Source: Deltaproteobacteria bacterium
GTDB taxonomy: Bacteria > Myxococcota_A > UBA796 > UBA9615
Direction: 5' to 3'
Length of the DNA stretch: 37,019 nucleotides
NCBI GenBank assembly: GCA_002724675.1
Contig: PBPL01000223.1
Span: 1 to 37,019 of the forward strand
Part shown: positions 1-37,019 of the stretch, piece after piece
Numbering within the stretch: the first letter of the stretch is position 1
Layout of the letters: each line of letters opens with the position of its first letter
Program-made: the position numbers and the translations under genes
The notes under the pieces: generated by a model
What the model was told of the DNA's origin: nothing
Seen by the model: only the letters and a program-made list of their open reading frames with translations
Databases searched by the model: none

Positions 1-10
1 AAGTAGAGGG

Positions 11-886
11 CTACTGACTGGGTAACGACTCGGGAGTTGGCTGGGGGTCTCCCTCCACCGGCGCCGGAGAGACTTCTCGCTTATCCAGAAAGCGTCGAGC
101 CTTGAGAGCTGTGCGGCTCTCGGGATCGCGAGCGGCCAGAGCTTCGAGCGCGGTTCGAGCTTCCTGCTGCCGACCCAAATTCCACAAGCAGACTGCTTGC
201 CGGTAGCGGCAGCGCACAGCGAGCTTCGAGTCGGGGAACTGCTCGTAAGCCAACCGGTAGCGACGCTCTGCAGCCTTCCAGGCCTTTCGTTTCCAGTAGA
301 AATGGCCAACCTGCGTCGCCCGACGAACGAGCCGAAGCTCCGCCTTTTCACGCAAGCGCTGTACCTCCTCCAAGTAGATGGAGTCGGGGAAGCGCTCGAC
401 AAACCCCTTCAGTCGCTTCAGCCCACGAACCGTATGGGACTGGTCACGCTGAGCCACAGACGGAGCAAGCTTGAACTCGGAGCGTGCAATTCGATAGACC
501 ACGTAATCCACTTCCGGGTGCCGTGGGTGCAATCGAGCAAACTGTCGATAGGCATCTACAGCCTCCGCAAAGGCGGACTTCTCGTACAGACAATCAGCCA
601 CCCGAAGCTCTGCAAGAACTGAATACTGGTTGAATGGAAAGTGATTGCGAACCTTGTCGAACGACAACACGGCCTCGTCGTAGTAGCCCCGTCGCATCTG
701 CCTGAGTCCGCGGTTGTAGAGTTGCTCTGGGGTCTCGGCGACACGCACTTTCTTGCGCGACCGCGGCGCCTCCTTCGTCGATGCTAGGGGGTCCAGGCCA
801 GCAGTTTCTCCAGCCGCGAAGGCGGTCTTTGGCCCGGTGGCAGTACCCACCACGGCAAGCCCGAGGAACAACAGCAGCGACCGCAT
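11..886 (-). CDS. BamD/YfiO-like outer-membrane assembly lipoprotein or TPR-repeat protein
   Basis: Minus ORF; internal ATG at 886 starts a signal-like peptide (MRSLLLFLGLAVVGTATG), followed by TPR/BamD-like repeats (AEQLYNRGLRQMRRGYYDEAVLSFDKVRNHFPFNQYSVLAELRVADCLYEKSAFAEAVDAYRQFARLHPRHPEVDYVVYRI). Confidence 0.75.
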   Translation of the reverse strand: MRSLLLFLGLAVVGTATGPKTAFAAGETAGLDPLASTKEAPRSRKKVRVAETPEQLYNRGLRQMRRGYYDEAVLSFDKVRNHFPFNQYSVLAELRVADCLYEKSAFAEAVDAYRQFARLHPRHPEVDYVVYRIARSEFKLAPSVAQRDQSHTVRGLKRLKGFVERFPDSIYLEEVQRLREKAELRLVRRATQVGHFYWKRKAWKAAERRYRLAYEQFPDSKLAVRCRYRQAVCLWNLGRQQEARTALEALAARDPESRTALKARRFLDKREVSPAPVEGDPQPTPESLPSQ

Positions 887-1028
887 CCGCGCCGCCTTCA
901 CACCGCAAAGAAACCAGGCTGTAGTGGTCGAGTCCATGGCGAATCCGGTAGGGCGCACCTGCCACTCAGTTGTGCCAGAGTCGGCGCAATCTGGCAGGCC
1001 AATCCCGCTTGCGCAAGGGGCAGTCGGT

Positions 1029-1056
1029 TTGACAACCCCCAAGCACCTCTTAAGTT
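1029..1056 (+). promoter_or_regulatory. Candidate sigma70-type promoter upstream of the DUF1844-clpB unit
   Basis: Consensus -35 TTGACA at 1029-1034, 16-nt spacer, weak -10 TAAGTT at 1051-1056, located in the divergent intergenic region. Confidence 0.3.
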
Positions 1057-1128
1057 TCCTCCGATACCCTTGATGTTCGGTACTGGTCCAAAGCAATGGG
1101 CCGGCGAACTGAGGAGAGGACACGCGGT

Positions 1129-1470
1129 ATGGCTGAAGAGACACCCCAGGACTCCAAGAACGATGCGCCGATGGACGCGGCAGTGGGCGACGACAGCCTG
1201 AGAGGCGCAGGACGGCGTCCCCTGGACTTCTCCACCTTTCTCATCTCGTTGGGCACCTCGGCGCTCGTGCAGCTGGGAGAGGCTCCCGATCCCACCACAG
1301 GTGGTCAGATGACCGCCGACATCACGGGAGCCCGCCAGACAATCGACCTGCTGGGCATTATCGAAGAGAAGACTCGCGGCAACCTCTCCGAGTCCGAAGA
1401 CGCATTGCTCAAGAACCTGCTCCGAGACCTTCGACTTCGGGCCATTCAAGGCAATCGACAGGAGCAGTAG
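1129..1470 (+). CDS. DUF1844 domain-containing protein
   Basis: LDFSTFLISLGTSALVQLGEAPDPTTGGQMTADITGARQTIDLLGIIEEKTRGNLSESEDALLKNLLRDLR matches the DUF1844 pattern; start taken at MAEETP. Confidence 0.85.
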   Translation: MAEETPQDSKNDAPMDAAVGDDSLRGAGRRPLDFSTFLISLGTSALVQLGEAPDPTTGGQMTADITGARQTIDLLGIIEEKTRGNLSESEDALLKNLLRDLRLRAIQGNRQEQ

Positions 1471-1476
1471 CCACCC

Positions 1477-4152
1477 ATGCGAAGCGAGCAACTGACCGTC
1501 AAGAGCCAGGAAGCCATCGGCGCCGCCCGAGAGTTGGCTCGCGAACACGGCCAGCAAGAGGTGGACCTCGAGCACCTGCTCATGGCTCTGCTCAGCCAAA
1601 AAGACGGCATTGTCCCCCAGGTCATCCGCAAGATCGGAGCCGACCTCAAGGCCGTGGAAGCGGACCTGGCCCAAGACCTGACCAAACGACCGAAAGTAGA
1701 GGGCGGTCGCTACTACGTCTCGGATCGACTCCACCGAACCGTGGATAAGGCGCTCGATGAGGCCACAGATCTCAAGGACGACTACATCAGTACCGAGCAC
1801 CTCTTGCTCGCGGCCACCGTCGCCAAGAAAGCCGCGGGGAGAGTCCTTCGCGAGCACGGCATCACCCGAGATGCGGTGCTCCAGGCAATGGCTCATCTGA
1901 GGGGAGCCCATCGAGTGACGGACCAGAGCCCAGAGGACAAGTTCCAAGCCCTGGAGAAGTACGGGCTCGACCTCTGTCAACAGGCCCGACAGGGCAAGCT
2001 CGATCCAGTCATTGGACGTCAAGAAGAGATCCGACGCATCGTGCAGATCCTCTCTCGGCGCACCAAGAACAACCCCGTACTCGTGGGTGAGCCCGGGGTG
2101 GGCAAGACAGCGCTCGCCGAAGGACTGGCCAATCGAATCGTCCAGGGAGACGTGCCAGAGACGCTCCGTAGCAAGCGCCTGATTGCGCTGGACCTGCCAT
2201 CCATGGTTGCCGGCGCCAAGTACCGCGGTGAGTTCGAAGAGCGGCTCAAGGCCGTGCTTCAAGAAGTTCAGGGAGCCGGCGGCGAGATCATTTTGTTCAT
2301 CGACGAGCTCCACAACATCATCGGCGCCGGCAAGAGCGAAGGAACCATGGACGCGTCCAACATGCTCAAGCCTGCGCTGGCCAGGGGCGAGCTCCGATGC
2401 ATTGGCGCCACCACGCTCGACGAATACCGCAAGCACATCGAGAAAGACTCTGCCCTGGAGCGGCGCTTCGCCCGCATCTTCGTGGACCAGCCCACTGTCG
2501 AGGACACCGTTGCCATCCTACGGGGCCTCAAGGACAAGTACGAAGTACACCACGGCGTCCGGATCCGAGACGCAGCGCTGGTGGCCGCTGCCCACCTGTC
2601 ACACCGCTACATCGTCGGACGCTTTCTGCCAGACAAGGCCATAGACCTCATGGACGAGGCCGCCTCTGCGGTTCGCATGGAGATCGACTCGATGCCGGCG
2701 GAGATCGACACCTTGCAACGTCGCATCCGCACCTTGCAGATCGAACAGCAGGCCCTGAAGAAGGAGGACGACCGAGCCAGCCGAGAGCGAGTCTCTGCCA
2801 TTGAGCTGGAGCTGTCCCAGATCGTCGAAGACGCCAATGCACTGCAGGCCCGATGGCAAGCCGAGAAGGCCGCCATCGCGGGCGTTCGTGAAAAGAAAGA
2901 GCAGCTGGAAGAGGCCCGCAACCAGATGGACCGGGTCGAGCGGGAGGGCGACCTGACCCGGGCAGCAGAACTCAAGTACGGCGTAATCCCTGAGCTAGAG
3001 AAGGCGATCGCGACAGAACAAGAGACCCTGGACGGCCGACAAGGCGATCACCCGATGCTCGTGGAAGAAGTGGATGAGGAGGGGATCGCGGCGGTAGTGG
3101 CCAAGTGGACCGGCATCCCTGTCAGCCGGCTACGAGAGTCCGAGGTGGCCAAGCTGCGGCGGATGGAAGACGAGCTCCGCAAGCGGGTCGTGGGCCAAGA
3201 CGAGGCCTTGTCCCTCGTGTCGTCGGCGGTTCGACGAGCGAGAGCGGGCCTGCAGGAAGACAGTCGACCCATCGGCTCATTCATCTTCCTGGGCCCCACA
3301 GGTGTCGGAAAGACGGAAACAGCAAAGGCCTTAGCCGAGTTTCTGTTCGACGACGAACAAGCCGTAGTGCGCATCGACATGTCCGAGTTCATGGAGAAAC
3401 ACGCCGTCGCACGCTTGATTGGCGCGCCACCCGGCTACGTGGGCTACGACGAAGGAGGCGTGCTGACCAATGCCGTCGCCACGCGGCCCTACTCGGTCGT
3501 ACTGTTCGACGAGATCGAGAAGGCTCACAGCGATGTCTTCAACGTGCTGCTTCAGATGCTCGACGATGGACGTCTCACCGACTCCCATGGCAAGACCGTC
3601 GACTTCCGAAACACCGTAATCATCATGACCAGCAACGTGGGCGCCCCGAGGATCATGGAGAGCGCAGGTGACCGAGAACAGATGCAGTCCATCGCGTCCG
3701 ATGCGCTGCAGGCCTCGTTCCGCCCCGAGTTTCTCAATCGAATCGACGACATCGTCGTGTTCAATCCTCTGAATCGGAAACATATCGGCGCGATCGTCCA
3801 CATCCAGTTGAACCAACTCCGACGCCTGCTGGATGGCCGCAACATGACCATTGAGCTGGACGACACGGCCACCACGCTGCTGGGTGACCTCGGCTACGAC
3901 CCGGCCTACGGTGCGAGGCCGCTCAAGCGAGCCATTCTGAGACACCTCAAGGACCCCTTGAGCCTTCAGATCCTCGATGGAGCCTTCGGCGAGGGAGACC
4001 ACCTCATGGTGGGTGTGCAAGAGGGCTCGTTTGTATTCGAGCTCACGGAGCGTCCCACGACCTTGGAGACAGCAGCTGTCGGCCCTACCGATTCGGGGAC
4101 CTCGGACCAGGACGAGGGCGAGAGCGCTCCCGGCGATCAGCCAGGCCTCTAA
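1477..4152 (+). CDS. clpB: ATP-dependent disaggregase ClpB (Hsp100)
   Basis: Clp_N domain, two AAA+ modules with Walker A GEPGVGKT and GPTGVGKT, coiled-coil M domain between them, 891 aa. Confidence 0.97.
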
Positions 4153-4258
4153 TGGCCGAGGACACTGATGGGAGTGGCTGGTCGACCCAACAGGAGTCTC
4201 CCGCCAGTCAGGCCAAACCCCAACGACAGACGCGGGCCATGTAGAGTACGCGCTACCG

Positions 4259-5374
4259 ATGGGCACCAACAACACTGAAGAGGAACCGCTCGAGGACACG
4301 ACAGGCAAGTCTCCTGTGTGCGACACGACCGGAGAGTCGCCCACGATGACGGCCCCTCAAGCCACACTCGATGACGAGCAAGCCCCCCGGGTACCCACCT
4401 TGATCGTCCAATCGGGCCCGAACATTGGTGATTACTTCGTGTTCCCGCAGGACAAAGAATCCATCATCGTCGGCCGCGGTCGCGACAGTGACTTCCGCAT
4501 CCCAGACACGTCGGTATCGCGGAACCACGCTCGATTTCGCGAAGTTCCCGGGGTGGGCGACTCAGACATTCGAGTCAATGATCTCGGCTCAACTAATGGG
4601 ACTCTCATCCAGGGAATGGCGGTCGAGGCAGAGATCACCGTCTGCGATGGGGATGTCCTGCAGCTGGGAGACGTGACCATCCGCTATCGGCGCATGGATC
4701 CCACGGATCGCGCTTTTCAAGAGGAGATCGCATCCAAGGTCGAGAACGCACGAACAGATCCGCTGACAGGTCTCAACACACGTCGCTACCTGGACGACTA
4801 CCTCAGCGACCTCGTCGCTGCTCACGAGCGCAACGCACGCGCCATCTCCGTCCTAATGATCGACCTCGACCACTTCAAGCAAGTCAACGACGGCTTCGGC
4901 CATGCCATCGGCGATCAGGTTCTTCAAGATGTCTCTCAGCTCATCCAGACCGCCATCCGCAGCGGGGACACAGCCGTTCGCTACGGTGGAGAAGAGTTCT
5001 GCGTTGTGCTTCCCGGCGCCTCCGAAGCCATCGCTCTGCGTGTCGCCGAGCGCATCCGAAGTTCCACCGAGACGTCTTCGAGGGAGCGGGAAGGTCGCGC
5101 CCCCAAGGTCACGGTCTCCATTGGGGCGGCAACGCTTGCACCCAATGAGGACGCTGCACACTGGCTGGAGCGAGCAGATGCAGCCCTCTACATCGCGAAA
5201 CGGGATGGTCGAAACCGGGTGGTGAATGCAGCCCCAGGCACCGCGACTTTCGAGGTCGAGACCGTGCCGGCCCCCGGTGGATTCCAGGATCGAGACACCC
5301 ACCGAGTGCTTCGCGTCGACAACCAAACGCGGACAGCAGCGCGCATCAAGAAGAGCGACCTGGACAACTCCTGA
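4259..5374 (+). CDS. FHA domain-GGDEF diguanylate cyclase
   Basis: FHA signature (VGRGRDSDFRIPDTSVSRNHARF...VNDLGSTNGTLIQG), then GGDEF domain with GGEEF active site and upstream RSGD (I-site RxxD). Confidence 0.93.
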   Translation: MGTNNTEEEPLEDTTGKSPVCDTTGESPTMTAPQATLDDEQAPRVPTLIVQSGPNIGDYFVFPQDKESIIVGRGRDSDFRIPDTSVSRNHARFREVPGVGDSDIRVNDLGSTNGTLIQGMAVEAEITVCDGDVLQLGDVTIRYRRMDPTDRAFQEEIASKVENARTDPLTGLNTRRYLDDYLSDLVAAHERNARAISVLMIDLDHFKQVNDGFGHAIGDQVLQDVSQLIQTAIRSGDTAVRYGGEEFCVVLPGASEAIALRVAERIRSSTETSSREREGRAPKVTVSIGAATLAPNEDAAHWLERADAALYIAKRDGRNRVVNAAPGTATFEVETVPAPGGFQDRDTHRVLRVDNQTRTAARIKKSDLDNS

Positions 5375-5378
5375 ATCG

Positions 5379-5669
5379 ATGCGCTTGCCCACGGCTCACT
5401 GCCCCAACTGTCGTGTGGAGGTGCTCGTCTATGGCTGGGTTGATCCAGACAGCCACGAGCAGGACGCCAGAATACGAACCCGATGTGTGGACTGTGACGC
5501 CGTCCTAGACCGCTTTGGAGCGGATGTCACCATCACCGAGAAGCCCATCGCCGAGTTGGTCGCTGCGGGCTACACGGACCTCGATCGGGGGCGCCCCGTG
5601 GGCCCAGGGGGCTGCTTCGAGAACAACGGCTGCGACGGCTGTCCAAAGATCGAGACGAGGCCCTGGTAG
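5379..5669 (+). CDS. Small Cys-rich (zinc-ribbon-like) protein
   Basis: In-frame ATG at 5379; MRLPTAHCPNCRVEVLVYG...RCVDCDAVL...CFENNGCDGCPK with paired CxxC motifs. Confidence 0.65.
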   Translation: MRLPTAHCPNCRVEVLVYGWVDPDSHEQDARIRTRCVDCDAVLDRFGADVTITEKPIAELVAAGYTDLDRGRPVGPGGCFENNGCDGCPKIETRPW

Positions 5670-5807
5670 CAACCCCGAAACAGACCGGTCCACTGGTATG
5701 CTGTATCCCGCTTCGGGACTTGGCCGCTCAGCCCCACCGAAACGAACGAATGCAACACCCAGTCCGGCACCGTCAGGAGCCGGAAGAAACGGTCTACAGG
5801 AGTCGGA

Positions 5808-6575
5808 ATGGCCGGCCATAGTAAGTGGGCGAACATCAAGCACCGCAAGGGCGCACAGGACGCGAAGCGGAGCAAGGTATTCAGCAAAGTCGTCAAGGAC
5901 ATCATGGTCGCTTCACGCATCGGAGGGCCTGACCCCGAGGCCAACCCCCGGCTTCGGCTGGCCATTGAGAAGGCCAAGGCTGTCAGCCTGCCCAAAGACA
6001 ACCTGGAGCGTGCCATCAAGAAAGGTGCTGGACTCCTGGAGGGCGTCGAATACGAGGAAGTGATGTACGAGGCCTACGGACCAGGCGGAGTCGCCATCCT
6101 CATCGAGTGCCTGACAGACAACCGGAACCGAACCAGTCCCGAGATTAAGGCGATTCTCAGCAAGCGCGGGATCGCCCTGGCTGCGTCGGGAGCCGCTGCC
6201 CACTCTTTTTCACGGCTGGGGCAGGTGCTGGTCGATGCCGCGAGCACTGACGAGGAAGAACTCACGCTCGCCGCTCTCGACTTGCCCGTGGATGATGTCC
6301 TGCTGGACTCCGACGACTCAGGCACAGACGTCTTTCAGGTGCTCACCGAAATAGGAGCACTGGAGGCCGTCCGGGAAGGGCTCGAGACGTCGGGGTTCAC
6401 AATTAAAGAGTATGGCCTGACGTGGGTGCCGTCGGTCTCGGTCCAGGTGCAAGGAGATGACGCTGAGAAGTTGATGGCGGTGTTGGATGCCATCGACCAG
6501 AACGATGATGTTCAGAACCTCTACGCCAATTACGAGATCTCCGATGCGGAGATGGAACGCCTGGCGGCGAATTGA
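5808..6575 (+). CDS. yebC: YebC/PmpR (TACO1) family protein
   Basis: MAGHSKWANIKHRKGAQDAKRSKVFSKVVKDI N-terminal signature; directly upstream of ruvC. Confidence 0.96.
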   Translation: MAGHSKWANIKHRKGAQDAKRSKVFSKVVKDIMVASRIGGPDPEANPRLRLAIEKAKAVSLPKDNLERAIKKGAGLLEGVEYEEVMYEAYGPGGVAILIECLTDNRNRTSPEIKAILSKRGIALAASGAAAHSFSRLGQVLVDAASTDEEELTLAALDLPVDDVLLDSDDSGTDVFQVLTEIGALEAVREGLETSGFTIKEYGLTWVPSVSVQVQGDDAEKLMAVLDAIDQNDDVQNLYANYEISDAEMERLAAN

Positions 6576-7201
6576 GCCGGTCTCCGGCACCATCCATCGG
6601 AGCGACTCCAGTGCCCGCACGAGACAAGCAGAGAGCGCCACACCGAATCCTGGGCATCGACCCCGGCGGACATGTGGCGGGCTGGGGTCTCATCTGCCAG
6701 ACCGGCAACAAGCTCAGCCTCGAAGAGTGCGGCACGCTGAGGCCCGGCTCAAGGATCGAGTTCCCGGAGCGGCTCCGGCGCCTCCACCAGGCGATGGGCG
6801 AGGTGATCGAACGGCTCCAACCCCAGGCCGTCGCTATCGAGTCCGTGTTCTTTGCCCGGCACCCCAAAGCTGCGCTGCAGCTGGGGCATGTGCGCGGGGT
6901 GCTGATTCTCGCCGCAGCCGAGCGAGAGTTGCCCATCTTTGAATATCCACCAGCCACCGTGAAGAAGGCGGTCACCGGTCACGGGGCAGCAAAAAAAGAG
7001 CAGGTACGGGACATGGTCAATGTGCTCCTGGGAACCCGTGTGGAGGGTGCTGCAGACAAGTCCGACGCGCTCGCCATTGCCATCTGCCATGCCCACAGTG
7101 GCAGTCTCCTAGCTCGCTTGAAGAAACTCGACCCCGGGCCCAAGCGACGTCGCACCACAAAGTCTGTGGCGCGCCGAAGCCCGGTGCGAAAGGCAAAGTG
7201 A
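6572..7201 (+). CDS. ruvC: Crossover junction endodeoxyribonuclease RuvC
   Basis: ILGIDPGG, AIESVFFARHPKAALQLGHVRGV, KSDALAIAICHAH; start may be TTG 6572 or GTG 6611. Confidence 0.95.
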   Translation: MSRSPAPSIGATPVPARDKQRAPHRILGIDPGGHVAGWGLICQTGNKLSLEECGTLRPGSRIEFPERLRRLHQAMGEVIERLQPQAVAIESVFFARHPKAALQLGHVRGVLILAAAERELPIFEYPPATVKKAVTGHGAAKKEQVRDMVNVLLGTRVEGAADKSDALAIAICHAHSGSLLARLKKLDPGPKRRRTTKSVARRSPVRKAK

Positions 7202-7821
7202 TGATTGGCCGACTCAGAGGACGCCTCCTGACCCAAGAAGCGGACCGCATCCTGATTGAGACCAGCGCTGGGGTGGGCTACGAGGTCATCGTCGCGCCGC
7301 GCGCGCTGGTGGACCTGCCGGCGCAAGGAGAAGAGACTACGTTGCATGTGCACACGCAGGTGAGAGAGGACGCCATCACCCTGTACGGCTTCCTCCAGGC
7401 ATCAGACCGGGCCGCGTTCCGACTCGTCCAGAGTGTCTCCGGCATTGGCCCCAAGCTCGCCCTCGCCATCATTGGCACCTGTGAGCCAACGGCACTGGCG
7501 ACAGCAATTGCTCGCGAAGACACGGTAGCGCTCTGCCGCATTCCAGGTCTGGGCAAGAAGACCGCGGCCAGGCTGTGCCTCGAGCTCAAGGACAAGCTTG
7601 ACCGACTCCTGGGCCAGGACGGAGCTGGCCTGCCCTCCTTGACGGACATCGGGGGATCCGGAGGCGCCTCGCCCGCCGTCGGCGATGCGAGCGCAGCGCT
7701 CGAAGCGCTCGGCTACAGTTCCCGCGAAATCGCCAAGGCGATCAAGAACGCCAACCCCACCGACGATGACACGGTGCAGTCGCTGCTGCGGCGGGCCTTG
7801 AAGAGTCTGAGCCCAGCCTGA
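7198..7821 (+). CDS. ruvA: Holliday junction branch migration protein RuvA
   Basis: [11 protein letters not shown]-terminus, helix-hairpin-helix [12 protein letters not shown] and [12 protein letters not shown]; ruvCAB order. Confidence 0.96.
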
Positions 7822-7822
7822 G

Positions 7823-8845
7823 ATGGACCGAGAACTGAGCCCAGCGCAGGAACCTGACATCGACGGATTCGTCGAGGAGATAAGCCTGCGTCCCGCGACG
7901 CTCTCGGAATACGTGGGCCAGGGCAATGTCCTAGACAACCTCAAGATCTTCATCCAGGCAGCACAAGGTCGAGGCGAAGCTCTCGACCACACCCTGTTCG
8001 CGGGTCCGCCTGGGCTGGGCAAGACGACCCTAGCCCACGTCATTGCCCACGAGATGGGGGTTCAGCTGAAGGCCACCTCGGGACCCGTGATCGAGCGAGG
8101 AGGCGACCTGGCCGCGATCGTGTCGAACCTGGACGAGGGCGATGTCCTGTTCATCGACGAGATCCATCGCCTCAACCGAGCCGTCCAAGAGGTCCTCTAT
8201 CCGGCAATGGAGGACTTCGAGATCGACATCGTGCTGGGACAGGGGCCAACGGCGCGCTCCATCCGCTACGACCTGCCCCGGTTCACGCTGGTGGGGGCGA
8301 CCACCAGAGAGAGTCTCCTCAGTCCACCGTTCCGTTCGCGGTTCGGATGGGTGGCCGTACTGGACTTCTACACCCCCGAGGAGTTGTCTTTGATCATCGC
8401 GCGATCCGCCGACCTGCTCGAGGTGCCCATCTCCAAGACCGCGGCTCTCACCCTGGCGAGGCGATCCCGCGGCACACCGCGCATCGCCAACCGTCTCCTT
8501 CGACGGGTGCGTGACTTTGCACAGGTCATGGGCGACGGGCGAATCGATGAAGGCACCGTCGACGAAGCTCTGGCTCGACTGCAGGTGGACTCAGCAGGCC
8601 TCGACAAGATGGACCGCCGCATCCTCACCATACTCGTGGAGCGATTCTCGGGAGGACCCGTGGGCATCGAGTCGCTGGCGGCCGCCTTGGGCGAAGAGCG
8701 GGACACCTTGGAAGACGTCTACGAGCCCTACCTAGTCCAACAGGGCTACATCGTCCGCAGCCGCCAGGGCCGCATCGCCTCCAGCCAGACATACGCGCAC
8801 CTGGGACAGTCGCCGCCCGCCGGCACCACTGGTTCGCTTTTCTGA
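7823..8845 (+). CDS. ruvB: Holliday junction branch migration ATPase RuvB
   Basis: [19 protein letters not shown], Walker [34 protein letters not shown]. Confidence 0.97.
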
Positions 8846-9294
8846 TGGGTGAAAGGGCCCTCCGTCTCCTGCTGGTGACGGCGCTGGCGTTGCTGGTCAG
8901 TTGCTCGTCTCGCTCCCCCGCAGGACTCCCCGTAATCTCCATCGATGTGGAGGGACACCGCATCCGCGCCGAGGTTGCCGAGGAGCCCGAGGACCACAGC
9001 AGAGGGCTCATGTACCGTCGGAAGTTGGGAACCAACAGCGGCATGCTGTTCGTCTACGCACAACCGGAGCCCCTGAGCTTCTGGATGAAGAACACCTTCG
9101 TACCCCTGAGCATCGCATTCATCGACGACGACGGAACGATCGTGCACATCGCGGACATGGCTCCCCAGACGACCGTGAGCCACCGCAGCCCAAAGGCCGT
9201 GCGCTACGCCCTCGAAGTAAATCGTGGCTGGTTTGCCGAGCGAGGCATCAAGGCCGGGCACCGGACTCAATTTCAACACCTGAACGCGGACTAG
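8845..9294 (+). CDS. DUF192 family protein (probable lipoprotein)
   Basis: RGLMYRRKLGTNSGMLFVYAQPEPLSFWMKNTFVPLSIAFIDDDGTIVHI...YALEVNRGWFAERGIKAGH; N-terminal hydrophobic stretch ending LLVSCS. Confidence 0.88.
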   Translation: MGERALRLLLVTALALLVSCSSRSPAGLPVISIDVEGHRIRAEVAEEPEDHSRGLMYRRKLGTNSGMLFVYAQPEPLSFWMKNTFVPLSIAFIDDDGTIVHIADMAPQTTVSHRSPKAVRYALEVNRGWFAERGIKAGHRTQFQHLNAD

Positions 9295-9348
9295 GGTCAC
9301 GATGCTTGCACTTCGAGTCTGCTCGCCTGCTCGAGATACATCCTGAGC

Positions 9349-10131
9349 ATCGACCTACCCCCACGACGCCGTCTACGGCGCTCAACGCGTGTTCTGGGGC
9401 GCTGCCTGTTTAGCGGGCGGCCTGGAGCGGTGACCCTGCGCCCAGGGTCACCGGGCCAAGGATGGCGTTGGGCCCAGGCAGGCTCGCCACTCCAACGCTT
9501 GTGTCCCGAGCACTGGGCCCCCCTCCCCCATCGAAGCACTCTTCAGAGCCCCAGTGGGGCGCGAGTGCAGGTCTGCGAGCACGTCCTGGCCGCTTGTTTC
9601 CTGCAAGACTTGGACGACGTAGACATCCTCTTCGAGGGCGGAGAGGCCCCCATTCTCGATGGCTCGGCGGGCCCCTATCTCCGGGCTATACGTCACGCTG
9701 GCATCGCGGGAGAGCCCCGGCCCCATGGGCTTCGGCTCTCCATCACCTGGCAAAGACACACCGTCTCTTGGCCAGGCGACACCCAACCTGAGAGGGCCCG
9801 CACCTTCATCGATCTCAGCGACGGGGCCCAGTTGCTCTCGTCGGGGCTCTTTCGCGGCGCTCGACCTGACTGCGCGCTCGTCTTCGATTCAACGGGAAGC
9901 AGCCGCTACGGTGCACGGCCCAGGTTCCCCAAAGAGCCTGCCTGGCACAAGCTACTCGATCTGATGGGAGACCTCGGGCCCTACCGAGCCCAGGGACGGC
10001 TAGAGGGAGACCTGCACGTGAAAAACCCGGCTCACCAGTCCAATGGAGTCTCCATCCAGTCCGCTCTCGCCGACGGCCGACTTCGCTGGCAACGCGACGC
10101 CAAGGCATCCACTCTCACACACCGAAGCTAG
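9349..10131 (+). CDS. Divergent, compact LpxC-like UDP-3-O-acyl-GlcNAc deacetylase homolog; ORF track start is GTG 9430, but homology extends upstream to about 9349
   Basis: From 9349: IDLPPRRRLRRSTRVLGRCLFSGRPGAVTLRPGSPGQGW (LpxC N-terminus-like), CEHVLAACFLQDLDDVDILFEGGEAPILDGSAGPYL, ERARTF...DCALVFDSTGS, WHKLLDLMGDL, PAHQSNG (Zn/catalytic motifs). Confidence 0.75.
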   Translation: MDLPPRRRLRRSTRVLGRCLFSGRPGAVTLRPGSPGQGWRWAQAGSPLQRLCPEHWAPLPHRSTLQSPSGARVQVCEHVLAACFLQDLDDVDILFEGGEAPILDGSAGPYLRAIRHAGIAGEPRPHGLRLSITWQRHTVSWPGDTQPERARTFIDLSDGAQLLSSGLFRGARPDCALVFDSTGSSRYGARPRFPKEPAWHKLLDLMGDLGPYRAQGRLEGDLHVKNPAHQSNGVSIQSALADGRLRWQRDAKASTLTHRS

Positions 10132-10143
10132 AATCCACTCGTC

Positions 10144-11082
10144 ATGCCAACCACCACCCACTGGACCGCACCGCCGTGGCTCCAAGCCCTCCCCGACCAG
10201 TTGCCATCCTGGGTGGACGAGCGCCCACAAGTGCCATGGAACCTTGTGGGCTTGCTACGAAGTTGGTCACAGCACCCCAAGTCCATGGACTTTCTCGACC
10301 CCGAGTCCCCCAACTTTTCGTGGAAGGCTCTACAGACCCGCATGTACCAGGAGTTGCTGGACGGAGTCGTCGAGCTCAGCCCCACTCGGCCCCAGCGCAT
10401 CCTGGACGCCGCCTGCGGTGTTGGGCGGTTCCTGGTGCCTCTGGTGAACGACGGCCACGAAGTGGTGGGGATCGACGCCTGCCGGCCATCGCTAGAAGCA
10501 GCAGAACGGCACCTGGTTGGGCTATCTCAAGAATCGGGCAAGGGCTCCGCCACTTTAATTTGGGGGGATGTGGAGGAGCTCGTCGTCCCCTACGATCTCG
10601 TGCCCGACGAGTCCTTCGATGTCGTCCTAGCCATGGAGCTCTTGTGCTATCTGGCCGACCCAGCATCCGTGGCACGCTCCTTGGCCAAGCGACTCAGGCC
10701 AGGCGGCTGCATGGTGGTGTCCGTGGAGGCATGGCCGGGAGCGCTCCTGACCGACCTGCACGCCGCAAAAACTGTTGGAATGGAGCGCTGTTTGGAGGAG
10801 CGGGTGCTGGCGGTTCCTCTCGACCGGTGGGTGCATCCGTTCGACGCACAGGAACTGGCGTCTATACTGCAAGGCGCAGGCCTAGAGGTGCTCTCGATCC
10901 GTGGCACCCATTACCTACCCGATGGACCCATGATGGACCTGATTGACCCGAACCGCGTCGGAACACCGGACTACGACAACGAGGTCCTGCGACTGGAGGC
11001 TGCCTTGCGGCAAGAACCCGAGACAGCCCAACTAGCACGCGCTTGGTTGGCCGTAGCACGCGCACCGGAGACAAACCCATGA
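10144..11082 (+). CDS. Class I SAM-dependent methyltransferase
   Basis: RILDAACGVGRFLVPLVNDGHEVVGIDACRPSLEAAERH ... FDVVLAMELLCYLADPASVARSLAKRLRPGGCMVVSVE. Confidence 0.88.
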   Translation: MPTTTHWTAPPWLQALPDQLPSWVDERPQVPWNLVGLLRSWSQHPKSMDFLDPESPNFSWKALQTRMYQELLDGVVELSPTRPQRILDAACGVGRFLVPLVNDGHEVVGIDACRPSLEAAERHLVGLSQESGKGSATLIWGDVEELVVPYDLVPDESFDVVLAMELLCYLADPASVARSLAKRLRPGGCMVVSVEAWPGALLTDLHAAKTVGMERCLEERVLAVPLDRWVHPFDAQELASILQGAGLEVLSIRGTHYLPDGPMMDLIDPNRVGTPDYDNEVLRLEAALRQEPETAQLARAWLAVARAPETNP

Positions 11083-12617
11083 AGGTGATGCTCATCTTCA
11101 GCCCCCGCTACTACTGGCCTTTTGTCAGTGAGGGAGACAACTACCTAGTCCCCCAGAGCCTCGTGTACCTGTCGGCCGTCCTGAGAGAGGCCGGCCATGA
11201 CGTGCGCGTCTACGACTGCATGCCGCTTAAGATGGGTTGGCGGAGTCTCGAAAACGCCATGCGAGACTTCGACCCTGACGCAGTGTGCGTGGGCGAGAAT
11301 CACGCGCTGTACGCCCACGAGGCCATGAAGGTCGTGCAGCTGGCAAAAGATGTGGTGCCCCGAGCTCGCCGGATCGTGGGCGGCGCACACTTCACCAATC
11401 TCTACAACAAGTACATGTCCGAGCACCCCATCGAGTTCGTGGTGTGTGCGGAGGGCGAGTACACGCTCCGAGATCTCATCGAAGAGCTCGAGCAGCCCGA
11501 CCCGGACCCCTCCAAGGTCCAGGGGATCGTCTATCGACAAGGCGAGGGGGACGACGAAGAGTTCATAAAGACCCATCCCCGGGTGCTGATCGAAGACCTC
11601 GATGCGCTACCACTGCCCGCCTATGACCTGGTCCCCATGGACCGCTACGGCACCAGCAAGCTTCTCTTCTCTCCAGGAGGCACGACGATCCACCACAGCC
11701 GGGGCTGCACGGCCTCGTGCTCCTTCTGTGTGTGGTGGACCCAGATGGCGCATCGTGAAGAGTGGGACGACGGTACCGTGGAGCTCCGACCCCGATGGCG
11801 GACCAAGTCCGTGGACCGGACCATGGAGGAGATCGAGGAGCTCTACTACCGCTACGGCAAGAAGTGTTACGTGTGGGTGGACGAGAGTTGGAACATCGAC
11901 GCACGCTGGAACGACCAGTTCGCCGACGAGGTCATCCGCTCGGGGATGGACATCACCTGGTTCGCCTTCATGCGGAGCGACTGCATCATCCGTGATGAGA
12001 AGCGCGGCATCCTCGAGAAGCTGGTGCATGCGGGGCTTCGCCACCTGTGCATCGGGGTGGAGCGAGCAGAAGACGAGCGCCTGAAGCAATTCAACAAGGG
12101 CTTCTACAACAACGATCAGTTGCGAGAGACCTTCCGAATCCTCGACAAGTACCCGGCCATCTTCAAGCAAGCCACATTCATCGTGGGGACACGGTACGAG
12201 ACCCGGGAGAGCATGTTCCGACAGGCCGAGCTGGCCAAAGAGCTCAACGTCGACTACCCGGCATTTCATCCCATCACGCCCGTCCCCGGCACGCCGGTCT
12301 TCGACCAGGCCATGCAAGAGGGGTGGATCACACTGGAGGACTTCACCGAGTTCGACTGGATGACACCGATGATGGACAGCGACTACATGACCCGAGAAGA
12401 GATCGGGCGCGCGCTCTACGACATCAATCGCAAGTTCGTCACACCACGGTGGCTACTGAAGGGCTTGCTCTCCAAGAACAAGTACAAGCGCGATATGTAC
12501 AAGTGGTGGCTCAAGGTCGCTCTGGGCGTCTCCGTTGATGCACTGAAGCATCGCGTCAATCCGGTGAAAGAGCAGAGCTTTACCAACCTGGTCAAGCCCG
12601 ACTGGTACGACCTCTGA
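11079..12617 (+). CDS. B12-binding-domain radical SAM protein
   Basis: N-terminal B12-binding-like fold (LPQSLVYLSAVLREAGHDVRVYD, like the motif-less B12-binding domains), radical SAM CTASCSFC (CxxxCxxC); ATGA overlap with upstream methyltransferase. Confidence 0.9.
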   Translation: MKVMLIFSPRYYWPFVSEGDNYLVPQSLVYLSAVLREAGHDVRVYDCMPLKMGWRSLENAMRDFDPDAVCVGENHALYAHEAMKVVQLAKDVVPRARRIVGGAHFTNLYNKYMSEHPIEFVVCAEGEYTLRDLIEELEQPDPDPSKVQGIVYRQGEGDDEEFIKTHPRVLIEDLDALPLPAYDLVPMDRYGTSKLLFSPGGTTIHHSRGCTASCSFCVWWTQMAHREEWDDGTVELRPRWRTKSVDRTMEEIEELYYRYGKKCYVWVDESWNIDARWNDQFADEVIRSGMDITWFAFMRSDCIIRDEKRGILEKLVHAGLRHLCIGVERAEDERLKQFNKGFYNNDQLRETFRILDKYPAIFKQATFIVGTRYETRESMFRQAELAKELNVDYPAFHPITPVPGTPVFDQAMQEGWITLEDFTEFDWMTPMMDSDYMTREEIGRALYDINRKFVTPRWLLKGLLSKNKYKRDMYKWWLKVALGVSVDALKHRVNPVKEQSFTNLVKPDWYDL

Positions 12618-12669
12618 GGCCCTCGGGTGGTTCCCACGGAGCCCCAGAGCTACCGGCTGAGTCTCATCC

Positions 12670-13089
12670 ATGCGCATAGAAATCATCCGAGGGCTGCCTC
12701 TCGAGAGCCGAGGCCTCCGCGCCTTCCTGGGAACCATCGGTCTGATGGCCATCGCGGCAGCTCGGTTCTTCCCCTTCGACCAAATGCCGCCCATCTGCAC
12801 CTTTCGAAGGCTGACTGGTCACCCGTGCGTCGGCTGCGGCATGACCCGTTCTTGGGTCCATTTCGCCCACGGGCGAGCCGCGGATGCCTTCGTGCAAAGC
12901 CCCCTGGGTGCGGTGCTATTCCTGGCCATGATTGGGGCGCTCCTCTACCTAGCCCTCCGGTCATTCACCGGTATCCCGGCACTGCGAGTTCGCATGAATC
13001 CGGTGTCGTGGTGGGTGCTCGGCGGAACGAGCGTCGTGCTGGTCGCCATCCACTGGCTCTACCTGGAGCTGAGTGGTGTGGCTCTCTGA
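12670..13089 (+). CDS. DUF2752 domain membrane protein
   Basis: CTFRRLTGHPCVGCGMTRSWVHFAHGRAADAFVQSPLGAVLFLAM is the DUF2752 signature; hydrophobic helices. Confidence 0.85.
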   Translation: MRIEIIRGLPLESRGLRAFLGTIGLMAIAAARFFPFDQMPPICTFRRLTGHPCVGCGMTRSWVHFAHGRAADAFVQSPLGAVLFLAMIGALLYLALRSFTGIPALRVRMNPVSWWVLGGTSVVLVAIHWLYLELSGVAL

Positions 13090-13160
13090 GGAGCTCCATC
13101 CAGACCCCAACGAGCAACAACTCAACACCCCTGCCCGATCCCCGGTAGGATGCCGATGCC

Positions 13161-13970
13161 ATGCTCTCCACCGCCCGGCCTAAGCCAGCAGTAGACGAAG
13201 CTCTTGACTCCTCGCCGCAGACGCAAGGCGCACCGAGCATCTCCGTCATCGTGCCTGCCCACAATGAGGCGCGCAGCCTGCCAACCCTGGTCGAGCGAGT
13301 CGGTCAGACATTGCAGGCGGAAGGGTGGTCTTACGAGATCCTGGTTGTCGATGACGGAAGTCGCGACAACACACGCGCCGTGCTCGAGGAGCTCCAGGGT
13401 AACCACCCTCGGCTACGAGCCCGATTCCTCGATCGCCAGCGAGGCAAGTCCTACGCGCTCAGCTGTGGACTGCGAGCCGCTCGAGGCGACACTGTCGTGT
13501 TCATGGATGCCGACCTTCAGGATGTCCCGGAAGAGGTGCCTACACTGCTAAGAGCCCTTGAAGATGGGCCGCTCGACCTGGTCCAAGGGTGGCGCGAGCA
13601 CCGGGCAGACTCCCCCATCAAGACCCTGGCCTCCGTCGCGTTCAACCGCATGTGCTCCAGCCTCTCCGGACTACACCTCCACGACGTCAATTGTGGTCTC
13701 AAGGTGTTTCGTCGATCCGCGCTTACCGACCTGCGTTTGGCGGCTGGAGAGCACCGATTCGTGCCCCTTCTCGCTCACCGTACGGGGCTTCGGGTGGGCG
13801 AGGTGAAGGTGCAGCACTCGCCCCGTGCTTTTGGGAAGAGCCGGTACGGCTGGAGCCGCTACGGTGTCGGGCTCCGCGACCTCGTTCGCATTGCGCTGTT
13901 GCCGCGACTCCTCGAAGCGCTGCATCCCGACCGACAGAACCCAGGCGAGTCTCAGCACGAACTCACCTGA
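13161..13970 (+). CDS. Glycosyltransferase family 2 (dolichyl-phosphate mannosyltransferase-like)
   Basis: ISVIVPAHNEARSLPTLVERV...YEILVVDDGSRDNTRAVLEEL...DTVVFMDADLQDVPEEVP. Confidence 0.92.
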   Translation: MLSTARPKPAVDEALDSSPQTQGAPSISVIVPAHNEARSLPTLVERVGQTLQAEGWSYEILVVDDGSRDNTRAVLEELQGNHPRLRARFLDRQRGKSYALSCGLRAARGDTVVFMDADLQDVPEEVPTLLRALEDGPLDLVQGWREHRADSPIKTLASVAFNRMCSSLSGLHLHDVNCGLKVFRRSALTDLRLAAGEHRFVPLLAHRTGLRVGEVKVQHSPRAFGKSRYGWSRYGVGLRDLVRIALLPRLLEALHPDRQNPGESQHELT

Positions 13971-14003
13971 GCAAACCAGCGGGGCAGCCGCTATTCTCTG
14001 GCG

Positions 14004-15023
14004 GTGCCGCTACCGAACCACCCTTTCCAGATCGCCAACTCGCTAGCCAAGGCGCGCCTGGGGGGGCGGACCCCGCTGAAGGTCACACACCTCTTGACCT
14101 ACGCCTGCAACGTCGAGTGCGGCTTCTGCACACGCATCCACATCCCATCGGAGACCATGGAGCCACACCAGGTGCTGGCAATGATGGACTCTTTTGCTCG
14201 CCTCGGGACACGTTGGTGGGTCTTCAATGGTGGCGAGCCCACGCTCGTGAAGCCTCTCGGCCAATACATTGAGCGAGCGCGCTCCCTCGAGTTCCACGCA
14301 ACCATGGTCACCAACGGCACGGGCGTCGCTGCTCGCATCGACGAGCTCAAGAGACTGGACCTTGTCATCTGCTCGATCCATGGCCCACGAGACACCCACG
14401 ACCGCACACTGGGACGGGAAGGAGCCTTTGACGAGGCCATGCGAGGTGTACGCATGCTCCGGGACGAAGGCGTGGAGGTCTGCCTGCTCTGTGTACTCAA
14501 CGAACGCAATCGGGACTTGCTGGACGCGATGCTCTGCCTAGGAGAGGAACTGGGCGTCGGAGTCGCGTTCCAGCCCGTAGTGGAGACCCAACTGGGCGGA
14601 GCGCAAGTGCCCCTAGACTTGGTGCCCCGGCAGACTGCAATGACCGATGCGGTCAACTGGCTACTGGAGCAGAAAATGGCCGACCGACCGGTGTCCTGCT
14701 CTCGGGCCTACCTGGAAGCCCTCATGGACTCTTGGCCCAACCGACCGTTCGGAGCCAACTGCTGGGCAGGCCGACTGTTCTGTGAGGTCACACCCGAGGG
14801 CTTCGTAGTCCCTTGCTGCTCCGAAGAGGAATACACCTTTGCCCGCTGTCACGGCCCCACTGTGGGTTGGGAGCGGGCCTTCCTCGCGCTGCCAGACCGA
14901 TCTGAGTGCAGGTCCTGTTGGTTCAAGGGGCCGCAAGAGATCAACCTGCTGCTCAGCATGCAGCCCAGCCACCTGAAGCGAGCAGCCACCAACGCAGCTC
15001 GCGGCCGGCTTCTCTGGGACTGA
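14004..15023 (+). CDS. Radical SAM protein with SPASM/twitch-like C-terminal Cys cluster
   Basis: GTG start; LLTYACNVECGFCTRIH (CxxxCxxC); C-terminal NCWAGRLFCEVTPEGFVVPCCSEEEY...CRSCW. Confidence 0.88.
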   Translation: MPLPNHPFQIANSLAKARLGGRTPLKVTHLLTYACNVECGFCTRIHIPSETMEPHQVLAMMDSFARLGTRWWVFNGGEPTLVKPLGQYIERARSLEFHATMVTNGTGVAARIDELKRLDLVICSIHGPRDTHDRTLGREGAFDEAMRGVRMLRDEGVEVCLLCVLNERNRDLLDAMLCLGEELGVGVAFQPVVETQLGGAQVPLDLVPRQTAMTDAVNWLLEQKMADRPVSCSRAYLEALMDSWPNRPFGANCWAGRLFCEVTPEGFVVPCCSEEEYTFARCHGPTVGWERAFLALPDRSECRSCWFKGPQEINLLLSMQPSHLKRAATNAARGRLLWD

Positions 15024-15025
15024 CC

Positions 15026-16480
15026 GTGCGACTCGTCTTCGTGCAAAAGGATCCCATCGCCAACCTGGCGACGATGTGTCTTTCGGCCGTCGCCAAGGAG
15101 GCGGGACACCAGTGCGAGGTGTTGATCGATCCGGCCGAGCCACGGCTCCTCCAGTCCATTCGACGGCTGGACCCCGACGTCGTGTGCTTGTCAGCGACGA
15201 CAGGACAACATCTCTGGCAACTGAGGCTCGCCGAAGCCATCAAGGCCCGCTGGAACCCGGTGGTGCTCATGGGTGGCCCGCACCCGACCTTCTACCCTCG
15301 AGTGCTCGAAGAGAACGAGAGTGTCGACTACATCTGCATGGGCGAAGGCGAAGATTGCCTCCTGGAGTTGCTCGATGTCCTGGAGCACGGGGGCGACGTC
15401 GCCACGGTTCCCAACCTCGGCTGGCGCGATGACGACGGCATGGTGGTCTCCAACCCCATGCGCCCTCTGGTGCAGGACCCCGACGCCTGGCCCTTCCCGG
15501 ACCGGAGCATCTACGACCGATATGACTTCGTCTCGAAGCGGCGCACGATCTCGGTGATGAGTGCGCGAGGCTGCCCCTACAAGTGCACGTTCTGCTTCAA
15601 CGTCACGCTCCAAGAGATGTACAGGGGCAAGGGCAAGTACGTGCGCACGAAGTCCGTGGACTACATGATCCGCGAGCTAAAGGATGTGGTCGAGCGATAC
15701 CCGCACGTGCGACAAGTTGGGTTCGCCGACGACATCTTCGTCATCAACTTCCGCGGCTGGGGACGAGAATTCCTGGAGCGCTATGGGCGCGAGATCGGCC
15801 TGCCGTTTTCCTGCCTATTGAGACCCGACCTGGTCACCCCAGAACTCGTGCGTTCCTTGGCCGAGGCCAACTGCAAGATGATCAAGATTGGTGTCGAGAC
15901 CGGTGACGAAGACCTACGCATTCGAGTCTTGAAGAAGGGACGACTCGACAACGAACAGATGCGAATTGCCGGGCAGCTCATCAAGGAAGCCGGAATCCTC
16001 TTGTACACCTTCAACATCGTCGGCATCCCGGGCGAGGATCTCGATCTCGCCATGAAGACCGCCGAGTTGAACATGGCCATGGGCGCCGACCACGCCTGGG
16101 CGAGCATGTGCCAACCCTACCCAGGGACTCACCTGGAGAGTTGGTCGGTAGAACATGGCTTCTTGGATCCGGAAACAGCTCAACGAGATTTTCAGTACAC
16201 GTACTTCATCGACACACCACTGGAGCTCGACCAGAAGCGGGAGCTCTGCAACTTCCAGAAGCTTCTACCGCTGCTGGTCAGCTTCCCGCGACTTCGTCCC
16301 CTTGTGGAGCGGGCGGTCCAGCTCCCACCCAACCGAGGCTTTGAGTTGCTGTTCAAGGCGCACTACGCCCTCGGCCTGGCAAAGACCGGGCAGCTGGACT
16401 GGGTAGACATGGCGAGGCTCCTGCCGCTCACTGCCAACTACTGGACTGGCGACGGCACGCTCGATCCCGGAACTATGTAG
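15026..16480 (+). CDS. B12-binding-domain radical SAM protein
   Basis: GTG start at 15026 (VRLVFVQKDPIANLATMCLSAVAKEAGHQCEVLID), radical SAM CPYKCTFCF, IKIGVETGDEDLRIRVLKKGR. Confidence 0.9.
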   Translation: MRLVFVQKDPIANLATMCLSAVAKEAGHQCEVLIDPAEPRLLQSIRRLDPDVVCLSATTGQHLWQLRLAEAIKARWNPVVLMGGPHPTFYPRVLEENESVDYICMGEGEDCLLELLDVLEHGGDVATVPNLGWRDDDGMVVSNPMRPLVQDPDAWPFPDRSIYDRYDFVSKRRTISVMSARGCPYKCTFCFNVTLQEMYRGKGKYVRTKSVDYMIRELKDVVERYPHVRQVGFADDIFVINFRGWGREFLERYGREIGLPFSCLLRPDLVTPELVRSLAEANCKMIKIGVETGDEDLRIRVLKKGRLDNEQMRIAGQLIKEAGILLYTFNIVGIPGEDLDLAMKTAELNMAMGADHAWASMCQPYPGTHLESWSVEHGFLDPETAQRDFQYTYFIDTPLELDQKRELCNFQKLLPLLVSFPRLRPLVERAVQLPPNRGFELLFKAHYALGLAKTGQLDWVDMARLLPLTANYWTGDGTLDPGTM

Positions 16481-16512
16481 CTGCACACCCCTCGCCCCAC
16501 CTCGAGCCAACT

Positions 16513-17589
16513 ATGAACACGACGGACACCGAGCAGCCTCGGGTCTCCATCATCGTTCCGGCCTATCAGGCCGCGAGTCATCTTCCCAGCTGTGTCGAAG
16601 CCTTGAGTCATCAGACGGCAGCCAAAGACAGCTTCGAGGTGCTGATCGTCGACGACGGCAGCTCCGACAGAACAGCCGAGACCCCACTGCCACAGGGCTA
16701 CCGACTACTCCACCACGAGCGCAACCGAGGTGCAGCCGCCGCCCGCAACACCGGCGCTCGAGCGGCCCGCGGGCAGGTGTTGCTCTTTGTGGACGTGGAC
16801 GTCGTGCCGTCCGAAGCGCTCGTCGAGGCCGTACTGGATCTGTTCTTCGACCCGAGCACCGGTGAGATCCGCTGTCGTGCTGCCACGGGGTGTTACGACC
16901 CCGAGCCTGCCAATGACGGCTGGTTCCCCCGGTACAAGGCCTTGTGGACATGGTTCTGCTGGAGACGAACCGGCGAAGCGCGAAGCGACAGTGACCACCT
17001 ACAAGGAGCGCTGTGCGCTATCTCCAAGGCTATTTTCTGGCAGTTGGATGGCTTCGACGAGGGCTACCTGGGAGGCAGCGTAGAGGACTACGAATTCTCC
17101 ACGCGCCTCCGGTCCGATGGCTCGCAGATCATGTTTGACGCACGCATCCGGGGAAAGCACCGGTTCCCCGGCTTCCTGACAGTGGCCCGCAATTACTGGG
17201 CCCGAACGCGCATGTGGCTGAGGCTTCGCTTCGGCACACAGTCGCCAAGAGCCCGGACACCCCTGCGCTCGGGGCAGGCCAATGCTCGGGCAGGCGCTGG
17301 TGCCTTGTTGGCCCTGGCTGCAGTTGTCACTCAGACTCTTAGCTTCCTACCCATCGCCATCGACCACGGGTCACTTCTGCAGGGCCTAGCGCTGGCCAGC
17401 GCCGTGGGCTACCTAGCTACTGTCTCGTCCTTTCTGATCTTCGCCCTCCGACGCCACGGCATCCCCTTTGCTAGCTACGCTCTGGTCGTCCACTTTGCGC
17501 TGTCGGTTGTTGTGGGCATCGCCGCCTTGTCAGCGCCCTTGGGTGCGGGCAGCCACCGGAGCGCTGCTACCACGGGCACCACAGTCTGA
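16513..17589 (+). CDS. Glycosyltransferase family 2 with C-terminal transmembrane segments
   Basis: VSIIVPAYQAASHLPSCVEALSHQ...FEVLIVDDGSSDRTAE...RGAAAARNTGARAARGQVLLFVDVDVVP; hydrophobic C-terminus. Confidence 0.9.
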   Translation: MNTTDTEQPRVSIIVPAYQAASHLPSCVEALSHQTAAKDSFEVLIVDDGSSDRTAETPLPQGYRLLHHERNRGAAAARNTGARAARGQVLLFVDVDVVPSEALVEAVLDLFFDPSTGEIRCRAATGCYDPEPANDGWFPRYKALWTWFCWRRTGEARSDSDHLQGALCAISKAIFWQLDGFDEGYLGGSVEDYEFSTRLRSDGSQIMFDARIRGKHRFPGFLTVARNYWARTRMWLRLRFGTQSPRARTPLRSGQANARAGAGALLALAAVVTQTLSFLPIAIDHGSLLQGLALASAVGYLATVSSFLIFALRRHGIPFASYALVVHFALSVVVGIAALSAPLGAGSHRSAATTGTTV

Positions 17590-17682
17590 GGGGAACCAGC
17601 CAAGTTCCTGTGACGGATCCCGCTGGGGGACTTGTCATCTCAGGCTTCTTCATTACAGTTCCTTGCCCGAAGGATAAACCTG

Positions 17683-18405
17683 ATGGACAAGGTCCGCGCC
17701 ATTTGCCGGCGGGAGTTCGCCGGCTACTTCAACACACCACTCGGCTACATCGTCGTAGCCGTGTTTCTGCTGTGCTTTGGCTTCTTCTTCTTCTACGTCG
17801 TGGACGTGCTGGGCTCCCAGGTGGCATCCATGCGCGGGCTGTTCCAGCTCGCCCCGCTGATCCTGGCGGTGCTCACCCCCGTAGTCACCATGCGACTGGT
17901 TGCTGAAGAACGCGCCAATGGCACGATTGAGTTGCTGCTGACCCTACCGGTGACTGAGTGGCAGGTGGTCTTGGGGAAGTATCTCGCGGCCATCGGAGTC
18001 GTGGCGCTCGCCACGGCGCTGACGCTCCCCTACGCAGCAACCCTCATGCTCTTGGGCGACCTCGACCTCGGCCCTGTCCTCGGCGGCTACTTTGGCCTGC
18101 TCCTGATGGCCGGTGGCTATGTCAGCCTAGGCTTGATCTGTTCGTGCATCACCAACAGCCAGGTCGTCGCAGCACTGTGGGCTCTGCTGTTGTGCATCGG
18201 TTTCTGGATCGCAGACAAGCTGGCGGCAGGCCTACCGGGTGGACCTCTCTCGGACGGTCTCCGATCGCTCGGCTTTGGCTATCACTTCCGCAACATCCAG
18301 CGCGGCGTTCTGGACACTCGTGACCTGCTGTACTTCCTGTCGGTCATCGTGGTCTCGCTTGCACTGTCGGTGCTCGTGCTCAAGCGACAGCGGCTTCGGA
18401 CCTAG
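17683..18405 (+). CDS. ABC transporter permease, GldF-like
   Basis: MDKVRAICRREFAGYFNTPLGYIVVAVFLLCFGFFFF...EERANGTIELLLTLPVTEWQVVLGKYLAA. Confidence 0.88.
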   Translation: MDKVRAICRREFAGYFNTPLGYIVVAVFLLCFGFFFFYVVDVLGSQVASMRGLFQLAPLILAVLTPVVTMRLVAEERANGTIELLLTLPVTEWQVVLGKYLAAIGVVALATALTLPYAATLMLLGDLDLGPVLGGYFGLLLMAGGYVSLGLICSCITNSQVVAALWALLLCIGFWIADKLAAGLPGGPLSDGLRSLGFGYHFRNIQRGVLDTRDLLYFLSVIVVSLALSVLVLKRQRLRT

Positions 18406-18414
18406 GAAGTAGAC

Positions 18415-20001
18415 ATGCAAGACCGTCGGTCCCTTTGGGCAAACGCCGTCCTCACGCTCCTGCTACTGGCAGCGATCTTTGCCTGTCTGAACACCTTGTC
18501 GCGGGACAGCTACGCTCGCATCGACCTGACCCGAGACAAGGAGTTCACCCTCAGCCCCGCCGCGCGGACAATCCTCCGCGGCCTGGAGGATGAGCTTCGC
18601 ATTGAGGTGTTCCTCAGCGAGAACTTGCCCCCACAGTTCGCCCTGCACACCCAGCGCATCAAGGACAAGCTCGCTGAGATGACGGCAGTCTCCCCCGTGC
18701 CGATTCGGGTGACCTACATCGACCCAGGCGAGAGCGACGAGGCCACCGCTAGGGCTCAGCGACTGGGTGTCTCTCCCCGGGAGACCTCCATTCGAAGCCG
18801 CGGGAAGATGGAGGCGCAGGTCACCTGGCTCGGGCTCTCCATTCACTACCGAGACCGGAGCGAGGTGTTGCCGTTCATCGACAGCACGGCGTTCCTGGAA
18901 TACGAGATCGGCCGAGCGATCCGGTCGCTTCAGACAGAGGCTGGGCGAGCGGTCATTGGCTGTGTCACGGGGCACGGCGAACCAGACTTCGCGGCCGCCG
19001 CAACGGAGCAGGGCAATCAACTGGCTCCACTGGCCAACGTGCTTCAAGAGAACTACGACCTAGTCTCAGTGGACCTCACGGCCGACGTGCCCGAGAACAT
19101 CGATGTGCTCCTCTTGATGGGACCCCAGCAGCAGCTGTCTGAAGCCGAGCTGTTTCGCCTCGACAGCTACGTCATGAAGGGCGGCGCACTGGGAGTGTTC
19201 CCCCTCGTGTCGCTGCCCGATCCCCAGACGCTCCAGCTGCGGCCCGCGCCAGTAGACCTGTCGCCGCTTTGGGCCACCTGGGGCATCGAAGTAGACAAGA
19301 GCCTGGTCATCGATCGTCACCTGAACGGGCTAATCCCCCTACCAGCCACAATTCGCACGGCAAGAGGCGCGATGCGAATCAACCGGCGCGTGAGCTCGCC
19401 GCTGGTCCCGATCGCCAACAACCTGGACCGCGAGCACCCCATCACGCGACGCCTAGACACCATTGTGGCCCCGTTCGCATCGTCCATAGACGCGCAGGCT
19501 GCGGTCTCCGATGTGGCGATTGACGCCACAGTGCTCGTCGCCACCTCCGACCGCTCCACTGCAGGAGCAGTAGTCACCTCTCTAGACCCGCGCCTAACGC
19601 CGGCGCCCAGCGACAAGGAGATCGCTGGGCCCCACGCGGTGTTCGTCAGCCTCAAGGGCAGCTTTGCCTCCGCCTGGGCAGGCCGAGTGCCGGAGGACAT
19701 CGGCGACAGCAGCACCGGCATCGAGGTCCCCGAGAGGTCTCCCGACGGCACCCGACTGGTCATTGGAACCTCCTTCGAGATGCCCATCGCCAACCCCCAG
19801 CTGCTCCTGGCCATGGTCGACTGGATGGCTGCCGATGAGACGCTATTGGGCATCCGGCCAAGCATGAGCGCACCGCCAGTCCTAGAGCTGCCCGAGGGTG
19901 GGGGGCTCGAGCTCATCAAACAAGCGAACGTAGTGGGAATGCCCCTCCTGGTCGTCCTCTTTGGTGTCCTGCGCCTACGTCGACGAAAGCGTCGGGGATA
20001 G
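18415..20001 (+). CDS. GldG-like ABC-type transport system auxiliary protein
   Basis: N-terminal TM, RIDLTRDKEFTLSPAARTILRGLEDELRIEVFLSENLPPQF...; C-terminal TM and RLRRRKRRG; follows the GldF-like permease. Confidence 0.87.
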   Translation: MQDRRSLWANAVLTLLLLAAIFACLNTLSRDSYARIDLTRDKEFTLSPAARTILRGLEDELRIEVFLSENLPPQFALHTQRIKDKLAEMTAVSPVPIRVTYIDPGESDEATARAQRLGVSPRETSIRSRGKMEAQVTWLGLSIHYRDRSEVLPFIDSTAFLEYEIGRAIRSLQTEAGRAVIGCVTGHGEPDFAAAATEQGNQLAPLANVLQENYDLVSVDLTADVPENIDVLLLMGPQQQLSEAELFRLDSYVMKGGALGVFPLVSLPDPQTLQLRPAPVDLSPLWATWGIEVDKSLVIDRHLNGLIPLPATIRTARGAMRINRRVSSPLVPIANNLDREHPITRRLDTIVAPFASSIDAQAAVSDVAIDATVLVATSDRSTAGAVVTSLDPRLTPAPSDKEIAGPHAVFVSLKGSFASAWAGRVPEDIGDSSTGIEVPERSPDGTRLVIGTSFEMPIANPQLLLAMVDWMAADETLLGIRPSMSAPPVLELPEGGGLELIKQANVVGMPLLVVLFGVLRLRRRKRRG

Positions 20002-20005
20002 ACCA

Positions 20006-21361
20006 ATGCAACTGGACCGAACCAACCGGTTTCTGCTCGCGACGACCGCGCTCTTGGCCATCGCGACGTTGATTCGTCTCGGTCAGAGCGTGCAGGCACC
20101 CGAACCCATGTGGTCGACAACCGAGGTCACTGACTCCGAAGTCCGAGGGATCACCTTCAAGAAGCCCGACGGTGCCGTCGAACTGGAGCGATCGGGCATG
20201 GGTTGGCGCATGACAGCACCGGCAGCTTTCCCGGTCGAGGCACAAAAAGTGGTCGCCTTGCTGCGGGACTGGCAAGAGCCGTTCGCCCCGGATCTGAAGC
20301 TGGCAGACAGTGTCTCCGATGACGACCTAGCCACATACGGACTCGACGAAGCCCAGCGCACCGAGTTCGCACTGTTGGCTGCTTCGGGGCCGTTGGTGGA
20401 GCTACACATCGGCAAGAGCATCGCCGGCGGCAGCCACTATCTTCGCCGCCCCAACGACCGGGGTGTCTATCGGGGGCGCGTACCGGGTGTGCTGCGGCTC
20501 AAGACCGGCAAAGACGCATGGCGAGACATGACGGTGTTGGCCATCGACGAGGACAGCATCATCTCCTTGCAGCTCAGCAACAGCGACGGAGAGTTTCACT
20601 TCGTGCGGAGCCCAACAAGCCCGGGCCAGCAGCCTGAGTGGCAAGCTCGAGCTCCCGAAGGGCTCCGTGTCGCCCAGCGAAGCCTAGACTCCATGGCGAA
20701 GAGCCTGAGCAAGCTCAAAGCCACCAAGTTCCTCGAGGGTAAAGAGGCCGAAGCGGGCCTGGCCCGCGCCAGTCTCGACAATCCCCGAGTGACCGTCCGC
20801 GTCGGCAGCAAAGAAGAGGGGGGCGACCAGCACACACTCCGCTTCGGAGCCGACGAACAAGCCAACAGCACGGTCTTCGCCCAGGTCGAGGGACAAGACA
20901 GCCTACTGGTGCTTTCCGTGGCGAGTCTCAAGCAGTTCGACAAGAGCAAGAAGGACCTCCAGGACCGCACGGTGCTCAGCTTGGACCGCGAGGCAGGGGT
21001 CGAAGTGCGCTTCATCGAAGGCGAACACACAGTCGTCGCCAAGCCCGACGGAGCAAGAGACTGGAAGGTGCTCGAGCCCAGCGGCGTCGACTCCAACAAC
21101 ACCGAGCTCAAGCTGGCCATGAACAGCCTGGTGAACATGCAGGCGGTGGAGCTCCAGAGCGACAGCGAACGAGCGGAGACTGGACCGGACAGCCCACGCA
21201 TCGAGATCAAAGGCCCCAAGGGCTCTCAGATCCTGCGGATTGGCTCGGGACCCCGTGACGGCAAGTACCTAGGCACGGTAGACGGTCGAACCGAACTCTT
21301 CGTGCTTCGAGGAACAGTCGTGGAGCGACTGCTCAAGGTCTTCCGGGCCCTAAAGCCGTAG
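20006..21361 (+). CDS. DUF4340 domain-containing protein
   Basis: N-terminal TM; ...EVRGITFKKPDGAVELERSGMGWRMTAPAAFPVEAQKVVALLRDW and LASYGLD-like 'DLATYGLDEAQRTEFALL'; follows GldFG-like genes, typical of DUF4340. Confidence 0.82.
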   Translation: MQLDRTNRFLLATTALLAIATLIRLGQSVQAPEPMWSTTEVTDSEVRGITFKKPDGAVELERSGMGWRMTAPAAFPVEAQKVVALLRDWQEPFAPDLKLADSVSDDDLATYGLDEAQRTEFALLAASGPLVELHIGKSIAGGSHYLRRPNDRGVYRGRVPGVLRLKTGKDAWRDMTVLAIDEDSIISLQLSNSDGEFHFVRSPTSPGQQPEWQARAPEGLRVAQRSLDSMAKSLSKLKATKFLEGKEAEAGLARASLDNPRVTVRVGSKEEGGDQHTLRFGADEQANSTVFAQVEGQDSLLVLSVASLKQFDKSKKDLQDRTVLSLDREAGVEVRFIEGEHTVVAKPDGARDWKVLEPSGVDSNNTELKLAMNSLVNMQAVELQSDSERAETGPDSPRIEIKGPKGSQILRIGSGPRDGKYLGTVDGRTELFVLRGTVVERLLKVFRALKP

Positions 21362-21441
21362 CGAAAACAACGGACTGCAAACGAAAGAGGGGCAGGCAGG
21401 GGCCTGTCGCTATGGGGCGGATGCTCCCGGAGCCCTAGCCG

Positions 21442-23301
21442 TCACTCCTCTGCAGCAGGCGACGGCTCTGCCCCCCACAGATCAAGCTGCTCGCTCCCCA
21501 CATCCTTGAGCATTCCCTGAGCCAGGATCTTGAACTCGACGCGGCGGTTGCGTTCTCTGCCGGTCTCGCTCTCATTGGGGGCAATGGGTCGAGACTCTCC
21601 ATAGCCCACAGCTTCCAGACGACCGGCATCGATGCCCTCTTTGATCAGCCGGCGCATGACGGCCTCCGACCGACGCTGAGACAGCTTCTGGTTCGTGCTC
21701 TCGCGGCCACGGCTGTCCGTGTGGCCCTCCACTCGAACCTGGAGGATGTCTGGATTGCCCCGCAGCACCGCGGCCACCGCCCGCAACACCGAGTCGGAAC
21801 GCCGAAGAATGCGATCGCGCCCCGATGCGAAGTAGAGCTTCTCTAGAATCACGATGGCCTCACTGGCACGAACCGCCAGGATGTCGTCGGGGCACCCGTC
21901 TTCGTCCTTCACCTTGTTGACGACCTCGGCCTCGTCCGGGCAGAGGTCATCCTCGTCCAGAATGCCGTCTTGATCGTTGTCGGGGTCGGGGCAGCCATCT
22001 TCGTCGGCCCAGCCATCGAAGGTCTCGGCGTTTAGAGGACAGGCATCTGTGAGATCGGGCACGCCATCTTGGTCGTTGTCGAGATCGGGGCAGCCGTCCT
22101 CATCTTCGAAGCCATCCGCGTCTTCGGGGTCCATGGGGCACCCATCGTCCACATCGTCAACGCCATCACCGTCGTTGTCGGTGTCCGGGCACCCATCCTC
22201 GTCTTCAAATCCATCGGCGTCCTCGGCCACATCGGGACAACCGTCGTCCACATCCAGCACTCCATCCGCATCGTTGTCCGGATCGGGGCAACCGTCAGAG
22301 TCTTCGAAGTCATCCTTGTCTTCGGGATCCTTGATGCAGTCATCGTCAGGATCGACGATGCCATCCTTGTCGCGATCGATGGGGCGGAAGATGCCCCACG
22401 AGACACCGGCAAAGAATCGAATGCGAGGGGAGCCAAAGCCGGCCGTCAGGCCCTTGCCCAGACCACCGTCAATGCTGATGCCATTCTTGAACTTGTAGCG
22501 AACCGACACCAGCATCTCAAGCGGGCTGTGAGCCCCATTGAAGGAGCGCTCGTCGCCCAGATCGCTCGGTCCACCGGTGAGGCTCCCGTCGAACTCCAGC
22601 TGAATGGCAAGTCGGTCGACAATGGGACTGACTCCCACCCCCACACCGTAGGTAAACTCATCGCCGGTCGTCAGGTTGGCGATTGTGGCTCTGGGGTAGA
22701 AGCCGTAGCCGAGGTTGGCAGCGAAATGGAACCGCTTCCAGGCCTGTGAGACAGCAACTCGGAGCCCTCCTCCTGGCTTACCCCGACCCAGCCCGACGGT
22801 CTCTGTGCCCGTCGGCAGCGTCAAGAACAGGTTCGCCACCAGCCCGACCGGGAACTTCGCTGGGTCCAAGGGCCGGAGTCGGGTCTCCAGGCGGATGTCC
22901 CCGATCCCAAATGCCACAAGAGCCCCACCCACCCCCGGGCTCTCGATAAACTCCGTCTCCAGTGGGATCTGGATCAGCGGAAAATGCAGACCCATCTCCC
23001 AAAACGTGAAGATGCCAAATGCGCCGGTCAGATCACCGCCCAAGATCCCATCGACGAGGCCAAACTCCCGGACACTGCCTCCAGACTGCACCTCCAGAGG
23101 ATGCATGGCGTAGTTGAGGCGGAAGGAGAACGCCGGCCGAAATTGAGGCAGCAGCGTGGCGTCGTGCAGGAGCACAAAGCCATGCGTGTCCGTGACCGGC
23201 TTGAACTGCTGAATGTCCGGCGCATTGACACGAGCAAAGCTCGGGCTGCTCACCAGCAGAGCCAGGCCAACGAAGACGGCTGTGGGGAAGAGTCTGGGCA
23301 T
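21442..23301 (-). CDS. OmpA-family outer-membrane protein with thrombospondin type-3 repeats
   Basis: Signal peptide, beta-barrel-like N-terminus, Asp-rich DxDxDG/CPD TSP3 repeats, C-terminal OmpA domain (VRVEGHTDSRGRESTNQKLSQRRSEAVMRRLIKEGIDAGRLEAVGYGESRPIAPNESETGRERNRRVEFKI). Confidence 0.92.
   Translation of the reverse strand: MPRLFPTAVFVGLALLVSSPSFARVNAPDIQQFKPVTDTHGFVLLHDATLLPQFRPAFSFRLNYAMHPLEVQSGGSVREFGLVDGILGGDLTGAFGIFTFWEMGLHFPLIQIPLETEFIESPGVGGALVAFGIGDIRLETRLRPLDPAKFPVGLVANLFLTLPTGTETVGLGRGKPGGGLRVAVSQAWKRFHFAANLGYGFYPRATIANLTTGDEFTYGVGVGVSPIVDRLAIQLEFDGSLTGGPSDLGDERSFNGAHSPLEMLVSVRYKFKNGISIDGGLGKGLTAGFGSPRIRFFAGVSWGIFRPIDRDKDGIVDPDDDCIKDPEDKDDFEDSDGCPDPDNDADGVLDVDDGCPDVAEDADGFEDEDGCPDTDNDGDGVDDVDDGCPMDPEDADGFEDEDGCPDLDNDQDGVPDLTDACPLNAETFDGWADEDGCPDPDNDQDGILDEDDLCPDEAEVVNKVKDEDGCPDDILAVRASEAIVILEKLYFASGRDRILRRSDSVLRAVAAVLRGNPDILQVRVEGHTDSRGRESTNQKLSQRRSEAVMRRLIKEGIDAGRLEAVGYGESRPIAPNESETGRERNRRVEFKILAQGMLKDVGSEQLDLWGAEPSPAAEE
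21880..22350 (-). repeat. Imperfect tandem TSP3-repeat coding region
   Basis: Repeated DNA units encoding DADGFEDEDGCPDxDNDxDGVxDxxDGCP inside the OmpA-family gene. Confidence 0.75.
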
Positions 23302-23521
23302 TCTGGGGGTCTGCACTGCGCAGCATCACCTTACTGCAACAAGAGGCGGAACAGGGAACACGCCTCGGAATCCATCCACCGAAGATCAGAACGGTTTGCG
23401 CCCCACCGGAACGAAGACGAGCTCCCAGACCACGCCCTCGCCCACACTTGCCGGATGTGGTACTTTCGCCCGCCATCGATGGTTGCAGCAACCGTCATCG
23501 CTCGGTCCTTGGAGGGCGATC

Positions 23522-23959
23522 ATGACCAAGTACGCAGGGCAGAAGATCCGTGTCGTCACAGCCGAGGTTCGGCGCGATGGCCGCTATCTCATCACCCAGC
23601 GACTCGCCAAGAGCATCCTGCCCCACCTGTGGGAGTTCCCCGGTGGAAAGGTGCCCGATGGAGAGAGTTCTGAGGATGTGCTGATTCGACTCCTTCGCGA
23701 CAAGCTTGGAGTGACGGCAGAGATCGGTGAGTTGGTGATGGAGGTCGTCCACGAGTACGACCACTACGCGGTAGACATGCAGGTCTACCGGTGCGAACTC
23801 CCCGAGGACGAGGAGGTCCAGTTGCTCAAGGTGCAAGATGCCCGCTGGGTATCTCCAGCCGAATTTGGAGACTACGAGTTTCCTGGAGCGGACGAGGCAA
23901 CCATCTCGGCGCTGCTCGATCTCGACGACCCCGCCTTGACCGAACAGGACTACAACTAG
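23522..23959 (+). CDS. NUDIX-fold (MutT-like) protein with degenerate NUDIX box
   Basis: MTKYAGQKIRVVTAEVRRDGRYLITQR...LWEFPGGKVPDGESSEDVLIRLLRDKLGV. Confidence 0.82.
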   Translation: MTKYAGQKIRVVTAEVRRDGRYLITQRLAKSILPHLWEFPGGKVPDGESSEDVLIRLLRDKLGVTAEIGELVMEVVHEYDHYAVDMQVYRCELPEDEEVQLLKVQDARWVSPAEFGDYEFPGADEATISALLDLDDPALTEQDYN

Positions 23960-23989
23960 GGCCGCGGTCCCGACGACAGTGCCGACTCC

Positions 23990-24604
23990 ATGCCGTCGCC
24001 CAACACCCACAACGAGACAGGACACGTGAAACTCTTTTACCGCCGGTTCGCGATCTTCGTTCCCATCCTGGTCGTGCTGGATCAAGTCACGAAGTACTGG
24101 ATTCGCGAGACCATGATCTACGGTTCTCGTCGGGAGGTGATCCCGGGGTTCTTCAACCTCACCTACCAGGAGAATCGGGGCGCTGCCTGGGGCATCCTCG
24201 CCGATGCTGAGTACCGACTCCCGTTCTTCGTGGTCGTCACCATCATCGCCTTCGTCGTCATCCTCGGTTACTACCGAAACCTCAAGGAAGACGAGGGGCT
24301 GATGGCCTGGAGCCTTCTGTCGATCTTCGCAGGTGCCCTGGGCAACTTCATTGATCGACTCAGTCCTCGCCACAGCGTGACGGACTTCCTGGATTTCTAT
24401 GCCTCCGGGTGGGCTGCTCCCATCGCTCGCAAGATCATCGGGCACAACCACTGGCCCTCGTTCAACGTGGCGGACAGCTGCATCACCATCGGGGTGGTCT
24501 TGTTCGCTTACCACGCGATCGTCCTCGAGGTCCGAACCCGCAAAGCCGCCAAGGCGGCCCCTGCCGACGAGTCAGCGGCGGAGTCCACCGAACCGCAACC
24601 CTGA
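23990..24604 (+). CDS. lspA: Lipoprotein signal peptidase II (LspA), copy 1
   Basis: VVLDQVTKYWI, NRGAAWGIL, GALGNFIDRL, VTDFLDFY, PSFNVADSCI. Confidence 0.92.
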   Translation: MPSPNTHNETGHVKLFYRRFAIFVPILVVLDQVTKYWIRETMIYGSRREVIPGFFNLTYQENRGAAWGILADAEYRLPFFVVVTIIAFVVILGYYRNLKEDEGLMAWSLLSIFAGALGNFIDRLSPRHSVTDFLDFYASGWAAPIARKIIGHNHWPSFNVADSCITIGVVLFAYHAIVLEVRTRKAAKAAPADESAAESTEPQP

Positions 24605-25230
24605 TGCGCCACGGTCGCATCTTCTTGCTGTTGGTCACCAGCCTCGTGGTGTTCGACCAGGGGACCAAGATCGCCATCCGCCAGTCTCTGCCGGTAGACG
24701 ATGCCGGCTGGGCAGCCTCCTGCACCTTCGACTGCCGGGCCAACCCGACTCACGCCGAGTTCCACCCCGAGCGAAAGACACGACACCAACACTCGGTCGT
24801 GCCCAGGATGTTCAACATCGTGCACACCCGGAACCGGGGAGCGGCGTTCGGCATCTTGGCCGGACACCCCTACCGCATGGCGCTCTTCAGCGTGGTCACG
24901 ATGCTCGCCTTCGTGTTCATCCTGGGCTACTACCGACGTCTGAGAGAGGACGAGGGCTTATTGGCTGTGGCGCTCAGTTGCGTGTTCGCGGGCGCCCTGG
25001 GCAACTTCATCGATCGGCTTCTCTACCGACAAGTAACCGACTTCCTACAGTTCTACGTGCCTGAAGACACGAGCACCGGCGCCCTGCTGGTCGACATGTT
25101 CGGGAGCAGCCGCTGGCCTTCGTTCAACGTGGCGGACAGCTGCATTTGTGTCGGTGTCGCGCTCCTACTGCTCAACACAGCCCAGGAATACCGGCGGCTC
25201 GCAGCTTCTGAACCGGAGGCCGGACCGTGA
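24604..25230 (+). CDS. lspA: Lipoprotein signal peptidase II (LspA), copy 2
   Basis: VVFDQGTKIAI, NRGAAFGIL, GALGNFIDRL, VTDFLQFY, PSFNVADSCI; TGATG overlap with copy 1. Confidence 0.9.
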   Translation: MRHGRIFLLLVTSLVVFDQGTKIAIRQSLPVDDAGWAASCTFDCRANPTHAEFHPERKTRHQHSVVPRMFNIVHTRNRGAAFGILAGHPYRMALFSVVTMLAFVFILGYYRRLREDEGLLAVALSCVFAGALGNFIDRLLYRQVTDFLQFYVPEDTSTGALLVDMFGSSRWPSFNVADSCICVGVALLLLNTAQEYRRLAASEPEAGP

Positions 25231-26066
25231 ACACCTGGCTCGTCAAGTGGCACGTCCCCATCCTGGGCGACATCGCCATCTCTACGTACTTTGCCTGCCT
25301 CGTGCTGGGCTTGGTGCTTGCTCTGCACGTCTGCGTCCGCGAAGCCAAGCGCAGCGGAGAAGACCCCCTGCTTTTCTTCCGGCTAGGCCTGATCGGCATT
25401 GGATGCGGGCTCATTGGCGGACGACTGGGCCATGTCCTCCTGGCGCGCCCCGACATCTACCTAGAGAATCCCGTTCGCGTCCTCGAGTTCTGGCGCGGAG
25501 GGATGGTCTTTTACGGGGGCGCTATCGGGGGGGCTATCGGAGTCCTGCTGGCCTGCCGCCGTTACAAAGTGAACCTCCTGAGAGCCTGCGACATCTGCGC
25601 TGCACCTCTGATGCTGGGCCTGGCCCTGGGACGCCTTGGCTGCCTGTCGGCTGGCTGCTGCTTTGGCCGCCCCATCGACTGGCCCTGGGGAATCGAGTGG
25701 CCCTGGGCCGTCACCTTCTTGAGCGGCCAGGTGCCCTCCCCCCTTCGAGGCATCCCGCTGCATCCCACCCAGGCTTACGCGGCATTCAACGCCCTGGCCT
25801 TGTTCGTGTTGTTGATCGAGGTGCGCCGACGCCAGCGCTACGCAGGCCAGGTAACTGGAGTGCTACTCGTAGCCTATGGCTTGAGTCGAAGCATCATCGA
25901 GTTGTTTCGCCTCGACCTAGAGCGCGGCTTCGTGTTCGAGCAATGGCTCGGCCAAGTCCTCTCCACCTCTCAGGCCGTTTCCATCCCCATGGTGCTCGCC
26001 GGGATCGTGTTGCTTGTTCGAGGCTCAAGAACCCACGACAGCGACCGCCCCAGCAGCCCCAACTGA
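25227..26066 (+). CDS. lgt: Prolipoprotein diacylglyceryl transferase
   Basis: GLIGGRLGHVLL, FWRGGMVFYGGAIGG, GRLGCLSAGCCFGRP, HPTQAYAAFNALALF. Confidence 0.95.
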   Translation: MNTWLVKWHVPILGDIAISTYFACLVLGLVLALHVCVREAKRSGEDPLLFFRLGLIGIGCGLIGGRLGHVLLARPDIYLENPVRVLEFWRGGMVFYGGAIGGAIGVLLACRRYKVNLLRACDICAAPLMLGLALGRLGCLSAGCCFGRPIDWPWGIEWPWAVTFLSGQVPSPLRGIPLHPTQAYAAFNALALFVLLIEVRRRQRYAGQVTGVLLVAYGLSRSIIELFRLDLERGFVFEQWLGQVLSTSQAVSIPMVLAGIVLLVRGSRTHDSDRPSSPN

Positions 26067-26107
26067 GGTCCAAAGGCCCCTTGGGCCCTCTCTGAGTCGA
26101 ACCGTGG

Positions 26108-27358
26108 TCATGGCCCTTTCCAGGGGGCTCTTAGCCGTGACCTGTGGCGGCGCTGCCGACGCCAGGCTCCGGTGACCGTCAACTCCGGCGAGTGCATGGC
26201 ACTTATCGGTGGAGGGGGCGTAGCAGCTGCCGGCACCGGCGAAGCCGACCCGTCCAGACCTTCTTGGTGACCCAATGGAAGAACGTCATTACTCCGATCG
26301 ACGCCCTGGCTACTGAAACTCTCTTCAGCCACAAGCCGCCTTGGTGTCTGTCCCATCGCGTCCCCCGCAGGACCCACTGTGTGTTCCCCGCCCGCGTCTC
26401 CTGACGAGAACCACCTCAACACCTCGGCCGGACTCCACGAGCGCAATTCAGACCATTGACCGGCCCCCGCCTCCTGCTCCACAGTGAGACCATAGCCATC
26501 CGTACAAGCACGCACCGAACCGTGCCTGCCTGTCCAGTACAGGCTACTCCCCCGGGCCAGATAGGTTGACGAAACCGATGCGTGGGGAAAACCGAACCGG
26601 TTCTCTCGACCGATCCCGGCCACTGCTACGAGCGGATCGACCGCAGCGACAAAACTAGGGGTCGAGCTGGTTCGACTGCCGTGGTGGGGCACCTTGAGCA
26701 CAGTGCTGCGGCGAACCCGTCCCAGAGCCACGAGTTGCGACTCCGCGAGCTCCTCGATGTCACCGGTCAATAAGAAGCTAACGGCTCCCAACTGAACGCG
26801 AAGGACAAGGGAGCGATTGTTCTCGCTTCTATGGTGGCTAGCCAGACCATCCTCCCACCCGGGCCAAGGCTGGAGGAGCGTTGTACGTATGGGGGCAGTT
26901 ACAGGACCAAAGGGGTCACCCTGATCGGCAGCGAAAACACGAATCCCACGGGATTCCGCGGACTCCAACAAGGACATCATGCGCCTGGGAAGACGCCGAC
27001 GAGACGGGACCCACAGAGCCCCCACAGAGACCTGCTTGATCACCGAGAAGAGGCCTTCGAAATGGTCACCATCCGCATGGGACACCAGCACGCGTTCTAG
27101 ATGATCGACCCCCTGTCGCCGCAGCGCTGGCAGAACTCGTCCCGCACCCACATCGTAGCCACCTCCAGGCAGGCCACCGCCATCAATCAACCAGTGCTCA
27201 CCCCCTGGGAGCGAAAGCAACTGGGAGTCACCCTGGCCCACATCGAGCACCGTGAGGCAGGCCTCGTAGCCCACGCCATCTGAGGTCCGTACTGCTCCAA
27301 GTGTCCAGAGGCAGGCCGCCCCAGCAAGAAACACGACGAGCATTCGCGTGTAGCTCAT
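26108..27358 (-). CDS. ComEC/Rec2-like metallo-beta-lactamase domain protein (separate ORF)
   Basis: VLDVGQGDSQLLSLPGGEHWLIDGG, LVSHADGDHFEGL, LLTGDIEELAE, VLKVPHHGSRTSSTPSFV; ATG overlaps the stop of the competence-domain ORF. Confidence 0.9.
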   Translation of the reverse strand: MSYTRMLVVFLAGAACLWTLGAVRTSDGVGYEACLTVLDVGQGDSQLLSLPGGEHWLIDGGGLPGGGYDVGAGRVLPALRRQGVDHLERVLVSHADGDHFEGLFSVIKQVSVGALWVPSRRRLPRRMMSLLESAESRGIRVFAADQGDPFGPVTAPIRTTLLQPWPGWEDGLASHHRSENNRSLVLRVQLGAVSFLLTGDIEELAESQLVALGRVRRSTVLKVPHHGSRTSSTPSFVAAVDPLVAVAGIGRENRFGFPHASVSSTYLARGSSLYWTGRHGSVRACTDGYGLTVEQEAGAGQWSELRSWSPAEVLRWFSSGDAGGEHTVGPAGDAMGQTPRRLVAEESFSSQGVDRSNDVLPLGHQEGLDGSASPVPAAATPPPPISAMHSPELTVTGAWRRQRRHRSRLRAPWKGP

Positions 27359-28968
27359 GGTCGCTGTCTCGGAATGGGGGCCCACGTCAGCCCAAGGGCC
27401 ATAGCCCCCAGCAACAGATAGAGACCGACGACAACCTCATGGGAAACGCCGCCAACGAGAACAGGGCAAATCTCCGGTCGGGACCACCAGTGAATCCAGG
27501 TGAGAGCACCAGACGCGGGCAATGCAGCCAGCTGAAGAATCGGCGCGCCCCAGCTTGGATGAATCAAGCCTACTGCAGCCCCGGTCAAGAGGATGGGAAC
27601 GCACAGCGTTCCGAGCAGCGGCACCGCCAACAGGTTGACCCAGAGACCAGCGAGGGAGACCCGCCCCCACACAAGAGCACACAGCGGAGCGGTCGCGATC
27701 GTTGCTGCTGCAGATGCCAGAGCACAAGTCACGGCACCGTCGAACCAGCTTCGTGTCCAAGACTTTCGTCTTTCGGACACTCGCATGCGACCCACGGTCA
27801 AGAGGCCGACTACTGAAATCACGGACAACTGAAACCCAACCTGGTGAAGAACCGTGGGCCCGGCCCAGACAAGGACAATCACTGCGCCTGCCAGAGCATT
27901 CCAACCGCTCGGCCTCCTCTCGAGCCCCTGCGCGACCGCAACCAGCGCGACCATCAACAGAGCCCTCAAGCCGGACACTGGTCCACCAGCGACAGCCACG
28001 TACAGTGCGGCACCGACCACCCCGAGCAAGGAAGTCATTGGCCGCCAGTTCCCCGAACGTAGAAGGGCAGCAGCGGAGGACAAGCCGTACGTCCCGAAGA
28101 GTGTGAGCACCCAGGGCAAGGTGACCCTGGCCAACGACGTCAGGGCAACGGTTGCAGAAACAACATGGAGCCCGGAAATCGCCAACAGGTGTGCGGTCCC
28201 GCTTCGCACGAAGTCCTCAGTCATCGGACGCGGGAGGGCAGACTTGTCCGCAAGAACAAGAGCCAGAAAGAGGCCTCGGACTCTCTCTGGCGAGCCGAAC
28301 TCAATCGCCCGGCGTGCCCTCCGCCCGAGACCCGAGAACGCCCTATCAGAGAGCTGTAGACAGTGGTCTGCGAAGCTCTCGACGCCCCGAAGACGAACCC
28401 CATGTTCCACCGAAGCCACCCGGAGCACAGGAGCCCGCCACCGAGGACCATGCTGGGCCTCACGAAGACGGCCGCGAAACATCCAACGTTCACCGCGACG
28501 CGGTGACGATGCTACGTGGCTCCAGGTAGGCAGATGGACCTGTACAGGAGCCTTGCCAATCCAGCGCGGGGTGCTGCGGTCGACTCGAGGCCCCGGAGCA
28601 TGGGCGACTTGTGCGTGTGCGCTCCAGCGCGCATTCACCGGAGGACCCATCGACCGCAGCACTTCCACCTCCCAAACCTGGAGGGACCCGACCGGAGGAC
28701 CCATGGAATTCGGGGACGGCAAACCGCGCGCGAGCCCTAGCAAGAGGAACACCAGCAAGGGCCACAGCAAGGACCCTCGACCAGACCTCTGGTACACAGC
28801 GATGCCACCCCCCACCACAGCAAGGATCAGCCATGCCTGCGTCCTGGCCACCAGAGGGGAAGCAACTAGACCAAACACAAGAGCAATGGCAGGACCAAGC
28901 AGAGGCGCTCGCCCCCTCTCTGTTCCTAGCCACCTCAACTCGGCATCCGACCTCAGGCCCGAAGACAT
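27355..28968 (-). CDS. ComEC/Rec2 competence-domain DNA-uptake channel protein (separate ORF)
   Basis: FVRSGTAHLLAISGLHVVSATVALT signature, multiple TM helices, GPVSGLRALLMVALVAVAQGLERR. Confidence 0.9.
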   Translation of the reverse strand: MSSGLRSDAELRWLGTERGRAPLLGPAIALVFGLVASPLVARTQAWLILAVVGGGIAVYQRSGRGSLLWPLLVFLLLGLARGLPSPNSMGPPVGSLQVWEVEVLRSMGPPVNARWSAHAQVAHAPGPRVDRSTPRWIGKAPVQVHLPTWSHVASSPRRGERWMFRGRLREAQHGPRWRAPVLRVASVEHGVRLRGVESFADHCLQLSDRAFSGLGRRARRAIEFGSPERVRGLFLALVLADKSALPRPMTEDFVRSGTAHLLAISGLHVVSATVALTSLARVTLPWVLTLFGTYGLSSAAALLRSGNWRPMTSLLGVVGAALYVAVAGGPVSGLRALLMVALVAVAQGLERRPSGWNALAGAVIVLVWAGPTVLHQVGFQLSVISVVGLLTVGRMRVSERRKSWTRSWFDGAVTCALASAAATIATAPLCALVWGRVSLAGLWVNLLAVPLLGTLCVPILLTGAAVGLIHPSWGAPILQLAALPASGALTWIHWWSRPEICPVLVGGVSHEVVVGLYLLLGAMALGLTWAPIPRQRP

Positions 28969-29204
28969 GAGGCCTGCTGAGGCAAGAGCAGTGCCAGAAC
29001 CCAGCGAGGATCACCCGCTCCGCACTAGCCCAATCATTTCAGCTGCCTCACGACGATTCCTGCAGGCACAGACCCACCAGCGGTGGCCTACATCTGTCCA
29101 GGGATGTCTGGCCGTGTCCTGGGCCCCTGCACACGCCCCTCCAGCCCTCGAGTGGGTGTCGAAGTGGAACGCCCCGCCCTGCTATCCTTGAGGACCAGCC
29201 AGCT

Positions 29205-30008
29205 ATGGGCCTCTTCGATGTACATGCACACCTGACCCATCCGCGCCTGCTGCCACAGGTAGACGAGGTGCTCGACCATGCCCGCAGCGCAGGACTGAGC
29301 TCGATCATCAGCAATGGGCTCAACCCAGAAGACAACCAGAGTGTGCGAGACCTGGCCGCGCGCTGCCCCCTCGTGCGCCCCGCCTTTGGCTTGTACCCCG
29401 TCGACGCCGTCCTGACCGAAATGGCACAGCAAGGACTCGGCTACCCCAGAGAGCCGGGAGACTGGACCGCAGAAGAAGCGGTGGAGTGGGTGCGTGAACA
29501 CGCCCATGAGGCCATCGCAGTGGGCGAGATTGGTCTGGACGGCTACTGGGTTCCCGAGGACCTCTGGCAGCGCCAAGAACAGATCTTTCGAAGCCTCGTC
29601 CAGGTCGCTCTGGACGCCGACAAGCCCATCATCATTCACAGCCGGAAGCGGGAGCAGCGGTGCTTCGAGATCGTGCAGGAGCTGGGGGCGAAGCGGGTCA
29701 ACTTTCACTGCTTTGGCAGCAAGGTAAAGCGAGCTCGCCGCTACGCCGGCGAAGGCTACTACTTCTCGATCCCCGCCAACGCCCGACGCTCGGAGAGCTT
29801 TACCCGCATGCTCGAGACGCTGCCTCGCGATCGACTCCTCTTGGAGACCGACTGCCCCTACCTGTCGCCGGAACGCGACACGACGAACGAGCCCGCCAAC
29901 GTCTCGGGCACACTGGCCTATGCTGCGGAGCTGTGGGGCGAGACCGAGACCTCGGTCCTGGAGCAGCTGGAAGAGAATTACTGCCGGCTCTTTGGCTCAC
30001 CGCCCTGA
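29205..30008 (+). CDS. TatD family hydrolase
   Basis: FDVHAHLTHPRL, AVGEIGLDGYW, KPIIIHSRKREQ, LLLETDCPYLSPE. Confidence 0.92.
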   Translation: MGLFDVHAHLTHPRLLPQVDEVLDHARSAGLSSIISNGLNPEDNQSVRDLAARCPLVRPAFGLYPVDAVLTEMAQQGLGYPREPGDWTAEEAVEWVREHAHEAIAVGEIGLDGYWVPEDLWQRQEQIFRSLVQVALDADKPIIIHSRKREQRCFEIVQELGAKRVNFHCFGSKVKRARRYAGEGYYFSIPANARRSESFTRMLETLPRDRLLLETDCPYLSPERDTTNEPANVSGTLAYAAELWGETETSVLEQLEENYCRLFGSPP

Positions 30009-31037
30009 GCGAGCTCTGAGACGCTCCAGCAGACCCACATAGTCCAAGGGCTCCGTGCTGGTAGAGAGGCCAACGACTCGGGCATTGCCCAGGTCTCCTG
30101 CTCGCTCCACGCACTTCCAGACAACCTCGGCTTCACTCACACTGTCTGCTCGCTCTTGGACAGCCATTCCCAGGTCTTGCATGGCCGAGGTCGGCAGATA
30201 GCCCCGCCGCATGACGTCCTGAAACAGGTTCGCCAGCTGATCAGCCGGCTTTTGGTCCGCCTTGAGGAAGGCTCGGGTGACATTCATGACCGAGGCCGCA
30301 TCGAGATGCCCTCGCGCAAAGAGCACAAGGGCCGCCTGAAAGTAGTTAAAGACAGGCACGAGCCGCAGCCCAAAGGGGGCAAAGACCGAAGGTGGGCTGC
30401 TGCGATCTAAGTGAATGAAGATGCTCTCGACCCCCTCGCCACCAGAGCACTCTTTGGACTGGACCACCTGTTCTCTCCACTTCAGACACCGCTCTACCGA
30501 CTCCCGATCCGAGCCTGCGGTCTCCAACACAGCGATCAGCAGCGCCTCATCGACCTGACCGGCGAGGATGTCGGCATACAGCGAGTAGACAAACGCATCA
30601 TCCTCGGCATCGTCGCCAAACAGCGTCTCGCCCACAGACACGCCCAGCTCGAACCGCGAACGCAGCAACAGCGGGAGCTTGTAACCGACCTGCTCCCGGA
30701 GGGCACGAAAGCGCCCCTGCCGGATGTTTCGGAGCTGCGGCTTGAGGTGAAACTCGTGCCAGGACACACCGTCCAGACGCAGCTTCTCCTCCAGCACACC
30801 GCGCATCTGACGCGGGGAGCCCGAGATGATGGTGACACGGGACGGACCCAGCCCTTCATGAGCCGCCGCTAGCTCCCGAAGTAAGGATGCGGAGCCCGGA
30901 ACATTCACTTTGTGCTCCGCGCGCTCGAAGGGGATCCGAACCAGGCTCTTGAGTTCTTCGAAGTGCGTGTCCAGGTAGGTCTTGTCGAGATCCCACCGAT
31001 ACACATGACGCCATGCGGGCCGGGGGTGCCGCGCCAT
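29997..31037 (-). CDS. HAD-superfamily phosphatase (DUF2183/App1-like)
   Basis: YRWDLDKTYLDT (DxDxT), VTIISGSP, RLDGV...KPQLRNI...GYKLPLLL, LFGDDAEDDAFVYSLYADIL. Confidence 0.78.
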   Translation of the reverse strand: MARHPRPAWRHVYRWDLDKTYLDTHFEELKSLVRIPFERAEHKVNVPGSASLLRELAAAHEGLGPSRVTIISGSPRQMRGVLEEKLRLDGVSWHEFHLKPQLRNIRQGRFRALREQVGYKLPLLLRSRFELGVSVGETLFGDDAEDDAFVYSLYADILAGQVDEALLIAVLETAGSDRESVERCLKWREQVVQSKECSGGEGVESIFIHLDRSSPPSVFAPFGLRLVPVFNYFQAALVLFARGHLDAASVMNVTRAFLKADQKPADQLANLFQDVMRRGYLPTSAMQDLGMAVQERADSVSEAEVVWKCVERAGDLGNARVVGLSTSTEPLDYVGLLERLRARSGR

Positions 31038-32089
31038 CAGAGTGCGTCCTCGTCAAACGGCAGATCAGTCATCGCCCGCTCCACGGTGCGGACCATGTCC
31101 GAGCGAGCAGCCTTCGCCGCGACCTTGCACGCATTGGCGATGGCGCGATGGCGGCTTCGCCCGTGAGCCTTGATGACGGGCCGGGTGAAGCCCAAGATGG
31201 GTGCGCCTCCGTACGATTCCCAGTCGAGCAGGCGACGCACTCGCTCCACCCCCGACGACAGCAAGAGCAGCCCCAGCCCTTGCAGGTACTTGCGGGCGCG
31301 CACATCGGCGGTCAGGTCGGCGACCACCTCACCCAGCCCTTCGAGCATCTTCAACACCACGTTGCCCAGGAAGCCCGAGGTCACGACCACGTCCACGGTT
31401 CCCCGCGGTATATCCAGCCCCTCGATGTTGCCAGCGAAGTCCAGAGCATCGATCTCGGACAGGATGCGGTGCGCCTCGACCACCTCAGACGGGCCCTTGT
31501 GGCTCTCGGTGCCGTTGCTGAGCAAGGCGACTCTCGGGTTCGGGTTGCCCGACACTGCGCTGGCATAGGCCGAGCCCATCGCAGCAAAAGTAACAAGGTC
31601 GCGCGCCGTCGCATCGAGAGTCGCCCCCACATCGAGGAGCAACGCAAATGGATCCTGCCGGGGTCCGTGGCGTCTCTCGGTGGGGATGACCGCGGCAAGG
31701 CAGGCTCGCCGCACGCCGGCAACCCGCCCCAGGTGTTCGGCCGAGGCCAGGATGGCAGCACCCGCAGAGCCGGCGGTAACCGCCGCATCGGCTCGACCCT
31801 CCGCCACCAGGCGCGCAGCCAACAAGATGGAAGCGTCTGGCTGCGCGTCCAGCTGGTCGCGCGGCGGCGCATCGGGACGAACCCACTGCTCTGTATGGAC
31901 CACGGACAGTCGGGCGGGGTCGTAGCGCTGCTCGTCCAAGAGCTGGGACACGGCATCACCGGGCCCCACCAGAAGTGTCCTAAGATCGTCCCGATCTTGC
32001 GACAGTTGAGCCGCCGCGTTCACAACCTCTTCGGGCCCGTGGTCTCCACCCATGCAGTCCAGGGCGATGGTGGTGACAACGGACGAGAT
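31037..32089 (-). CDS. plsX: Phosphate acyltransferase PlsX; conserved N-terminus extends to a putative ATC start at 32089 (ORF track ATG at 32053)
   Basis: (I)SSVVTTIALDCMGGDHGPEEVV; SNGTESHKGPSEV; FAGNIEGLDIPRGTVDVVVTSGFLGNVVLKMLEG; YGGAPILGF. Confidence 0.93.
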   Translation of the reverse strand: MSSVVTTIALDCMGGDHGPEEVVNAAAQLSQDRDDLRTLLVGPGDAVSQLLDEQRYDPARLSVVHTEQWVRPDAPPRDQLDAQPDASILLAARLVAEGRADAAVTAGSAGAAILASAEHLGRVAGVRRACLAAVIPTERRHGPRQDPFALLLDVGATLDATARDLVTFAAMGSAYASAVSGNPNPRVALLSNGTESHKGPSEVVEAHRILSEIDALDFAGNIEGLDIPRGTVDVVVTSGFLGNVVLKMLEGLGEVVADLTADVRARKYLQGLGLLLLSSGVERVRRLLDWESYGGAPILGFTRPVIKAHGRSRHRAIANACKVAAKAARSDMVRTVERAMTDLPFDEDAL

Positions 32090-32099
32090 AGCGGGTCTC

Positions 32100-32714
32100 C
32101 TACTGGCCTTGCGCGTCCACCCGCAGGAACGCGACCACGAACCACAAGAGCCCCATCACCACCGCGCCGACAGCGACACCATGGGCCTTTCGGAAACGAT
32201 CTTCGATCTGGTTGACCCGATCCTGAAAGACGAGCCACGTGCGTCCAGAAAATGGCAGGAGCACCTCTCGGACGCGCAAGAAACCAAAGCCAGCGGGCAG
32301 CAGGCCAACCAACAGGAGCTTGGCGATGGGAGGGTAGGCCAAGAAGAACGGGGGGAGGGCGAACGAGGCCAGGATGAGCCCGGCATAGACCTTGAATTCC
32401 TTCTGGGCCGCCTCCAGGAGACTCTCGTCTTCGGCTCTTCGCTCTCGCTTCACTCGCTCGTCGACGGCCGCCTCCTCCTCGACCTCGGCGCTCGCCAGAT
32501 CCAAGAGATCACGCTGGGCCTCGGCTTCACGAATCACGTCATCCAGCGCACCCACATCAGCCACCACGTCATCTCGACGGGCCACCAGGTCTTCCACCAG
32601 GCTGGACGCAGCCTTCCACTCATCGCGCTGCTGAAGCTGCATCGGAGCCTCCTCCAGGCGATGTCGGAGACTCGCGATCACATCATCCAGTCGACCCACA
32701 GCATCGGTTGTCAT
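32100..32714 (-). CDS. Hypothetical membrane protein with coiled-coil
   Basis: ATG at 32714 overlaps upstream stop (ATGA); charged helical N-terminus and two or three hydrophobic segments (VYAGLILASFALPPFFLAY, VGAVVMGLLWFVVAFL). Confidence 0.7.
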   Translation of the reverse strand: MTTDAVGRLDDVIASLRHRLEEAPMQLQQRDEWKAASSLVEDLVARRDDVVADVGALDDVIREAEAQRDLLDLASAEVEEEAAVDERVKRERRAEDESLLEAAQKEFKVYAGLILASFALPPFFLAYPPIAKLLLVGLLPAGFGFLRVREVLLPFSGRTWLVFQDRVNQIEDRFRKAHGVAVGAVVMGLLWFVVAFLRVDAQGQ

Positions 32715-33094
32715 GCTTCCTTCCCGGGGAAGAGCCCCCACAAGAGCCAAGACCACAATCCAGCGGCCACGGCAGGCCCGAAGAGCACCATGGGAAGGCT
32801 GGACTTGTGTATGAAGAAACAGAGAATCAGGAGGCCCACCAGGTTCAGTGTGACCACAGCACAGAGAATCCCAGGGCAAAGCTCGGTCCGGCGGACGGCC
32901 ACCTCCAAGAGGGCAGCCATAACCAACAGCACTCCCGCCACGAGGTAATAGAGCAGCCAGTGTCTAGGCGGCTCGAGGCTCAAGAAAGAGAGCAGGTCGT
33001 GCGGCAACAGCGCAGGCACGCCCCCTAGGACACCGTGATAAACGGCAGCTAGGCGGAGGATGCGCTCCGGTCTCAGTGTCACCTCGTCAGCCAT
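32711..33094 (-). CDS. Small hypothetical integral membrane protein
   Basis: 127 aa with about four hydrophobic helices; ATGA coupling to downstream ORF. Confidence 0.68.
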   Translation of the reverse strand: MADEVTLRPERILRLAAVYHGVLGGVPALLPHDLLSFLSLEPPRHWLLYYLVAGVLLVMAALLEVAVRRTELCPGILCAVVTLNLVGLLILCFFIHKSSLPMVLFGPAVAAGLWSWLLWGLFPGKEA

Positions 33095-33181
33095 TGAGAG
33101 AGCATAGCGACTGGCGGGCCTGTCCGTCCCAACCGAGCGCAGAGTCAGCGCGAGCGAGCCCGCCCAGTTAGGATTGGCCGA

Positions 33182-33201
33182 CCCTGCCCTGCCCTGCCCT
33201 G
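33182..33201. repeat. Pentanucleotide tandem repeat (CCCTG)x4 abutting the RBS of the 33215 ORF
   Basis: CCCTG CCCTG CCCTG CCCTG followed by CCCCGGAG and ATG at 33215. Confidence 0.9.
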
Positions 33202-33214
33202 CCCCGGAGTATCC

Positions 33215-34651
33215 ATGCTGCGCTTGTCATCACTGAGGACCCGTTGCCGGTTGTCCTGCACGCCCATCTCTTTGTTGTCCGTCCTACTGGCCACCCTCCT
33301 CGCCACGCCCGCGATCGCAGACACTGACGATGCAGTCTCTGACAGCGAAGTCGAGGCCGTGCCGGCGGACACTGCTCCCCCCGCCCAGACCTCAACGGAA
33401 GCATCCGGCACAGAGAAGGCCCCAGCAGCCAAAGCCGCCGAAACTCCCGCGGGGGACGAGGCCCAGGACGACCAGCCCACTAAAGCGACACCAGCAACGG
33501 CCATGGCCGCTGTGGCTCGTCTCGTCTCGGGCAGTCGGGTGGGCGGTGGCGTCCTCGTCGCCCCAGATCTCGTGATGACACTCCTAGACCGGGTCGGTCT
33601 GGGCTATCGGGTCGACGTTCGTCTGGGCAATGGCCACCAAGCCACCGGGCGCATCAGCAAAGTAGACAAGGCGCGGGGTCTGGCGTTAGTTCGCCTGGAC
33701 GAGCCGGCACCGGCCAGCGGAGTAGCCACCCTCGCCACACGCCCAGCAGCACGGGGCGATGCGGTCACCATCATCGGTCACGGCGGCTCTGTCGGTCTGT
33801 CGGCGGACTATGCGGAGCTCCGCGGGCTCACCAGCTTCAGCACGGTGCAGGCCCAGGTAGCGGCCGACGCCTACGAGAGACCAGGAGACTACGATGGCGA
33901 CTGGGCAACCAACTTCCTGGTGGACCGCAGCGCCGGCTCAGGGGATGAAGGGAGCCCCGTGTTCTCGGCATCCGGCGAGCTGCTGGGGCTCCTGCGAGGA
34001 GCCGTCGAAGGGGGTGGTGGCCGAGGCTTGGTCGCAGCCACAGCCGATCTCCGGAGGCTTCTGGACGCGCCAGAGCCCGAGCGCGCCTACCGAAAGCCAC
34101 ATCACATGCAGTCGTGGGCGGGCTTTGGGGTCGCCTTCCACAACCGGCCCAGCCACATCGCGGGACTCGTCACCCTCGGGCTCCGCATTGCCTTTCTGGA
34201 TGCGCTCCGTCTCGAGCCTTGGTTCGAGGTGGACATGGGCTCTCGCGCCGCCATTCAGACGCCCGTCGAGCGTCCCCGAGACTTGTGGTGGTCCGTGGAG
34301 GGTGGGCTCAGCTTCGGCTACAGGCTCCCGCTGTTCTCCGAGGGCAGCCGCAGCTATGTCGTTCCCACCGCGGGTCTGCGTCTCGGCTGGAACCGCTTCC
34401 AGCACAATCAACAGTCACTGGTACCGAGCTGTCAGGACGGCGACTGCAGCTGGATCGTCCAAAAGACGACGGACCAGGAGCGAAGCTTCCGCGCCGGAGC
34501 CGACCTGGGTGTCGATGTACGGCACGGGAAGATCCGCATCGGCTATCGCTACTTCTTGTCCCCCGCAGACATGAAGGGGCATGCCATGCACCGCATCGTC
34601 ATGACGGTCGACGGCTGGCCGATCCCCCTTGGCCTCGGCGACACCCACTGA
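33215..34651 (+). CDS. HtrA/trypsin-like pseudoprotease domain with C-terminal outer-membrane-like region
   Basis: Signal peptide (LLSVLLATLLATPAIA), Ala/Pro-rich linker, SGSRVGGGVLVAPDLVMTLLDRV...GLALVRLDEP...GDEGSPVFSASGELLGLL, then alternating amphipathic strands (LRIAFLDALRLEPWFEVDMG...IRIGYRYFLSP). Confidence 0.6.
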   Translation: MLRLSSLRTRCRLSCTPISLLSVLLATLLATPAIADTDDAVSDSEVEAVPADTAPPAQTSTEASGTEKAPAAKAAETPAGDEAQDDQPTKATPATAMAAVARLVSGSRVGGGVLVAPDLVMTLLDRVGLGYRVDVRLGNGHQATGRISKVDKARGLALVRLDEPAPASGVATLATRPAARGDAVTIIGHGGSVGLSADYAELRGLTSFSTVQAQVAADAYERPGDYDGDWATNFLVDRSAGSGDEGSPVFSASGELLGLLRGAVEGGGGRGLVAATADLRRLLDAPEPERAYRKPHHMQSWAGFGVAFHNRPSHIAGLVTLGLRIAFLDALRLEPWFEVDMGSRAAIQTPVERPRDLWWSVEGGLSFGYRLPLFSEGSRSYVVPTAGLRLGWNRFQHNQQSLVPSCQDGDCSWIVQKTTDQERSFRAGADLGVDVRHGKIRIGYRYFLSPADMKGHAMHRIVMTVDGWPIPLGLGDTH

Positions 34652-34714
34652 GCGGCGATGAACTAGAGAGGGTTGCGTTGCCTCGGGGGCACTCGCAGTC
34701 GATCGCTCCGACGC

Positions 34715-37019
34715 TCAGGGCCACACAGGAACAGAGATCATGTCCTGAAGCTCGGGGAAGTCCCACATGTGCGTGGTGTAGCCCAGGTCGACCAGAGAAA
34801 AGTTGGCGTCCCCATCGTTGACGGCCAGCATCAAGGTGCGGTCTAGATCCCACCATGGGTCCTGGTACGACACCACCAGATCGACATCGCCATCTGCATC
34901 CCAGTCATAGGGATAGAGCCAGCCATAGCCAGGCAGGTTGTCGTCGGGCAGCCCACCCCCTGGATCCGGTGTGACATCAAAGCTCTCTACACCGAGACCT
35001 GAGGGATTGCCGGGATTGAGTGGGTCCTGGAGCCAGATCCAAGTCTGGCCCGCATCCCCGTCATCATCGAGACCACCGATGAAGTCAACCAATCCATCGC
35101 CATTGAAGTCGGCCATGGCGGCTCCGTTGATTCGGCGAGAGAGCACGAACACCCCAAAGATGCCCGCGTCGAAGCTGCCTGTACCAAGCCCCTCGTGCAC
35201 CTGACAGTAGGTAAGCGGCGCAATGGAGAACGACTGGTTGCTGCACTCGACAAGGTCTACGAACCCGTCGCCGGTCACATCCAAGGGCGGCGAGATGAAC
35301 AACTCGCGGGTGTCCGGCGTCTGTGGGTTGGGGTGCCAGCTGAGGTCGAAGGGGCGAGCCCCTGTTGTGCTGCTGGGGATTCGCTCCCACTCCACACCAT
35401 CGCCTTCATTAAGCCAAGTCCACCCCCGCCCGTCGAAGAAGTCCCAGCCGACTACATCCAGATCGCCATCGTTGTCCAGATCCGCAGCCGCGTAAGGGTC
35501 CGACAGTCCCCACAGATCCATGCCGTCGTTGTTGTCGATGTTGATCTGATCGAAGCCCCCCACGCAGTCGGATCGGAACAGGCGAGCATGCATCACGTTG
35601 TTGGTGCCCAAGACCTGCTCTCGACTCGTGATGAAGTCTTGATACCCATCCCCATCAAAGTCTCCGGCAACCGCACCAAAGGCGGTTCCTAGACCGAATG
35701 GGTTGTAGGTCTCCGGAGAGTCGAATTGTCCGGAAGATCGGTCATAGGCCCACAGCTCCACAGAGTCTTCGTGGATGCCTTTGACAAAGAACTCATCGTC
35801 CACTGCCCCATCGTCCACGACGTCGTTGCAGTCATTGTCGACATCGTCACAGAGAATCTCGTCGGCATCTGAGTTGATGTCGTCATCGGTGTCATCACAG
35901 TCACCGTCGCACTCCGCCTCACCGTCACCGTCGTCATCGGTCTCTTGGCCGGGCTCACCAGGGTCGCCCGAGTCCTCGAGGCCATTGCAGTCGTTGTCGA
36001 CACCGTCACACCGCTCGGGCGCTCCTGGATAGTCGTTCGCTGCCGCGTCGTTGCAGTCGGCAAGAGCACCGTAGGTGGCTAGGCAGCCTGGATCATCGGC
36101 ATCGAAGTAGCCGTCCGAGTCGCCATCAAAGCCCTCGTCGACAGAGTCATCACAGTCGTTGTCCTCGTCATCGCAGATCTCGTCCGCATCGGGATGGATG
36201 AGGTCTTGCTCGTCGTCACAGTCCCCATCCACAGCGGAGTAGCCACCCGGCTGGTCACAAGCGGTGACCGTCTGGGCCGTCAGACCGTAGTCGTCACCAT
36301 CCCCATCCAGGTACCAGGTCGACGCTTCCGGCCCATCATCTTCGTCCGTGTCGTCGTTGCAGTCGTTGTCCAGCCCATCACAAAGCTCTGGAGCCTCTGG
36401 GTTGGTGAGCTCATACGTGTCGTCGCAGTCCCCGTCGACAGCCGCGTAGCCCACGGGCTGCTCGCAAGCCGAGACTGTGTCGCTCCCTAGACCATAGTTG
36501 TCACCGTCCACATCCAGGTACCAGGTCGATGCGTCGGCGCTATCGTCCTCGTCGGTTCCCGGGTCGCAGTCATTGTCCACTCCGTCGCAGACCTCAGCCT
36601 GACCGGGATACACAGCCGGATCCGAATCGTCGCAGTCGCCCTCGCTTACAGTGAAGCCATCCGAGTCGGCATCGATCTCCGCCGAATCGTCGTCGTCACC
36701 GGTGTCGTCATCGCCCACATCATCATCGTCGTCGTCGTCGCCGGTGTCGTCGTCGTCACCTAGGTCATCGTCGTCGCCGGTATCGTCATCGCCCGCATCA
36801 TCGTCGTCGCCCGCATCATCGTCGTCGCCCGAGTCATCGTCGTCACCGGAATCATCGTCATCACCGGAATCATCGTCATCACCCGTGTCGTCGTCATCGC
36901 CGGTGTCGTCGTCACCCGTATCGTCGTCACCTAGGTCATCGTCGTCGGCGGTGTCGTCGTCGTCGTCATCGTCGCCGGTGTCGTCGTCGTCATCACCAGC
37001 GTCGTCATCGTCATCGCCG
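34715..37019 (-). CDS. Asp-rich, MopE-type Cys-motif and FG-GAP/VCBS repeat surface (lipo)protein, 5' end beyond the window
   Basis: CDGVDNDCDPGTDEDD / CDGLDNDCNDDTDEDD / CDDEDNDCDDSVDEG / CDGVDNDCNG / CDDVDNDCNDVVDDG repeats, FG-GAP-like motifs (AGDFDGDGYQDFI, AADLDNDGDLDVVGWD, MADFNGDGLVDFIGG); the frame stays open upstream of 36718 through Asp-rich codons as far as read (about 36780-36870), with the same composition continuing to the window edge. Confidence 0.85.
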   Translation of the reverse strand, partial: GDDDDDAGDDDDDTGDDDDDDDTADDDDLGDDDTGDDDTGDDDDTGDDDDSGDDDDSGDDDDSGDDDDAGDDDDAGDDDTGDDDDLGDDDDTGDDDDDDDVGDDDTGDDDDSAEIDADSDGFTVSEGDCDDSDPAVYPGQAEVCDGVDNDCDPGTDEDDSADASTWYLDVDGDNYGLGSDTVSACEQPVGYAAVDGDCDDTYELTNPEAPELCDGLDNDCNDDTDEDDGPEASTWYLDGDGDDYGLTAQTVTACDQPGGYSAVDGDCDDEQDLIHPDADEICDDEDNDCDDSVDEGFDGDSDGYFDADDPGCLATYGALADCNDAAANDYPGAPERCDGVDNDCNGLEDSGDPGEPGQETDDDGDGEAECDGDCDDTDDDINSDADEILCDDVDNDCNDVVDDGAVDDEFFVKGIHEDSVELWAYDRSSGQFDSPETYNPFGLGTAFGAVAGDFDGDGYQDFITSREQVLGTNNVMHARLFRSDCVGGFDQINIDNNDGMDLWGLSDPYAAADLDNDGDLDVVGWDFFDGRGWTWLNEGDGVEWERIPSSTTGARPFDLSWHPNPQTPDTRELFISPPLDVTGDGFVDLVECSNQSFSIAPLTYCQVHEGLGTGSFDAGIFGVFVLSRRINGAAMADFNGDGLVDFIGGLDDDGDAGQTWIWLQDPLNPGNPSGLGVESFDVTPDPGGGLPDDNLPGYGWLYPYDWDADGDVDLVVSYQDPWWDLDRTLMLAVNDGDANFSLVDLGYTTHMWDFPELQDMISVPVWP
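36690..37019 (-). repeat. Imperfect ~18-bp tandem repeats encoding G-D-D-D-D-(S/A/T) Asp-rich linker
   Basis: Reverse strand reads GAT/GAC runs punctuated by GGC/GGT plus a Ser/Ala/Thr codon; reaches the window edge. Confidence 0.88.

Follow-up and report, generated by a model that had tools for sequence, protein, structure and literature searches.

Few non-methylating cobalamin radical SAM enzymes are known: BchE, OxsB, HpnJ, and PbsB, along with the enzymes proposed for ladderanes and GDGT rings (PMC13142503). In the HpnI-HpnK-HpnJ system, which produces bacteriohopanetetrol cyclitol ether, a radical SAM enzyme rearranges a glycosylated lipid (PMC12583986). Tes/GDGT-MAS and Mss, which are membrane-spanning lipid synthases, are also radical SAM enzymes that act on lipids; besides rubredoxin, Tes contains two auxiliary-cluster domains (PMC9433317).

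Here we consider a run of seven co-directional genes that encode a methyltransferase (MT), three radical SAM proteins (rSAM1, rSAM2, and rSAM3), two GT2 glycosyltransferases (GT2a and GT2b), and a DUF2752 protein. From gene order and homology in related genomes, we conclude that the run consists of two evolutionary modules: module A (MT and rSAM1, 10144-12617) and module B (DUF2752-GT2a-rSAM2-rSAM3-GT2b, 12670-17589). We propose that these are adjoining units, with module B making and modifying an envelope glycolipid or a lipid-linked sugar and module A being a separate, older two-enzyme modification. We favor this explanation, but we hold it tentatively and give it a little under an even chance.

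Gene order and genomic setting

The window that we analyzed (37,019 nucleotides) is contig G000:C185 of G000, a metagenome-assembled genome of 4.8 Mb that is 90% complete and has 45 radical SAM matches. The nearest relatives of G000 are recorded as Deltaproteobacteria bacterium UBA6601 and as "uncultured proteobacterium." Pfam matches and the positions of the open reading frames bear out an earlier, sequence-only reading as to the seven genes, their families, their coordinates, and their common strand (Table 1). The two tight junctions that it pointed out are also confirmed: MT and rSAM1 overlap by 4 nt (ATGA at 11079), and a 2-nt gap separates rSAM2 from rSAM3 (15023/15026). From rSAM1 to GT2b, the gaps are, in order, 52, 71, 33, 2, and 32 nt, and GT2b is followed after 42 nt by the next gene. 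The correct reading frame for DUF2752 is 12670-13089 and not the longer ORF at 12627-13148.

Table 1. The seven genes of the run and the genes on either side of them
Feature	Coordinates	Strand	Module	Evidence or remark
LpxC	9346..10131	+		Upstream neighbor; divergent; translation may instead start at the GTG at 9430
MT, class I SAM methyltransferase, UbiG-like Methyltransf_23	10144..11082	+	A	PF13489, 71 bits
rSAM1, cobalamin-binding radical SAM class (predicted)	11079..12617	+	A	Pfam B12-binding 55 bits and Radical_SAM 39 bits
DUF2752 small membrane protein	12670..13089	+	B	PF10825, 55 bits
GT2a, ArnC/DPM-type GT2, DADLQ motif	13161..13970	+	B	Pfam GT2, 114 bits
rSAM2, SPASM/twitch-like C-terminal cysteines	14004..15023	+	B	Pfam Radical_SAM only, 70 bits
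rSAM3, cobalamin-binding radical SAM class (predicted)	15026..16480	+	B	Pfam B12-binding 65 bits and Radical_SAM 69 bits
GT2b, GT2 with C-terminal membrane helices, MftF/EpsD-like	16513..17589	+	B	Pfam GT2, 87 bits
GldF-GldG-DUF4340 block	17632..21361	+		Downstream neighbor

The GC content at third codon positions (GC3) of the seven genes is 0.71-0.83, which is coding-like and within the range of the neighboring genes. We considered a recent horizontal acquisition of the run and rejected it because neither GC nor GC3 is shifted relative to the neighboring housekeeping genes. A search for plasmids gave only matches that did not exceed about 30% identity. A scan for promoters and terminators found about as many sites as in shuffled sequence. 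Our literature search found no paper on such a neighborhood, with subscription journals mostly outside its coverage.

The split into modules comes from comparing the window's proteins to the contigs of related genomes with tblastn and from the gene calls on those contigs. Module A continues a housekeeping block, YebC-RuvC-RuvA-RuvB-DUF192-LpxC, and all or most of this block together with MT and rSAM1 is kept within the family of G000. The same upstream synteny is seen at four other loci (L068, L092, L094, and L112), where the identity of rSAM1 is 50-58%. (The records for these more distant loci are labeled as Myxococcota or Deltaproteobacteria.) The adjacent lpxC-like gene had been taken as a marker of an unusual pathway. 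It does encode a protein that is divergent in the G000 family, and it retains the EH and HKxxD motifs, but it is the only LpxC in the genome. So, a duplicated pathway gene can be rejected, and as the gene sits within the Ruv block, it is an ordinary LpxC that gives no argument for a special pathway. LpxC is outside the pathway that we propose.

Module B is confined to one family. The conserved neighborhood is present in relatives, as the earlier reading would predict. However, these are few genomes of a single family, in which the entire region is syntenic, and this speaks against giving the conservation of module B much weight. G002 and G004, which are two species of one genus, share the order DUF2752-GT2a-rSAM2-rSAM3-GT2b with the window (68-69% identity to the window's protein for rSAM2 and 72-74% for rSAM3). 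In another genus (G005), a short contig contains GT2b, GldF, and the end of rSAM3; module B is followed by DUF4340 in G002 and by GldF in G005. A fourth genus is represented by G001, which is 95% complete and has rSAM1, a Yip1-like protein, and DUF2752. At this site, G001 has none of GT2a, rSAM2, rSAM3, and GT2b, which suggests that they were gained or lost as a block. Nor does G001 contain a homolog of rSAM2 above E 1e-40, and its closest homolog of rSAM3 is a 44% paralog that is common to other genomes too. More broadly, rSAM2 was found in 3 of the 71 genomes of the class, and among 379 genomes of the phylum, matches to rSAM3 at E 1e-110 are from family members only. Where both rSAM2 and rSAM3 can be seen (three of three genomes), they are 1-4 nt apart, a spacing suggestive of translational coupling and of a common substrate.

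In G004, three genes on the opposite strand lie between the modules: a B12-type radical SAM protein, an unassigned protein, and a kinase/FGE-sulfatase fusion. Homologs of these three genes lie next to module B in G002 and next to rSAM1 in G005, which suggests that both of these genomes share the G004 arrangement.

The rSAM1 family

rSAM1 has an N-terminal B12-binding domain and a radical SAM core with the CxxxCxxC motif, which predicts that it belongs to the cobalamin-binding class. The motif is invariant in 45 homologs, and the alignment of these 45 sequences has 44 invariant positions. Homologs with 52-83% identity are found in 46 of the 71 class genomes (46 of 50 if family f3 is set aside), with one copy per genome at E 1e-120. 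Outside of the class, the family is found in Omnitrophota, Elusimicrobiota, Calescibacterota, UBP15, and some others. In a maximum-likelihood tree whose reference sequences were BchE and HpnJ proteins from the phylum that score above the respective cut-offs (five of them HpnJ), rSAM1 and its homologs form their own clade (support 100/100), which is sister to BchE (96/96). None of the three radical SAM proteins reaches any NCBIfam cut-off, and we assign none of them to a named family; the earlier reading had likewise recognized no marks of a housekeeping radical SAM protein in them. By these cut-offs and by its placement relative to BchE and HpnJ, rSAM1 represents an unnamed and widely distributed family.

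The neighbors of rSAM1 vary. Of 79 loci, 38 have MT upstream of and co-directional with rSAM1. A further B12-type radical SAM gene lies no more than 4 kb away at 29 loci, and GT2 or PMT_2 lies no more than 5 kb away at only 12 (these are raw counts with no background control). In Omnitrophota, the neighbors include Wzy_C, UbiA, PMT_2, and GT2. In UBP15, rSAM1 is preceded by an alternative-heme operon (ALAD, radical SAM, AhbA/B-like, and class-III aminotransferase genes) and followed by PMT_2.

As a sister to BchE that is single-copy in most of the class and extends to several candidate phyla, rSAM1 is a good target for finding a new reaction. A more speculative idea, which we consider improbable as a whole, concerns the reaction of this family, whose range takes in Myxococcota-type lineages, Omnitrophota, Elusimicrobiota, Calescibacterota, and UBP15 and, for distant members, Nanoarchaeota. 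These enzymes would form a ring or carry out an oxidation in the manner of BchE, without methylating, and would act on a membrane lipid or a lipid-linked glycan. Module B would then tailor the product in one family, and the result would be an undescribed class of envelope lipid.

Proteins and proposed role of module B

The enzymes of module B are of known classes, but the combination has no named pathway. The glycosyltransferases had both been described as polyprenyl-phosphate-type; this holds for GT2a alone. GT2b has membrane helices at its C-terminus. GT2a is closest to ArnC and to dolichol-phosphate mannose synthase-type enzymes. It has the GT-A core and the DADLQ motif, and it scores 130 bits against ArnC structures. 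Two or three membrane helices are predicted at the C-terminus of its orthologs from G002 and G004. In contrast, the GT2a of the window, which scores below the NCBIfam cut-off for ArnC, stops before the helices (269 amino acids versus 336-338). As the next gene begins 33 nt on, the membrane domain has been deleted here, and this copy of GT2a could be decaying.

The earlier assignment of two B12-type radical SAM proteins and one SPASM-like protein stands. Like rSAM1, rSAM3 has an N-terminal B12-binding domain and a radical SAM core with CxxxCxxC, which places it in the predicted cobalamin-binding class; G000 has 19 rSAM3-like matches. For rSAM2, the Pfam SPASM match is below threshold despite a conserved SPASM-like cysteine pattern: all five aligned homologs, including distant ones from Omnitrophota, share C..AG...C...P(E/D)G.(V/I).PC and, further along, C..C.

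We propose that GT2a would place a sugar onto (poly)prenyl phosphate or a similar lipid and that the membrane-anchored GT2b would extend the product. rSAM2 (of the auxiliary-cluster type) and rSAM3 (of the cobalamin type) would form the 5'-deoxyadenosyl radical and alter unactivated carbons of the sugar or the lipid, by methylation, dehydration, rearrangement, or ring formation. For rSAM3, the options would be methylation, a dehydration as by AprD4, or a rearrangement as by HpnJ or OxsB. DUF2752 would be a membrane accessory. MT and rSAM1 probably modify a membrane-associated small molecule. In the G000 family, the two modules may share an end product. Module B, which is restricted to one family, offers a small and testable gene set of glycolipid type.

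Alternatives and known systems

The AlphaFold models of rSAM1 and rSAM3 (pLDDT 89.7 and 87.5) match AprD4, MgmA, TsrM, CysS, OxsB, and TokK about equally, which confirms the class of these proteins but does not indicate their substrates. AprD4, the radical SAM 1,2-diol dehydratase of apramycin synthesis, is the top fold match for rSAM1, the second fold match for rSAM3, and the top PDB sequence match for rSAM3. As an enzyme that acts on sugars, it fits our preferred explanation. However, the identity is about 20%, and rSAM3 scores 72 bits on the NCBIfam model of AprD4 against a cut-off of 500. A membrane-spanning lipid had also been suggested, but our comparisons do not support one made by a Tes-type enzyme. 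There is no Tes/GDGT-MAS entry among the sequence matches listed for the three proteins or among the best 50 fold matches for the rSAM1 and rSAM3 models. The architecture is also wrong (PMC9433317): rSAM1 and rSAM3 carry B12-binding domains, and the radical SAM core of rSAM2 begins at residue 31, which leaves no room for the N-terminal domains of Tes.

Could the whole run, together with LpxC, be one pathway to one unusual lipid or glycolipid, as first suggested? The co-direction and tight spacing along the run would fit, the adjacency of the modules is kept in the family, and two Omnitrophota contigs combine rSAM1 with similar partners (L108 has rSAM2-like, rSAM3-like, and rSAM1 genes in tandem, and L105 has an rSAM2-like gene, rSAM1, and two GT2s; both contigs also fit our preferred explanation). 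However, MT-rSAM1 occurs across the class, mostly without module B, the modules are parted by opposite-strand genes in G004, and LpxC belongs to the Ruv block. So, we think that one pathway is unlikely. One part of this suggestion that survives is the product type, as the GT2 and DUF2752 genes fit an envelope lipid or glycan. A peptide substrate, with rSAM2 and rSAM3 as RiPP-modifying enzymes, seems very unlikely to us. SPASM-type and B12-type radical SAM enzymes often act on peptides, and there are weak NCBIfam matches to PqqE, StsB, SkfB, and ApyD, but the gaps in module B (2-71 nt) are too short to hold a separate precursor gene, the module includes two GT2s, and a small conserved ORF beside the paralog of rSAM3 encodes an HU protein.

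The explanation that we prefer, of two adjoining units, can also be set against two named enzymes, BchE and HpnJ. BchE, the anaerobic cyclase of Mg-protoporphyrin monomethyl ester (PMC13142503), is the nearest named clade to rSAM1 and likewise joins B12-binding and radical SAM domains. This relationship, and the alternative-heme operon in UBP15-type genomes, would be explained if rSAM1 and MT modify a tetrapyrrole, as BchE does. Yet rSAM1 falls outside the clade of above-cut-off BchE proteins, and its score on the BchE model (TIGR02026) is 196.9 bits, far below the cut-off of 481; many other B12-type radical SAM proteins of the phylum score 200-265 bits, which weakens this affinity as a guide to function. 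A single lineage (L119, L138, and L143) supplies the heme context, and elsewhere the neighbors are Ruv/LpxC genes or arrays of glycosyltransferase or radical SAM genes; no bacteriochlorophyll genes were recognized beside rSAM1 in the loci that were annotated. We judge a tetrapyrrole substrate to be quite unlikely. We give only a slim chance to the idea that the product of module B is a cyclitol-ether head group, by analogy with HpnI-HpnK-HpnJ, where, as in module B, a glycosyltransferase is found beside a B12-type radical SAM enzyme (PMC12583986). HpnJ (TIGR03471) is the top NCBIfam match of rSAM3, and its good match to the solved structure of AprD4, which acts on sugars, would also fit. However, the HpnJ score of 125.4 bits is 452 bits short of the cut-off (577.6), and in the tree, rSAM3 lies in a separate group (100/99) without BchE or the five HpnJ proteins. 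Also, the cluster lacks a gene for the HpnK deacetylase, and no squalene-hopene cyclase (PF13243) was found in G000, which is 90% complete. Since rSAM1 and rSAM3 both fall apart from bona fide HpnJ and no cyclase was found, we rejected a hopanoid-type lipid in G000.

Under our preferred explanation of two units, HpnI-HpnK-HpnJ is nonetheless the nearest known logic for module B. By analogy, module B may work like this system, with a B12-type radical SAM enzyme and a glycosyltransferase acting together on a lipid-linked sugar, although rSAM3 is placed outside of the HpnJ family.

LpxC and GT2a in the window

The window encodes the only LpxC of its genome (G000), upstream of the methyltransferase gene, and its sequence is divergent. 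It has two stretches that match Pfam and a middle that does not, and the same pattern is seen in three relatives from the same family (G001, G004, and G005). GT2a, the ArnC/DPM-type glycosyltransferase, has lost its C-terminal membrane helices: it is 269 amino acids long, while the orthologues in G002 and G004, which retain the helices, have 336-338. (The other genes of the window that we noted are listed in the table.)

Features of the window and of homologous loci
Feature	Location	Remark
LpxC	window 9346-10131	start codon tentative
GT2a	window 13161-13970	truncated
NUDIX gene		before the SPase II pair
Lipoprotein signal peptidase (SPase II) genes	window 23990-25230	tandem pair
Prolipoprotein diacylglyceryl transferase	window 25227-26066	after the SPase II pair
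Long acidic protein, five MopE-type metal-binding repeats	window 34715-37018	incomplete; reading frame extends past contig end
rSAM3 paralogue (L053)	G000:C21:12838-14253	44%
rSAM2-like, rSAM3-like, and rSAM1 genes in tandem (L108)	L108 156-4303	5.1-kb contig

Radical SAM genes elsewhere in the genome

Radical SAM matches number 45 in the 4.8 Mb of G000, and several further arrays of such genes lie on contigs C18, C21, C25, C32, and C176. The rSAM3 paralogue sits beside an HU gene, an arrangement retained in G001, G002, and G004, and it is adjoined by a second B12-type radical SAM gene in G000, G002, and G004.

Distribution and surroundings of rSAM1

No rSAM1 match was found in the 21 genomes of class family f3. 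B12-type radical SAM matches were mostly few or absent in the f3 genomes searched, whereas other families of the class differ. The tandem genes of L108 belong to Candidatus Omnitrophota, a different phylum. At loci L101, L110, L116-L118, and L145, from Omnitrophota and Myxococcota, rSAM1 sits among arrays of radical SAM genes similar to those of G000. In the UBP15-type loci L119, L138, and L143, the genes directly upstream of rSAM1 form an alternative-heme operon, which encodes ALAD, radical SAM proteins, AhbA/B-like proteins, and a class-III aminotransferase; a PMT_2 gene lies downstream of rSAM1.
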